Virus record (IMG/VR): IMGVR_UViG_3300029944_000016
Coordinates: 1-47,894 of that record
Length of the DNA stretch: 47,894 nucleotides
Source: a virus
Direction: 5' to 3' (one strand)
Shown: positions 1 to 47,894 of the stretch, one piece after another
How the letters are laid out: each line of letters opens with the position of its first letter
How positions within the stretch are numbered: position 1 is the first letter of the stretch
Made by a program: the position numbers and the translations under genes
Notes under the pieces: generated by a model
The model's input: the letters and a program-made list of their open reading frames with translations, nothing else
Databases searched by the model: none
Told to the model about the DNA's origin: nothing

Positions 1-127
1 CTTGTTAGGTGGTAGTGTAGTCCTGGAACCATTTTAAAGTCTTTATCTAGTGAGCATATTATTGTACGCTCATAACTTCCAGTAGTCCTAAAAGATTCCA
101 TTTGGTGTATAGTAAGTGAATCATCTG
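1..127. repeat. Terminal overlap, copy 1 (circular closure)
   Basis: These 127 bases are identical to the last 127 bases of the window. The exonuclease reading frame continues without a break when the ends are joined, so this is the overlap of a circular contig. A 127-base overlap is typical of assembly with k=127. It need not be a physical terminal repeat, and true ends (cos, pac or direct repeats) cannot be placed from it. Confidence 0.95.
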
Positions 128-536
128 CTTCCTGGCCTTCTACCTTAATAGCTCTATACTCGTTTACTAATATTTCCTTCAATCTTTTATAGTGTTGTGG
201 CTTAACGCTTCCAACACGATTTCCTTTATATGGTAGTATAGTTGCTAACTTTAACCTATAATTAGGGCTTAATTCGTTAAAAGTTAGGAATAATTTATAG
301 TTTTTAGTACCACATTCTTTAAATAATGTATTAAGTGTTGCATCCAACTTAGCCCTTAAGTGTTTTTCTGTACCCAGGACTACACGCTTAGTTACAGGAA
401 ATCCGTTTTTAATACTAGCAGCGTCTGCTTTTCCTTTATTCTTATATATAGCATTTTTACACACATACATAGGCTTTTCCATAGCAAATGCTACTTGATA
501 TAATATAATATCACCATCTATTAGTAACGTCTGCAA
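1..536 (-). CDS. 5'-3' exonuclease (FEN/T7 gp6-like), N-terminal part; continues at 47767
   Basis: Reading leftward from TTG at 536 gives LQTLLIDGDIILYQVA, the metal-binding N-terminal strand of flap/5'-3' exonucleases. It is followed by a YKGNR segment and the EADD acidic cluster. The frame runs off base 1 and continues at 47767 after closing the circle, ending at 47428 for about 291 aa, close to T7 gp6. The TTG start is chosen because AGAGG lies about 8 bases upstream and because the frame has no ATG before residue 20, which would remove the catalytic LIDGD. The family degrades duplex 5' ends and removes RNA primers during phage replication. It follows the 89-aa gene immediately. The rare start codon and the split across the window ends make this gene easy to mis-annotate. 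Confidence 0.9.
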   Translation of the reverse strand, partial: MQTLLIDGDIILYQVAFAMEKPMYVCKNAIYKNKGKADAASIKNGFPVTKRVVLGTEKHLRAKLDATLNTLFKECGTKNYKLFLTFNELSPNYRLKLATILPYKGNRVGSVKPQHYKRLKEILVNEYRAIKVEGQEADDSLTIHQMESFRTTGSYERTIICSLDKDFKMVPGLHYHLT

Positions 537-537
537 G

Positions 538-807
538 TTATTTACCTCTTTGTCTATTTTTCCACTTCTTAAATAGCGTAAGTCTTCGTGCCCTAACCGG
601 TTCTATTATATATAGACATACATCTTCTATAAATCTCCTAGTTACCTGTGGTCTATTTATGTGCCTACATGTGTGCATAATCTCGAATATGTCATTTTCT
701 CTATGATCTCTATCACTACTAACTTTAGTTAACCTATAAGGTGTATTGCATGACACACATGCACCCTCACTGCCCGATACAGTTAATAATTTATATTGCA
801 TTTTCAT
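538..807 (-). CDS. Hypothetical protein, 89 aa, Cys-containing and basic at the C-terminus
   Basis: Unrecognised. It has a CVSCN pair near residue 17 and a later CRH, which could form a small zinc site, and a very basic tail (KKWKNRQRGK). Its ATG overlaps the stop of the upstream 61-aa gene (ATGA), and its stop is one base from the exonuclease start, so it is translationally coupled in the leftward replication operon. A small nucleic-acid-binding role fits the charge but is a guess. Confidence 0.65.
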   Translation of the reverse strand: MKMQYKLLTVSGSEGACVSCNTPYRLTKVSSDRDHRENDIFEIMHTCRHINRPQVTRRFIEDVCLYIIEPVRARRLTLFKKWKNRQRGK

Positions 808-989
808 GAGTTATTCGCCCTAAAGCCAAACCCTAGTATTGAAACTTTTATAGATTTTAAAGTAGGATATTGATCTACATATTCCTTTTTATCGAAATTT
901 ATATATAAACTAGTGTCTAAACTAACATAGTACATGTCACTTCCTTGACTTGTAGTCTCATGTCTTATAGGAAATAGTAATTTAATCAT
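804..989 (-). CDS. Hypothetical protein, 61 aa
   Basis: Unrecognised small soluble protein with alternating hydrophobic and polar residues. It starts at 989 in a TAATG overlap with the stop of the preceding 35-aa membrane peptide and overlaps the next gene by ATGA. The tight coupling on both sides is the main evidence that it is real. Confidence 0.55.
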   Translation of the reverse strand: MIKLLFPIRHETTSQGSDMYYVSLDTSLYINFDKKEYVDQYPTLKSIKVSILGFGFRANNS

Positions 990-1096
990 TATTGATTACC
1001 GTATTTAATTAAAAAATCTATTAATACTGCGCACAAAGTACATGAAAATGCTACTATAACTATACATGCAAAATTGTGTAATGTTGTTTTAGACAT
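989..1096 (-). CDS. Small single-TM membrane peptide, 35 aa
   Basis: ATG at 1096 gives a 35-aa product whose residues 8-29 form one hydrophobic helix rich in I, V, A and C, followed by a short polar tail. An AGGGG Shine-Dalgarno sequence lies just upstream, within the end of the ClpP-like gene. Its stop overlaps the next start (TAATG). The function is unknown. Small membrane peptides of this type are common in phage early operons. Confidence 0.55.
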   Translation of the reverse strand: MSKTTLHNFACIVIVAFSCTLCAVLIDFLIKYGNQ

Positions 1097-1097
1097 A

Positions 1098-1715
1098 CTA
1101 CCACCCCTTCCAGTCGTCAAGAACTACCTTTTGTAAGTTTCTATACTCTTCAATTCTCTTATGAAGAACTGTTATTGTGAACACGTCTGATTGACTTAAT
1201 AGCCCCTTTGTAACGCACTGTTGGAATAGTGATGTGGTTGTTTCATCATTATCGTATACTTTATGTCCTTGGCTCTTTGATTCGTCTATGTTAAAAGAGT
1301 CATGGAATACTAATTTTCCCCTACCTACTATCTTAACAGAATCAGCATAACAAGCTATTCTTGCATGGTTACTAACAGCTTCTGTAGTAACTACAAAGTC
1401 AACTGTCTTACCTTCTGCATGTAACATCTTAACTACTTTAATAAACGCATCAGCAGTGTCGTTATATCCTCCTTCTCCGTCTATAGCAACTACTATAGTA
1501 TTATCCTTATCATGTAGCATACGTAATTCTAAGTTTACCCATGCCTCATCGTCAGACTCAAACATAGCTGTAGGGGCCACATAAGAACCGGCATGGGCTT
1601 TGTTAGCACTAAGTAGTACAAATATTACTGTTGCCATGAATGTAGCTTCTAACGTCCTATACGCAACTCTCTTTATAGTATGCTTAAGTTTATTCCGCAA
1701 AAGGTATTTCCTCAC
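1098..1715 (-). CDS. ClpP/SppA-fold serine protease-like protein with N-terminal membrane anchor or signal
   Basis: Residues 25-42 (FMATVIFVLLSANKAHA) look like a signal peptide or anchor, so the protein probably faces the periplasm. The rest follows the ClpP/crotonase pattern: VVAIDGEGGYNDTADAF matches the strand and glycine loop, then AVSNHARIACYADSVKIV places a serine (about S115) where ClpP has its nucleophile, then VFHDSF (about H138) matches the ClpP catalytic-histidine segment. The ORF opens with GTG at 1715. A TTG at 1700 sits about 9 bases after GAGG and may be the real start. It overlaps the end of spoVR by 26 bases. Proteolysis is inferred only from the fold. A second ClpP-like gene lies at 11844-12419. 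Confidence 0.7.
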   Translation of the reverse strand: MRKYLLRNKLKHTIKRVAYRTLEATFMATVIFVLLSANKAHAGSYVAPTAMFESDDEAWVNLELRMLHDKDNTIVVAIDGEGGYNDTADAFIKVVKMLHAEGKTVDFVVTTEAVSNHARIACYADSVKIVGRGKLVFHDSFNIDESKSQGHKVYDNDETTTSLFQQCVTKGLLSQSDVFTITVLHKRIEEYRNLQKVVLDDWKGW

Positions 1716-3180
1716 CGTCAGTTTTAATGTATTTAATGTGTACAGGGAACGGCCAGTACTTCTTTATCATATCCATTACAGCTTCACTCTTACATGCCCC
1801 AGTATCATCATCCTTAATCTCAACACCATTATGTTCTTGAATTACTAAGTATAAAGTTCTTCTCTTTTTGAAGTCCCAACCTTCTACATAAATATCTGGT
1901 ATATGGTTTCCGAATAGGTATTGCTTAGATAGCTTACTTCTTATTTCCTTGTACCCGTCATCATCGTGTATATGAGTAATTTCATATTCATTATTATCAC
2001 ACGAATCGTTCAACACGAACAGCTTAAGATCCCTCATTAGTTTAGGGCTTAAGTATTGCCCTATAAAACTCTCGTCCTTGAAATTATAAGCTGCAAATTT
2101 AACTTCTTCAATCCAATTCTTACCTATAAGTCCTGGGAACCATTCCTTATCTTCTTCTGTTGGATTCTCACATATACGTCTTATATCCTTGAACATCTCA
2201 AATCCAAGTTTATATGGATTAACTCCATTGTAGTATTTGCTATCAAAGTCGTGTTGTTTTAACACAGAGCAATGGCTGTGTAAGAATTCTATAGACTGAC
2301 CTGCCTCTAAGTACCCTAAGTCTCCTAAATCTGTCATTAGTGTATGATGCCAGAAAGATGCAAAACCTTCATTCATTAGCTTTGTAAGCATTTGAGGATA
2401 CAGGTACTGTTGAATCTTACAGTATATACTTATGATATCTCTTTGCCATTGTTTAAGTGCTGGAGAGAACTTACCAATAAACTTGAGTATGTTCTCCTCT
2501 CTTAGTCTTCCAGATCCTGGTGCAGACTTAGTAGTCTTATCTCCTAGCTGCTGAGTAAGGTCATAATCACGATCTTTATTTAAACTTCTCTCTAGCCTAA
2601 CTGCCTCCTTCTCCTTATTAGTCTTATTCCTAATAGGTCTACGGTCAATGGCATACAAAGATAAGGCGTGACACATATCCAATAAGCTTTCTACTTCCTT
2701 AGCACCATGCTGGTGTTCACACTCTTCTATGAATATCTTCATATTCTTAAGGAAAGGCATAATGCTATTAGCATTGGTATGTTCTTTAAAGTATATGTTA
2801 TTCTTAAAGAAGCTGGAATGTCCTACACTGGCATGGCATTGAACTAAAGCCTGCATTGTTGGCGAGTTATGCTCTAACAGATAGCACAGTGATGGATTTG
2901 TATTGAACACAACCTCATATGCTGTGCCCATTCTATCAGCTAAATATTGCTTATGAAGCTCTATGTACTGTCTTCCAAAACTCCAGTGGCTGTACATTAC
3001 AGGTAATGATCCTGTGTAAATATGTAACATATCTTCGAAGTTAACTACTTCAAAGTTAGGATTATACCAGTCTAAATTGTACTTTTCCTTAGCCAGCTTA
3101 GCTATTATGTTCCAACCATCTTCTAATGATTGCCCAGTCCAATCATCTAGTAGGAAAGGGCTATTTTTAACTTTTTTCAT
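1690..3180 (-). CDS. spoVR: SpoVR family protein (YcgB-like)
   Basis: The 496-aa product matches SpoVR/YcgB over its length. Near the N-terminus it has DWYNPNFEVVNFEDMLHIY, then MPVMYSHWSFGRQY-like and YEVVFNTNPSLCYLLEHNS blocks, a GHSSFFKNN segment and a central H-rich region typical of the family. E. coli YcgB is about 510 aa, so this copy is full length. The biochemical activity of SpoVR is unknown. It is linked to cortex formation in Bacillus and to RpoS-dependent stress in enterics. Its ATG overlaps the stop of the yeaH-like gene (ATGA), and both lie downstream of prkA, reproducing the host gene set. It appears intact, with no stops or frameshifts. Confidence 0.93.
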   Translation of the reverse strand: MKKVKNSPFLLDDWTGQSLEDGWNIIAKLAKEKYNLDWYNPNFEVVNFEDMLHIYTGSLPVMYSHWSFGRQYIELHKQYLADRMGTAYEVVFNTNPSLCYLLEHNSPTMQALVQCHASVGHSSFFKNNIYFKEHTNANSIMPFLKNMKIFIEECEHQHGAKEVESLLDMCHALSLYAIDRRPIRNKTNKEKEAVRLERSLNKDRDYDLTQQLGDKTTKSAPGSGRLREENILKFIGKFSPALKQWQRDIISIYCKIQQYLYPQMLTKLMNEGFASFWHHTLMTDLGDLGYLEAGQSIEFLHSHCSVLKQHDFDSKYYNGVNPYKLGFEMFKDIRRICENPTEEDKEWFPGLIGKNWIEEVKFAAYNFKDESFIGQYLSPKLMRDLKLFVLNDSCDNNEYEITHIHDDDGYKEIRSKLSKQYLFGNHIPDIYVEGWDFKKRRTLYLVIQEHNGVEIKDDDTGACKSEAVMDMIKKYWPFPVHIKYIKTDGEEIPFAE

Positions 3181-4409
3181 ACCTTCCCCTTCTTAAATAG
3201 GCTTCTGAATACTTCGAAAATATCCTTACTATTAATAACTACTTTACTCTTAAAGTTTACATTACTATCAGATACATTGTCAAGTATTTTAAGAAAATCA
3301 TTATTACTTGAATTCCTAGATCCTATATTTATATAGGCCATATACTGAACACTTGGTAATATTCTATTAACTAATAAATCAGTCATTAAATCATTGTCAT
3401 ATTCGAAATTCTCACCATCACTAGCCTGAGCTATGTATACATTCCACATTTCAGGATTGTATCTAGTGTTTATAATATCCTTTATTTTTTCATATCCAGA
3501 GCTTATTACTGTACCACCAGACCATGTATCATAGAAAAACTTCTTCTCGTCTACTTCTTCTGCTGTATCTGAGTGCCTTATGAACACAACATCTACTTGT
3601 TCGTAATTTCGTTTAAGGAACAGATTAAGAAGAATGAAGAATCGTTTAGCTATATCCTTCTCATACTCTCCCATACTTCCACTTACGTCCAACATGCAGA
3701 ACATTACTGCCTTAGTTGTGGGCTGCTCTACCTTATCTCTAAAATTGTACCTTAAATCCATTTCTTCAATGAATTGAACTTTCTTTTTAGGTACTAATAC
3801 AAATTCCTCACTAGTGTCAGAATCCGTTGCAGTTTCCATATCATTTAGTTCTAATATTAATTGATCCTTTTTTCTCTGTATAAATCTACGTCCTAAGCTA
3901 TTTAGAATAGTCCTTTTTACGTTTAAACTGCTAGGCCCTCCACTCTTGCTATACCCAGCAGGCTGTATTTCAAAAGTGTCAACACTAAACTGTCTTTTAA
4001 TAAGATCTGGAAGCTCTAAATCCTCGAAAAATAGGTTAGCGAATTCTTCCTCAGTAAGTGTGAACTCGAAACCATCGTTTGAGTCTCCAGAATTACCTCC
4101 AGACTTTCCAGATTTACCACTTCCTCTTGAAGGTCTTGGTATAGTGTCTCCTTTCTTAAAAGTCTTATTACCTATAAGTACGTGATCTTTGTTACCAGTA
4201 GTAGAGTCTAATTCAAAATTAGGACTGTCTAAGTCATCTATATTAATCTTAATCTTCTTAGAGCCGTTATTAAAATCCTTAATAGAGTTCTTATCTATCA
4301 TTTCCCTTATTTTCTTTTTAATAGAGTCTTTATACCTATCAATGAATTTTTGACGAGATCCTATTGTAGCTCCTTTAGGTAGAAATCTCTTGTCAATAAT
4401 AAGAGGCAT
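3177..4409 (-). CDS. yeaH: YeaH/YhbH family protein (DUF444, VWA-like)
   Basis: 410 aa; E. coli YeaH is about 427 aa. The order is an N-terminal basic region, an IGNKTFKKGDTIPRP stretch, a Gly/Ser-rich linker at about 96-112, then a C-terminal von Willebrand A-like domain. FCMLDVSGSMGEYEKD (about 237-252) carries the DxSxS metal site, and FIRHSDTAEEVDEKKFF and SGGTVISSGY follow as in DUF444. In bacteria YeaH is encoded next to the YeaG/PrkA kinase and is thought to work with it under starvation. Here it lies one small gene downstream of prkA and is coupled to spoVR by an ATGA overlap. It is intact. Confidence 0.93.
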   Translation of the reverse strand: MPLIIDKRFLPKGATIGSRQKFIDRYKDSIKKKIREMIDKNSIKDFNNGSKKIKINIDDLDSPNFELDSTTGNKDHVLIGNKTFKKGDTIPRPSRGSGKSGKSGGNSGDSNDGFEFTLTEEEFANLFFEDLELPDLIKRQFSVDTFEIQPAGYSKSGGPSSLNVKRTILNSLGRRFIQRKKDQLILELNDMETATDSDTSEEFVLVPKKKVQFIEEMDLRYNFRDKVEQPTTKAVMFCMLDVSGSMGEYEKDIAKRFFILLNLFLKRNYEQVDVVFIRHSDTAEEVDEKKFFYDTWSGGTVISSGYEKIKDIINTRYNPEMWNVYIAQASDGENFEYDNDLMTDLLVNRILPSVQYMAYINIGSRNSSNNDFLKILDNVSDSNVNFKSKVVINSKDIFEVFRSLFKKGKV

Positions 4410-4603
4410 TATACGTTCCTTTTTTGACGTTCTTTAACTAGTTGTTCATATCTAAATATATCATCTTTAAGGTCTTGTAACAAGCTGTCAGGAAAAGATC
4501 CCTCTAACCCTGACTCCAAAGCCTGCGCAGCTAATACAATGTCCTGTGAAGACTGTCTAACTAATCTAACTAGCTCTTTTAATGAGACTTTAAACTTAGC
4601 CAT
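4409..4603 (-). CDS. Hypothetical protein, 64 aa, between prkA and yeaH
   Basis: Unrecognised, helical and charged, with a possible coiled coil over residues 8-60. Its start is 3 bases from the prkA stop, and its stop shares a base with the yeaH start (TAATG), so it is fully embedded in the stress-gene set. I know of no equivalent in the bacterial yeaG-yeaH operon. A phage-specific adaptor or inhibitor of the kinase system is possible but unproven. Confidence 0.65.
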   Translation of the reverse strand: MAKFKVSLKELVRLVRQSSQDIVLAAQALESGLEGSFPDSLLQDLKDDIFRYEQLVKERQKRNV

Positions 4604-4605
4604 AA

Positions 4606-6585
4606 CTACCTCGGAGATCTAATATACCAGTCAATAAGAATTTGAATCATCTTAGGAGTATACCCTAGAGTCTGCATTCTAGTAACAAACTCCTGGTGTG
4701 CTCTCTTGTCACTAGCGTTAGCTTTCTCTGTATTACTGATAATTGGTAACATGTCGTCCATGTTAGCGAATATCTTCTTCTCAATAACTTCCCTTATTTT
4801 ATTGTAACTACCCCATGGTGGATTCTTTCCTTTATTAGATACTTGATATTTCAAGCAGTATCTTACAACTTCATGTCTAAAATCCTTTTTATTAGTTACA
4901 TTAGCTGGTGTTTCTATCTCTTCCAGGTACTTCTCTAAGTCCTGAGGAGTCATAGACAAACCTGTCATCTCATCCCTATAATCATTCTCATTTAACACGT
5001 GATCAGCGTATATTATGTACTTATCAAATATGTTCTGACCATAGTCTTGATATGACTCTATGTAGCTCTTCTTAACATCCTTATCAAATGTCTTGTGAAA
5101 CTCCTTATAAAGTACATCAATTAATTCTAAGTACAGTAATTCGTCTTCCTTAGCTAAATGTTCTTCCTTAATACGCTTTGATAATATCATAAGCAAGTGT
5201 AGAGGGTTAGCACTTACTTCGTCCTGACTATAATTAAATGTCTGAGCTAATATCTTAAATGCGAATCGTGTACTGATACCACTAAATCCTTCATCTGCAT
5301 TAGCCTCGTGAGCTTCAACATGGTATTCAGGTACATTTTTAGCATCTGGATTAGTATGTTTTAAATTCTCTCCATTATAAATCTTCATCTTAACAGTAGG
5401 CTGGCTATGTTTAGACTTAAACAATCGACTCATAACTGAGAACTGTGCCATTGTTTCTAGCGTCTTAGGAGCTACTGGAGCTGTTCCTAAGCTACTTTCT
5501 TTGAGCATTTTTTCGTAGATTTTAGTTTCCTCTGAGTATCTAAGGCAGTAAGGAACTCTAACGATAAATATTCTATCAATGAGTGCCTCATTCCGTTTGT
5601 CATTACGGAACTTCTGCCATTCGCTCTCATTACTATGGGCGATAATAATACCTTCAAACGGTATGGCGGAAATTGACTCAGTTCCTTTATAAAATCCTGA
5701 CTGAGTTGCTTCGAGGAGCGGATTAAGTGATTTAATTGGTGATTTGAACATTTCCGCAAATTCTGTAATACCTCTATTGCCGAGACACAATCCTCCAGAG
5801 AAGCTATAGGCGTCAGGGTCGTTTTGTGCATAGCTCTCTATCTCTCTAATGTTAAGTTTACCAACTAATGATGAAATATCTTGATTATTTTCATCGCCAG
5901 GTTCAATATGACTAATAGCTAACTGGTGAGCCTCACTAGGGTATACTTTAACAACTGTGAATTTAGTTAAATCCCCAGCAACTTCAGTAATACGCTTAGT
6001 CAACCATGGGCTAGGTATAACTCCGAAATAACGTTCTGGAATACCTAGTTCTTCTGCATCTTCCTTAGTGAATAAGGATAATGGGTTATCATTAATAGGG
6101 CTTATTTGATTAACTTCATCCTCTAATAGTATAGTTTTACCGTCCTTATCTTTACCATATACAGCTTCTTTATGGAATTTAAGGGCGTAGAAAGGCACTG
6201 ACTCCATTAGCCTCTTAATAATAGACACAATTGATGATTTACTACTACCAACAGGCCCTAAAAGATATAGAATCTGCTTACGCTCTTCAAGGCCTTGAGC
6301 GGCGTGTCTTACAAATCCTGCAATATCCTTAATTGTATGTTCTAATCCAAATATCTTATTGAAACTAGGATAAGTTGGAACTGTTTCGTTACTGAATATA
6401 CGGCTTAATCTGTCATCCTTTCTTGTATCCAACATCTCAACTTGTCCAATAGCTGCCAACAAACGTTCTGCTGGTGTAGCAAATGCAAGTTTATCAGTCT
6501 TACACAGATCTAAATACTCTTGTAATGACATCTCATTCTCAATTGTAGATGTAAGACGCTTACCTGCTTTAGCTAATATACTCAT
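4606..6585 (-). CDS. prkA: PrkA/YeaG family serine protein kinase (AAA+ domain)
   Basis: 659 aa; E. coli YeaG is about 644 aa. Residues 75-125 contain FGLEHTIKDIAGFVRHAAQG and the Walker A GPVGSSKSS (110-118), the hallmark PrkA P-loop. FEGIIIAHSNESEW and a region around RVPYCLRY follow in the AAA part. The C-terminal third carries the PrkA kinase-like domain, ending in a helical segment. The family phosphorylates serine on protein substrates and acts in starvation or sporulation signalling. The gene follows the 187-aa possible SSB and leads the set with yeaH and spoVR in the replication operon. The start is the first ATG, with a GGAGCTA-type site just upstream. It is full length and undamaged. 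Confidence 0.94.
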   Translation of the reverse strand: MSILAKAGKRLTSTIENEMSLQEYLDLCKTDKLAFATPAERLLAAIGQVEMLDTRKDDRLSRIFSNETVPTYPSFNKIFGLEHTIKDIAGFVRHAAQGLEERKQILYLLGPVGSSKSSIVSIIKRLMESVPFYALKFHKEAVYGKDKDGKTILLEDEVNQISPINDNPLSLFTKEDAEELGIPERYFGVIPSPWLTKRITEVAGDLTKFTVVKVYPSEAHQLAISHIEPGDENNQDISSLVGKLNIREIESYAQNDPDAYSFSGGLCLGNRGITEFAEMFKSPIKSLNPLLEATQSGFYKGTESISAIPFEGIIIAHSNESEWQKFRNDKRNEALIDRIFIVRVPYCLRYSEETKIYEKMLKESSLGTAPVAPKTLETMAQFSVMSRLFKSKHSQPTVKMKIYNGENLKHTNPDAKNVPEYHVEAHEANADEGFSGISTRFAFKILAQTFNYSQDEVSANPLHLLMILSKRIKEEHLAKEDELLYLELIDVLYKEFHKTFDKDVKKSYIESYQDYGQNIFDKYIIYADHVLNENDYRDEMTGLSMTPQDLEKYLEEIETPANVTNKKDFRHEVVRYCLKYQVSNKGKNPPWGSYNKIREVIEKKIFANMDDMLPIISNTEKANASDKRAHQEFVTRMQTLGYTPKMIQILIDWYIRSPR

Positions 6586-6598
6586 TTAGTAGCTCCAA

Positions 6599-7162
6599 TT
6601 ACAACATATCGTGGCTTGATGGCTTATTTTCTTTTGGCTCGGAAATACGCTTAGCAATTATATTTACAATCCATGGTGGCAATTCTTCCAGTTGCGTAGG
6701 CGTAATTTCCTCTACATCAAAATAAATCTTAGGACTGGTTACCAAGGGCTTAACTGAACCTTTAAGAACCTTAGGTAGTGGGGATACAGCTCCTACAGAT
6801 TGTTTGCTTTTATCCTTTTCTTGAGGCTTAATTTCTAATAATACCGGCTTGCCTAATTGAGCTTCGAAGTCTAAACCATCATTCTGCATATCCACACCAA
6901 ACGCTTTTCCTACTAACACAAGTCCAGATTTAGGGCCGGAAGCTGAATTATTTATAGTCTTACTTACAGTAAGGGGTGCTCCATTTGGTAATAGCTCGTC
7001 CTGTAATTCAAACTGTAAAAGTATTTGATCTTTTAACGACTCTTCATTATTATAGGTATTACGTTGTACTCCTAGATGTATTACGCCTGATAGTAAGGCT
7101 ATATGATTACCTAAAGGTAGAGATATACCTTCCTCCTGCTTAATCTTCTTTGCAATAGCCAT
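6599..7162 (-). CDS. Hypothetical replication-region protein; possible ssDNA-binding protein
   Basis: 187 aa. The N-terminal half (LPLGNHIALLSGVIHLGVQ, then LLQFELQDELLPNG) looks like a beta-barrel pattern seen in many phage proteins encoded beside polymerase, some of which bind single-stranded DNA. The C-terminus is charged and proline-rich, ending PSSHDML. No diagnostic motif proves the role. The call rests on its place between DNA polymerase and prkA and on the absence of another SSB candidate. The start is coupled to the stop of the 78-aa gene by a one-base overlap. Confidence 0.5.
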   Translation of the reverse strand: MAIAKKIKQEEGISLPLGNHIALLSGVIHLGVQRNTYNNEESLKDQILLQFELQDELLPNGAPLTVSKTINNSASGPKSGLVLVGKAFGVDMQNDGLDFEAQLGKPVLLEIKPQEKDKSKQSVGAVSPLPKVLKGSVKPLVTSPKIYFDVEEITPTQLEELPPWIVNIIAKRISEPKENKPSSHDML

Positions 7163-7398
7163 TATTTTGATCCTCTTAATTTACCATATGGAATTAGTGT
7201 TCTAAACTTACCATCTACATTGAACTTTAGACCGTGAAGCTCTTTAACTGACTTGGTTAATAGGTGAAAAGTTCGACCAGGAACTTCATGGTCGTGTTCA
7301 AGCCTATTAACCCTAACCTGTGCTGAGTTTAAATCCGCATACACATCTAATATTCTAGACACATCTCCTTCATATTCTAATACTATAAAAACTTTCAT
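7162..7398 (-). CDS. Hypothetical protein, 78 aa
   Basis: Unrecognised. It begins MKVFIVLEYEGDVSRILDVYADLNSAQ, a beta-alpha pattern similar to small phage proteins that track with replication genes. It ends in a basic tail. It starts 9 bases after the polymerase stop with an AGAGGT site, and its stop overlaps the next start by one base. No function assigned. Confidence 0.6.
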   Translation of the reverse strand: MKVFIVLEYEGDVSRILDVYADLNSAQVRVNRLEHDHEVPGRTFHLLTKSVKELHGLKFNVDGKFRTLIPYGKLRGSK

Positions 7399-7407
7399 AC
7401 AATACCT

Positions 7408-9336
7408 CTAGTGAGTCTGTGCCCAGTTACTGCCTTCTTGACTGTTTCCCTTCATTGGCGCTGGGAACTTAAAATACTCCCCAGCCTGCTTAATACTATT
7501 TTCTAATATATCTTTAACTATAGCACAGTTAATTGATTTGTCAACCTCTAATTGCCACTCATCATGAACATTTAATACAAATTCGTAATCTTTACCTGGT
7601 AAAAACTGTTTTTGTAGCTCAGTATCTGCAATATATAGAGCTTTTTTCATTAAAAGCGCTCCTGCACTCTGCAATACTGTATTAAGCTCTGCGTGTTCCG
7701 ATCTCATAAACAATTTACGACCGTCCAATCCTTTAATGAATCCTACTTCTTGTACTCTTTTATGTATTTCATTCTTTAGTTGTGTTAATTCTGGAATTCT
7801 ATCACCGAACCTCTTTAAACATTCCTTACCTGCTACCCAGCATTCCCAGTAAGCACTAGATTTATCTGATCCTTGCTCTTTAGCCCACTGAGCCATTCCA
7901 GCCGCATTCTTTCTAAAGTCTACCACATAATCTTCAAAATTCACACCATTTTCTAGCAATATTTTACCAACCTTAGCATTTTTAGCTCCATATAGCCAAG
8001 CATAGAACACTGTTTTGGCTGCTTCTCGTTCAATACCCATAGCTTCTGCGTTAATACTGTGAGGATCCGTTTTAGTTTCTTTAGTTCCTTGTAAAAGAGA
8101 AGTTAAGAACCTGCCACCATCCAGTTGTGTAAGGTACCCTGCCAAGCATCTCATCTCTAATGCATCTGCGTCGACACCAATCATTGTTCTGTGTTCGGGA
8201 ACAGTGAACAGTTCTCTACATTCAGCACCGTATAAGCTTTCACTGCTAGGAACCTGTGCTAAGTTGGGGCTAAAGTGACTCATACGTCCTGTAGTAGTAC
8301 CATTCTGCATAATACCACCCCTAATACGTCCATCCTTGCCAATCTTATTCAGCCACGCCTGTTTACCTGTCTCTAACTGAGATATCCGCTTGGTTATGGT
8401 TAGATACTCTTTTAACGGCAATAATTCCTTAAATGGAAGAGCATCTATAATATCCTCATTCATTTTAACGTTACCAGCTTCCGTGAACTCCTCAGGATTC
8501 CAGTTAAACTGCTGCTTTAATCTAGAAACTATCTGAACACGGCTGCCAGGATTAAATTCTTCTAATGCTATTTTTGTGATCTTTGAACCAGCCCTATATC
8601 CACGCTTTCTGTCGTCACGTTTTGGAGTAAATTCACCTTTACTAATGAACCTGGGTTTGAATATCTCTTGAAGCTTCCAACGACTGTCAACTAGTGAAGA
8701 CGTAAGTTTATCAAGAAGCTTGTGTCCTTTTTCCACATCAAATAGTACCCCATATGCTTGTTGACGTGCTAAAATTGGAGATATTGAGTATTCTAATTCA
8801 ATTGCTTCAGTAGTTAGTAATTTATTGGTAATTTGTGACATTAGAAACTGAAATAGTCCTTTTGTAGTATACGTGTCCTTAATACAATAAGATCCCATAT
8901 CATCATTATAAGTTTCCCAGCCTCCGTCATAATCTCCCTTATACTGGCAGATTCTTTGACCCCACGCTCTTAAACTATGTGATCCTGTATCTCTTTTACT
9001 AAATATTTTACCAGTCCATGAATGTGCCGATTTAGGATCTTCATTCTTTAAATCTGAGAACAAAAGTTGAGCCAATATAAAAGTGTCATGTATTTTCTGT
9101 CCTTTATGTGGCTTCCAATTACATAACTTTTCTATTACCTTTAAATCATAATTAAATATGTTGTGGCCAATTAACTCTACATCAGGACTATCAATTAGTT
9201 TAATGAACTCTTGTGCATCTTTTTCTAAGTATAGTTTAGACCAAGACGAGTTTAAATCCACTACAGATATACAGTGTATTTTAGTAACTTCTTGTAACAA
9301 TCCATTAGTTTCTAAATCTACAATGTACTGCTTCAT
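7408..9336 (-). CDS. DNA polymerase, family A, T7 gp5-like with 3'-5' exonuclease
   Basis: 642 aa; T7 gp5 is about 704 aa. Exo I is DLETNG (7-12), Exo II is GHNIFNYDLK (57-66), and Exo III is near GSYCIKDTYTT (148-158). The polymerase domain starts near 340 with GGIMQNGTTTGRMSH. Motif A is GVDADALEMRCLAGY (387-401), motif B includes KTVFYAWLYGA, and motif C is VHDEW near 593. All catalytic aspartates are visible. It is the replicative polymerase working with the primase-helicase two genes upstream. The ATG shares a base with the stop of the 98-aa basic protein. T7 recruits host thioredoxin through a thumb insertion; I cannot confirm such an insertion here. Confidence 0.97.
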   Translation of the reverse strand: MKQYIVDLETNGLLQEVTKIHCISVVDLNSSWSKLYLEKDAQEFIKLIDSPDVELIGHNIFNYDLKVIEKLCNWKPHKGQKIHDTFILAQLLFSDLKNEDPKSAHSWTGKIFSKRDTGSHSLRAWGQRICQYKGDYDGGWETYNDDMGSYCIKDTYTTKGLFQFLMSQITNKLLTTEAIELEYSISPILARQQAYGVLFDVEKGHKLLDKLTSSLVDSRWKLQEIFKPRFISKGEFTPKRDDRKRGYRAGSKITKIALEEFNPGSRVQIVSRLKQQFNWNPEEFTEAGNVKMNEDIIDALPFKELLPLKEYLTITKRISQLETGKQAWLNKIGKDGRIRGGIMQNGTTTGRMSHFSPNLAQVPSSESLYGAECRELFTVPEHRTMIGVDADALEMRCLAGYLTQLDGGRFLTSLLQGTKETKTDPHSINAEAMGIEREAAKTVFYAWLYGAKNAKVGKILLENGVNFEDYVVDFRKNAAGMAQWAKEQGSDKSSAYWECWVAGKECLKRFGDRIPELTQLKNEIHKRVQEVGFIKGLDGRKLFMRSEHAELNTVLQSAGALLMKKALYIADTELQKQFLPGKDYEFVLNVHDEWQLEVDKSINCAIVKDILENSIKQAGEYFKFPAPMKGNSQEGSNWAQTH

Positions 9337-9632
9337 TATCCGCCAGTCCTAGTACTTAATCTCATAACAGGTCTATGCTTAACATATTGATGTGCCAATT
9401 TAACTTTAAACACCCCAGTTTTATAGAATGATTTAGGCTTAACATTATTAACCTGTTTAGTAACTGTTCTAGCCAGTCCTTCCTTTATCATTTTAACTAA
9501 CCTATCATTCTGAAGTATTCGTATAGTCAATGTAATACTTTTTAAGTACTTAACTCTTTCATTTTGGAAATACTTTGGCATTCCTTTAACTCTTTTACGT
9601 TGATTCTTTAAATTTCTAATTGTCAAAGTCAT
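9336..9632 (-). CDS. Basic hypothetical protein, 98 aa
   Basis: Strongly basic (many K and R), with an internal repeat of the form LTIRxLxN at residues 3-8 and again at about 34-40. It is coupled at both ends by one-base overlaps to the primase-helicase and polymerase genes. The charge and position suggest nucleic-acid binding in the replisome. The family is not recognised. Confidence 0.6.
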   Translation of the reverse strand: MTLTIRNLKNQRKRVKGMPKYFQNERVKYLKSITLTIRILQNDRLVKMIKEGLARTVTKQVNNVKPKSFYKTGVFKVKLAHQYVKHRPVMRLSTRTGG

Positions 9633-11290
9633 TATATCATATCTCCCATTCTGTTATTAGCTTCTGCCATGTATTTATCAGCTTCTTCTAATTTATTTTT
9701 ATACTTATCAGGCACCTTAATACACTTTCTCTTAGGTAAGTATCTACCAGTATCTAAATTATATTCTATTAAATCTGCTTCACCAATAAACCCACTAACA
9801 CGATTCTTAATAACTTTTAACTGTACTTCATTAGGACTATCAGATCCTTTATTTCTATTAAGGCTTATAATAACATCACTTAGGTGTTCAATACTTCCAC
9901 TTCCACGAGCACTAGATTCAGTAATATCGGCTCCTTCTCCATATGACTTCTCTTGCCTCTTAAGTTGTGTAGCAATAATAAATGTAACTTGTGTACGTTC
10001 AGCGAATGCTCTCAAGTCCGTCATGATCCTATCAATAGCTCTTCTCTCTCCTTCTCCCTGATCTTCAAGTCCTGATATTAAAATTGATATATGATCTAAG
10101 AATACTATTGTAGCCTTTTTACCAATTACAAAATACTCTAACATATTAAATAGTCTTTTAGCATCCAAGCTACCAAAATGCCTATAAAATAGCATTTTAT
10201 CTTCTTTTCCATCATGTATTAATTTATCATAACTCTTTGTTCTATCAGTCTCCGATAGTAATTCTGGATTCTCGTTTAATTTGAATGTAGGAATGTTGCA
10301 TTCTAACGCAAACAGAGACTTAACTGTATGTTTTAAATTTTCTTCTAAAAAGAAATTAGCTATTACTTGTTCGGGATGATGTATTCGTAAATGTCTTAAA
10401 CATTCTTTCATTATTGAGGTTTTACCATTACCAGTTCCTGCATAGAATGTATATAAACGTCCTGGCAACCAGCCTCGTATCATTTCATCCATCATTGGAT
10501 AAGGAGAACTAAGTCCACTGTCTTCCTTAGTGAACAATGTTGTTAAATCAATTTCACGTCCTGTAACAATACCATCTGGTCTATACTCTGCAGCATTCCA
10601 TACTATAGATGTCAATTCTTTAATTTTACCAGCTACAAGCACTTCATTAGCGTCTTTACCGCTGAGATTTGCAATTCTGATTTTCCCTGGAGCAAAGAGG
10701 GCAGCAACAGCCTCAGTTGCTCGTTGACCAGCATCATCGCGATCAAAGCATAAAATGATTTGGTCAAAACCGCTGAGCCACTCAAGTTCGGCTGTAATTG
10801 TTTTAACTGCTGATTGCGCGCCATTAGGTATTGATACAACAGGCCATTTACAATCCTGACTTTCCGCGATCGATAGGGCATCAATTTCACCTTCAGTAAT
10901 AATAATATTCTTTGATTTGTTATTCCACAAATGCTTACCAAATAGGGTTGCCTTATTAGGCTCTCCTTTCCATGCGAATCTTTTATCTGGGTATCTAATC
11001 TTTTGAGCTACAATTTTACCTGTAGTATCTCTGTAATTTGCAATATGGGTTGAAGCTCCATTTTCAAATCCTACCTCATAGCTGAAGAACTCACATGTAC
11101 GTTGTGACAATCTACGATTAGGAATTGGCTCATAGACTCCCTTGTCTAAATCTGTTGGTGTGTCGTTAACAACTTTACGAGTTTTATTATATGAACAGTC
11201 TTCAGTGAAACACCATGTGCTTCCATTATCGAAAACTGCTCTATTATCATCACTTCCGCAGTCTTCACAAGGTTCTCTAATTACTGCCAT
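9632..11290 (-). CDS. DNA primase-helicase, T7 gp4-like
   Basis: 552 aa. The zinc-binding domain has C8, C11, C27 and C32. TOPRIM motifs follow: TEGEIDAL (132-139) and FDRDDAG (182-188). After a linker comes the RecA-like helicase with Walker A AGTGNGKT (284-291), a FFLEEN motif, IVFLDHISIL (Walker B) and an ATQLKRQ sensor segment. The protein primes lagging strands and unwinds DNA 5' to 3' as a hexamer. It is the first large gene of the leftward replication block, starting one base from the stop of the 62-aa zinc-ribbon gene. All key motifs are present. Confidence 0.97.
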   Translation of the reverse strand: MAVIREPCEDCGSDDNRAVFDNGSTWCFTEDCSYNKTRKVVNDTPTDLDKGVYEPIPNRRLSQRTCEFFSYEVGFENGASTHIANYRDTTGKIVAQKIRYPDKRFAWKGEPNKATLFGKHLWNNKSKNIIITEGEIDALSIAESQDCKWPVVSIPNGAQSAVKTITAELEWLSGFDQIILCFDRDDAGQRATEAVAALFAPGKIRIANLSGKDANEVLVAGKIKELTSIVWNAAEYRPDGIVTGREIDLTTLFTKEDSGLSSPYPMMDEMIRGWLPGRLYTFYAGTGNGKTSIMKECLRHLRIHHPEQVIANFFLEENLKHTVKSLFALECNIPTFKLNENPELLSETDRTKSYDKLIHDGKEDKMLFYRHFGSLDAKRLFNMLEYFVIGKKATIVFLDHISILISGLEDQGEGERRAIDRIMTDLRAFAERTQVTFIIATQLKRQEKSYGEGADITESSARGSGSIEHLSDVIISLNRNKGSDSPNEVQLKVIKNRVSGFIGEADLIEYNLDTGRYLPKRKCIKVPDKYKNKLEEADKYMAEANNRMGDMI

Positions 11291-11478
11291 TAAACACCTC
11301 TTAAGTAATCTTCCAATGATTGGCTCATTAAATCTTCATTGTCTTCGTAAGCTGCTTTAAGTGACTCAGCGTAACATTCCTCTTTCATGCCTCCAAACTC
11401 ATCATAACGCTGAAGTTCAAACTCTTCAAGTTCATTATTGCAGCATGGGCACCTTAACACCATTAAGTATCTAAACAT
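11290..11478 (-). CDS. Small zinc-ribbon-like protein, 62 aa
   Basis: The start is set at ATG 11478 because AAGGAA lies about 6 bases upstream and because longer frames run through the preceding membrane-protein gene. The product contains VLRCPCCNNELEEFEL, a half zinc ribbon, and an acidic C-terminus (DNEDLMSQSLEDYLRGV). Its stop shares a base with the primase-helicase start. A regulatory or adaptor role is possible. No family is assigned. Confidence 0.6.
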   Translation of the reverse strand: MFRYLMVLRCPCCNNELEEFELQRYDEFGGMKEECYAESLKAAYEDNEDLMSQSLEDYLRGV

Positions 11479-11480
11479 AG

Positions 11481-11630
11481 TTATTCCTTGTAGTCCAATT
11501 CGGCCGTATAATATCCAATAATTCCTCCAACTGGAACAGCTACTACAGTAGCCCATTGCCTAAATATTAATGCTAATGTGAAACTTAAAGGTATACAAAT
11601 AAGTAATGCTATTAATAAGTTTCTAGTCAT
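11481..11630 (-). CDS. Small membrane protein, 49 aa, two hydrophobic segments
   Basis: ATG at 11630 gives MTRNLLIALLICIPLSF and a second hydrophobic stretch around VVAVPVGGIIGYY, so two short TM helices. The stop lies two bases before the next ATG. The compact spacing on both sides supports a real gene. Function unknown. Confidence 0.6.
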   Translation of the reverse strand: MTRNLLIALLICIPLSFTLALIFRQWATVVAVPVGGIIGYYTAELDYKE

Positions 11631-11632
11631 AT

Positions 11633-11776
11633 CTATTTACTCGCCATAATAATGCCTATATTAGAAACTGCGTAGCTAGCAAACGCTAGTGCCATTCCTT
11701 TCTGCTCTGTGTAAAAATATATAACTGCCTGCCCAAAATATAAAACACTAACTGTTGCTAAGAGTGCATACTTCAA
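11633..11776 (-). CDS. Small membrane protein, 47 aa, TTG start
   Basis: TTG at 11776 is preceded by GGAGGTGA, one of the strongest ribosome-binding sites in the genome, at the correct spacing. The product (residues 2-22 hydrophobic, then FYTEQKG, then a second hydrophobic part) looks like a two-TM peptide. It leads a trio of very small genes upstream of primase-helicase. Confidence 0.6.
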   Translation of the reverse strand: MKYALLATVSVLYFGQAVIYFYTEQKGMALAFASYAVSNIGIIMASK

Positions 11777-11793
11777 TTTAGTCACCTCCCGTT

Positions 11794-11822
11794 AGTATGC
11801 ACCAAACTTCCTAATTTAGCAA
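11794..11822 (-). promoter_or_regulatory. Candidate leftward sigma70 promoter before the primase-helicase block
   Basis: Read on the minus strand: TTGCTA, 17 bases, CATACT. The start point would fall just ahead of the GGAGGTGA of the 47-aa gene. The -10 is imperfect, so support is moderate. It would serve the replication genes from 11776 downward. Confidence 0.4.
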
Positions 11823-11843
11823 GTTTTATACATTAATTTATTG

Positions 11844-12419
11844 TTATTCAACCAGCCTCTTAATTTTACGTAGTCGTTTCATAATGTCTTCTCGTTTCAA
11901 GTACAAATCTCTTCCCTTATTGACTCCTCTAATCTCCTTAGGTGTTAGAAACTTATTTGTTACTGAATGGAACATTTCGTCAAAGAAAGGCTTTTCATGT
12001 GTAATAGAAGCATGTTGTTCGTGTCCTTTACCACTTGTTCCTCCACTATAATCGTGGAACATGAAGAACGTATTTGCCTCTATTATTAATTTATCAGCAC
12101 TTAAAGCTATTAATGGTGCCATAGAATATAATGGGCCACTAACCACTGCAACTGTCTTACCTCTACAAGCTTTCATAGAATTTATAATATCAATTCCTGT
12201 GTGTACATATCCACCAAAGTTATTCAAGTAAATTATAAATCTATCATCGCTGGATGATGTTCTTAGTAAGTTAAACATTTTGCGATAGTGTTCTGCCTCA
12301 CCAACTTCTTTATTTAGGTATATTGAATATACATTCTGCACATTAGGATTATTTACTATATATACTAATGAGTTACCATCGTCATTATAATCATCACAAG
12401 AGCTTGTACGTTGTGGCAT
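11844..12419 (-). CDS. ClpP-like serine protease, cytoplasmic type
   Basis: 191 aa, the usual ClpP length. FIIYLNNFGGYVHTGIDIIN (61-80) matches the ClpP glycine loop and helix. SGPLYSMAPLIALSADK carries the nucleophile-position serine (S99), and FFMFHDYSGG has the histidine (H122). A charged C-terminal helix follows. No signal peptide. In phages, ClpP-like proteins are usually prohead proteases of the late operon, but this one is in the early region, far from the capsid genes. It may modify host proteolysis. It starts 2 bases after the stop of the coiled-coil membrane protein upstream. Confidence 0.85.
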   Translation of the reverse strand: MPQRTSSCDDYNDDGNSLVYIVNNPNVQNVYSIYLNKEVGEAEHYRKMFNLLRTSSSDDRFIIYLNNFGGYVHTGIDIINSMKACRGKTVAVVSGPLYSMAPLIALSADKLIIEANTFFMFHDYSGGTSGKGHEQHASITHEKPFFDEMFHSVTNKFLTPKEIRGVNKGRDLYLKREDIMKRLRKIKRLVE

Positions 12420-12421
12420 GT

Positions 12422-12709
12422 TTATTCCTTTTTTAATGATTTTTTAACACTTTTATCCTGTTTTAAGGATTTTTTAACACTTTTAGTTAGTCTAGAAACA
12501 GTTAATTCAGCTAATTTTCTCTCTATAGCGTGAGTTTGTTTTCTAGCAACTATATTATCTTCTTGAAGCTGATCCTCGCAATTATCAATTACTAATTGTA
12601 ATGCTCTCTGTGATTTATCATGTAAACTTCTTAAGTCCTGGAATAATTGTAAATTAGCTAGTAAACTAACTAATAGTCCAACAGTTAATATGGGTTGAAA
12701 ATCCATCAA
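12422..12709 (-). CDS. Single-TM coiled-coil protein with repeated basic tail (i-spanin-like architecture)
   Basis: 95 aa. The N-terminal hydrophobic helix (about 6-22) is followed by a long charged helix and a C-terminus containing SVKKSLK twice, encoded by a short tandem DNA repeat (about 12430-12485). N-terminal TM plus coiled coil is the layout of Rz-type inner-membrane spanins, and no spanin is visible beside the endolysin. But this gene is in the early operon, which argues against lysis. It is coupled to the ClpP-like gene, so a membrane adaptor is equally possible. Confidence 0.55.
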   Translation of the reverse strand: MMDFQPILTVGLLVSLLANLQLFQDLRSLHDKSQRALQLVIDNCEDQLQEDNIVARKQTHAIERKLAELTVSRLTKSVKKSLKQDKSVKKSLKKE

Positions 12710-12738
12710 AACGCCCTCTTAATTATGTTATTTGTATA

Positions 12739-12766
12739 TTATTACATATACATGTTTAAATGTCAA
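12739..12766 (-). promoter_or_regulatory. Candidate leftward sigma70 promoter before the ClpP-like gene
   Basis: On the minus strand: TTGACA (12766-12761), then 16 bases to TAATAA, or 17 bases to AATAAT. It lies at the end of the 73-aa gene and in front of the 95-aa membrane protein and ClpP-like genes. The -35 is perfect and the -10 is fair. Confidence 0.5.
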
Positions 12767-12977
12767 CAGTGTATTTAACTTGTGGTTTTTCATTTTCTTT
12801 AGTCTGGCTGAAAACATACTCTACAGCTTCATATCTTGTTTTGAACTCATAATCCCTAGAGAATATACTCTCTGATAATATCATGCACTTTTTGAATGTG
12901 TGCCATAGAAGCCATGACTTATACTGGGCCACCCATTTATTAGTATTTATATCGAATTGTACTCTAAATTGTCTCAT
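12756..12977 (-). CDS. Hypothetical protein, 73 aa
   Basis: Unrecognised. It starts MRQFRVQFDINTNKWVAQYK, rich in aromatic and basic residues, in a style seen in small phage early proteins. The start overlaps the stop of the 41-aa gene (ATGA), and the frame is intact to a TAA. Confidence 0.6.
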   Translation of the reverse strand: MRQFRVQFDINTNKWVAQYKSWLLWHTFKKCMILSESIFSRDYEFKTRYEAVEYVFSQTKENEKPQVKYTVDI

Positions 12978-13099
12978 AATTCCTCTGTTTTACTATATTC
13001 GAATAATTCAGAATGTGTCCAATATTTACTATATCCTGTCGGCAAAATATACTGATATTCTGGAGTTTCTAATATATTATAAATAGTGAAATCATTCAT
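12974..13099 (-). CDS. Hypothetical protein, 41 aa
   Basis: A GGAGG site 6 bases ahead of ATG 13099 supports translation. The product is tyrosine-rich and acidic (ILETPEYQYILPTGYSKYW). It overlaps the previous gene by 8 bases and the next by ATGA. Function unknown. Confidence 0.55.
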   Translation of the reverse strand: MNDFTIYNILETPEYQYILPTGYSKYWTHSELFEYSKTEEL

Positions 13100-13259
13100 A
13101 ATATTCCTCCACCAAGTACATATAGAATTTCTTTAAATTCATTAATAATAAAGACTTAGCAACTATTTGAGCATCAACTTTACTATCACAATCGTCCAAT
13201 ACTAAATTCCAAGAATTACCGTAGTCTGGTGTTGATTTAACGCGCCATTTAGATGCCAT
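13092..13259 (-). CDS. Hypothetical protein, 55 aa
   Basis: Starts at ATG 13259 behind GGTGAT. It begins MASKWRVKSTPDYGNSW and ends in an aromatic helix. Overlaps with both neighbours fit the operon. Unrecognised. Confidence 0.55.
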   Translation of the reverse strand: MASKWRVKSTPDYGNSWNLVLDDCDSKVDAQIVAKSLLLMNLKKFYMYLVEEYYE

Positions 13260-13264
13260 ATTAA

Positions 13265-13498
13265 TCACCTAATATACGTACAGTTATCTAAGCTAACAAT
13301 ATACCTGTGACCTTTAGATACAAAATATAAAGCAGATCTGCCATTAGTTCCTACATATTCTACATTACGGTATTGTGTATATTTACCGTCTTTATTACAT
13401 ATAACAAATCCTTCAGGTATAATATTATCACATGGTATAAAAGATATTATAGTAATAATTCCTGATACTACAACAAAAATAATAGCAAATATTCTCAT
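13265..13498 (-). CDS. Small membrane or secreted protein, 77 aa
   Basis: Start chosen at ATG 13498 (MRIFAIIFVVVSGIITIISF), directly after the stop of the upstream gene. A longer reading from 13510 is possible. The N-terminal helix is an anchor or signal peptide. The remainder has two cysteines that could pair outside the cytoplasm (FIPCDN, LDNCTYIR) and a YVGTNGRSALYFVSKGHRYIV beta pattern. Function unknown. Confidence 0.55.
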   Translation of the reverse strand: MRIFAIIFVVVSGIITIISFIPCDNIIPEGFVICNKDGKYTQYRNVEYVGTNGRSALYFVSKGHRYIVSLDNCTYIR

Positions 13499-13499
13499 A

Positions 13500-13742
13500 T
13501 TATTGTTCATCCCTATCAAACTCACCACCATTGTGACCATTTACTCCTGGATTTTCTGATATATTATCTCCTGTACATTGTGTTGCTCCTAAACCTGTGT
13601 CCCAACATGCTGAACTTGACACATGTGTTGTATTATCCTGTGTTCCCATACATGTTGTAATTCCATTTAATCTTTGACATACAAGATCATCTGCATGACA
13701 TTGAAATGTTAATATGCAAAGGCTTAATAGTAAGTATTTCAT
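13500..13742 (-). CDS. Secreted cysteine-rich small protein, 80 aa
   Basis: A clear signal peptide (MKYLLLSLCILTFQCHA, cleavage before DD) precedes a 63-aa mature part with four cysteines and many Thr, Asn and Gly residues, ending in an acidic tail. It is likely periplasmic or outer-membrane associated with disulfides. Its ATG overlaps the preceding stop. It is one of a run of exported small proteins at 13.2-14.9 kb. Unknown family. Confidence 0.6.
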   Translation of the reverse strand: MKYLLLSLCILTFQCHADDLVCQRLNGITTCMGTQDNTTHVSSSACWDTGLGATQCTGDNISENPGVNGHNGGEFDRDEQ

Positions 13743-13918
13743 AAAGTTCCCCCATTTGCAATGTAATCATGCGGAAAAGACCTTCCTACTAGTTTTCCAG
13801 TATCCAATGCTTCTACAGCGTCTTTAATATTCTGTGTATAATATTTTACATCAGAATTCTCCAATCCTCTCTTTAACTTGTAATCTCTAATAAGTTGGAA
13901 AATTAAATTAATATTCAT
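13739..13918 (-). CDS. Hypothetical protein, 59 aa
   Basis: ATG at 13918 gives a basic helical N-terminus (MNINLIFQLIRDYKLKRG) and a predicted soluble fold. It begins just after the stop of the Ala-rich gene and ends in an ATGA overlap with the secreted protein gene. Unrecognised. Confidence 0.55.
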   Translation of the reverse strand: MNINLIFQLIRDYKLKRGLENSDVKYYTQNIKDAVEALDTGKLVGRSFPHDYIANGGTL

Positions 13919-13920
13919 TA

Positions 13921-14478
13921 TTATTCCCCTATAATAGTTAAAATATCATCAATTTGTTTTTGCTCTTCTGCTAAAAACGCTTCGTCTCCTTGTTCTACGT
14001 CTTCTTCCCAATATTCTGCCAATGCTCGTTGTGCGTATGCAGCATACGCTGCTGCCATACCTGCTGCATCTGCTGCATCCGATGGATCAAAGCAGTCTGC
14101 TGCTAGTTTTGCGTATTCTGCCGACCTAAATGCTGGCGCTTCTACCGCCATTTCTGCGTTATATGGGTTTGTTACTCTTGATTCTTGTACAAATGCTCCA
14201 GCCCGATATGCTGCGTTTTTACTTACTGTAATAGATAATTTAAAACTAAGTTCAATATTAACATTATCTAAATTTTTAAGCATCCAGAAAAAATCTGAAA
14301 CTGAATTACTTTTTAACAATAAAGTTAAAGAAAATCTAGTTTTATTATTATATTTAATATTATTTTTAATTAAGTAGTTTTCGAATTTCTCCTTACCATC
14401 TTGACAAGCTTGGTTATTCATAGCTTCTTGTAAGCTAAAAGTAATTCTTGGCAATTTATTTTTTAATACTTTACTCAT
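13921..14478 (-). CDS. Protein with alanine/tyrosine-rich helical repeats, 185 aa
   Basis: The first half (about 1-85) is basic with hydrophobic beta-like stretches. Residues about 88-155 form an Ala-rich repeat region of AAYAxYA and AEYAKLAAD type, then a strongly acidic helix (EEDVEQGDEAFLAEEQ). Ala-rich repeats of this style occur in phage and bacterial proteins of unknown function, some annotated as putative immunity proteins. Codons in this segment are GCT/GCA-heavy, and the DNA is less AT-rich than in its neighbours. It starts 2 bases after the upstream secreted-protein stop. Confidence 0.6.
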   Translation of the reverse strand: MSKVLKNKLPRITFSLQEAMNNQACQDGKEKFENYLIKNNIKYNNKTRFSLTLLLKSNSVSDFFWMLKNLDNVNIELSFKLSITVSKNAAYRAGAFVQESRVTNPYNAEMAVEAPAFRSAEYAKLAADCFDPSDAADAAGMAAAYAAYAQRALAEYWEEDVEQGDEAFLAEEQKQIDDILTIIGE

Positions 14479-14480
14479 AA

Positions 14481-14717
14481 TTACTCCCCAGTAATATCAA
14501 ATTCAGTAGCTAAACCTGATTTTTGATCTACATTAAAGTTTGAAAACTGATTAACATTATGTGTTTCAGGTATTTCTAAGTTAACATACTCCCCAGAATC
14601 GCTGAGTATTTGAATATAACTACCTTCAGCCTGTTTCTGACTATCAGCTACATCATTGTATCCCGCATAGCTGTTTAAACTGATTGTTAATAAGCTTAAT
14701 AATATAATTGTTTTCAT
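14481..14717 (-). CDS. Secreted small protein, 78 aa
   Basis: Signal peptide MKTIILLSLLTISLNSYAG with an SYA cleavage site, then an acidic, Asn/Gln-rich mature part without cysteines. It is exported to the periplasm if processed. A GGGGGTGG-like site precedes the ATG. It shares its overall design with the genes on either side. Function unknown. Confidence 0.6.
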   Translation of the reverse strand: MKTIILLSLLTISLNSYAGYNDVADSQKQAEGSYIQILSDSGEYVNLEIPETHNVNQFSNFNVDQKSGLATEFDITGE

Positions 14718-14733
14718 ATACCACCCCCAAACG

Positions 14734-14895
14734 TTATTTAAAGCTTCTCAGGGACTTAAAATGACTCAACCCATGTGCTGAGTACCCTCCACTCTTAAAA
14801 CCTCCCATACCGCGTGCATTTGCGTCCTGAGCCATGGTTACAACCATAGTTACAGCTAACAGTAAACTAAACAATCTAACTAATATAGTTTTCAT
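14734..14895 (-). CDS. Secreted Gly/Ser-rich basic peptide, 53 aa
   Basis: A strong AGAGGAG site precedes ATG 14895. The signal peptide reads MKTILVRLFSLLLAVTMVV, with likely cleavage after DANA. The short mature part is rich in G, S, H and K with no acidic residues. A cationic exported peptide of about 25 aa could act on the envelope, but this is speculation. It is the first gene after the promoter at 14943-14970. Confidence 0.6.
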   Translation of the reverse strand: MKTILVRLFSLLLAVTMVVTMAQDANARGMGGFKSGGYSAHGLSHFKSLRSFK

Positions 14896-14942
14896 AAATA
14901 CTCCTCTAATTTCTCACTTCATATTGTCTATGTCTTAATCTA

Positions 14943-14970
14943 ATTATAACACTGATCAAAAATTGTGCAA
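14943..14970 (-). promoter_or_regulatory. Leftward sigma70 promoter
   Basis: On the minus strand: TTGCAC, 16 bases, TATAAT. It lies ahead of the run of exported small proteins. The same TTGCAC-16-TATAAT arrangement recurs at 15777-15804, so the early region uses several like promoters. Confidence 0.6.
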
Positions 14971-14978
14971 GTATTTAT

Positions 14979-15167
14979 TTAAAATAATCTATCTAATCCT
15001 GTCTCATAAACAAAATCCGCATGTTTATCCTGTAATTCGTTTAACTCGTCTTCAGTTAAATCAACTTCCGTATCTTTCCAATATGCTGATATAACAAAGA
15101 AATATAAATCTGGATAATCGCTAGTATCAGAGTCCATTTCTTCGATATAAATATTATTGGTATCCAT
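14979..15167 (-). CDS. Acidic hypothetical protein, 62 aa
   Basis: Very acidic (about a third D and E), containing DSDTSDYPDLYFFVISAYW and DLTEDELNELQDKHADFVYE. Small acidic early proteins can mimic DNA and inhibit host DNA-binding enzymes, but nothing here proves that. It starts in a TAATG overlap with the upstream gene. Confidence 0.55.
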   Translation of the reverse strand: MDTNNIYIEEMDSDTSDYPDLYFFVISAYWKDTEVDLTEDELNELQDKHADFVYETGLDRLF

Positions 15168-15334
15168 TATTTAATCTCCGGATATTCTTCTTGTTTATAT
15201 GCAAAAGTATAATTGTGATTTATGTCTTCACTATACCACTTCCTAATCTTAGCAACTTCTTTCTGTGTCATTGTTCCAATTTTAAATACTGGTTTGTCAT
15301 TTTCTAAAACTATTAGGTAATATAGTGTGCACAT
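15167..15334 (-). CDS. Hypothetical protein, 55 aa
   Basis: ATG at 15334 behind GGTGA. It begins MCTLYYLIVLENDKPVFKIG, a beta-hairpin-like pattern, followed by a helix (MTQKEVAKIRKWY). It is coupled to the acidic protein by TAATG. Unrecognised. Confidence 0.5.
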   Translation of the reverse strand: MCTLYYLIVLENDKPVFKIGTMTQKEVAKIRKWYSEDINHNYTFAYKQEEYPEIK

Positions 15335-15348
15335 AAATCACCATGTAA

Positions 15349-15495
15349 TCAATCAATTATAGAGTGTCCATAATCAGCTAACATCCTCATTGCATCAAAC
15401 TTATAATTACAGATGCCTCTTACATACTCCGTTTCATCTACCAGCTCAACTAAGTTCCATAAATGTGTATCGTAATGATATTTGATATATAACAT
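15349..15495 (-). CDS. Hypothetical protein, 48 aa
   Basis: A GGAGGG site precedes ATG 15495. The product begins MLYIKYHYDTHLWNLVELVD and ends in DYGHSIID. No family recognised. The 122 bases upstream (15496-15617) show no convincing coding frame with a start. Confidence 0.5.
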   Translation of the reverse strand: MLYIKYHYDTHLWNLVELVDETEYVRGICNYKFDAMRMLADYGHSIID

Positions 15496-15617
15496 ATTTT
15501 GTCCCTCCATAAGATGAAATTAAATCAAAGTGATCTAATACTCATCCTTTTTGTTTTTCTTAGCTCCTCGATTCCTTCCGGTATTTGTGTATGTCCTTAT
15601 CTCTTACTCTTTCACAC

Positions 15618-15734
15618 TTAAACTGTACGAATTTTATAAAAATATTTATTCAAACTAGCTAATTCGCCTTTTGTAGGTTGGTTTTTAAAATCTATCCATT
15701 CTTGACGCCATTTGCTAAAATATTGAATTCTCAT
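15618..15734 (-). CDS. Small basic peptide, 38 aa
   Basis: ATG at 15734 behind GGTGA. Basic and aromatic (MRIQYFSKWRQEWIDF). It is the first reading frame after the TTGCAC/TATAAT promoter. Short, so only moderately supported. Confidence 0.4.
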   Translation of the reverse strand: MRIQYFSKWRQEWIDFKNQPTKGELASLNKYFYKIRTV

Positions 15735-15776
15735 AAGTCACCACATTAATAATTAATTTATCTACCCTATGTATTA

Positions 15777-15804
15777 ATTATAGCACAACTTTTACACAGT
15801 GCAA
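15777..15804 (-). promoter_or_regulatory. Leftward sigma70 promoter
   Basis: On the minus strand: TTGCAC, 16 bases, TATAAT. It is positioned between the 67-aa gene and the 38-aa gene and closely resembles the one at 14943-14970. Confidence 0.6.
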
Positions 15805-15812
15805 CAGTTTTA

Positions 15813-16016
15813 TTAAACTATTTTACAAACCATCCATGAACAGTATACTTGAACCTTATTAGTAAGCTTAACATGAACAAAACACCATACTGGTATCAAC
15901 GCCAATTTGGGACTTATAGCAACACCTCTCCATACACCTTCCCAGACCTGCATAGTGTCTTGTAAGTCGTTAACCAAGCTTTCAACACAGTGATAGATGG
16001 TAGGTTCAGTTATCAT
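15813..16016 (-). CDS. Hypothetical protein, 67 aa, hydrophobic C-terminal half
   Basis: AGGAGC lies 8 bases before ATG 16016, supporting translation. The N-terminal half is helical and acidic; the C-terminal half (GVAISPKLALIPVWCFVHVKL) is hydrophobic. Its start is within 2 bases of the upstream membrane peptide stop. Unknown. Confidence 0.5.
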   Translation of the reverse strand: MITEPTIYHCVESLVNDLQDTMQVWEGVWRGVAISPKLALIPVWCFVHVKLTNKVQVYCSWMVCKIV

Positions 16017-16017
16017 G

Positions 16018-16128
16018 TTATTTAGCTCCTAGAACACACAACAAAGCAAAGAACCCCATAAACACTAAACCTAAAAGCGGCTGACCCATACAGAAGCAAA
16101 CTACAGTTAAACCAAAGATAACTTCCAT
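16018..16128 (-). CDS. Small membrane peptide, 36 aa
   Basis: AGAGGTG precedes ATG 16128. Nearly the whole product is hydrophobic (MEVIFGLTVVCFCMGQPLLG and onward), with a final AK, consistent with one long or two short TM helices. Host-membrane early peptide of unknown role. Confidence 0.5.
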   Translation of the reverse strand: MEVIFGLTVVCFCMGQPLLGLVFMGFFALLCVLGAK

Positions 16129-16138
16129 AAATCACCTC

Positions 16139-16285
16139 TTATTCACATTCATGATGTTCAAGTTCAATAATCAGTTCTTGTAATTCCTTGTTCTTCAATA
16201 TCCTATCTTGTATATAATAATTCTTAGCACGTCTTGTTTCTTCTAAATTCTTCATCTTATTAACTATGTTCTGTGATATGTTCAT
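16139..16285 (-). CDS. Hypothetical helical protein, 48 aa; first leftward gene
   Basis: ATG 16285 behind GGTGA. The product is a charged amphipathic helix (KNLEETRRAKNYYIQDRILKN is its core) with an acidic end. It is the promoter-proximal gene of the whole leftward early region, lying under a TTGTAT/TATACT promoter. Function unknown. Confidence 0.55.
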   Translation of the reverse strand: MNISQNIVNKMKNLEETRRAKNYYIQDRILKNKELQELIIELEHHECE

Positions 16286-16319
16286 AAGTCACCTATATAA
16301 TTAACTATCTCTTACTTAT

Positions 16320-16347
16320 AGTATAGCTCAACTATTACACAATACAA
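16320..16347 (-). promoter_or_regulatory. Leftward early promoter (sigma70)
   Basis: On the minus strand: TTGTAT, 16 bases, TATACT. It lies 35 bases upstream of the first leftward gene. It probably acts together with the stronger promoter at 16691-16719. Confidence 0.5.
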
Positions 16348-16464
16348 GTACCATATAATATTTATTTATCATTATTATCTATTCTACATATCCCTATATA
16401 TCATTATATACCATATATCTAATATATCTACTATGTATGCTATAGTTCATCATGTTTATCTCTC

Positions 16465-16605
16465 TCACTGTAGTCATAAGGTCACTATAGTCACTGTAGT
16501 CATGATAGTCACTATAGTTATTATAGTTATATGTTATTATATATTACTATAGTTATTATATATATTATTATAGTTATATGTTATTATATGTTATAGTCAC
16601 TGTAG
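16465..16605. repeat. Iteron-like TCACTRTAG repeats
   Basis: TCACTGTAG or TCACTATAG occurs at about 16465, 16482, 16491, 16510 and 16596, and the 13-mer TCACTGTAGTCAT occurs exactly at 16465 and 16491. The same core appears inverted (CAGTGACC) on the other side of the leftward promoter, at 16861, 16892 and 17143. It may serve as binding sites for a phage initiator or regulator. No gene occupies this stretch. Confidence 0.6.
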
Positions 16606-16652
16606 TTATATAGTTACTATAGTTATATAGTTACTATAGTTATATAGTACTA
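16603..16652. repeat. 17-bp AT-rich tandem repeat
   Basis: The unit TAGTTATATAGTTACTA is present exactly at 16603-16619 and 16620-16636, then with one base missing at 16637-16652. It lies just downstream (leftward) of the 16691-16719 promoter. Its very low melting stability would suit an unwinding element or an untranslated leader. Confidence 0.75.
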
Positions 16653-16690
16653 TAGTTATTACTACTATGGATCCCGGTGGACTATACGTT

Positions 16691-16719
16691 ATTGTACAAC
16701 ATATTTTACAATTTGTCAA
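16691..16719 (-). promoter_or_regulatory. Strong leftward promoter, copy 1
   Basis: On the minus strand: perfect TTGACA, exactly 17 bases, TACAAT. Its transcript would run through the 17-bp repeat array into the early genes. A very similar promoter, also with a TACAAT box and 17-base spacer, lies at 18488-18516 in front of a second AT-rich array. Confidence 0.7.
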
Positions 16720-17229
16720 GAACTATTTAATAACTACCTGTATAATAGTTAAATATAATTTACTATAAATTATCAATACTAGACTATTATTAATCACCTA
16801 TAATATAATCAATTACTTGAGTTAGCCGGAATTTCCGGGATACTGATACTATCGTGATTACAGTGACCATGATCCGACCATATGTGATACACAGTGACCA
16901 TCGTGACTGCTGTAACCATACAGTCACAGCACTCACTGCATTTATAATAAAAATGGCCTCCATGCACACAGGTACTACTGTCACAACAGTATGATTGTAT
17001 TGATATATCATATAACATACACAATAACCAGTTCATAAAGCGTTGATTGTATGTATGTATTATATATAACATATATAACATAATCATCTTAAGTCCATGA
17101 CAGTAATGTATTACATACCTACCCACCCAGGGGGAGTATATACAGTGACTTTGGTGACTGGCGCGTAGGTACTTGGCACTATATTGACCAATTTTTAAGA
17201 AAGTAGAGTAAAAAGTACTCAATTTTATA
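16720..17229. other. Non-coding control region, possible replication origin
   Basis: No frame here has both a start with a ribosome-binding site and protein-like composition. The minus-strand frames at 16790-17285 are Cys/His/Tyr-rich by repeat composition only. The stretch holds ACAGTGACCAT twice (16860 and 16891), ACAGTGACT (17142) and TATATAACATATATAACAT-like DNA near 17060. Sites, AT-rich DNA and divergent transcription together make it the best origin candidate, but this is inference. Confidence 0.4.
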
Positions 17230-17257
17230 GGAATCTCAGGTCTTTTTCTGAGATTCC
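17230..17257. repeat. Perfect 10-bp inverted repeat with 8-base loop
   Basis: GGAATCTCAG (17230-17239) and CTGAGATTCC (17248-17257) are perfect complements around GTCTTTTT. Neither strand continues into a clear U run, so it is not a typical terminator. A 5-bp hairpin (GAGTA/TACTC) lies just to the left at about 17207-17221. It could be an operator, a cruciform or a transcript-end structure between the two divergent units. Confidence 0.75.
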
Positions 17258-17319
17258 GTAGTATTTTCAAATGACTAAAAGTCAAACTGAAAAATTTACA
17301 AAATATTTGTCACAAACTA

Positions 17320-17347
17320 TTGCGTAATATTTACTCTGTGTTATAAT
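17320..17347 (+). promoter_or_regulatory. Rightward promoter of the regulatory mini-operon
   Basis: TTGCGT, 16 bases, TATAAT, placing the start point about 30 bases ahead of the 79-aa zinc-finger gene. The -10 is perfect. Confidence 0.6.
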
Positions 17348-17381
17348 TGGTCTATGTACTAACAACAGTGGGGTAAACACA

Positions 17382-17621
17382 ATGAACAGTAGATCACGTA
17401 TAAGCGAATTGTCAGACCAAGGTGAGGTTCCAGCAAAGAACTGTGACTGGTGCGGTAAGTTCACCAGTAAATGGGTTGTAGAGCTTGATAGAGACTATGG
17501 GGATACACTGTACTTCTGTTCTCAGGGTTGTGAAGATAATCACAGCCATGAGGAACATGAGTGGGGTAATGATATGGGTGATTTAGAGGAACAATATGGG
17601 ACAAGGGGTAATACACTATGA
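17382..17621 (+). CDS. Small zinc-finger protein, 79 aa
   Basis: CDWCGKF (about 21-27) and YFCSQGCEDNHSHEEHEW (about 44-61) give four cysteines and several histidines in a treble-clef-like spacing. The last third is acidic. It is the first rightward gene, behind a TATAAT promoter, with a GTGGGGT site before the ATG. It probably binds zinc and may regulate transcription or inhibit a host protein. Its stop overlaps the next start (ATGA). Confidence 0.65.
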   Translation: MNSRSRISELSDQGEVPAKNCDWCGKFTSKWVVELDRDYGDTLYFCSQGCEDNHSHEEHEWGNDMGDLEEQYGTRGNTL

Positions 17622-17791
17622 GTACAACAGCAGAATATGAAATAGTAACACAGCTCAAACGAATTGCGGACGCTCTGGAGGCGTTATCTGCACGCAACCC
17701 TTCCACCAGTACTACTAAGCCGGAAAAAAGAGCAGGAAGGTGCCTCTATGGAGCTGACAGCGGTATCATGGAGAAGATATATGAGAACTAA
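17618..17791 (+). CDS. Hypothetical protein, 57 aa
   Basis: Starts in an ATGA overlap with the zinc-finger gene. The N-terminal half is a helix (EYEIVTQLKRIADALEALSA), the kind of short coiled coil common in phage accessory proteins. A Ser/Thr linker and a Cys-containing tail follow. Unrecognised. Confidence 0.55.
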   Translation: MSTTAEYEIVTQLKRIADALEALSARNPSTSTTKPEKRAGRCLYGADSGIMEKIYEN

Positions 17792-18047
17792 GTTTCAAAT
17801 CTTTAAACTTTTGTGTAAATTGAACTACAATTACTTTAAGGCTGTGTTAACTTTACGAGTGCCAGTGTTACATACAGTACGTAATTGCTGGAATATAAGT
17901 CCAGAAGCCACTAGAGGTTTAAATATTACTTTTAAATTAATAAGGTTCAAATGTTCACAGAATGGACGTGTTGTTGAAATTGAAGAACCCATGGATGAAG
18001 TAATATCAATAACTTGTGAGAAACAAGATAGTCAATACTTAATATAA
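17781..18047 (+). CDS. Hypothetical protein, 88 aa
   Basis: Start chosen at ATG 17781, behind GGAG and overlapping the previous stop. An alternative ATG at 17748, behind GGAAGGTG, would add 11 aa. The product is basic at its N-terminus, then beta-rich with a C-terminal EIEEPMDEVISITCEKQ. Unrecognised; encoded between the zinc-finger gene and the Fis-like gene. Confidence 0.5.
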   Translation: MRTKFQIFKLLCKLNYNYFKAVLTLRVPVLHTVRNCWNISPEATRGLNITFKLIRFKCSQNGRVVEIEEPMDEVISITCEKQDSQYLI

Positions 18048-18063
18048 ACAATAGGATAACAAC

Positions 18064-18264
18064 ATGACTACAGCTAAAGAAAGAGAGACATTAACAAATG
18101 CTAATCATCTTAACTTAACATTGACACTCAGTAGGGTTGAGCGGGAGTTAATATTAGAGGCAATGGACTATACTAAACATAATCAGACACTTGCATCTAA
18201 GTTATTAGGTATATCTAGATCTAAGTTAAGATATAAGCTAAGAGAATATAAGGTTATTATATGA
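18064..18264 (+). CDS. Fis-type helix-turn-helix DNA-binding protein, 66 aa
   Basis: Residues 25-62 (VERELILEAMDYTKHNQTLA, then SKLLGISRSKLRYKLREY) match the Fis/NtrC C-terminal HTH: a helix with AxxxxxxNQTxAAxxLGISRxxLRxKLxxY spacing. At 66 aa it is essentially a stand-alone Fis HTH domain. It probably bends DNA and activates or represses phage promoters. It is the last gene of the rightward regulatory unit and lies next to repeats and promoters that are plausible targets. It is the best regulator candidate in a phage that lacks its own RNA polymerase. Confidence 0.8.
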   Translation: MTTAKERETLTNANHLNLTLTLSRVERELILEAMDYTKHNQTLASKLLGISRSKLRYKLREYKVII

Positions 18265-18402
18265 AACCATCATATAGATATAACCAATATTATAAGATAT
18301 ATGTACTAAATGTTAAGTACTTATATATGTATAGAAGTAATACATCTAAATACCCATTATATATTACTACTAGTGATAGTTTAATATATAATAATATATA
18401 AT

Positions 18403-18462
18403 AATATAGTTATTAGTAATATAGTTATTAGTAATATAGTTATTAGTAATATAGTTATTAGT
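18403..18462. repeat. 15-bp AT-rich tandem repeat, four exact copies
   Basis: AATATAGTTATTAGT repeats exactly at 18403, 18418, 18433 and 18448, with partial flanking units. It shares the ATAGTTAT core with the 17-bp array at 16603-16652 and, like it, lies just left of a leftward TTGACW/TACAAT promoter. It is not a CRISPR array: there are no spacers. Confidence 0.9.
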
Positions 18463-18487
18463 AATAGTAACCCAGTCGACTAAGTGT

Positions 18488-18516
18488 ATTGTACACTATT
18501 TTTTGTTAAAAGTCAA
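18488..18516 (-). promoter_or_regulatory. Leftward promoter, copy 2 (antisense to the regulatory operon)
   Basis: On the minus strand: TTGACT, exactly 17 bases, TACAAT. The surrounding bases resemble those of the 16691-16719 promoter: both have GACTA and TATTGTACA at the same places. It would transcribe through the 15-bp array and antisense to the genes at 17382-18264. Confidence 0.55.
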
Positions 18517-18544
18517 GTGTTTTAATATAAATGTTAGAAAGTTC

Positions 18545-18573
18545 TTGACATTTAGTCTTATTTGTGATATATT
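18545..18573 (+). promoter_or_regulatory. Rightward sigma70 promoter of the structured RNA
   Basis: TTGACA (18545-18550), 17 bases, TATATT (18568-18573). Predicted start near 18580, only 8 bases before the first hairpin of the RNA element. Confidence 0.7.
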
Positions 18574-18579
18574 GATAAA

Positions 18580-18856
18580 ATCATACAAAGTCCCCATTTA
18601 CCCCCATTATGGACTTAATGATGTGCCTAAAGGAGGCTTCGTATCTGATGAGTTGATGGGATCTCACAAACCCGCCGCCCCCTCTGGCGCACAGAAGGTG
18701 ACTGGCAATAGTGCCGAAACATTAAACCTGCTTACAAAGCTAATGGTATGAAAATCGAAGTTTGCATCTCGATAGCAGTAAATAGAGCCGCCAGCTCCCT
18801 GACATGCCTGTAGACTATGTCGAAAGCGTCACAGTAAGGCGGCCAGTGTTTTTATA
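18580..18856 (+). ncRNA. Candidate structured non-coding RNA, about 275 nt
   Basis: The stretch lies between a near-consensus promoter and a U run, and is locally more GC-rich than its flanks. Successive helices can be drawn: AAGTCC/GGACTT (18588-18593 with 18611-18616); GCCT/AGGC near 18625; CTGCT/AGCAG (18728-18732 with 18774-18778) stacked on ATCGA/TCGAT (18754-18758 with 18769-18773); and GCCGCC/GGCGGC (18787-18792 with 18838-18843) enclosing GACAT/ATGTC (18801-18805 with 18817-18821). The final helix runs into GTGTTTTT, a plausible terminator. No known RNA family is recognised. A short frame (ending at 18751) crosses part of it, so a leader with small ORFs is the main alternative. Confidence 0.45.
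18787..18855 (+). terminator. Probable terminator closing the structured RNA
   Basis: A 6-bp GCCGCC/GGCGGC closing helix with an internal 5-bp helix is followed by CAGTG and five T bases (18849-18853). The loop is long for a classical terminator, so read-through into the zinc-ribbon gene at 18871 is likely. Confidence 0.4.
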
Positions 18857-18870
18857 AATAAGAGACTGTA

Positions 18871-19059
18871 ATGTATAAATATTTTGAATATCAATGTGAA
18901 TCAAAGTGTTGCCTTGACGCACATATAGAAGAACGTTTTGTACACGATTCTGAAGAAAATGATCAATTATGTTCAAATTGTCAAGGTGTTATGACAAAGT
19001 ATTTAGGAGCTACTAGAGGATTTGTTAAGAACTCTTCAACTCCGTGTAAAAACAGTTAA
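18871..19059 (+). CDS. FmdB-like zinc-ribbon protein, 62 aa
   Basis: MYKYFEYQCESKCCLDAHIE resembles the N-terminus of FmdB-type zinc ribbons, and DQLCSNCQGVMTKYLGATRG supplies the second CxxC. The first knuckle is CESKCC rather than CxxCG, so its metal site may be altered. The family includes small putative regulators common in phages beside terminase genes. The frame starts after a possible AAGAGA site and could be read from the 18545 promoter if the preceding terminator leaks. Confidence 0.6.
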   Translation: MYKYFEYQCESKCCLDAHIEERFVHDSEENDQLCSNCQGVMTKYLGATRGFVKNSSTPCKNS

Positions 19060-19136
19060 GCATGCCACGCCAGTTTAGGCCGAACGTAATTACAACAGTC
19101 AGGTCGTTAAAGTTGAGTAGGCGTACCACGGCATGC
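19060..19136 (+). ncRNA. 77-nt nested-stem RNA element
   Basis: GCATGCC (19060-19066) pairs with GGCATGC (19130-19136). Directly inside, ACGCC (19067-19071) pairs with GGCGT (19120-19124), and AACG (about 19083) can pair with CGTT (about 19105). The 5' arm makes 12 continuous paired bases, against a 5-base bulge on the 3' arm. It begins right after the stop codon of the zinc-ribbon gene. The 7-bp closing helix and 77-nt size recall a tRNA, but there is no T-loop or CCA. It could be a processing site, sRNA, packaging signal or attenuator. Confidence 0.4.
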
Positions 19137-19140
19137 CCTT

Positions 19141-19228
19141 ATTACCGCTATAACAGTTAATTGTAATATTATTTATAAAATATAATACAAAAGTAATCAA
19201 TAAGTTAAGTAATTACCGTTAAAACAGT
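19141..19228. promoter_or_regulatory. Paired direct-repeat operators upstream of the late promoter
   Basis: ATTACCGCTATAACAGT (19141-19157) and ATTACCGTTAAAACAGT (19212-19228) differ at two of 17 positions and lie 71 bp apart, about seven helical turns. A half-site (TTACAACAGT) occurs near 19090. The right copy ends 11 bases before the -35 box at 19240, a good place for an activator such as the Fis-like protein or a host factor. Confidence 0.55.
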
Positions 19229-19239
19229 AAAAATAAGTG

Positions 19240-19268
19240 TTGACAAATATATTAAACTGTGTTATAGT
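19240..19268 (+). promoter_or_regulatory. Late-region sigma70 promoter
   Basis: TTGACA (19240-19245), 17 bases, TATAGT (19263-19268). It is among the best promoters in the window and faces the whole late operon. The predicted transcript begins near 19275, only about 35 bases before a terminator hairpin. Confidence 0.75.
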
Positions 19269-19308
19269 GTATTTACAGTCAACGAATCACCTGCTGCGAT
19301 TCTGATTG

Positions 19309-19339
19309 AAAGCCACACTTATTACAGGTGGCTTTTTTG
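19309..19339 (+). terminator. Intrinsic terminator just downstream of the late promoter
   Basis: AAAGCCAC (19309-19316) pairs perfectly with GTGGCTTT (19328-19335) around an 11-base loop, with a T run (19333-19338). Transcripts from the 19240 promoter would end after about 60 nt unless antiterminated, much like the lambda pR'-tR' unit with its short 6S RNA. A smaller GAATC/GATTC hairpin lies in the leader. Confidence 0.75.
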
Positions 19340-19371
19340 CTTGCCTAAAAATAATAAGAGCATACACTGCC

Positions 19372-19866
19372 ATGGGTTCAATACTTCTAATCATACCTGG
19401 TCTATTCGAACTACTTGAAAAAGTAATCGGCCCTATGTTCACATCTGCATCAAAATCATCAATTGTATCAAGCCTATTAGGAGCATCAGCAGATTCTGGC
19501 GGTGTAATGGGAGCTATTCAATCAGTATTCGGAAATCTAGAATCTGAAAAGTTAGCAGAAATTAAGGCTGGAGTAGAACTTCTTTTAGCTCAAGTTAATG
19601 AAAATACAAAAGAAGACGAATCACAAAGCTTTTTTCAACACGGATGGCGTCCTTTCCTGTGCTGGGGAATATGTATAATAGTTTTAACTCATTTTGGTTT
19701 CGCTGAATTCTTTAATATTAAACAATCTATTATCAATGGTGGCTTATTGGCTTCTCTTGATTCTGCAACACTTTTCTTCCTAGGGTCAATACTTGGCATT
19801 TACATGACTGCTAAGACTGTTGAACACGTAAATTCTAATAACTTAGCAGCGGATGATAGCAATTAA
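19372..19866 (+). CDS. Holin-like protein of the gene-transfer-agent 3TM type
   Basis: Start taken at ATG 19372 (MGSILLIIPGLFELLEKVIG). The longer frame from TTG 19306 would cross the terminator and is rejected. The 164-aa product has an N-terminal hydrophobic helix, a helical linker (LEIKAGVELLLAQVNENTK-like), the family signature WRPFLCWGICIIVLTHFGF and a third hydrophobic stretch near 125-145. This matches the GTA holin 3TM family, often encoded in phages and gene transfer agents. It lies in front of TerS rather than with the endolysin, so its role in lysis is not certain. Confidence 0.75.
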   Translation: MGSILLIIPGLFELLEKVIGPMFTSASKSSIVSSLLGASADSGGVMGAIQSVFGNLESEKLAEIKAGVELLLAQVNENTKEDESQSFFQHGWRPFLCWGICIIVLTHFGFAEFFNIKQSIINGGLLASLDSATLFFLGSILGIYMTAKTVEHVNSNNLAADDSN

Positions 19867-20288
19867 TGTACGAAATTGAATATAAAAGAGATACTAATCG
19901 TAGAATCATTGAATGTGGCAAGTTAGGAATGTCAATAATTCAAATGGCTGCAGAGTTAGGTGTTAGTAGGAAAACATTACTTCGTTGGTCTACCGACAGT
20001 TCAAAACCTGGGTTTATTGAAGCATTTGACCTTGCTCAGACGTATGCACAGGCGCATATGGAAGATATAGGGTTTAAAGGCATGAGAGGCATGTACAAAG
20101 GGTTTAATGGCCCTACATACCTTCAAACTATGAAAGTAAGGTATAAAGACGATTATTCAGAAGTAGATACTCATAAAGTAGACTTCAGCTCACTTGTTAA
20201 AGCAATGTCAGATACAGAAATCAATGATAAATTGAAAGAAATGATGGATAAAGCTAATAATCAATCAAATAAACTTAGTGGTGAGTAA
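19866..20288 (+). CDS. terS: Terminase small subunit
   Basis: 140 aa, with an N-terminal HTH (MSIIQMAAELGVSRKTLLRW, residues 24-43) for recognising the packaging site, a central region (FKGMRGMYKGFNGPTYLQTMK) as in phage small terminases, and a C-terminal acidic helix for oligomerisation. It starts at the base after the holin-like gene's stop and is separated from TerL by one 60-aa gene. Phage packaging sites often lie in or near terS. I cannot place the site here. Confidence 0.85.
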   Translation: MYEIEYKRDTNRRIIECGKLGMSIIQMAAELGVSRKTLLRWSTDSSKPGFIEAFDLAQTYAQAHMEDIGFKGMRGMYKGFNGPTYLQTMKVRYKDDYSEVDTHKVDFSSLVKAMSDTEINDKLKEMMDKANNQSNKLSGE

Positions 20289-20470
20289 TGATTTTATCAG
20301 TATTTGAGTATATAGATTATTATGCTATAGGTTATGAAGGACAACCAAAAACATTTATACCAAAATGTAAAATTTTACATAATTTAGACTATTTTCTACT
20401 AGATTCAAAAAATGATACTTATAGAACGTTAAAAATAGATAAAACTCTAGAAGAATGTTTTATAAAATGA
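20288..20470 (+). CDS. Hypothetical protein, 60 aa, between terminase genes
   Basis: Unrecognised. It contains VFEYIDYYAIGYEGQPKTFI and YFLLDSKNDTYRTLKI, a small beta-rich domain. It is coupled to both terminase genes: it starts on the last base of terS, and its TGA overlaps the TerL ATG. It is AT-richer than its neighbours and may be an insertion into the terS-terL pair. Confidence 0.6.
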   Translation: MILSVFEYIDYYAIGYEGQPKTFIPKCKILHNLDYFLLDSKNDTYRTLKIDKTLEECFIK

Positions 20471-21960
20471 ATATAGATAATCTATCAAGAGAAGAGAAAG
20501 AACAGTTATATGTACTTAAGGAAGAGTTAGCTAATCGTATTAAGTTCAATTACATAGATACAATATTCCCTGATAAAGGTGAATTACTTGAAGGATGTTT
20601 AAAAGACACTTCTAGAGATAATTACCCTAAGCACATTGAGTTCATTAACGCTGGTTCAACGTACACTGAAAGAGCTTTCATAGCAGGCAACCGTACCGGA
20701 AAGACTATGTGCGGTTTATATGAGATGGTCAGGCACTGCATTGGAGTTTACCCTAAGTGGTGGAAAGGTAAGAAGTTCAATAGGCCAGTGCAATGCTGGT
20801 TAGTTGGTGATAGAGGAGACACTATAAGAGACGGTATGCAACGTCTACTTATGGGGCGTACAGAACAAGGTACCGGTATGATACCTAAAGATTGTATTGT
20901 AGACACGTCTAGTCTCCAAGGAACTCCAGGAGGTATTGGTATATATTATATCAAGCACATACCTACAGGACGTACAAGCAAGATTATTGTTAAGACATAC
21001 AATGCTGGCAAGAACGCGTTTGAATCAGCAGAAGTTGATGTAGCAATGCTAGATGAAGAAGTTCCATTAGATATATACGTAGAAGTACAGATGCGTGTAC
21101 TTACTACAGGCGGAACTGTTTATTTGACGTTCACACCAGATAGTGGTCTAACAGATACAGTGCTACACTTCATGGAAAAACCTGAAGATGGTGCACCAAG
21201 ATTTATAGTAATGGTAGGTTGGAATGATGTACCACATCTATCTGAAGAACGTAAGAAAAACCTATTAGCTACAATACCTTTGCACATGAGGGATGTTAAA
21301 ACTAAAGGTACTCCATATCTAGGAAGCGGCGCAATATTCCCTATAAGCGAATCAAACCTTGTATGTGACCCTTTCAAAATACCAGACTACTGGCCAAGGG
21401 CTTACTCATTTGACCCTGGTTGGAATAAGACAGCAGCATTATGGGGTGCGTATGACATCGAAAGCGACACGTGGTACTGCTATAGTGAAATGTATGCTGG
21501 ACAGGCTGAAGCAGAAATACACGCTGCATCAATTAAGGCAAGAGGACAGTGGATTGATGGAATTGCTGACCCTCATGGATCTAAAAACGGCAAAGGTGTT
21601 GATTCAGAATCCTTTCTCGAAGCATATGAACGACTTGGCCTTAATCTCACACTGGCTACTCCGTCAGGAGCAGGATCAGTTGAAATCGGACTGCAAGAAG
21701 TATACAGCAGGCTTTCTACTGGCCGCTTAAAGATATTTAGCACATTACGTAACTGGTTGTATGAATACAGGATGTATAGACGTAATGATAAAGGAGCTAT
21801 AGTTTTAAAGCATAATCACTTGATGGACTGCACTAGATACTTAATGTTATGTGGGCTATCAGTAGCTAAGACATATGAAGAAGAAGAACAATACAATAAA
21901 CCGGTAAGACAACGGTATTCGCAAAATAGAGACTCTACTGGCTACGGAATTGAAGAATAA
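20467..21960 (+). CDS. terL: Terminase large subunit
   Basis: 497 aa from ATG 20467, in an ATGA overlap; an ATG four codons earlier is possible. The ATPase domain has Walker A GNRTGKT (74-80) and Walker B VAMLDEEVP near 197-205. The C-terminal nuclease starts with YSFDPGWNKTAALWG (first acidic residue), with GIADPHGSKNG later. It drives DNA into proheads and cuts concatemers. The layout terS-terL-portal is standard. Confidence 0.95.
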   Translation: MNIDNLSREEKEQLYVLKEELANRIKFNYIDTIFPDKGELLEGCLKDTSRDNYPKHIEFINAGSTYTERAFIAGNRTGKTMCGLYEMVRHCIGVYPKWWKGKKFNRPVQCWLVGDRGDTIRDGMQRLLMGRTEQGTGMIPKDCIVDTSSLQGTPGGIGIYYIKHIPTGRTSKIIVKTYNAGKNAFESAEVDVAMLDEEVPLDIYVEVQMRVLTTGGTVYLTFTPDSGLTDTVLHFMEKPEDGAPRFIVMVGWNDVPHLSEERKKNLLATIPLHMRDVKTKGTPYLGSGAIFPISESNLVCDPFKIPDYWPRAYSFDPGWNKTAALWGAYDIESDTWYCYSEMYAGQAEAEIHAASIKARGQWIDGIADPHGSKNGKGVDSESFLEAYERLGLNLTLATPSGAGSVEIGLQEVYSRLSTGRLKIFSTLRNWLYEYRMYRRNDKGAIVLKHNHLMDCTRYLMLCGLSVAKTYEEEEQYNKPVRQRYSQNRDSTGYGIEE

Positions 21961-24077
21961 TGTCTGATTTAAAAGAACTAGAAGTAGAAACTAAAAGTGA
22001 AGCTAAATCTAAATTAGCATTACTTAAAGAGTATGCTAAACTAGATAACTTGGTAGATCAAGCAGATTTGTCATATAAAGGCGAATCTCATAAAAACTAT
22101 ATAGATAAAATAGGAAAAAGAGTATTGTCTGGGTTTGAAGAAGACCTTAAATCTTGTTCAGAATGGTTAGACGATATTAAGAAAGTTGAAGCTCTTACTA
22201 CTCTTAAGTCAATACAGAAAAATCAACCACTACCAAATTCTTCTAATGTTAAATATCCACTAATTACAAAAGCATGCTATGAGTTCAGCTCACGCACATA
22301 CCCTGAGATTATTAAAGACGGCAAGGTTGTTAAAGGAAACGTAATAGGGTTAAGTTTCACTAAGGATGCACAAGATCTTGCAGAACGTACCACTACTTAT
22401 ATGAACTACCAGCTTCTATTTGAACAAGAAGACTGGGAAATGGAATTAGATAAGTTATTGAACTTATTACCGCTAATTGGATTCTTATGCCGTAAGACAT
22501 ACTATGATCCAATAAGACGTGTTATTAAATCAGAATTATGTGAACCTAAAGACCTAATAATTAACTCTAATGCTAAGTCATTACAAGATGCTAGACGTAT
22601 TAGTCATGTATTACACTTCAGTTTAAATGAGCTTATTGAGCATCAGAATGCTGAATTATTCACTAAACAACCTATTGATGAGCTTATTGTATCCCTAGAA
22701 AATGACCACTTCGATAAACCTATTGAAGTAATTGAACAACACACATTTTTAGATCTGGACGATGATAACTACGCAGAACCTTACATTGTAACAATTCTTA
22801 AAGAAAACGGTAAAGTATTACGCATTGTTCCTAGATATAGTAAAGACAGCCTAATAACTAAAGGTGTAAAACTTCTTTACATTGAACCTACACAATCGTT
22901 TACTGATTATCACTTCCTAGTATCGCCAAAAGGAAAGTTCCAATCTGTAGGTTTTGGAATATTAATGATGCATTTAAACCAGAGTATTAACTCTTTGTTA
23001 AACATGCTCATAGACTCTGGACAACTATCAAACCTTCAAGGTGGATATAAAGATTCTCGTTTAAAGAACATGGGAAGTGGAGATACAGACCACGATCCTG
23101 GTGAGTGGAAGACAGTAAAAGCAATGGCTGGTGTTACCCTTAAAGAGGGTATGATACCACATATGTATAAAGAACCTTCTGAGACTTTGTTTAAGCTATT
23201 AGGTTTATTGATTCAGACTGGTAAAGATCTAAGTTCGTCTACTGAAGTTATGACTGGGGGAACAAGTGCAGATAACGCCAAAACGGGAGCCGTTCAGGCA
23301 CTACAAGCTCAAGGTTTAAAGATATTCACATCTATTCAGAGAAGAATATACAGATCATTAACTGCAGAATTTAAAAAGATATTTATTCTAAATGGTGAGT
23401 TTTTAGACGAAACTAAGTATTATCATGTAATTGATCAGCCTAATGTTGTAAATCGTAACGATTTTGACATGAAGAAAATATCTATAATGCCTGTAGCTGA
23501 CCCTAACCTATCATCAGAATTTCAACGTGGACAGAAGAATCAACTTCTTATTGGTATATCTCAGTTAAAAGGTGCTAACCCTATAGCTATTACTAAAATG
23601 ATTATTGATAATTCAGAACTACACGTATCAGCAGAAAGTATAATGTTGACACCTCAAGAAATGAATAAACCAGATCCAAACATGGTTAAAATTCAAGCTG
23701 AGATTCAAAGTTGGGCTGAAGATAAGAAATTAAAGGCAGAAGAACTAAGTATTCGTCAATTCGAAGCTAAGACTAAATTCTTTCAAACTCACGCTCAAGT
23801 TCTTGAATTACGTGCGAGATCTCTTATGGAAATGGCTCAAGCACAGGCTGTACAGGACGATGGATTATACCAGCAGCATTCATTACAATTAGCTATTCTA
23901 AGCAAGCAGATTGATTCTATGAGCGATATGGCAAGTCTTCAATCAGATGGTATTATGCATAATAACGAAATGAACCTTGCACATGCTCAGTTACAACAGC
24001 AAGGACAACAACAACAGGCTCAACAAGGAGGCCCACCAAGTGCAGCATCAACTCCTCAAGCAGCAGCAGGTCAGTGA
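21960..24077 (+). CDS. Portal protein, P22 gp1-like
   Basis: 705 aa, close to P22 portal (725 aa). It has the N-terminal SEWLDDIKKVEAL and ANSSNVKYPLITKACYEF-like blocks of this family, a central PSETLFKLLGLLIQ region, and a C-terminal long helix that becomes Gln-rich (QLQQQGQQQQAQQGG), as in the P22 barrel. Twelve copies form the DNA gate for packaging and ejection. The start shares a base with the TerL stop. The end overlaps the next gene by 38 bases. Confidence 0.93.
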   Translation: MSDLKELEVETKSEAKSKLALLKEYAKLDNLVDQADLSYKGESHKNYIDKIGKRVLSGFEEDLKSCSEWLDDIKKVEALTTLKSIQKNQPLPNSSNVKYPLITKACYEFSSRTYPEIIKDGKVVKGNVIGLSFTKDAQDLAERTTTYMNYQLLFEQEDWEMELDKLLNLLPLIGFLCRKTYYDPIRRVIKSELCEPKDLIINSNAKSLQDARRISHVLHFSLNELIEHQNAELFTKQPIDELIVSLENDHFDKPIEVIEQHTFLDLDDDNYAEPYIVTILKENGKVLRIVPRYSKDSLITKGVKLLYIEPTQSFTDYHFLVSPKGKFQSVGFGILMMHLNQSINSLLNMLIDSGQLSNLQGGYKDSRLKNMGSGDTDHDPGEWKTVKAMAGVTLKEGMIPHMYKEPSETLFKLLGLLIQTGKDLSSSTEVMTGGTSADNAKTGAVQALQAQGLKIFTSIQRRIYRSLTAEFKKIFILNGEFLDETKYYHVIDQPNVVNRNDFDMKKISIMPVADPNLSSEFQRGQKNQLLIGISQLKGANPIAITKMIIDNSELHVSAESIMLTPQEMNKPDPNMVKIQAEIQSWAEDKKLKAEELSIRQFEAKTKFFQTHAQVLELRARSLMEMAQAQAVQDDGLYQQHSLQLAILSKQIDSMSDMASLQSDGIMHNNEMNLAHAQLQQQGQQQQAQQGGPPSAASTPQAAAGQ

Positions 24078-24327
24078 TTGGTTGGACAGCCCAGTAACTA
24101 GGGCATATTTAGAGTTAATAGATGAACATCTTGAAGCTAATAGGGGCGGAGTAACACAGATAGTATTGAGCGGTAAGGTTATAAGAGATTTAGGCGAAGA
24201 TTTGGCTCAACTTAAAGGTCAAATTTATACATTAGAATTATTAAAAGAAGTTAGAATGTTCCTTCAAGAGAGGATAAATGATGAAGAAGTACAGACCAGT
24301 AAGACAATGCTTGATAGTGAAGATTAA
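24040..24327 (+). CDS. Hypothetical late protein, 95 aa, GTG start inside the portal gene
   Basis: The GTG at 24040 is preferred because AAGGAGG, a near-perfect ribosome-binding site, lies 8 bases upstream inside the Gln-rich end of the portal gene. The conserved-looking core is WLDSPVTRAYLELIDEHLEA followed by VTQIVLSGKVIRDLGEDLAQ and a charged helix. Proteins of this size often follow portals in podoviruses and may act in head assembly. Its end overlaps the GroES-like gene by 50 bases. Confidence 0.6.
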   Translation: MQHQLLKQQQVSDWLDSPVTRAYLELIDEHLEANRGGVTQIVLSGKVIRDLGEDLAQLKGQIYTLELLKEVRMFLQERINDEEVQTSKTMLDSED

Positions 24328-24598
24328 TAAACAAGAGTTTGAAAAGTCAGCAGGCGGTATAGTTTTCGTACAGTCTACTATAGAAAAGGAAGCAATGGCT
24401 AAGGAGGAAGGTACTATTATTGCTTTAGGTGAAGATATGTTCCCAGATTCACTGGCAAGCAATAGGCCTGATATTAAGGTTGGAGATGTAATAGCTTTTG
24501 CAAGATACGCAGGAAAACAACTAGTCAAAGAAGACTCAGAAGGGAATGAAATTAGAGTAATGTTGGACAAAGATATATTAGCCGTAGTAGAGGAATAA
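24278..24598 (+). CDS. GroES-like co-chaperonin
   Basis: 106 aa with the Cpn10 pattern in order: YRPVRQCLIVKINKQEFEKS, a mobile-loop-position segment with AGGIVF, KEEGTIIALGED, VKVGDVIAFARYAGKQL-like and DKDILAVVEE. GAGAGGAT precedes the ATG. Phage co-chaperonins (T4 gp31, RB49 CocO) replace GroES so that host GroEL can fold the capsid protein. Here the gene lies between portal and scaffold, fitting that job. No GroEL is encoded. The mobile loop differs from GroES, so activity should be tested. Confidence 0.88.
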   Translation: MMKKYRPVRQCLIVKINKQEFEKSAGGIVFVQSTIEKEAMAKEEGTIIALGEDMFPDSLASNRPDIKVGDVIAFARYAGKQLVKEDSEGNEIRVMLDKDILAVVEE

Positions 24599-24602
24599 TC
24601 AG

Positions 24603-25502
24603 ATGACTGCAGATACTCCAGAAACATTAAAGGAACAGTTAAAAGTTGAATTAGCAAGGATTGAGGAAAAGAAAGGTAAAGAAGTAGTATCTAAACATGA
24701 AGAACATACTGAGTATTCAGATGAACCTATTGATGCAGCTGATATTGACCCACATTTGGAGGAAGCGTTAAAGCAAGGATATGATCCTAACTTTAAAGGC
24801 CCAGGAAAGAAGTCTCCAGAACAATTTGTTAAAGATGGATCATTCTTCAAAAAGATTGATGCTTTAAAGAAAGAACAGGAAGAAACTAAGAAAGTTGTAA
24901 GGGAATTAGCAGAACAGAATGCTAAACTTGCAGACATTGCGTATCGTAAACGTCAGGAGGAGCTTACAAACGCAAAAGAACGTGCTGTTATGGAAGCCGA
25001 CCTGGTTAAGGTTAGAGCTATTGAAGTTGAGCAGAAGAAAGTTGCTGCAGAAGCTTTAAAACCAGTAACAATAGCACCAGAAAAACCAGCAATAACTCAG
25101 GAATTGTTAGATTTCCAGGAAGAACATAAGACTTGGTTTAATAACCAGACTAAAGAAAACATTCGTATGGTTAAGGCTGCAGAAGCTCTAGACTTACTAG
25201 TTGCTGAAGAACTTGAAGAAACTGGTGAGAAAATATCACAAAAGGAACATTTAGCTCGTGTAGTTGAAAGAGTTAAAGTTCTATTCCCTAAAAGATTTGA
25301 AAATGAACGTCAGGCTGAAAAACCTAAAGTTCTTAGATCTGGCACAGGTGGTTCAAGTACAGGTGCCTCAACAGGTCTTGCGTCAAGATTAACAAGTCGT
25401 CAGAAGGAACTAGCTTCACAGGCTAGACAGTATGGATCTAAGATGACTAACGAACAATATGCTGCACAATTAGAGTTAACCGGAGATCTCAGAGATGAAT
25501 AA
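24603..25502 (+). CDS. Scaffolding protein
   Basis: 299 aa, nearly the P22 scaffold length (303 aa). It is highly charged, Lys/Glu-rich and mostly helical, with long coiled-coil stretches (about 65-165 and 175-230), a Gly/Ser/Thr linker near 245-260 and a short helical C-terminal tail. No catalytic motif. Together with its position between portal and capsid, this composition supports scaffold. Sequence alone does not prove it. Confidence 0.75.
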   Translation: MTADTPETLKEQLKVELARIEEKKGKEVVSKHEEHTEYSDEPIDAADIDPHLEEALKQGYDPNFKGPGKKSPEQFVKDGSFFKKIDALKKEQEETKKVVRELAEQNAKLADIAYRKRQEELTNAKERAVMEADLVKVRAIEVEQKKVAAEALKPVTIAPEKPAITQELLDFQEEHKTWFNNQTKENIRMVKAAEALDLLVAEELEETGEKISQKEHLARVVERVKVLFPKRFENERQAEKPKVLRSGTGGSSTGASTGLASRLTSRQKELASQARQYGSKMTNEQYAAQLELTGDLRDE

Positions 25503-25995
25503 AAAATTAGAAGATACAAAAGTAGAAATAGTAGAAGAAAAAGTAGAAATATTAGAAGAAGATATTAAGTTAAAAGACATTACATCAGGTAAAGTCAAGG
25601 TATCAAAAGAAGAACTTAGACGCATCGTTAGACGATCACAAACTGAATTCGTTAGCCGTATACACATTGACGACAAATATAAAACGCCAGGAAAGCGTTT
25701 ACGCATAGACAATGATGATCCGGCAACTAGACAATACTTAGAAGGTTTAGGCTACGTAGTAAAGATTGACCCAGATATGAAGGCTGGAAGTGGATCACTT
25801 AGTCAAAAAAACAGTATGGGTTCTACCATACAAGTTGAACAAGGTATCAGACTTTCACAACCAGGAATCGTTTATGAGATTGATGAAGATCTCTATCAGG
25901 CTAGGCAAGAATTAGAAGCCGAACAGAACAACGAAAGACTGAAGTCTAAGATCGAGGACACTCAATACGAAGGCATGGACAAGAGATATAATTAA
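25495..25995 (+). CDS. Hypothetical head-region protein, 166 aa
   Basis: The N-terminal 30 residues are a run of E, K, V and I (VEIVEEKVEILEEDIKLKDI). The middle is basic (VSKEELRRIVRRSQTEFVSR) and the rest polar. It overlaps the scaffold end by 8 bases. It may be a head assembly factor or minor head protein. Not recognised. Confidence 0.6.
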   Translation: MNKKLEDTKVEIVEEKVEILEEDIKLKDITSGKVKVSKEELRRIVRRSQTEFVSRIHIDDKYKTPGKRLRIDNDDPATRQYLEGLGYVVKIDPDMKAGSGSLSQKNSMGSTIQVEQGIRLSQPGIVYEIDEDLYQARQELEAEQNNERLKSKIEDTQYEGMDKRYN

Positions 25996-26047
25996 TATGC
26001 GTAAAACGTACGGAAACTAACTAATAATAATTTGGAGTTTTTAAATT

Positions 26048-26635
26048 ATGGCTACAACTGGTTTTGGTTTACGTTTAGTAAGCCGTGTCGGTGGCGGACA
26101 ACCAAGAATTAGGGAATATTATGTTCCTGCTACTAATTCTACCGCTCTCGGCGAAAATGATGTTGTTCAGTTACCTGCTACTGGTGCTCTTGATCCAACC
26201 AATCAAGTACCTGTAGTTCAGGCGTTCGTATCTGGACATGTTCCTCTAGGTGTTGTTGTAGGGTTCCGCCCTATCGCTGCTCTCCCGTACACTGGTAACT
26301 TACCAGCGTCAACTGCTGCATATATTGACGTTTGTGATGACCCAGAAGCTATCTATGAAGTACAAGAAGATGCTGTTAGTTCTGTTGTTACTGCCGCACA
26401 GGTAGGCGCAATGTTTAACGCACCTTTAAATATTGTTGCTTCAACTGGTAACACTTCTGGTACCATGCTTACCTCTGCTTCTGCTTCAGCGTCTATTAAT
26501 GATGTAAAAATCATTGGTGTACGTCGTGACGCTAGTAATGCAGTAGGTCAGTCAGGCGGAGCAATCCTGTTAGTTAAGTTGTTAGGACCTGTAATTCCAG
26601 GTGCTGCAATTGAATCTACAGTTTCACATTCATAG
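26048..26635 (+). CDS. Capsid decoration-like protein
   Basis: 195 aa, beta-rich and Ala/Thr/Val-rich with few charged residues. Its pattern (REYYVPATNSTALGENDVVQ, VPLGVVVGFRP, IYEVQEDA) is like that of head-associated proteins encoded just before capsid genes in many podoviruses and siphoviruses. A TTTGGAG site lies about 10 bases before the ATG. It probably decorates or stabilises the capsid surface. Confirmed only by position and composition. Confidence 0.65.
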   Translation: MATTGFGLRLVSRVGGGQPRIREYYVPATNSTALGENDVVQLPATGALDPTNQVPVVQAFVSGHVPLGVVVGFRPIAALPYTGNLPASTAAYIDVCDDPEAIYEVQEDAVSSVVTAAQVGAMFNAPLNIVASTGNTSGTMLTSASASASINDVKIIGVRRDASNAVGQSGGAILLVKLLGPVIPGAAIESTVSHS

Positions 26636-26652
26636 TCGAGGAGCAATAAATC

Positions 26653-27570
26653 ATGGCAAATCCAATCATGCGTTCCTCATTTCCTTCAGACCTACTGCCA
26701 ATTATCAATGAATGGCATGGGGATGACCTGAAACTTCAAGACGATTTAGTCGGCAGAATCATGGAGATTGAAAGCTCCGATGATGCTTATGAAGTAGATG
26801 GTGTTCTGATTCCAATGAGCACGATGCAGAAAAAAGGTGAAGGTCAAACTTTAATGTTTGATACTTCTAGACAGTTCTATACCCCACGTTTCACACATGA
26901 TACATGGGCATTAGGATTCAAAATCTCAATGGAAATGATGCAAGATGGTAAGACGATGAAGCAAGCCCGTCGTTTCACCAGAATGCTGGCTGAAGCGGAA
27001 ACTGAAACCCGTAACATCTTAGCAGCTAACGTAATTAACAATGGCGCAGTATCATCTGTATTACAAGATGGTGGCGATGGCGTTAGTTTATTTAGTGCAT
27101 CCCATCCACAAGGTCAAGGCCCAGTACAATCTAATATTATCTCTACCAATGCTGCTTTATCTGAAGCTAGCCTGGAAGCGTTAACTACTCAGATTCGTCT
27201 GGCATTAGATTTACGTGGCAAACGTGCAAATATTGAGCCTCAAAAACTCATTATCAACACTACTTTGATACCTCAAGCTCGTCGTATCTTAGACAGTGAT
27301 TTGCGTGTTGGCACGACTAACAATGATCCTAACTACCTGAAAGATGCTGGTGTGTTCAAAGAAGTTGTAGCTACACCGTACATCTCGTCAACGACTGCTT
27401 ATATTGTCAAGACAGATGTAATGGACGGCTTAAAGTTCTATGACCGTTTCTCAGGTGATGTAGAATCAGACAACGAGTTCGATACTAAAAACATGGCTTT
27501 CTCTAAGTGCATGCGTGTATCTGCTGGTTGGGTTTGCTACTTAGGAGCTTTCCAAGCTGCTGGTGCATAA
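26653..27570 (+). CDS. Major capsid protein, Mu gpT-like (HK97 fold)
   Basis: 305 aa. Blocks WALGFKISMEMMQDGKTMKQ and ARRFTRMLAEAETETRNILA followed by LFSASHPQ are typical of the gpT-like capsid family. PQKLIINTTLIPQARRIL and DYKFYDR-like C-terminal strands follow. GGAGCA precedes the ATG. A strong hairpin follows the gene. Codon use is the least AT-rich among the late genes, consistent with high expression. Confidence 0.88.
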   Translation: MANPIMRSSFPSDLLPIINEWHGDDLKLQDDLVGRIMEIESSDDAYEVDGVLIPMSTMQKKGEGQTLMFDTSRQFYTPRFTHDTWALGFKISMEMMQDGKTMKQARRFTRMLAEAETETRNILAANVINNGAVSSVLQDGGDGVSLFSASHPQGQGPVQSNIISTNAALSEASLEALTTQIRLALDLRGKRANIEPQKLIINTTLIPQARRILDSDLRVGTTNNDPNYLKDAGVFKEVVATPYISSTTAYIVKTDVMDGLKFYDRFSGDVESDNEFDTKNMAFSKCMRVSAGWVCYLGAFQAAGA

Positions 27571-27579
27571 CCGTTAAAG

Positions 27580-27627
27580 CTTAATGAGACAGGGCACGAT
27601 GGACTCGTGTCCTTCCTCACATTAAGA
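27580..27627 (+). terminator. Long hairpin after the capsid gene
   Basis: GGGCACGA (27592-27599) pairs with TCGTGTCC (27605-27612), with one G-U, around TGGAC. Outside it TTAATG and CATTAA pair again. There is no U run after it, so it may be an RNA-stability or RNase III processing structure rather than a true terminator. It could also set the capsid transcript level. The rest of the 133-base gap shows nothing else clear. Confidence 0.55.
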
Positions 27628-27703
27628 AGTAGTTAATAGTTACAAAGCAAATCGAACTCTAAGGACAGGGTAATAACTAAAACAAATAATAGGTATAAAT
27701 ATA

Positions 27704-28132
27704 ATGAGTACATTTACAGATCCAGTCCGTTCCACAGTAAGTTTAGAAGTTCTAGTACCATCAGATACACGTCCTGATTTCTCAACGACAGGCGTAGTAA
27801 CTGTTCATATAGGGTCAGATTACATTTCTTTAGGTGAATCTTTAGCTTCAATTACAGCTTCTACTACGCATACATTAGCTGGTGCTACTGCAATCACTAC
27901 AAATATCTCTAAAGTAACTACTGCTAATGCTAGTGATGCTATTTTCTTACCAGTACCATCTTTAACTGGTCAGAAATTCGTAATCAACAATGTTTCAGCT
28001 AATGCAGGAACATTATTTGCTGCAGGCGGCGTTACTATTAATGGTACAGCAGGTGCAACAGGTGTTTCTTATGCTGCTAGTGCTAATACAAATGTTATTG
28101 CTACATCTTTAACTACATACGTAACTTACTAA
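27704..28132 (+). CDS. Hypothetical virion protein, 142 aa
   Basis: Thr/Ser/Ala-rich and beta-patterned, with LTGQKFVINNVSANAGTLFAAGG near the middle. Low charge and position directly after the capsid suggest a head fibre or decoration protein. Unrecognised. It stands alone between two RNA hairpins. Confidence 0.6.
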   Translation: MSTFTDPVRSTVSLEVLVPSDTRPDFSTTGVVTVHIGSDYISLGESLASITASTTHTLAGATAITTNISKVTTANASDAIFLPVPSLTGQKFVINNVSANAGTLFAAGGVTINGTAGATGVSYAASANTNVIATSLTTYVTY

Positions 28133-28138
28133 TATCTA

Positions 28139-28161
28139 GGCAGGAGATATAAAATCCTGCC
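28139..28161 (+). terminator. Perfect 7-bp hairpin between virion genes
   Basis: GGCAGGA (28139-28145) and TCCTGCC (28155-28161) are exact complements around GATATAAAA. Like the post-capsid hairpin it lacks a U run, so processing or protection of the transcript is as likely as termination. Confidence 0.5.
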
Positions 28162-28189
28162 ACTAATTCTTAATATAGGTACATAACTA

Positions 28190-28642
28190 ATGGCTACAAC
28201 TTACCAAATAACAGGCTTACGAGAAGTTGTGGCCTATTCTACCTTTACAATAGCTACCGGCCCTACGCAGTTAACTAATTCAGTAGTGTATAATGCAGCA
28301 ACTGTTCTAACTAATCTACAAACTGCTTACCCAGGCCTATTCTTGACTACAGCTAATGCTGCATCTATTTTACACATATACGCATCATTCTCAAGTTCTG
28401 GTACTTCACCCCTAGCAGTATTAAACTTTGATGCTACAACGCCAGTAGTAGCCTTAGACATACCAGCAAAGACTAATCCTGTAGACTCAGATTTCTGTTC
28501 ATTTGGTGGCATACAGTCAACTGCTGGTGCAGGCAATACAGGTAATATAACTATTACTACGACAGGTGCTGCAGCAGGTGATGTTATCACTATTGTACTT
28601 AAAGTTCTTGTAGCAGCTAATACACTACCTATTGCAGGATAA
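28190..28642 (+). CDS. Hypothetical virion protein, 150 aa
   Basis: Thr/Ala-rich beta protein beginning MATTYQITGLREVVAYSTFT and ending in GNITITTTGAAAGDVITIVLKVLV, typical of tail or head surface beta-sandwiches. It is followed 5 bases later by the fibre-like gene. Its similarity in composition to the 142-aa gene suggests related roles. Unrecognised. Confidence 0.6.
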   Translation: MATTYQITGLREVVAYSTFTIATGPTQLTNSVVYNAATVLTNLQTAYPGLFLTTANAASILHIYASFSSSGTSPLAVLNFDATTPVVALDIPAKTNPVDSDFCSFGGIQSTAGAGNTGNITITTTGAAAGDVITIVLKVLVAANTLPIAG

Positions 28643-28647
28643 TCTTA

Positions 28648-29886
28648 ATGGCTCAGCTTTCAGGTCAGCTAGTAAATGCAACGTTAGGTGGGTTTTTAAT
28701 AACCCCTAACAACACAGGTATAACTGGTACAGTACAGCAGATATCTGATGGTAATGGTTTAAGCACAGCTCTAGGACTGTCTACTGGTCAAGTTAACTGC
28801 TCTAATGTGTCATTTAATGGTACTACATTAGGGTTAACTACAGTTTCTACATTAACTGTTACTCCTAATACACTTTTCTCAGGTAATACTGCAGTAGCTG
28901 GTAATTCATCAGTAACAGGTAATTTAACTGTAACTGGCACATTTACTGGTACTGTTGGCACCACAAATATCTCAAATAACGCTGTAACGTATGCTAAGAT
29001 TCAGACTGTAGCGGCTAACAGTTTTTTAGGAAATACTACAGGATCTGCAGCACAGGTTGCAGAAATTGCATTTCCAGTAACACCAGCTCTAGGCGGTACA
29101 GGTGTAAATAATGGGTCAAATGTATTAACTTTAGCTGGAAGTTTAACCACTATTGGCGCATTTGGTATAAACTTTACATCTACTAATAATACTGCTGTTA
29201 CTCTGCCTACTACTGGTACTTTAAGCACTTTGGCAAATGTTGAAACTCTTACTAATAAGACTTTAACTAACCCTAAGATTGCTGATATTGAAGATACTAA
29301 TGGCAATGTAATATTAAACCTGTCACCAACCTCTTCTGCAGTTAATGCACTAACTATTGATAATGCGGCTACTTCCCATGCTCCTACCATAAGCGCAACT
29401 GGTACTGATACAAATATAGCTATTAACTTACAGTCAAAGGGAACTTTTGGTACTAATATATTCGGTAGAACGTCTGGTGTAGCACAGACTGCTGGTTTTG
29501 TTGGAGAAGTGATTAGTTCTCAAATACCATCATCTTCTGCAGTGTCAATTGCCGGTACAGCTATTAACGTTACCTCTATATCTCTAACTCCTGGAGTATG
29601 GTGTGTATATGGTGGAATATTATTCACGAGCTCAGTAAGTTTATCAACTGCTACATCTATATCTGCAAGTTTTAGCACTACCAGTGCAACGCTACAGGAT
29701 CCTAGCTTATGCGGTACTGCTGGAGCTAGTCAGGGCGTTACTGCTAACGTACAATATGGAGCTACTCCACCTAATCAGATACTTAACATATCAACAACTA
29801 CAACTGTATTCTTAGTAGCTAAGAACGTATTTGCTGCTGGTGCTGGTACAGTAAGCGGACTAATAGCTGCATGGAGAGTTATATAA
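28648..29886 (+). CDS. Tail-fibre-like protein
   Basis: 412 aa. The N-terminal half has repeated NLTVTGTFTGTVGTTNISNN and ALGGTGVNNGSNVLTL segments, the GGTG repeat common in phage fibres, and VETLTNKTLTNPKI. The C-terminal third (AGFVGEVISSQIPSSSAVS followed by SISLTPGVWCVYGG) is a known fibre head pattern. It probably forms a trimer that contacts the host. Its start follows the 150-aa virion gene closely. The GGTG module also occurs in the large fibre at 33092. Confidence 0.8.
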   Translation: MAQLSGQLVNATLGGFLITPNNTGITGTVQQISDGNGLSTALGLSTGQVNCSNVSFNGTTLGLTTVSTLTVTPNTLFSGNTAVAGNSSVTGNLTVTGTFTGTVGTTNISNNAVTYAKIQTVAANSFLGNTTGSAAQVAEIAFPVTPALGGTGVNNGSNVLTLAGSLTTIGAFGINFTSTNNTAVTLPTTGTLSTLANVETLTNKTLTNPKIADIEDTNGNVILNLSPTSSAVNALTIDNAATSHAPTISATGTDTNIAINLQSKGTFGTNIFGRTSGVAQTAGFVGEVISSQIPSSSAVSIAGTAINVTSISLTPGVWCVYGGILFTSSVSLSTATSISASFSTTSATLQDPSLCGTAGASQGVTANVQYGATPPNQILNISTTTTVFLVAKNVFAAGAGTVSGLIAAWRVI

Positions 29887-30047
29887 TGAACTTGTTAAGA
29901 ATTGTGTTATTTGTAGTTATATTATTACTAGCTATTAATGCTTTCTGTGATGAACCAGACGTACATATGATATGTGAAAAGAACGTATCAGATATTGTTG
30001 TATGTCATGAAATAACTGATTATCAGGCCTTAAACGCAGATGTCTAA
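29886..30047 (+). CDS. Small exported or membrane protein, 53 aa, inside the tail operon
   Basis: ATG shares a base with the fibre stop. MNLLRIVLFVVILLLAINA is a signal peptide or anchor, followed by a short part with three cysteines (FCDEPD, MICEKN, VVCHEI). An exported Cys-containing peptide among tail genes could block superinfection or be a lipoprotein-like factor. The usual lipobox is not clear. It overlaps the next gene by 8 bases. Confidence 0.55.
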   Translation: MNLLRIVLFVVILLLAINAFCDEPDVHMICEKNVSDIVVCHEITDYQALNADV

Positions 30048-30429
30048 CGATTATGGTTTACCAGTAGATGCAAACTATGGTGCGGTTGGTTCTGCTAACG
30101 CCATTTGTATGCGCTGCGCACGTAAAGTTAAACGTAGTGAGATTAAGGTAGAGTGGACAGGACTACGTGTATGTAGTAGGTGCTGGGAGCCTAGACACCC
30201 AGTCACTATGCCAATACCAGTACCAATGGATAGTTTACCTATTCCTTTTGCACTTCCAAGACCTTCACCACAATTCGTACAAGGTATCACTGACGGATTA
30301 GGTATATGGGGAAAACAGTATGAGCTTAATGGAACACTCGTACCTAACATATTATGGAATAACTGGGCGTACCCGTGGGGCGGATATGACACTGTTCCCT
30401 TCAATTTTGCATTCTTTCCTCAGGGCTAA
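30040..30429 (+). CDS. Zinc-ribbon virion-region protein, 129 aa
   Basis: CMRCARKV (about 24-31) and VCSRCWEPRHP (about 44-54) form a CxxC...CxxC site. The remainder is proline- and tryptophan-rich (PIPVPMDSLPIPFALPRPSP, NILWNNWAYPWGG). Proteins of this layout occur in podovirus tail clusters. The function is unknown. It lies right before the gp4-like gene. Confidence 0.65.
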   Translation: MSNDYGLPVDANYGAVGSANAICMRCARKVKRSEIKVEWTGLRVCSRCWEPRHPVTMPIPVPMDSLPIPFALPRPSPQFVQGITDGLGIWGKQYELNGTLVPNILWNNWAYPWGGYDTVPFNFAFFPQG

Positions 30430-30432
30430 TTA

Positions 30433-31398
30433 ATGAGTAACTCAGGCAATACATCATTTTCGCAGACTGCAGCAGAGATTATAGCTGACAGTTTAACACT
30501 TTTAGGCGTATACGGTCAGGGAGATACCGTCTCAGCAGCAGATACCACATTCTGCATGAATATACTTAACAAAATGGTTAAGAACTGGGAAGGCCAGGGA
30601 ATACATCTATGGACTGCTAATGAAGCTGCTATATTCCTTACAGTAGGCCAGCAAAGCTATAGAACTGGTGCAACAGATACAGATGTAGGAGGTGTAGACC
30701 CTATATTTAACTCACTTACTGTTAATGCTAGTGGTAATACGTTATCTGTACAATCTACCGTTGGCATATCTATAGGGGACAATATAGGCATACAATTGAG
30801 TACAAATGTCCTACAATGGACAACTGTAGCAACCATCCCTGACGTTAATACTATAACAACAGTTGCTAATTTGAATGCTCAAGCTCTGGCTGGTGGCAGT
30901 GTATTCTCATTCACAACTAGATTAGACAGACCTTTACAGATAATAAATGCGCGCTTCTGGGCGCAAGGTGGTGGGTTTGAACGTCCTATTGAAATGCAAG
31001 GACGTACCCAGTTCATGTATCTACCAAATAAGACTCAAACTGGTAAAGCTGTTGCCGCTTTTTATGCTCCTAAGGTGAATGATTCCTTTTTCTATGTTTG
31101 GCCTGTAGCAGATAGCTGTGGGGACTGCATACGCATATCTTACGTTAGAAGGATAGATGACTTTAATACTACAGCAGATAGTCCAGATCTACCTCAAGAA
31201 TGGTTAGAATGTATTACATATAATTTAGCAGTAAGAGTAGCAGCAGCTTATGGTATTGCTACATCTAAGCTTAATCCTGATATTAGCACTATTGCACAAT
31301 CTAGCTTAGCAGAAATGTCTATGTACGATAGTGAGCCAAGTTCTCTGCATATAGTTCCAAATTATGATTACTACTCAAACTATAATGAGAGAAATTAA
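30433..31398 (+). CDS. Packaged-DNA stabilization/tail accessory protein, P22 gp4-like
   Basis: 321 aa; P22 gp4 is shorter, so this has an insertion. The N-terminus AAEIIADSLTLLGVYGQGDT, then MNILNKMVKNWEGQGIHLW, is the gp4 family signature. A beta insertion (about 85-150) is unlike P22. The C-terminus RISYVRRIDDFNTTADSPDL with LPQEWLECITYNLAVRVAAAYG is again typical. It binds beneath the portal to close packaged heads. The next gene is gp10-like, as in P22. Confidence 0.85.
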   Translation: MSNSGNTSFSQTAAEIIADSLTLLGVYGQGDTVSAADTTFCMNILNKMVKNWEGQGIHLWTANEAAIFLTVGQQSYRTGATDTDVGGVDPIFNSLTVNASGNTLSVQSTVGISIGDNIGIQLSTNVLQWTTVATIPDVNTITTVANLNAQALAGGSVFSFTTRLDRPLQIINARFWAQGGGFERPIEMQGRTQFMYLPNKTQTGKAVAAFYAPKVNDSFFYVWPVADSCGDCIRISYVRRIDDFNTTADSPDLPQEWLECITYNLAVRVAAAYGIATSKLNPDISTIAQSSLAEMSMYDSEPSSLHIVPNYDYYSNYNERN

Positions 31399-31400
31399 TA

Positions 31401-33092
31401 GTGGCATTATTAGATTTGCTGGATCAATCATACTTATCTAAAGCTCCTGACCAGAATCAGGCACAGCTTACAAATATGTATTTAGAACAAGATCCTGCTA
31501 AAGGTAAGTATAAGGTTGTAGCTTATCCTATGCACGGACTTACTCTGTTCTGCGATACTGGGCAGGATTCAGTTAGAGCATTATATGCACTAAATGGTGT
31601 ATTGTATGGTATAGCTGGTGCAGTATTCGGTAGTGTATCTTCTAATGGTACTCTAACTCCTATTGCTGCGTTAGAAACTTCATCTGGTCGTTGCAAGATT
31701 AGAGCAATCACAGGAGGTAATGATAACAACCACCAGGTGTTCATGATAGACGGTACATCATTGTATACGTATAATGTTGGTACTAATGTTTTCAATATAC
31801 CACAAGTTACTCAGTTCGTATCTTCGATACAAGTACTAACTTCTGGGACATTCTACTCACAAGACCCTACTGTAGTTATAACAGACCCTACAGGTTCAGG
31901 AGCAAGCGCTACTGCTTCAGTATCTGCTGGCGGTGTAGTATCAATTAATATGGTAAATGGTGGATCTAATTATACTAATCCTACAGCTATAGTTACAGAT
32001 CCTACAGGTACAGGTTGCACTTTACAAGCGTCAACAGGTGAAACTAATCCACCACTAACAGCTATTGACATAGAAAATCAGGATGATTATGCTATTGCTG
32101 TATTAAAGAACTCAATGACGTACCAGATTAGTAATGTAAGTGATACCACTACATGGGATCCATTGAACTTTGCATCTAAATTTGGACAGCCAGACAACAT
32201 TACTGGTGTTCTATCACACGAAGGAAGATTGTGGTTTTTTGGTACTGACACCACAGAAACAGATTTAAATACAGGTGGTGAGTTCTTCCCCTTCACTAGA
32301 GATAGTTCAACATTCCTACATTATGGATGCCCAGCCAGTGATACTATAGGTGTTAATGGAAACTACTTTATATTCTTATCTGCCAATAGTAACGGTGGAT
32401 ACAGTGTATTCCAGACTCAACCACGTATTTACTACTATAACCCTTCTCCAGTATCAACACCCCCTATAGATACATTGTTATCTAATACATTTCCAATAAA
32501 CGACTGTTTTGCATTCTTAGCTAACTTAGATGGACATGAACTATACACTCTGACATCCCCAAGCGGTAACTACACATTAGTATATGATACACCTAAGACT
32601 ATTCAAGCTGATCAGGCTAAAGGGGCATGGTACTTCAGAAAGTCTCTAGTAGACGGACAGTACGGAAGATTCTTAGCTAACTGTGAAGCTTTTTGCTATG
32701 GAAAGAATCTAGTAGGAGACTTCAATAGCGGTAAGATATATTACCTTGATGATAAGAACTTCACTGAGAATGGTACTCCAATTCTACGACAATTTGTAAG
32801 TTCTCCACAAGGAACATACGCTGGCGGTAAGAGAGTATTCTTTAGCCGTATGCAGATAGACGTACAGACGGGTGTAGGAAGTAATGAAACTTTCACATTG
32901 GAAAAGAGTGCAGATAACGGCGCTACTTGGCAATTAGTTAATACTTATACTGTACCACCACAGGGTGGACGTATATATGAAACCAGATTAGGAAGTTCTA
33001 GGTTTGGCATGATATTCAGAATATCAACTACCATGAATGCCAACTTCTGTCTTTTAGGTTTCCAAGCAGAAATAACAATAGGTCATAGTTAA
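31401..33092 (+). CDS. Packaged-DNA stabilization protein, P22 gp10-like
   Basis: 563 aa from a GTG start; P22 gp10 is 472 aa. The N-terminus LLDQSYLSKAPDQNQAQLTN and LYALNGVLYGIAGAVFG repeats match gp10. A YxxDPTVVITDPTGSGA-type repeat pair (about 150-210) is an insertion, occurring twice. SHEGRLWFFGTDTTET and the C-terminal beta region follow. It forms the tail-neck hub below gp4. Confidence 0.85.
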   Translation: MALLDLLDQSYLSKAPDQNQAQLTNMYLEQDPAKGKYKVVAYPMHGLTLFCDTGQDSVRALYALNGVLYGIAGAVFGSVSSNGTLTPIAALETSSGRCKIRAITGGNDNNHQVFMIDGTSLYTYNVGTNVFNIPQVTQFVSSIQVLTSGTFYSQDPTVVITDPTGSGASATASVSAGGVVSINMVNGGSNYTNPTAIVTDPTGTGCTLQASTGETNPPLTAIDIENQDDYAIAVLKNSMTYQISNVSDTTTWDPLNFASKFGQPDNITGVLSHEGRLWFFGTDTTETDLNTGGEFFPFTRDSSTFLHYGCPASDTIGVNGNYFIFLSANSNGGYSVFQTQPRIYYYNPSPVSTPPIDTLLSNTFPINDCFAFLANLDGHELYTLTSPSGNYTLVYDTPKTIQADQAKGAWYFRKSLVDGQYGRFLANCEAFCYGKNLVGDFNSGKIYYLDDKNFTENGTPILRQFVSSPQGTYAGGKRVFFSRMQIDVQTGVGSNETFTLEKSADNGATWQLVNTYTVPPQGGRIYETRLGSSRFGMIFRISTTMNANFCLLGFQAEITIGHS

Positions 33093-35521
33093 TGCCTCAA
33101 AAGTTATTGCCACCACCAACTCAGTGTCCTATAGCTACCCCCACAGGTAGCTTGACAACTGCATGGGGTAACTACTTTACTTTATTATCTAATAACCTGT
33201 TAACTGGTGGTACAGGTGCTCCAACAACAGCACAGTATGTACTAAGTACCAGAGACTTAACTGGTACACTACAAAGTGGTCAAGTATTAGCAGATCTAAG
33301 TTCTGGGTTTGTTAAAGTAGTAACTGGTTCTGGCCAATTAGAATCTACACTATCAGATCAAATTCAACCTAATGATTTAGCAAACACTGCAGTTATACCT
33401 GGAGTGTATGGTAGTGGTACAGAAGTACCCATTATAACTATTGATGCTCAAGGACGTATTGATTCAGCTACACAGACTTTTATAACAGGAGCTACACCTT
33501 CTGGCCCTGCTGGTGGTGTACTTACAGGTACTTACCCTAATCCTGGAATTACTACTCTTAATCAAAGTACCACTGGTAATGCGGCAACGGCTACATTTGC
33601 AACTACTGCGGGGTCAGCTGCTCCAAGCGGAACTGCTGGAGGAGTATTAACAGGTACTTATCCTAACCCAGGTATAACTACTTTAAATCAGAGTACTACT
33701 GGTAACGCTGCAACTGCAACACTAGCATCTACTGTTACTACTAATGCTAATCTTACAGGCCCTATAACAAGCACAGGTAATGCAACCTCAGTAACGTCAC
33801 AGACAGGAACTGGTTCGACTTTTGTAATGAGTACTAGTCCTACACTTGTAACTCCTGCACTTGGAACTCCATCATCTGGAACATTGACTAACTGTACATT
33901 TCCGACTCTTAACCAGAATACCACAGGTAATGCAGCAACAGTAACAACTAATGCTAATCTAACAGGTGATGTAACATCATCGGGTAATGCTACAACGTAT
34001 CACAATATAGTAGGTATAAGTAAGGGCGGTACAGGAGTAAATAATACAGGAACAATCACTAATACTGATACTGCTGGTATAAACTTTGCACCAACTCAGT
34101 ACAGCGTACTTAATGGTACTTTATTTAATTTTGGAACACCATTTACATCAGCATTTCCTTCAACAGTAACATTCCCAACATACGCAGGATCTCCTTTAGG
34201 AATTTATAATCTAATAGCATCTGACACTACAGCTAATGGAACAGCAGGACAGATATTAGTTTCTAATGGTAACGCTAGCCCCGCAACATGGACAACTGTA
34301 AGTACAGGATCTGGTAGTGTTACATCCGTAGGGTTTGTAGGAGATGGTGTAGTATTCGATAGCGGAGTGACTAGCGGCCCTATAACTGTTTCAGGTAATC
34401 TACAGCCTACAATACTTCAAAAGTTTTCTAATACATTTTTAGCAGGGCCTAATAGTGGAGCCACTTTAGGAACTCCTTCATATAGAACTATAGTAGCTGC
34501 TGACATAGCTAATGCAATACCACCTCCAACCTCGCTGGCTTTAGGAGGTGTATTTAGTATTTCATCAACAGCTCATAAATGGGTTAATAATATAGACACT
34601 ACAGGAACTCCTAATGTGTCTCAACCAGCTTTCGCAGATATAAGTGGTACAGCTACAACGTCACAGCTGCCAACTGTACCAGTTAATAAGGGTGGTACAG
34701 GAACTACATCGTATACTAATGGTCAATTGTTGATTGGAAATACTACAGGTAACACTTTAACTGTAGCAACTTTGACAGCAGGAACAGGAATAAGTGTAAC
34801 AAATAGTGGTGGTGGTATAACCATTGCTAATACTGGCATAACTTCATTACCTGTAGGAACATTACTGGGAATAACTAGATTCACGTCTTCTGGCACGTAC
34901 ACGCGAAACACAGCAGCAACAACAGTAATTTTTGACGTATTAGGCGCTGGCGGTGGGTCTGGAGGAGTTAATGATGCTCTAGGTGCTGGTAACTGGAATA
35001 CAGTAGGCGGGGGCGGTGCTGGTAATAGAATTCAATGCTCACTTACATCAACTCAAGTAGGAACATCTGCTACTGTTACAATTGGTGCAGCAGGTACAGC
35101 AGGAGCATCAGGATCTAATAATGGTGGTACTGGTGGAAACACTACAGTAGCCTGTACAGTAGGAACTATAACAGCAAATGGTGGTGCAGGAAGCCCTACT
35201 AGTGCCAACTTAGGTGGTAGCTTCACATTTAATTCAGGAGGTCTTGGTGGAGCTGTGGGAACGTCACAAGGCACTTCATTATTGAATGTACCAGGACAGG
35301 GCGGAGCAGTTGGAATGTCTGGAGGTGTAACTTCAGCGGGATTTAGCGGAAAGGGCGGAGATACAGCATTTGGTTCAGGAGGGCCCGGCATAACTTCAAC
35401 AGCAGCCGGTACAGCAGGTACAGGGTTCGGAGCTGGCGCTGGCGGTGGACTTATTAACGGTTCAAGTACAGCAGGAGCCGCAGGGTCTGCAGGTGTTGTA
35501 TTTATATATGAGTACAGTTAA
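33092..35521 (+). CDS. Large tail fibre with glycine-rich C-terminal domain
   Basis: 809 aa. The first 600 residues are low-complexity fibre repeats. A block GGVLTGTYPNPGITTLNQST occurs twice (DNA around 33493 and 33643), and GGTGVNN/GGTGTTS modules follow. Residues about 600-809 form a glycine-rich domain (FDVLGAGGGSGG followed by many GGxG turns) like those of adhesins that bind receptors through glycine loops. This is the likely receptor-binding protein. Its TAA is followed at once by a 49-aa gene. Confidence 0.85.
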   Translation: MPQKLLPPPTQCPIATPTGSLTTAWGNYFTLLSNNLLTGGTGAPTTAQYVLSTRDLTGTLQSGQVLADLSSGFVKVVTGSGQLESTLSDQIQPNDLANTAVIPGVYGSGTEVPIITIDAQGRIDSATQTFITGATPSGPAGGVLTGTYPNPGITTLNQSTTGNAATATFATTAGSAAPSGTAGGVLTGTYPNPGITTLNQSTTGNAATATLASTVTTNANLTGPITSTGNATSVTSQTGTGSTFVMSTSPTLVTPALGTPSSGTLTNCTFPTLNQNTTGNAATVTTNANLTGDVTSSGNATTYHNIVGISKGGTGVNNTGTITNTDTAGINFAPTQYSVLNGTLFNFGTPFTSAFPSTVTFPTYAGSPLGIYNLIASDTTANGTAGQILVSNGNASPATWTTVSTGSGSVTSVGFVGDGVVFDSGVTSGPITVSGNLQPTILQKFSNTFLAGPNSGATLGTPSYRTIVAADIANAIPPPTSLALGGVFSISSTAHKWVNNIDTTGTPNVSQPAFADISGTATTSQLPTVPVNKGGTGTTSYTNGQLLIGNTTGNTLTVATLTAGTGISVTNSGGGITIANTGITSLPVGTLLGITRFTSSGTYTRNTAATTVIFDVLGAGGGSGGVNDALGAGNWNTVGGGGAGNRIQCSLTSTQVGTSATVTIGAAGTAGASGSNNGGTGGNTTVACTVGTITANGGAGSPTSANLGGSFTFNSGGLGGAVGTSQGTSLLNVPGQGGAVGMSGGVTSAGFSGKGGDTAFGSGGPGITSTAAGTAGTGFGAGAGGGLINGSSTAGAAGSAGVVFIYEYS

Positions 35522-35670
35522 TGAATTATGATTATACGTTAATATCTACAACATATAACACAACTACTAAGGCTGTAGTTTATACATGGTCTTATATGCT
35601 GTCTTCAGGATCATTTGAGAAGTTCTCAGGAACTGAACAACAATTACAGACTTACTTAGGAACTCTGTAA
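35521..35670 (+). CDS. Small hypothetical protein after the fibre, 49 aa
   Basis: ATG directly after the fibre stop, ending in TAATG with the next gene. It is Thr/Ser/Tyr-rich (NYDYTLISTTYNTTTKAVVY) and soluble. Its position fits a fibre chaperone or assembly factor. Unproven. Confidence 0.55.
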   Translation: MNYDYTLISTTYNTTTKAVVYTWSYMLSSGSFEKFSGTEQQLQTYLGTL

Positions 35671-36116
35671 TGATTACGATACAAGAAACTAAAGATTATA
35701 AACTAGTTAATAGTATATTATCAAGTCCTAAACTATCTAAAGTTACAGCTTATTCTGGTAAGCCTGATAAATCTTATAGATACCTTGTAATTAAACAAAA
35801 CGATACAGTTGTAGGAATATTTAACATCAGACCTTTAACTTCAGAAGTAATGGAAGTTCATATAAACATACACCCAACGTTCTGGGGAGTTTGTGACTTA
35901 TCTAAACAATCTAGTATTGCTGGATTTAACTGGGTTAAAGAGAACACTAAAGCTAAGAAGTGTTTTACAGAAATACCTGTACCTTGCGCTAATGTTCACG
36001 GATTGTGCAAGAAACTAGGATGGAAAGCTTGTGGAATGATTGATGGTGGTAGCTTATATGATGGCGAACCTACAGATCTATTATTATATCAGTATGACCT
36101 ATATGGAAAAGTATAA
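35670..36116 (+). CDS. GNAT-like virion protein, T7 gp13-like
   Basis: 148 aa. Strand-helix pattern YLVIKQNDTVVGIFNIRPLT followed by EVHINIHPTFWGV and WVKENTKAKKCFTEIPVPC is the GNAT-derived fold of T7 gp13 and relatives, which lack clear acetyltransferase activity and act in internal-virion assembly. It sits just before the ejection genes, as in T7-like phages. Acetyltransferase activity cannot be excluded. Confidence 0.75.
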   Translation: MITIQETKDYKLVNSILSSPKLSKVTAYSGKPDKSYRYLVIKQNDTVVGIFNIRPLTSEVMEVHINIHPTFWGVCDLSKQSSIAGFNWVKENTKAKKCFTEIPVPCANVHGLCKKLGWKACGMIDGGSLYDGEPTDLLLYQYDLYGKV

Positions 36117-37354
36117 TGCTTAATATTTTAAATAAAATTGTAGGTTTTCATGGAACCCAGTATTTTGGTAAAGATGTTTACCGATTAGGAGGTGGTCAGA
36201 CTGGAGGCTCCGTAGTATCTACAGTCCCTGCATCTGTTGCTAATGCTGCAGGTCAATTTGGTGTACAGGCTGCTAATGAAGCATCTAATGATGCTACACA
36301 GGCTATAGGATCTGCTATTCAGGCTACTAATGCGCAGTTCCAGTTAGCTACTTCAGATCTTCAACCTGCTACACAGGAAGGTGTGCAGGCATTAGATCAA
36401 TTAAATTCTTATATAGGTTTAACTCCATATAATCCTTCAGCACCTACTGCTCCTACTGCTCCTACGTTACAGTCTCTAGAAGCAGGTATTACACAACAGG
36501 ATGTAGATAGCTACATAACTGAGAATTCTACTCCTAACTTCAATAGTAAAGGTCAGTTCTTTGGTAACTATGATTACCAAGGTATTGGAGCTGGGACTAA
36601 TGCAGAATCGTTACCAGGGGTTGGTATTGATACAAATAGTGGTGATACTGGTGCTGGAGCGTTAGATGCTTCATTATCTACGTTTGAGAATAATGCAGGA
36701 CTTAGTAGTGCTATTACTACAGGTTTAGCACAACAAGAACTTAATAACCCTAACTCAGATGCTAACTTGACGTATGGTATAGAAAATACCGCATATCAAG
36801 GAGAAGAAACTAATTACCAACAAGCTAATGCTTTATATAACCAATACACTGCACAAGGCCCTCTTACAGCAAATGAGGTTCAGAACAACATAACTAATGA
36901 ACCTGGTTACCAAGCACAGCTACAACAGGGTACACAGGCTATTGATAGTGATGCTTCTGCTAAAGGGTACTTAGGTTCAGGTCAGATGTTGAAGGAGTTA
37001 CAAGAATTTGGTCAGAATACGTTAAGCCAGTTCTACGGTAATACCTTAACTCAATTATCAAGTCTAGCAGGTGCGGGACAACAGGCAGCAACTTCTCAAG
37101 CTTCACTAGCTACATCTGAAGGAAATAGTTTATCAAATCTTCTTAATAGTCTAGGTCAAGATCAGGCTAACGCTGCACTTTCAGCAGGTAATTCGCTAAG
37201 TCAGGCAGCAATATTGGGAGGTACACAATATCAAACATTGGGACAATCATCTTCTTCTTCAGGATTGGCGGGTATAGGTTCAATTTTAGGCTCTCTAGGT
37301 GGTGTATCATCTACCGGATCTACAACAGGCATATTAGGCGCATTGGGGTTATAA
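36116..37354 (+). CDS. DNA ejection/internal virion protein 1
   Basis: 412 aa, Gln/Ala/Ser-rich. The pattern DLQPATQEGVQALDQLNSYI near 80-100 and GYQAQLQQGTQAIDSDASAK then GYLGSGQMLKELQEFGQ is the hallmark of podovirus ejection proteins encoded next to internal-core genes. A Gly/Ser-rich tail follows. It is presumably packaged in the head and injected first. The start shares a base with the gp13-like stop. Confidence 0.75.
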   Translation: MLNILNKIVGFHGTQYFGKDVYRLGGGQTGGSVVSTVPASVANAAGQFGVQAANEASNDATQAIGSAIQATNAQFQLATSDLQPATQEGVQALDQLNSYIGLTPYNPSAPTAPTAPTLQSLEAGITQQDVDSYITENSTPNFNSKGQFFGNYDYQGIGAGTNAESLPGVGIDTNSGDTGAGALDASLSTFENNAGLSSAITTGLAQQELNNPNSDANLTYGIENTAYQGEETNYQQANALYNQYTAQGPLTANEVQNNITNEPGYQAQLQQGTQAIDSDASAKGYLGSGQMLKELQEFGQNTLSQFYGNTLTQLSSLAGAGQQAATSQASLATSEGNSLSNLLNSLGQDQANAALSAGNSLSQAAILGGTQYQTLGQSSSSSGLAGIGSILGSLGGVSSTGSTTGILGALGL

Positions 37355-37357
37355 TTC

Positions 37358-38914
37358 ATGGCAATTGATTTCGGTTTATTACGCCCCTTAACTGAGGGAG
37401 TGCATCTAGGTGAAGTGGCTAAAATAGCTCCAACGCCTAGCGGTATTGACAGTTTAGCTAGTGGTCTACAACAGGGTATTAGTACGGCTAACTCTATACA
37501 GAACTCTGCTGTTGAGCGTCAAAAAGCACAAGTTGACATACAACAGACTCAGCAGAACATGGCACAATCAGCTGCTAAAGCTCCTTCTGAGCTGCAGAAC
37601 TCTCAAGCAACTGCGGATTTCAACACCGCTAGAGCTCAAGGAGCGCAGATGGATCTACAGGCTGCCCAAGCTAAGGATGCAGCAGACGCAAGGGTTAATG
37701 CTGCTTATCAACAAGGCGGTATGGCAGGAGCACGGGCTGCTGAATATGAATATGGTGGGGTGGATGCAGGTCAGAAGTTTGACACTGCTAATTTAGCCAT
37801 TCAGAAATCAATATCAGAAGTAGCTAAATCCAATGCAGATACAGATACTGTTGTACTAAAAAATGCTAAAGCTATTACAGACCAATTAGGAACAGTAGCT
37901 TCAACATTGTCTAACATAAAGGATCCTCAAACACAGATAAAAACTGCTGGACTTTTATTGTCAACATTGCCACAATCTGCTCAGAAAGTGTTTGCTGGTA
38001 TACCGGTAACACCGGCAGGATATGATCCACAATATCTTCATGCTGTTATTGCTAATTCTCTACAGCAAAAACAAGATGACGCTAATGACGCTAATGCTAA
38101 AGACGCTGGTAAGTTACAACCTAAAACTACTCCATTAGGTATGGCTCAGAACTTAGTAGAACAACGTCAAAATGAATTAACTGCAGCTAAACAGTCTGGC
38201 GATGCTACTCGTATACAGCAAGCACAGCAAAATTATAATCAAGCTAATGATGCTACTAGTAAGATTCTTACTCCAAATAGTTTGTCAGGAGGTGGTGGTA
38301 CTCAGAAAGCTATAGATTCAAAAGACGCTGACGAAATGAAGACTGCTGATTTAGCAATGCCAGGACTTAAAACTCTAGAAACTAATAGTAATTCAGTTCT
38401 GAATATATTAAAAGTTGTTCCAAAAGGTACTGTTGGTAAACTACAAGATCTTACTAAACTAAATATAAATTCTACTCAAGTACAGATATTACAACATTTC
38501 TTCGCTGAAAGCGGTTTCGTAGCTAAAAGTGCACTTGCTAATCAGACTCCTGGTGAAAAGATGACTCAATCTCAATTAGACCAATTAAATAAGATTGTAG
38601 GCGGTACTAACATTAACTGGGATTCTATAAAGGCCATTGTAGGCAATGTACGAGACCAAGCTCAAACTAAAGCTCACGATAACTGGGTAACTAGTAATCG
38701 TATAAGGGCTGGTGGAGATCAGCAGAAGTATCAAACTTGGAGAACAGCTGTTCCTGAACCTTTTGATCCGCAGAAAGCTAATGAGCCCTCAGGATATGTG
38801 CACAATGGACGTCCTGTACCTAATGCTGCTTTACATCAAGCAATGTTAGATCATCCAGACATGACTGAAGATAAGTTAGTAGCCGCCTTTGGTCTACAAA
38901 AAGCGAGTAAATAA
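37358..38914 (+). CDS. DNA ejection/internal virion protein 2
   Basis: 518 aa, helical and Gln/Ala-rich. It starts MAIDFGLLRPLTEGVHLGE, and its first segment resembles the N-terminus of the product at 40578 (INFGLLQPLAQGLHQG), so the two share an N-terminal signal. Coiled-coil stretches at about 40-160 and 255-300. Similar in composition to P22 gp20/T7 gp15-type proteins. Probably part of the injected internal core. Confidence 0.7.
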   Translation: MAIDFGLLRPLTEGVHLGEVAKIAPTPSGIDSLASGLQQGISTANSIQNSAVERQKAQVDIQQTQQNMAQSAAKAPSELQNSQATADFNTARAQGAQMDLQAAQAKDAADARVNAAYQQGGMAGARAAEYEYGGVDAGQKFDTANLAIQKSISEVAKSNADTDTVVLKNAKAITDQLGTVASTLSNIKDPQTQIKTAGLLLSTLPQSAQKVFAGIPVTPAGYDPQYLHAVIANSLQQKQDDANDANAKDAGKLQPKTTPLGMAQNLVEQRQNELTAAKQSGDATRIQQAQQNYNQANDATSKILTPNSLSGGGGTQKAIDSKDADEMKTADLAMPGLKTLETNSNSVLNILKVVPKGTVGKLQDLTKLNINSTQVQILQHFFAESGFVAKSALANQTPGEKMTQSQLDQLNKIVGGTNINWDSIKAIVGNVRDQAQTKAHDNWVTSNRIRAGGDQQKYQTWRTAVPEPFDPQKANEPSGYVHNGRPVPNAALHQAMLDHPDMTEDKLVAAFGLQKASK

Positions 38915-40578
38915 TGCCAGATTCTTTTGATCAGTACATGCCACAACCTCAAACTACGCCGCAGGCTGCTCAATCTGCTCAGGACTTTAGTAAGTATATG
39001 TCTGATCAGGGAGATTCTGCTAATCAGCCAGCACAGCCTACTAATGATGGTATTTTAGACAAAATTAACGCATTTGGTGGTGGAGCAGCGTCTGCAGTAG
39101 GTTTAGGGCCAGGAGGGCCTGTAGCACGTGCTGTAGGAGCACCTGAAGCTTCGCAAACACCTGCTGGTCAGGCAATGCATGATAATCCAAACACAGCATT
39201 TGCTGGTAGAATGGCTGGTGCAATTGCTGCTGGTGGAGCTGCAGGACTAACAGCTAGAGGTGCCATGGCCGCAATGGATGTAGGATCTGTAGGAGCAGAT
39301 TCTGCAGCTTTTATAGCTAATAACTTCACAACTTCAGCAACAGCAGTAGATGGAGATGCTTCACAAAAACTTATAGCCGGAGTTACTGGAACAGTTGTTG
39401 GAGCTGGTGTTGAGGGCGCTAGCACTATAGCAACTCAAACTATTGGTGCTGGATTGCTACCTGCTAAAATACAAGGCGTATTAGACACTATAAGTTCTAA
39501 ATTGATGGGATACAGCACCAATGAAGCTGCAGCGCAGGCATCAGCAAATACTTGGAATACTGGTATGGCAGTAGCTAATAAGGCCTTTGAACAGTTCAGA
39601 GGAATGCCAGGAGATGTTTCTGGAACACCTATTGCTAGTAATGCTCAGTCAATATTAGATAAATACTCAGATAGTTTAAATGGACTACAAAAACAAGTAT
39701 TAAAGGATACTATAAATGTATCTAATAATGCTACAGATTTAGCAGGACTACATGATGCTCGCAAGATATTAAGTTCTAATTATACCAAGTTTACTTCTAA
39801 TTCAGTAACATCAGAAATGGGTAAGGATCTAAGAGGTTTAGGAGATTTAGAAGAGTCTCATTTACAATCTGAAGCTATAAAAGTAGGAGCACTAGATAAA
39901 TATAACGAAGCTAATGCTATATGGAAAGGTACAATATTACCAATGAGATCATATGGCATGGATGCTGTAGCTAATGCTTTAGATCCAGCAGCCGTTGTTA
40001 AAGATCCACATACTGCCAATGCTTTACTGGATAATCTATTAAACACTAAAACACTGCCAGGAAGGGTTAATGATATAAATGGGTTTAAGGCTGTATTGAA
40101 TAAACAAGGACAGAATATAATTGATTCTCACATAATAAATAAAGTATTAAGCGATGCTAGTGGTAATATGTTGTCTATACCACAATTACAGGCTAACCTA
40201 TCTAAATGGAAACCAACCATGGATAGAGTATTAGGGATTGACGCTAAACGAACAATGGACGGGTTAAATAAGGCGGTAGAAGCTGCTCATGGTTTAAACT
40301 CAGTAGCAAGATTCACAGATAATAATTTGACAAGACTAGGAGCTATAGCAGCTGGCGCTACTGAACTTGGTGCAGGACATCCATTAGCAGCGTTATCAAT
40401 AGGAGCTGTGTATGGAGTTAAAGCATTATCCCAGACACCTATAGGACAGTCTACACTACAGAATTTATCTAAATTCTCAGGGACTAAAGCAGCTCAAGTG
40501 TTGAATCAGGTTATAGGTAAAGGGTTATCAATAACAGCTGGTCAAATAGCTTCTGGAACAATGGGGAGTGGACAATAA
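38914..40578 (+). CDS. DNA ejection/internal virion protein 3
   Basis: 554 aa, Ala/Gly-rich at 80-175 with hydrophobic stretches (AGAIAAGGAAGLTARGAMAA) that could enter the membrane. Then a long helical middle (LNGLQKQVLKDTINVSNNAT) and a second hydrophobic patch near 460-505. P22 gp16-like ejection proteins have such membrane-active parts. The role is inferred from neighbours and composition. Confidence 0.7.
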   Translation: MPDSFDQYMPQPQTTPQAAQSAQDFSKYMSDQGDSANQPAQPTNDGILDKINAFGGGAASAVGLGPGGPVARAVGAPEASQTPAGQAMHDNPNTAFAGRMAGAIAAGGAAGLTARGAMAAMDVGSVGADSAAFIANNFTTSATAVDGDASQKLIAGVTGTVVGAGVEGASTIATQTIGAGLLPAKIQGVLDTISSKLMGYSTNEAAAQASANTWNTGMAVANKAFEQFRGMPGDVSGTPIASNAQSILDKYSDSLNGLQKQVLKDTINVSNNATDLAGLHDARKILSSNYTKFTSNSVTSEMGKDLRGLGDLEESHLQSEAIKVGALDKYNEANAIWKGTILPMRSYGMDAVANALDPAAVVKDPHTANALLDNLLNTKTLPGRVNDINGFKAVLNKQGQNIIDSHIINKVLSDASGNMLSIPQLQANLSKWKPTMDRVLGIDAKRTMDGLNKAVEAAHGLNSVARFTDNNLTRLGAIAAGATELGAGHPLAALSIGAVYGVKALSQTPIGQSTLQNLSKFSGTKAAQVLNQVIGKGLSITAGQIASGTMGSGQ

Positions 40579-41978
40579 TGCTAAGTGGATCTAATCCTCA
40601 ACAACAACAATTACCAGAATCTGGTGGAATTAATTTCGGTTTACTACAACCTCTAGCTCAAGGTTTACACCAAGGTGTAGTAGGAAAATCAGCACCTACT
40701 GCTTCAGCACAGCAAGGTACAGGGTCAATGCTGTCAGGTCTTAATGGTCTAGTTTCTGGACTTACAAAAGCATTTGCTGCTAAACCTTCTACAGCACCTG
40801 CGGTAACACCTGCACAGCAGCCTAATCAAGGATTGATAGGAGGTTACGTACAGAATCAGCTAGGTATGACACCGCAAACTAATACATCGCAGTCATTATT
40901 AGGACAACAGGCAGCTCAGTCTATAGATCCTGATGCTGAAGCAATGGCAAAAGAAAGCTCTTATAAGCCTAATATGAGAGGTATAGACCCTGTCATGTTA
41001 CAAGGCGCTAAAGGATTAATGGCAGAGTTAAAAGCTCAAGGATTCTCACCAGTAGTGGCTGAGGGAAGAATGACTCCTGAAGCACAGGCCCAAAAGATCA
41101 GAGAAGGTAATTCTCAAACAATGAATAGTGCGCACCTTACAGGTAAGGCATTAGATATTGTTGATTCTCGTTATGGTTGGGATGATAAGCACTATCCATC
41201 ACAGGTTAAAGCATTTGCAAATGCTATGGCTACACTAGCTCCTAAGTATGGTCTAGAATCAGGAACAAAATGGAAATCATTTGGCCCCTATGGCGACTTT
41301 GCTAATGTACACTTACCTGGTAGTTACGGGGCTGCAGCAATGAAGCAGGCTCAACAAGAACAACAAAGTACCAATAAAGCAAGACAAGACGCTATTAATG
41401 GTGTACAACCATCCTCTAGTACACAGCAGACTTCTAGCAGCAAATCAGGAAATACTCAAGTGGATCCACAACAATTACAAGACCAGTTTAACAACCATAA
41501 TCTTCCTAGAGGTGTTCGTAATAACAATCCTGGTAATTTGGAGATAGGAGGGTTTACACAAAGTCAACCAGGGTTCACTAAAGGTGCAGATCCTAGATTT
41601 GCAAGTTTTGCAACTCCAGAACAAGGTTTAGGAGCCTTATCTAATCTACTAACTACTAAGTACAATGGTCAGTCCTTAAATACTATTATAAGCCACTATG
41701 CACCATCTAGTGAAAATGATACACAAGGATATGTTAATACATTAGCCAAGTCTGCAGGTATAGACCCTGATAAACCTATAGATATGTCTAATACTGCAAC
41801 ACGTACTAAAGTAATGCAGGGAATTGTTCAAATAGAGAACGGTAAAGACCCTTACTCCCCTGATCAGTATGCACAAGCAACAGCAGCACAACAGCAACAA
41901 CAGGTTCAACAGCCTCCACAGTCTGCACAAGTAGACCAACAACAACAATATGCAAGCAGTGACAATCAAGGAAACTAA
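40578..41978 (+). CDS. Internal virion protein with two peptidoglycan-hydrolase-like domains
   Basis: 466 aa. After a Gln/Ser-rich N-terminus, residues about 135-255 contain LMAELKAQGFSPVVAEGRMT and NSAHLTGKALDIVD, the SxHxxGxAxD motif of M15/VanY-type D,D-peptidases. Residues about 310-420 contain NNNPGNLEIGGF, RFASFATPEQGLGAL, TIISHYAPSSENDTQGYV and AKSAGIDPDKPI, a domain found in phage virion hydrolases. It ends in a Gln-rich tail. It probably opens the cell wall during DNA entry. Confidence 0.8.
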   Translation: MLSGSNPQQQQLPESGGINFGLLQPLAQGLHQGVVGKSAPTASAQQGTGSMLSGLNGLVSGLTKAFAAKPSTAPAVTPAQQPNQGLIGGYVQNQLGMTPQTNTSQSLLGQQAAQSIDPDAEAMAKESSYKPNMRGIDPVMLQGAKGLMAELKAQGFSPVVAEGRMTPEAQAQKIREGNSQTMNSAHLTGKALDIVDSRYGWDDKHYPSQVKAFANAMATLAPKYGLESGTKWKSFGPYGDFANVHLPGSYGAAAMKQAQQEQQSTNKARQDAINGVQPSSSTQQTSSSKSGNTQVDPQQLQDQFNNHNLPRGVRNNNPGNLEIGGFTQSQPGFTKGADPRFASFATPEQGLGALSNLLTTKYNGQSLNTIISHYAPSSENDTQGYVNTLAKSAGIDPDKPIDMSNTATRTKVMQGIVQIENGKDPYSPDQYAQATAAQQQQQVQQPPQSAQVDQQQQYASSDNQGN

Positions 41979-41980
41979 TT

Positions 41981-42409
41981 ATGGCAGGCATCGATGTAGC
42001 TCGTAAGTTCTTAGGACTTCAGCAAGTAAGAAACAATAGAGAATTAAGAGCGTTATTGCACTCTCAGGCAATTAATGGTGACATAGCCATTGATCCTGCA
42101 ACTACCAGTTGGTGTGCTGCGTGGGTTAACTTCTGTGAGAGAGAGGCAGGGTTTCATGGTACTGGGTTATTGAATGCTCAGAGTTTCAAGACTTATGGTC
42201 AAAAAATAGACCCTGATGACGCTAAAGAAGGTGACATATTAGTATTCCACTTCCCCTTTGACAGTGACTGGCAGGGGCATGTTACTTACTTTGAAAGTTG
42301 GGATGATGCTAATAATACTGTTAAGTGTTTAGGTGGTAACCAGAACCACTCTGTAGCTGAATCTAACTACATACAAGACTACGTAACAGATGTTAGGAGA
42401 TCGGTCTAA
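41981..42409 (+). CDS. Endolysin, CHAP/NlpC-P60-like peptidase
   Basis: 142 aa. SWCAAWVNFCEREAGF (about 42-57) carries the nucleophile cysteine, and WQGHVTYFESWDDANNT carries the histidine, with GGNQNHSVAESNY following. This is the TIGR02594-type family of small phage lysins. No signal peptide, so it depends on a holin. It lies between the internal-virion genes and the holin, the classic lysis position. Confidence 0.85.
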   Translation: MAGIDVARKFLGLQQVRNNRELRALLHSQAINGDIAIDPATTSWCAAWVNFCEREAGFHGTGLLNAQSFKTYGQKIDPDDAKEGDILVFHFPFDSDWQGHVTYFESWDDANNTVKCLGGNQNHSVAESNYIQDYVTDVRRSV

Positions 42410-42621
42410 TGGCACTGGAGGAACCAAGCAATCCGCAGCATATTGTATTGAGTAACGACGACATAGACCTTATTGTTGATAAGGTGTGTAAGAAATTAGA
42501 AAGTAAGTTATATACTAATATAGGAAGTGGATTATTCAGTCTGATAAGTAAGGCTGTAGTTATATTACTAATAGCTATTGCAGCATATGGCGCAGGAATT
42601 ACAGGAGTGTTACATAAGTAA
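42409..42621 (+). CDS. Holin, single-TM
   Basis: 70 aa: a polar N-terminus, an amphipathic helix (about 18-33) and one strong TM helix (LISKAVVILLIAIAAYGAGI). It starts on the last base of the endolysin. This fits a class III-like holin or pinholin. A second, 3TM holin-like gene is at 19372, so which of the two triggers lysis is open. Confidence 0.75.
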   Translation: MALEEPSNPQHIVLSNDDIDLIVDKVCKKLESKLYTNIGSGLFSLISKAVVILLIAIAAYGAGITGVLHK

Positions 42622-42644
42622 TACATACACTAAGACGAAAAAAT

Positions 42645-42677
42645 ACCCCTAAAAGAGAAATCTAATAGGGGTTTTTA
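42645..42677 (+). terminator. Intrinsic, probably bidirectional terminator between converging operons
   Basis: ACCCCTA (42645-42651) pairs with TAGGGGT (42666-42672), followed by TTTT on the plus strand. A run of A bases precedes the left arm and becomes a U run on the minus strand. It sits exactly where rightward late genes meet the leftward early genes. Confidence 0.85.
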
Positions 42678-42688
42678 TTAACTAAAAT

Positions 42689-42790
42689 TTACTTATCTAA
42701 CACCTTTATAACAGTAGATACAATAACTCTAAAACTCTCAACAATTCCCCATATCATTAATAAAATTACTATTAGACATAGGGAAATCAT
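42689..42790 (-). CDS. Small membrane peptide, 33 aa
   Basis: MISLCLIVILLMIWGIVESF is a TM helix followed by an amphipathic end. It is the last gene of the leftward operon, a few bases after the 54-aa gene. Short, so only moderately supported. Confidence 0.4.
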   Translation of the reverse strand: MISLCLIVILLMIWGIVESFRVIVSTVIKVLDK

Positions 42791-42796
42791 ATAGGA

Positions 42797-42961
42797 CTAC
42801 TCTGCCACCTTAGGAGGTGTAGTCTGTAATGGAGCCGAAACCACTGTGGGTGATGGTTCCTGTGACACTGTAGCCCTGTGAGCAGCTTTAACTGCAAAAA
42901 TGATATTCTTTACATTTGACAATACAACACCTACTACCACACCTAAGAAAAATACTAACAT
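42797..42961 (-). CDS. Single-TM protein with Pro/Thr-rich tail, 54 aa
   Basis: AGAGGAT precedes ATG 42961. Residues 1-25 form a TM helix (MLVFFLGVVVGVVLSNV); the C-terminus is Ser/Thr/Pro-rich (PTVVSAPLQTTPPKV). Host-envelope role unknown. Confidence 0.55.
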   Translation of the reverse strand: MLVFFLGVVVGVVLSNVKNIIFAVKAAHRATVSQEPSPTVVSAPLQTTPPKVAE

Positions 42962-42977
42962 AGTTTGAATCCTCTAA

Positions 42978-43148
42978 TTAAATGATTTGTTGTTTCTTTA
43001 ATACCTGTACCAATATGTCCTTGGCTTCCAGCCACGTAACCATTACTCTATCACCTTTCGAATCTTTTAAGTCTAAAGCTGACTCAAAGTACACTCTAAT
43101 TACTGTGGAAGCCAGCATTTCTAAGTCTTTACCTGTTTTATCTAACAT
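42978..43148 (-). CDS. Hypothetical protein, 56 aa
   Basis: AGGAGA precedes ATG 43148. Charged and helical (MLDKTGKDLEMLASTVIRVY). It overlaps the upstream gene by 11 bases. Unrecognised. Confidence 0.55.
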   Translation of the reverse strand: MLDKTGKDLEMLASTVIRVYFESALDLKDSKGDRVMVTWLEAKDILVQVLKKQQII

Positions 43149-43305
43149 CACTGTCTCCTATTAGTGCCTTCACTGTTTCAAAATGGTTATGTATACTATA
43201 CTGTAATGTATTAGGTTTGTAATTAATAGTGTAATTAACTATTGTATGTAATAATAATAGTGATTGATAATCATATCTACCATCCATACTCATGTTATCT
43301 AACAT
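43138..43305 (-). CDS. Hypothetical protein, 55 aa
   Basis: GGAGTG lies upstream of ATG 43305, and the start falls inside the end of the diphosphohydrolase-like gene. It contains LLLLHTIVNYTINYKPNTLQ. Translational coupling with both neighbours supports it. Unrecognised. Confidence 0.5.
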   Translation of the reverse strand: MLDNMSMDGRYDYQSLLLLHTIVNYTINYKPNTLQYSIHNHFETVKALIGDSDVR

Positions 43306-43666
43306 CTTTTTCACTCCTTACATCTAGTGTATACTGCATTAATGCTCTACACGCAACCATTAACATGGGGTGTAGTCCATTATCTTTATCAGCTCTATTG
43401 CCTAACCTATAATCTCTAATATGACGCTTAATAGATGCTAGGTTCTTCTCTGGTTCGAAGTTAACACCATTTAACCAATCATTCTCACCATACTTACCTG
43501 AATGTGCTGAATGTTGTAACACCTGTACTACGTCATCAAATTCGACAGGCATAAGGTCATAACGAAGTCTTTGTAAATCTAATACTTTAACCTCTGTGCA
43601 TCCTGGAACTATACAGTCAGTATATGGACAACTTAATGATGGATCATGGGCAATAAACTCGGGCAT
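43295..43666 (-). CDS. dATP/dGTP diphosphohydrolase-like protein
   Basis: 123 aa. RLRYDLMPVEFDDVVQVLQH with SGKYGENDWLNGV, then ASIKRHIRDYRLGNRADKD and LHPMLMVACRALMQ, matches the N-terminal-domain family of phage dATP/dGTP diphosphohydrolases (MazG-like helices). It may trim purine dNTP pools. Such enzymes accompany 2-aminoadenine genomes in some phages, but no PurZ-like protein is seen here. The upstream gene is coupled by one base. Confidence 0.7.
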   Translation of the reverse strand: MPEFIAHDPSLSCPYTDCIVPGCTEVKVLDLQRLRYDLMPVEFDDVVQVLQHSAHSGKYGENDWLNGVNFEPEKNLASIKRHIRDYRLGNRADKDNGLHPMLMVACRALMQYTLDVRSEKDVR

Positions 43667-43845
43667 TACTCTAACTCCTCATTATTTATTTGTTCTAAAT
43701 AATCTATTATCTCTATTAGGAATTTACGATGCTTCTGTCTAAGTATCAATTCCACCTTAGACCATCTACCATTAAAACCTGAGTATTTATTTAACTCCTC
43801 AGCATATAATTCTTGATTATGAATATATTTTAATTCTTTTTGCAT
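43666..43845 (-). CDS. Hypothetical protein, 59 aa
   Basis: GGAGGG about 8 bases ahead of ATG 43845 fixes the start (MQKELKYIHNQELYAEEL). Charged helical protein with an acidic end, coupled by one base to the diphosphohydrolase-like gene. Unrecognised. Confidence 0.6.
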   Translation of the reverse strand: MQKELKYIHNQELYAEELNKYSGFNGRWSKVELILRQKHRKFLIEIIDYLEQINNEELE

Positions 43846-43846
43846 G

Positions 43847-44251
43847 TTATTTACCCTCCACGTCATGTGGTATATAAATCCTCTTAGGCTTCCAATTCTC
43901 CATTGGACTGTCGTCTACATAGCACACTGGCTTCTCCATAACTAGTGTTACATACTGCTGTAGTCCTAACTTTTCAACAACTTCTAACGCCCATCTAGCT
44001 CCAGCAGCAGACCAAACGATAATATGTTTACCGCGACCATGGTTACGTATAAGAGTGTTGATATGTGTCCTGTGAGGCAATAGATATACGGTGTGATTAC
44101 CAATATTAGGATCATTAAACGCAATAGAATTCCTATGGTGGTTACCGTTTTCATCTGTGTGATCCCATATTACTAGAGTGTCATCTACGTCAAAGAAGAC
44201 ACTATCTGAGTTATCAAAGTAATAGCAGCCATTGCGTTTAAGGGTTTTCAT
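43847..44251 (-). CDS. HAD-superfamily phosphatase
   Basis: 134 aa. Motif I is VFFDVDDTLVIWDH (the DxD at about 21-23), motif II IIVWSAAGARWA, and motif IV-like CYVDDSPMENW. Similar small HAD proteins occur in phages, sometimes as polynucleotide 3'-phosphatases or nucleotidases. The substrate is unknown. The start overlaps the 96-aa gene's stop (ATGA). Confidence 0.8.
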   Translation of the reverse strand: MKTLKRNGCYYFDNSDSVFFDVDDTLVIWDHTDENGNHHRNSIAFNDPNIGNHTVYLLPHRTHINTLIRNHGRGKHIIVWSAAGARWALEVVEKLGLQQYVTLVMEKPVCYVDDSPMENWKPKRIYIPHDVEGK

Positions 44252-44538
44252 TCAATTATAATCCCCGTTTCAAGGTCTAAATCTCTTTTAAATTTTTTAG
44301 CTTCGTTTAGATTATTAAACTCTTTGAGGTCCTTATACATATATTGATTATCTATAGGAACTAACCCGTTTCCCGAATAGTGAGTTGGTAATTTTTGTTG
44401 AACAATATATCTAGCAATATATACCTCTTCAATCTCACCACATGAACAACAATAATGCCCATAACAACCATTAGGACTATCTGGATATTGTATAGTTTTT
44501 ATTTCACCTTTCTTTTCTATAATACGGTAGTTTTTCAT
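44248..44538 (-). CDS. Hypothetical protein, 96 aa, with cysteine cluster
   Basis: Contains GCYGHYCCSCGEIEEVYI, a possible zinc knuckle, then a polar helical C-terminus. It shares its first base with the YopX stop. Unrecognised. Confidence 0.6.
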   Translation of the reverse strand: MKNYRIIEKKGEIKTIQYPDSPNGCYGHYCCSCGEIEEVYIARYIVQQKLPTHYSGNGLVPIDNQYMYKDLKEFNNLNEAKKFKRDLDLETGIIIE

Positions 44539-44831
44539 TACAATAGTTCCTGATTTTCGTATATGTTACCTATAACAACAGTGTCATATTTATTAGAAAT
44601 ATTAAACCCTGCTATATTTTGTTTCCATAAAACATTTATAATAGTAAATTCATCATAATCCTGTAATCTGATTATATCTCCCTCATAAATTTCAATCCCA
44701 TTCTTATCTTTAAGTCCGGTGTATTGTTGTAATATAGGTTCATCTGCAGGTAAATAAATTTCATACTCTGCTAATAAATCGTGGTAAATAAATCTATTAT
44801 AGTGCCATTGTCTAAATTTAATTTCTCTCAT
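44538..44831 (-). CDS. YopX family protein
   Basis: 97 aa. QYTGLKDKNGIEIYEGDIIR is the diagnostic YopX core, preceded by the FRQWHYNRF-type N-terminus and followed by a beta segment with NIYENQELL. YopX proteins are common in phages and of unknown function. Overlaps the exonuclease gene stop by ATGA. Confidence 0.9.
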   Translation of the reverse strand: MREIKFRQWHYNRFIYHDLLAEYEIYLPADEPILQQYTGLKDKNGIEIYEGDIIRLQDYDEFTIINVLWKQNIAGFNISNKYDTVVIGNIYENQELL

Positions 44832-45622
44832 TTCTTAGAATCCCATATATAGTCACATCTGTTGCATTGGTATCTAAACTTGTAGTTCTTTGTATCCTTA
44901 AGTTTAACTCTGAACTGTGTTATATCAAACTTGTTCTTCTTATTAAACTGACAGTGTTTACAGAACGGCTTATCACCCTTTATAATACGTTCTAAGTGCT
45001 TAACAAAAGCTACAGGAAGCTTGTATGAATCTACCTCCCTCCAGAACACCTTACGAGTGTCCAATACGTCCTTAGCGTTATAACGCATACGTTCGGCCTG
45101 TTCTTTCTCATCTCCATCCATTACTTTCATAATCTGTTTCATTGTCTGATCTATCTTACCTCCAAATCCATAAGTTCTACTTCTAAAGTCTAATTTATGT
45201 GATAGTGGTCTGAACACCTTACGGCTCAACTTAAGAATATCTAATGAGAACTGTGGCCACTCAATAGGTGGTAGGCCTAATTCGTTAATACGCCAATTAA
45301 TCATTTTTATATCAAAAGCATCTGTATTCTGTCCTATAATAACATCTACATCCTTAACCCATTCGCTGAACTTTAATAACAAAGACGTATCACTACCCTT
45401 CGCATCTTCATTGAACGTCCACCCTAATGTAGTAGGCTTACTATCTGTTTCCTTCATGTACGATATTGATGTAATTTTAGGAGTTGTTAGTATCTGATCC
45501 ATTCCAAAGTTCTGATCAAATAGTCCCCAACCAGCCACTATAGCAGGACAGTTTTCTATGTCCACTGTTCCGTACACTATGCCAGAATCTATACTTTTCT
45601 TTATTAAGGTAGAATTTCTCAT
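44828..45622 (-). CDS. DnaQ/RNase H-like 3'-5' exonuclease with C-terminal zinc ribbon
   Basis: 264 aa. Exo I is VDIENCPAIVAGW, Exo II is IIGQNTDAFDIKMINWR, and Exo III is YNAKDVLDTRKVF, giving the DEDD residues. The C-terminal 40 residues hold CKHCQFNKK and YQCNRCDYIW, a zinc ribbon absent from standard DnaQ. It probably acts on single-stranded DNA or RNA during replication or host degradation. It is the second 3'-5' exonuclease besides the one in the polymerase. Confidence 0.85.
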   Translation of the reverse strand: MRNSTLIKKSIDSGIVYGTVDIENCPAIVAGWGLFDQNFGMDQILTTPKITSISYMKETDSKPTTLGWTFNEDAKGSDTSLLLKFSEWVKDVDVIIGQNTDAFDIKMINWRINELGLPPIEWPQFSLDILKLSRKVFRPLSHKLDFRSRTYGFGGKIDQTMKQIMKVMDGDEKEQAERMRYNAKDVLDTRKVFWREVDSYKLPVAFVKHLERIIKGDKPFCKHCQFNKKNKFDITQFRVKLKDTKNYKFRYQCNRCDYIWDSKK

Positions 45623-45925
45623 TTATTGTGCTTCCTTTAGTTCTTCTTCAGTAGCCTTACGCCATTTACCATTATCAAGTGCTCTATAGCCTAGATGATA
45701 TAGTGTTCCATTTAACCCTGTTTTACCGTCTAATATATCCTGTTCTGTATAATATGCGCCACCACTTTCTAGAATATAACCTTGAGATAATTTCTCTGCT
45801 CTTACTCTTTTATTTTCTTCGATTATTTTCGCAATATTAGCATCATTAATAGGATCAAACCACCACCTTATTTGTGATGCTAATTGCTCCTGAAAGGCCT
45901 TTCCAACAATTACAGGTTTTCGCAT
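45623..45925 (-). CDS. Hypothetical protein, 100 aa
   Basis: Begins with a basic helix (MRKPVIVGKAFQEQLASQIR), has a WWFDPINDANIAKIIEENKR helix and a C-terminal GYRALDNGKWRKATEEELKE segment. Unrecognised. It abuts the exonuclease start exactly. Confidence 0.6.
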   Translation of the reverse strand: MRKPVIVGKAFQEQLASQIRWWFDPINDANIAKIIEENKRVRAEKLSQGYILESGGAYYTEQDILDGKTGLNGTLYHLGYRALDNGKWRKATEEELKEAQ

Positions 45926-45929
45926 TTAA

Positions 45930-46076
45930 TTATATTTTCCATATATGTTGTTCGTCAGGTACAAATACTGAAGTATGCTCACCAGCCATATTCCAATGAA
46001 GTACTATCCACCCATTAATTACTTTATATCTACAGGTCTCTCCATCTAGTCTTTCCCACTTCCACGGTATTAGCAT
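45930..46076 (-). CDS. Hypothetical protein, 48 aa
   Basis: MLIPWKWERLDGETCRYKVI followed by NGWIVLHWNMAGEHTSVFVP: a Trp-rich beta-hairpin-like mini-protein. It is coupled to the 53-aa gene by TAATG. Unrecognised. Confidence 0.55.
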   Translation of the reverse strand: MLIPWKWERLDGETCRYKVINGWIVLHWNMAGEHTSVFVPDEQHIWKI

Positions 46077-46237
46077 TATGTATTACCATTTAAAAAGTCT
46101 TCTAACTGTGACACTCTTAACTCTAAATCCTTAATATCCAATACTAAAGACTTAACAGTCTCTAATGTTAATCTTTCTATTGTCTCTAAGTCAGTCATAG
46201 GTACTCCGTTGCACTCATTACAAAAACATTCCATCAT
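46076..46237 (-). CDS. Hypothetical coiled-coil protein, 53 aa
   Basis: GGAG lies 9 bases before ATG 46237. The N-terminus MMECFCNECNG may bind metal. The rest is a leucine-rich coiled coil (LTLETVKSLVLDIKDLELRV). Likely oligomeric. Unknown. Confidence 0.55.
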   Translation of the reverse strand: MMECFCNECNGVPMTDLETIERLTLETVKSLVLDIKDLELRVSQLEDFLNGNT

Positions 46238-46240
46238 ATA

Positions 46241-46564
46241 TTATTTCTCCACAAACTTATCAAAATATTCTTTTATCCATCCTATCGCTAAACAGTCTCC
46301 AACCTGACCTGTGGTCATCTCCATTACCTTCCAGCCATCTAATATAGCTAAGTTAATTTTCTGCCTATCCTTAGTGAACCCTGCTCCAGATGTGTGCCCA
46401 CCTCTACCCCATACCTGTCCGTGAACCTCTACTGCAAATTTATGTTCTAACCACGCAAAATCAAATCTGAATCTTCTAGTCTTATGGAACCTATACTCCC
46501 TAACTGGTTCTGGTAATTTAGCTTCAAATATTTGATTAGCTAAAAACTCTTCCCATGACGACAT
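46241..46564 (-). CDS. PD-(D/E)XK-like endonuclease (DUF559/Vsr-like)
   Basis: 107 aa. RRFRFDFAWLEHKFAVEVHG contains the D...ExH catalytic arrangement, followed by FTKDRQKINLAILDGWKVME, as in Vsr/DUF559 nucleases. It may nick mismatches or Holliday-type DNA, or attack host DNA. It lies between the phosphoesterase and the small coiled-coil gene in the nucleotide and DNA metabolism block. Confidence 0.8.
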   Translation of the reverse strand: MSSWEEFLANQIFEAKLPEPVREYRFHKTRRFRFDFAWLEHKFAVEVHGQVWGRGGHTSGAGFTKDRQKINLAILDGWKVMEMTTGQVGDCLAIGWIKEYFDKFVEK

Positions 46565-46568
46565 TTTA

Positions 46569-47213
46569 TTATACCTTAATAACTGTAGGTTTAAATTTCA
46601 TATCATAATTATCATCGAGAACAGAGCAGTTACTAAATGTAACGTTTTGTGATTCTTGTTGTCCATTGGAGGCATGTATATGTCCAAATAGGTGATGTTT
46701 TAAGTTGTCCAGGTCAACTATTGCTCTTAGTAATGAAGTGCTGCCACAATGCTCACCGTTCCTACTTTCTACATCTAATATGCCAAATGCAGGCCCATGG
46801 GTTATTAGAACTTGAGTATCTTTAGGTATAAGACTGTATATATTTGACAGTTCTCCCTCATTACTCATATATGCCCAGTCATAAAATGGAGGTGTGTTAG
46901 GGCTTCCAAAAAACTTTATACCCATTATTTCCTTACTTTCATTATGTAGGTAATGAAGATTATCTGGGAACATTCCACATTGTAACATGTTATCCATGTA
47001 CTCTTTACACCCAAAATCGTGGTTACCCGCTATAAATATTACATGCTTATATCTTGCACAGTGTAGTCTAAAGAACTCTAATACATCTGCATATTCATGT
47101 GATCTTCCTCTATGTGTTAAGTCTCCACAGTGTACTAATATGTCTCCCTTAACTAGTCTATAAAGGTCTCTATGTGCCATGTGTGTGTCTGATATAGCAA
47201 CTATTTTAACCAT
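46569..47213 (-). CDS. Calcineurin-like metallophosphoesterase
   Basis: 214 aa with the full set of motifs: AISDTHMAHR (D8, H10), LVHCGDLTHRG, FIAGNHDFG, LITHGPAFG and FGHIHASNG. The fold hydrolyses phosphodiesters or phosphomonoesters with two metals. Phage members include Ser/Thr phosphatases (lambda PP) and nucleases. The presence of a PrkA kinase makes a protein phosphatase partner conceivable but unproven. The start shares a base with the stop of the 72-aa gene. Confidence 0.88.
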   Translation of the reverse strand: MVKIVAISDTHMAHRDLYRLVKGDILVHCGDLTHRGRSHEYADVLEFFRLHCARYKHVIFIAGNHDFGCKEYMDNMLQCGMFPDNLHYLHNESKEIMGIKFFGSPNTPPFYDWAYMSNEGELSNIYSLIPKDTQVLITHGPAFGILDVESRNGEHCGSTSLLRAIVDLDNLKHHLFGHIHASNGQQESQNVTFSNCSVLDDNYDMKFKPTVIKV

Positions 47214-47431
47214 TACACTTCCTTCTTAGGGTATTGACTTAATCGTCCAAATGTAATGTTCTTAGACCCCCTAATCTGGGGGTTTTGAAACGTCCATATT
47301 TCTGAAGTTTCATCTATAATTACTGTCCATAGCATATTGTGCTCTTCACTAAGTTCATTTACAAATATGGCAAGTCCATGACCTTTAGGAGTCTGTACTG
47401 GTATTGAAGGATTAAGTTGCAATAATGTCAT
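47213..47431 (-). CDS. Hypothetical protein, 72 aa
   Basis: Small beta-rich protein (IPVQTPKGHGLAIFVNELSE followed by LWTVIIDETSEIWTFQNPQI), in the style of phage modulator proteins. It overlaps the exonuclease stop by ATGA. Unrecognised. Confidence 0.6.
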   Translation of the reverse strand: MTLLQLNPSIPVQTPKGHGLAIFVNELSEEHNMLWTVIIDETSEIWTFQNPQIRGSKNITFGRLSQYPKKEV

Positions 47432-47894
47432 ACTAAACCTCTCTTTTTATCTTCACTCCAGATTTGTCCTGGGTGACGTCTCAACCACAATAGGTTACCA
47501 ATCTCTAGAAATTCCTTATCTGAATATCCATAGGCTTCATACATTCCTAATACATGATTATACACATCATCAGGTTTCATGTCAACTATAATCTCATTAA
47601 AATGCTTTAAATAGTGTGTGTGTGTTAGTTTATCAGCTTCTTCTACACGCCCTTGCAGTCTAAGAGTCTTAGTAAGTCCTGGTATATTATCACCAGCATC
47701 CCCTATAAGTATCTGCCTGTAGAAACTAATCATAGCTTCATCTTCAGTTACTAGTGATATTACCTTACTTGTTAGGTGGTAGTGTAGTCCTGGAACCATT
47801 TTAAAGTCTTTATCTAGTGAGCATATTATTGTACGCTCATAACTTCCAGTAGTCCTAAAAGATTCCATTTGGTGTATAGTAAGTGAATCATCTG
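47428..47894 (-). CDS. 5'-3' exonuclease (FEN/T7 gp6-like), C-terminal part; continues from position 536
   Basis: The minus-strand frame enters from the other end of the window; bases 47768-47894 duplicate 1-127. IICSLDKDFKMVPGLHYHL carries the second acidic metal site, and GDAGDNIPGL is the helix-3-turn-helix that grips DNA. The internal ATG at 47868 is not the true start: it lies about 145 codons inside the gene. The stop at 47428 overlaps the next start. Joined with 1-536 the protein is about 291 aa. Confidence 0.9.
   Translation of the reverse strand, partial: DDSLTIHQMESFRTTGSYERTIICSLDKDFKMVPGLHYHLTSKVISLVTEDEAMISFYRQILIGDAGDNIPGLTKTLRLQGRVEEADKLTHTHYLKHFNEIIVDMKPDDVYNHVLGMYEAYGYSDKEFLEIGNLLWLRRHPGQIWSEDKKRGLV
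47768..47894. repeat. Terminal overlap, copy 2 (circular closure)
   Basis: Exact copy of bases 1-127; see that entry. Removing one copy leaves a 47,767-bp circle. Confidence 0.95.

Follow-up and report, generated by a model that had tools for sequence, protein, structure and literature searches.

A complete bacterial prkA-yeaH-spoVR gene set within a phage replication operon, recurring as a unit in other viruses

Background

PrkA (YeaG), YeaH and SpoVR (YcgB) are widespread in bacteria, with links to starvation as well as to antimicrobial peptides and sporulation. In nitrogen-starved E. coli, YeaG and YeaH act as a metabolic brake (PMC10954441), and YcgB, YeaH and YeaG are co-conserved, with both yeaH and ycgB being required against antimicrobial peptides (PMC2375023). 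In most of the 80 bacterial loci compared here, which are mainly beta- and gammaproteobacterial, the genes form an operon of the order prkA/yeaG-yeaH-spoVR (ycgB) with short overlaps. An AAA+ ATPase is likewise paired with a vWA/MIDAS protein in MoxR AAA+/vWA systems (NorQ-NorD and RavA-ViaA, for instance), and for NorQ-NorD it has been proposed that twisting of the vWA partner by a mechanical force drives the insertion of iron into the target (PMC13036017).

Each of the three families is already known, as is its presence in some phages. The Thermus phages phiYS40, TMA, phiLo, MN1 and Lalka8/27 carry PrkA, DUF444/vWA and SpoVR proteins, in the order yeaH-spoVR-prkA, and the megaphages LR745206, LR756502, LR756504 and LR756511, whose genomes span ~600 kb, also carry the trio, with SpoVR lying far from PrkA and YeaH in LR756502. 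The Ralstonia jumbo phage RsoM2USA is reported to combine SpoVR (ORF28) and PrkA (ORF30) (PMC8504454), and spoVR outnumbers all other viral genes of sporulation type in ETNP viromes from an oxygen minimum zone, where it is taken as a sporulation gene (PMC8940887); in the passages covered, neither text discusses the trio as one unit. A search of openly accessible journal articles likewise did not turn up any paper that describes the triad as a phage unit. Nor did it yield an earlier account of the trio as a conserved viral unit, of how such a unit is inherited within a small podovirus-like lineage, or of a P-loop change like the one described below.

Results

The stretch analysed here, referred to as the window, is the whole 47,894-nucleotide viral record IMGVR_UViG_3300029944_000016. 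As the original prediction had proposed from the letters alone, it holds prkA, yeaH and spoVR in order, full length and intact, with exactly the boundaries first given; Pfam returns all three families, and the AAA_PrkA, PrkA C-terminal, DUF444 and SpoVR models match far above cut-off and over nearly their full length. The prkA/yeaG homologue (4606..6585, minus strand, as are all genes given here; 659 aa) combines an AAA+ ATPase domain (PF08298, 4.5e-142) with the PrkA C-terminal domain (PF06798, 1.2e-56), is matched over its full length, and exceeds the NCBIfam equivalog NF011999 (852 bits, cut-off 576). The yeaH/DUF444 homologue (3177..4409; 410 aa) matches PF04285 in full (5.3e-130) and its equivalog with 443.5 bits (cut-off 396). 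The spoVR/ycgB homologue (1690..3180; 496 aa) covers positions 1-404 of 407 of PF04293 (2e-124); since it lies far above the Pfam cut-off and, with 515.9 bits, below that of the NCBIfam equivalog (679), it is a SpoVR family member that we do not call an equivalent of the proteobacterial protein PRK11767.

The neighbouring genes place this set among replication functions. The upstream gene (6599..7162), initially read as a possible SSB, matches instead the NGO0469-family phage replication initiation protein (NCBIfam NF046043; 84.4 bits, cut-off 75), and a family A DNA polymerase (7408..9336) and a T7-type primase/helicase (9632..11290) belong to the same operon. A 13-bp gap precedes prkA, a further 2 bp separate prkA from a 64-aa ORF without family match (4409..4603), this ORF and yeaH share a TAATG overlap, and yeaH and spoVR share an ATGA overlap. 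Judged by these gaps and overlaps, the trio and the replication genes form one tight minus-strand operon, and their spacing suggests co-transcription. Compared with the bacterial operon, which has the same families, order and similar overlaps, the window trio differs in lying with replication genes in a phage, in its sequence (about 50-54% identity), in a replaced Walker A glycine and in the extra 64-aa ORF, which was absent from the related triads compared. Downstream, a weak ClpP-like ORF (1098..1715; phrog_1827, 1.2e-5; NCBIfam ClpP-related, 1.7e-4, under cut-off) overlaps the end of spoVR by 26 bases; judged by eye only, its N-terminus resembles a signal peptide. The 5'-3' exonuclease that was expected beside the trio exists as a 291-aa ORF of the circularised record (3' part 47428..47894, rest 1-536), crossing the terminal repeat, but three small ORFs, the ClpP-like one included, separate it from spoVR.

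That the trio might be recently acquired or contaminating host DNA, useless to the phage, is a concern with a precedent, as the record of Enterobacter phage LAU1 has host-type yeaGH at its end. The window record, however, ends in an exact 127-bp terminal repeat, through which the exonuclease reads when the ends are closed, so that these 47.8 kb probably represent the whole genome. Furthermore, a second contig (L011) is 100% identical over 10,322 bp spanning the prkA junction at 6585, and the codon usage of the triad is ordinary for this phage (correlation of 0.81-0.94 with its other genes). A chimera with host DNA, which the original prediction had named among the findings that would refute it, is thereby ruled out here to the extent that sequence evidence allows.

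The descent of the genes argues in the same direction. In a three-gene tree, the window and seven further podovirus triads lie on one side of a branch with 97% SH-aLRT support, while the podovirus copies are not joined in a tree of PrkA only; in the latter, phage copies fall into phage-only groups and most bacteria into another. The nearest bacterial copies, almost all from Beta- and Gammaproteobacteria, are only ~54% identical. A single viral origin of all triads was rejected on the three-gene tree (AU p 2e-5), the group having been named before the tree was seen. Bacteroidota were also considered as donor and dropped, with a strong PrkA match in just one of 80 genomes, the centre genome. Together, the tree groupings, the AU rejection and the distance to bacteria point to genes that crossed between bacteria and viruses more than once and then stayed in phages for a long time. 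Where computable, dN/dS in viral pairs is 0.03-0.12, ratios that are rough because dS is near saturation and that indicate strong purifying selection on the viral copies. With a closed genome, an identical second contig, phage-like codons, podovirus kin and selected relatives, useless host DNA is an extremely improbable explanation.

The survey for the same three genes that had been suggested at the outset showed that the trio recurs as a unit in many viruses. Profile scans of IMG/VR returned 243 PrkA and at least 235 SpoVR relatives, some of which are likely host fragments, given that a TerL match was present in 33 of the 50 long records tested (~23 of them strong). The trio was complete in 58 of 59 and in 62 of 62 loci with flank long enough to test, and the order prkA-yeaH-spoVR held without exception in the PrkA set of complete viral trios. 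This recurrence of the whole trio argues that the phage uses a complete machine. As a lineage marker, TerL proved too widespread and was dropped in favour of the portal, which seven of the 50 records share with the window (28-40% identity; 35-47 kb); all seven have TerL, and most have GroES-like and scaffold-like genes. Among 34 portal relatives from a set assembled without regard to the triad, many of them fragments, a single one carries it, so the triad is an accessory module in this group. The DNA polymerase of the window was undetectable in the triad-free relatives compared.

Besides TerL, the window encodes an SU10-like portal and adaptor, capsid, head-closure and lysis-like proteins, as well as a GroES-like protein between the portal and scaffold-like genes. 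One alternative is a role in virion assembly, in which PrkA-YeaH, with or without SpoVR, would remodel phage structural proteins and the bacterial stress function would be irrelevant. An assembly-chaperone function has been suggested for the MoxR-vWA pairs of jumbo phages and of an archaeal virus (PMC7824862), and the window phage adds a ClpP-like to its GroES-like protein. In the Thermus phages, whose proteins match those of the window with ~23-30% identity along most of their length, such a function is plausible because the trio adjoins head and packaging genes: in Lalka8 it lies between the minor head protein and TerL, a position that fits assembly equally well, and in phiYS40 it lies near TerL. 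In the window, by contrast, the trio sits with the replication genes on the strand opposite to the structural block, its neighbours in big phages mostly resemble nucleotide-metabolism genes (identified by eye), and most portal relatives assemble without it. We regard an assembly role as unlikely overall, if plausible for the Thermus phages.

The ATPase itself carries a recurrent change. The Walker A motif was first described as kept, which holds for its lysine and serine; the glycine preceding the lysine, however, is replaced, the window having GPVGSSKSS in place of the bacterial YeaG-type GPVGGGKSS. Glycine occupies this position in 80 of 80 bacterial loci and in further YeaG-type copies from Pseudomonadota genomes sampled evenly over the phylum, and no bacterial YeaG-type copy in the sample had alanine or serine there. 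Conversely, 26 of the 95 viral PrkA clusters having a residue at this position show alanine or serine; the window belongs to these, as do almost all of its portal relatives. The YeaG-type tree requires ten changes at this position, at least eight of them forced by well-supported branches. The 26 clusters also include the Thermus phages and LR756511, members of a distant PrkA subfamily from which a homologue has been solved (9xip), itself with alanine before the lysine (GPVGSAKST). Glycine thus does not define the PrkA family as a whole, and the idea of a strictly phage-specific P-loop was narrowed to the YeaG-type subfamily.

Such a loop could also mean interference: phage copies with an altered loop, 50-56% identical to host-type ones, would mix or compete with the host's PrkA-YeaH-SpoVR and disable quiescence or a defence depending on it. 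The recurrent loss of the glycine in viral PrkAs, unseen in the sampled bacterial YeaG-type copies, fits this idea. Nevertheless, besides the loop lysine and serine, the phage protein keeps all residues known to be essential in vivo: K116, R232 and K426 of E. coli YeaG, each required (PMC4664914), correspond to K116, R247 and K444 of the window PrkA, as an alignment with the 644-aa Enterobacter YeaG (L002) shows. ATPase activity is probably not lost, as 9xip also has alanine at this place. Alanine before the lysine is familiar from the P-loops of MCM and MoxR proteins, which makes a retuning of the ATPase more likely than its loss. Moreover, a poison would require one gene only, whereas selection maintains the whole trio, and the trio matched none of the PADLOC anti-phage defence models up to E 0.01. 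Interference consequently appears distinctly improbable. Activity as a protein kinase is likewise doubtful, since none was seen for purified B. anthracis PrkA (PMC13001217).

The two partner proteins keep conserved candidate metal sites. YeaH has a C-terminal vWA domain with a complete MIDAS (DxSxS-T-D: D241, S243, S245, T300 and D331), invariant in 64 sequences, and its predicted vWA fold has NorD (9qhe) and the Midasin MIDAS among many vWA matches. In SpoVR, a set of histidines and glutamates (H65, E89, H116, H121, E155, E271 and H278) is invariant across 75 sequences and suggests a metal site, so that SpoVR is probably a metal protein; its AlphaFold model (pLDDT 88) returned no Foldseek match in the PDB at E<=0.001.

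Discussion

Taken together, these results are compatible with a model in which the phage-kept prkA-yeaH-spoVR set is an ATP-driven remodelling machine that keeps a starved or stressed host fit for phage replication, a proposal we advance tentatively and at somewhat less than an even chance. An ancestor of the podovirus-like lineage would have taken up the whole bacterial operon, which would since have been retained as a phage module expressed alongside the replication genes. PrkA would act as an oligomeric AAA+ ATPase and YeaH as its vWA adaptor, with the MIDAS metal site holding a client, while SpoVR would be the third obligate member, probably metal-binding, and either client or effector of PrkA-YeaH. 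This arrangement is proposed because of the invariant MIDAS, the vWA fold matches and the His/Glu set of SpoVR. The trio would work like MoxR systems such as NorQ-NorD without belonging to them: Pfam returns AAA_PrkA and PrkA only for the window protein, which represents an AAA+ family of its own with a C-terminal domain, and SpoVR adds a third protein.

Supplied during infection, the phage copy would hold the host in a replication-fit state; we infer the formation of a PrkA-YeaH-SpoVR complex, its timing in infection and its benefit in starved hosts. The link to starvation comes from the genetics of YeaG/YeaH (PMC10954441). Of the original interpretation, a complete, functional-looking bacterial stress set within a phage replication operon, recurring as a unit in many viruses, has held up; the reprogramming of stationary-phase or stress signalling, which draws on the genetics of E. 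coli YeaG/YeaH (PMC4664914, PMC10954441), is a hypothesis. A bolder version, which we consider rather unlikely in its entirety, is that viruses have repeatedly domesticated the trio, have retuned its ATPase each time by a similar P-loop change, and control starved-host metabolism with SpoVR as a metalloenzyme that PrkA-YeaH switches on. If true, viruses in general would rely on the trio as a tool, and its mechanism could be studied most simply in phages.

The findings also bear on the bacterial proteins. The retention of all three genes by viruses, with their order preserved and selection acting on them, provides an independent line of evidence for a single machine, and the repeated viral P-loop change singles out one assayable residue within it. 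Small phages that carry the trio, in turn, make its role testable by deletion. As such, viruses may give access to the poorly understood PrkA-YeaH-SpoVR machine.

The window genome closes, carrying an exact terminal repeat of 127 bp in which positions 1-127 are identical to 47768-47894. Within spoVR, ARAGORN calls a 92-base tRNA-Phe on the coding strand of the gene (2991-3082, minus strand), a call that is probably a false positive.

In the megaphage LR756504, SpoVR (14516-16423) contains an insert of approximately 130 aa, located at NEG/CATF, which looks like an intein. In the deposited genome of Enterobacter phage LAU1 (MN688132), yeaG-yeaH occupies the extreme end (1-3308) and clusters with bacterial copies; this pair is probably host DNA taken into the phage record.

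The window additionally encodes two ClpP-like proteins on the minus strand. The first (1098-1715), whose N-terminus resembles a signal peptide, overlaps spoVR at that gene's end; the second (11844-12419) is found again near the triad in several relatives. A GroES/Cpn10-like gene (24278-24598, plus strand), flanked by the portal and a scaffold-like gene, is retained by most portal relatives that carry the triad. Together, the GroES-like gene, the ClpP-like gene at 11844-12419 and PrkA/YeaH/SpoVR (1690-6585) constitute an unusually large number of protein-handling genes for a small phage.
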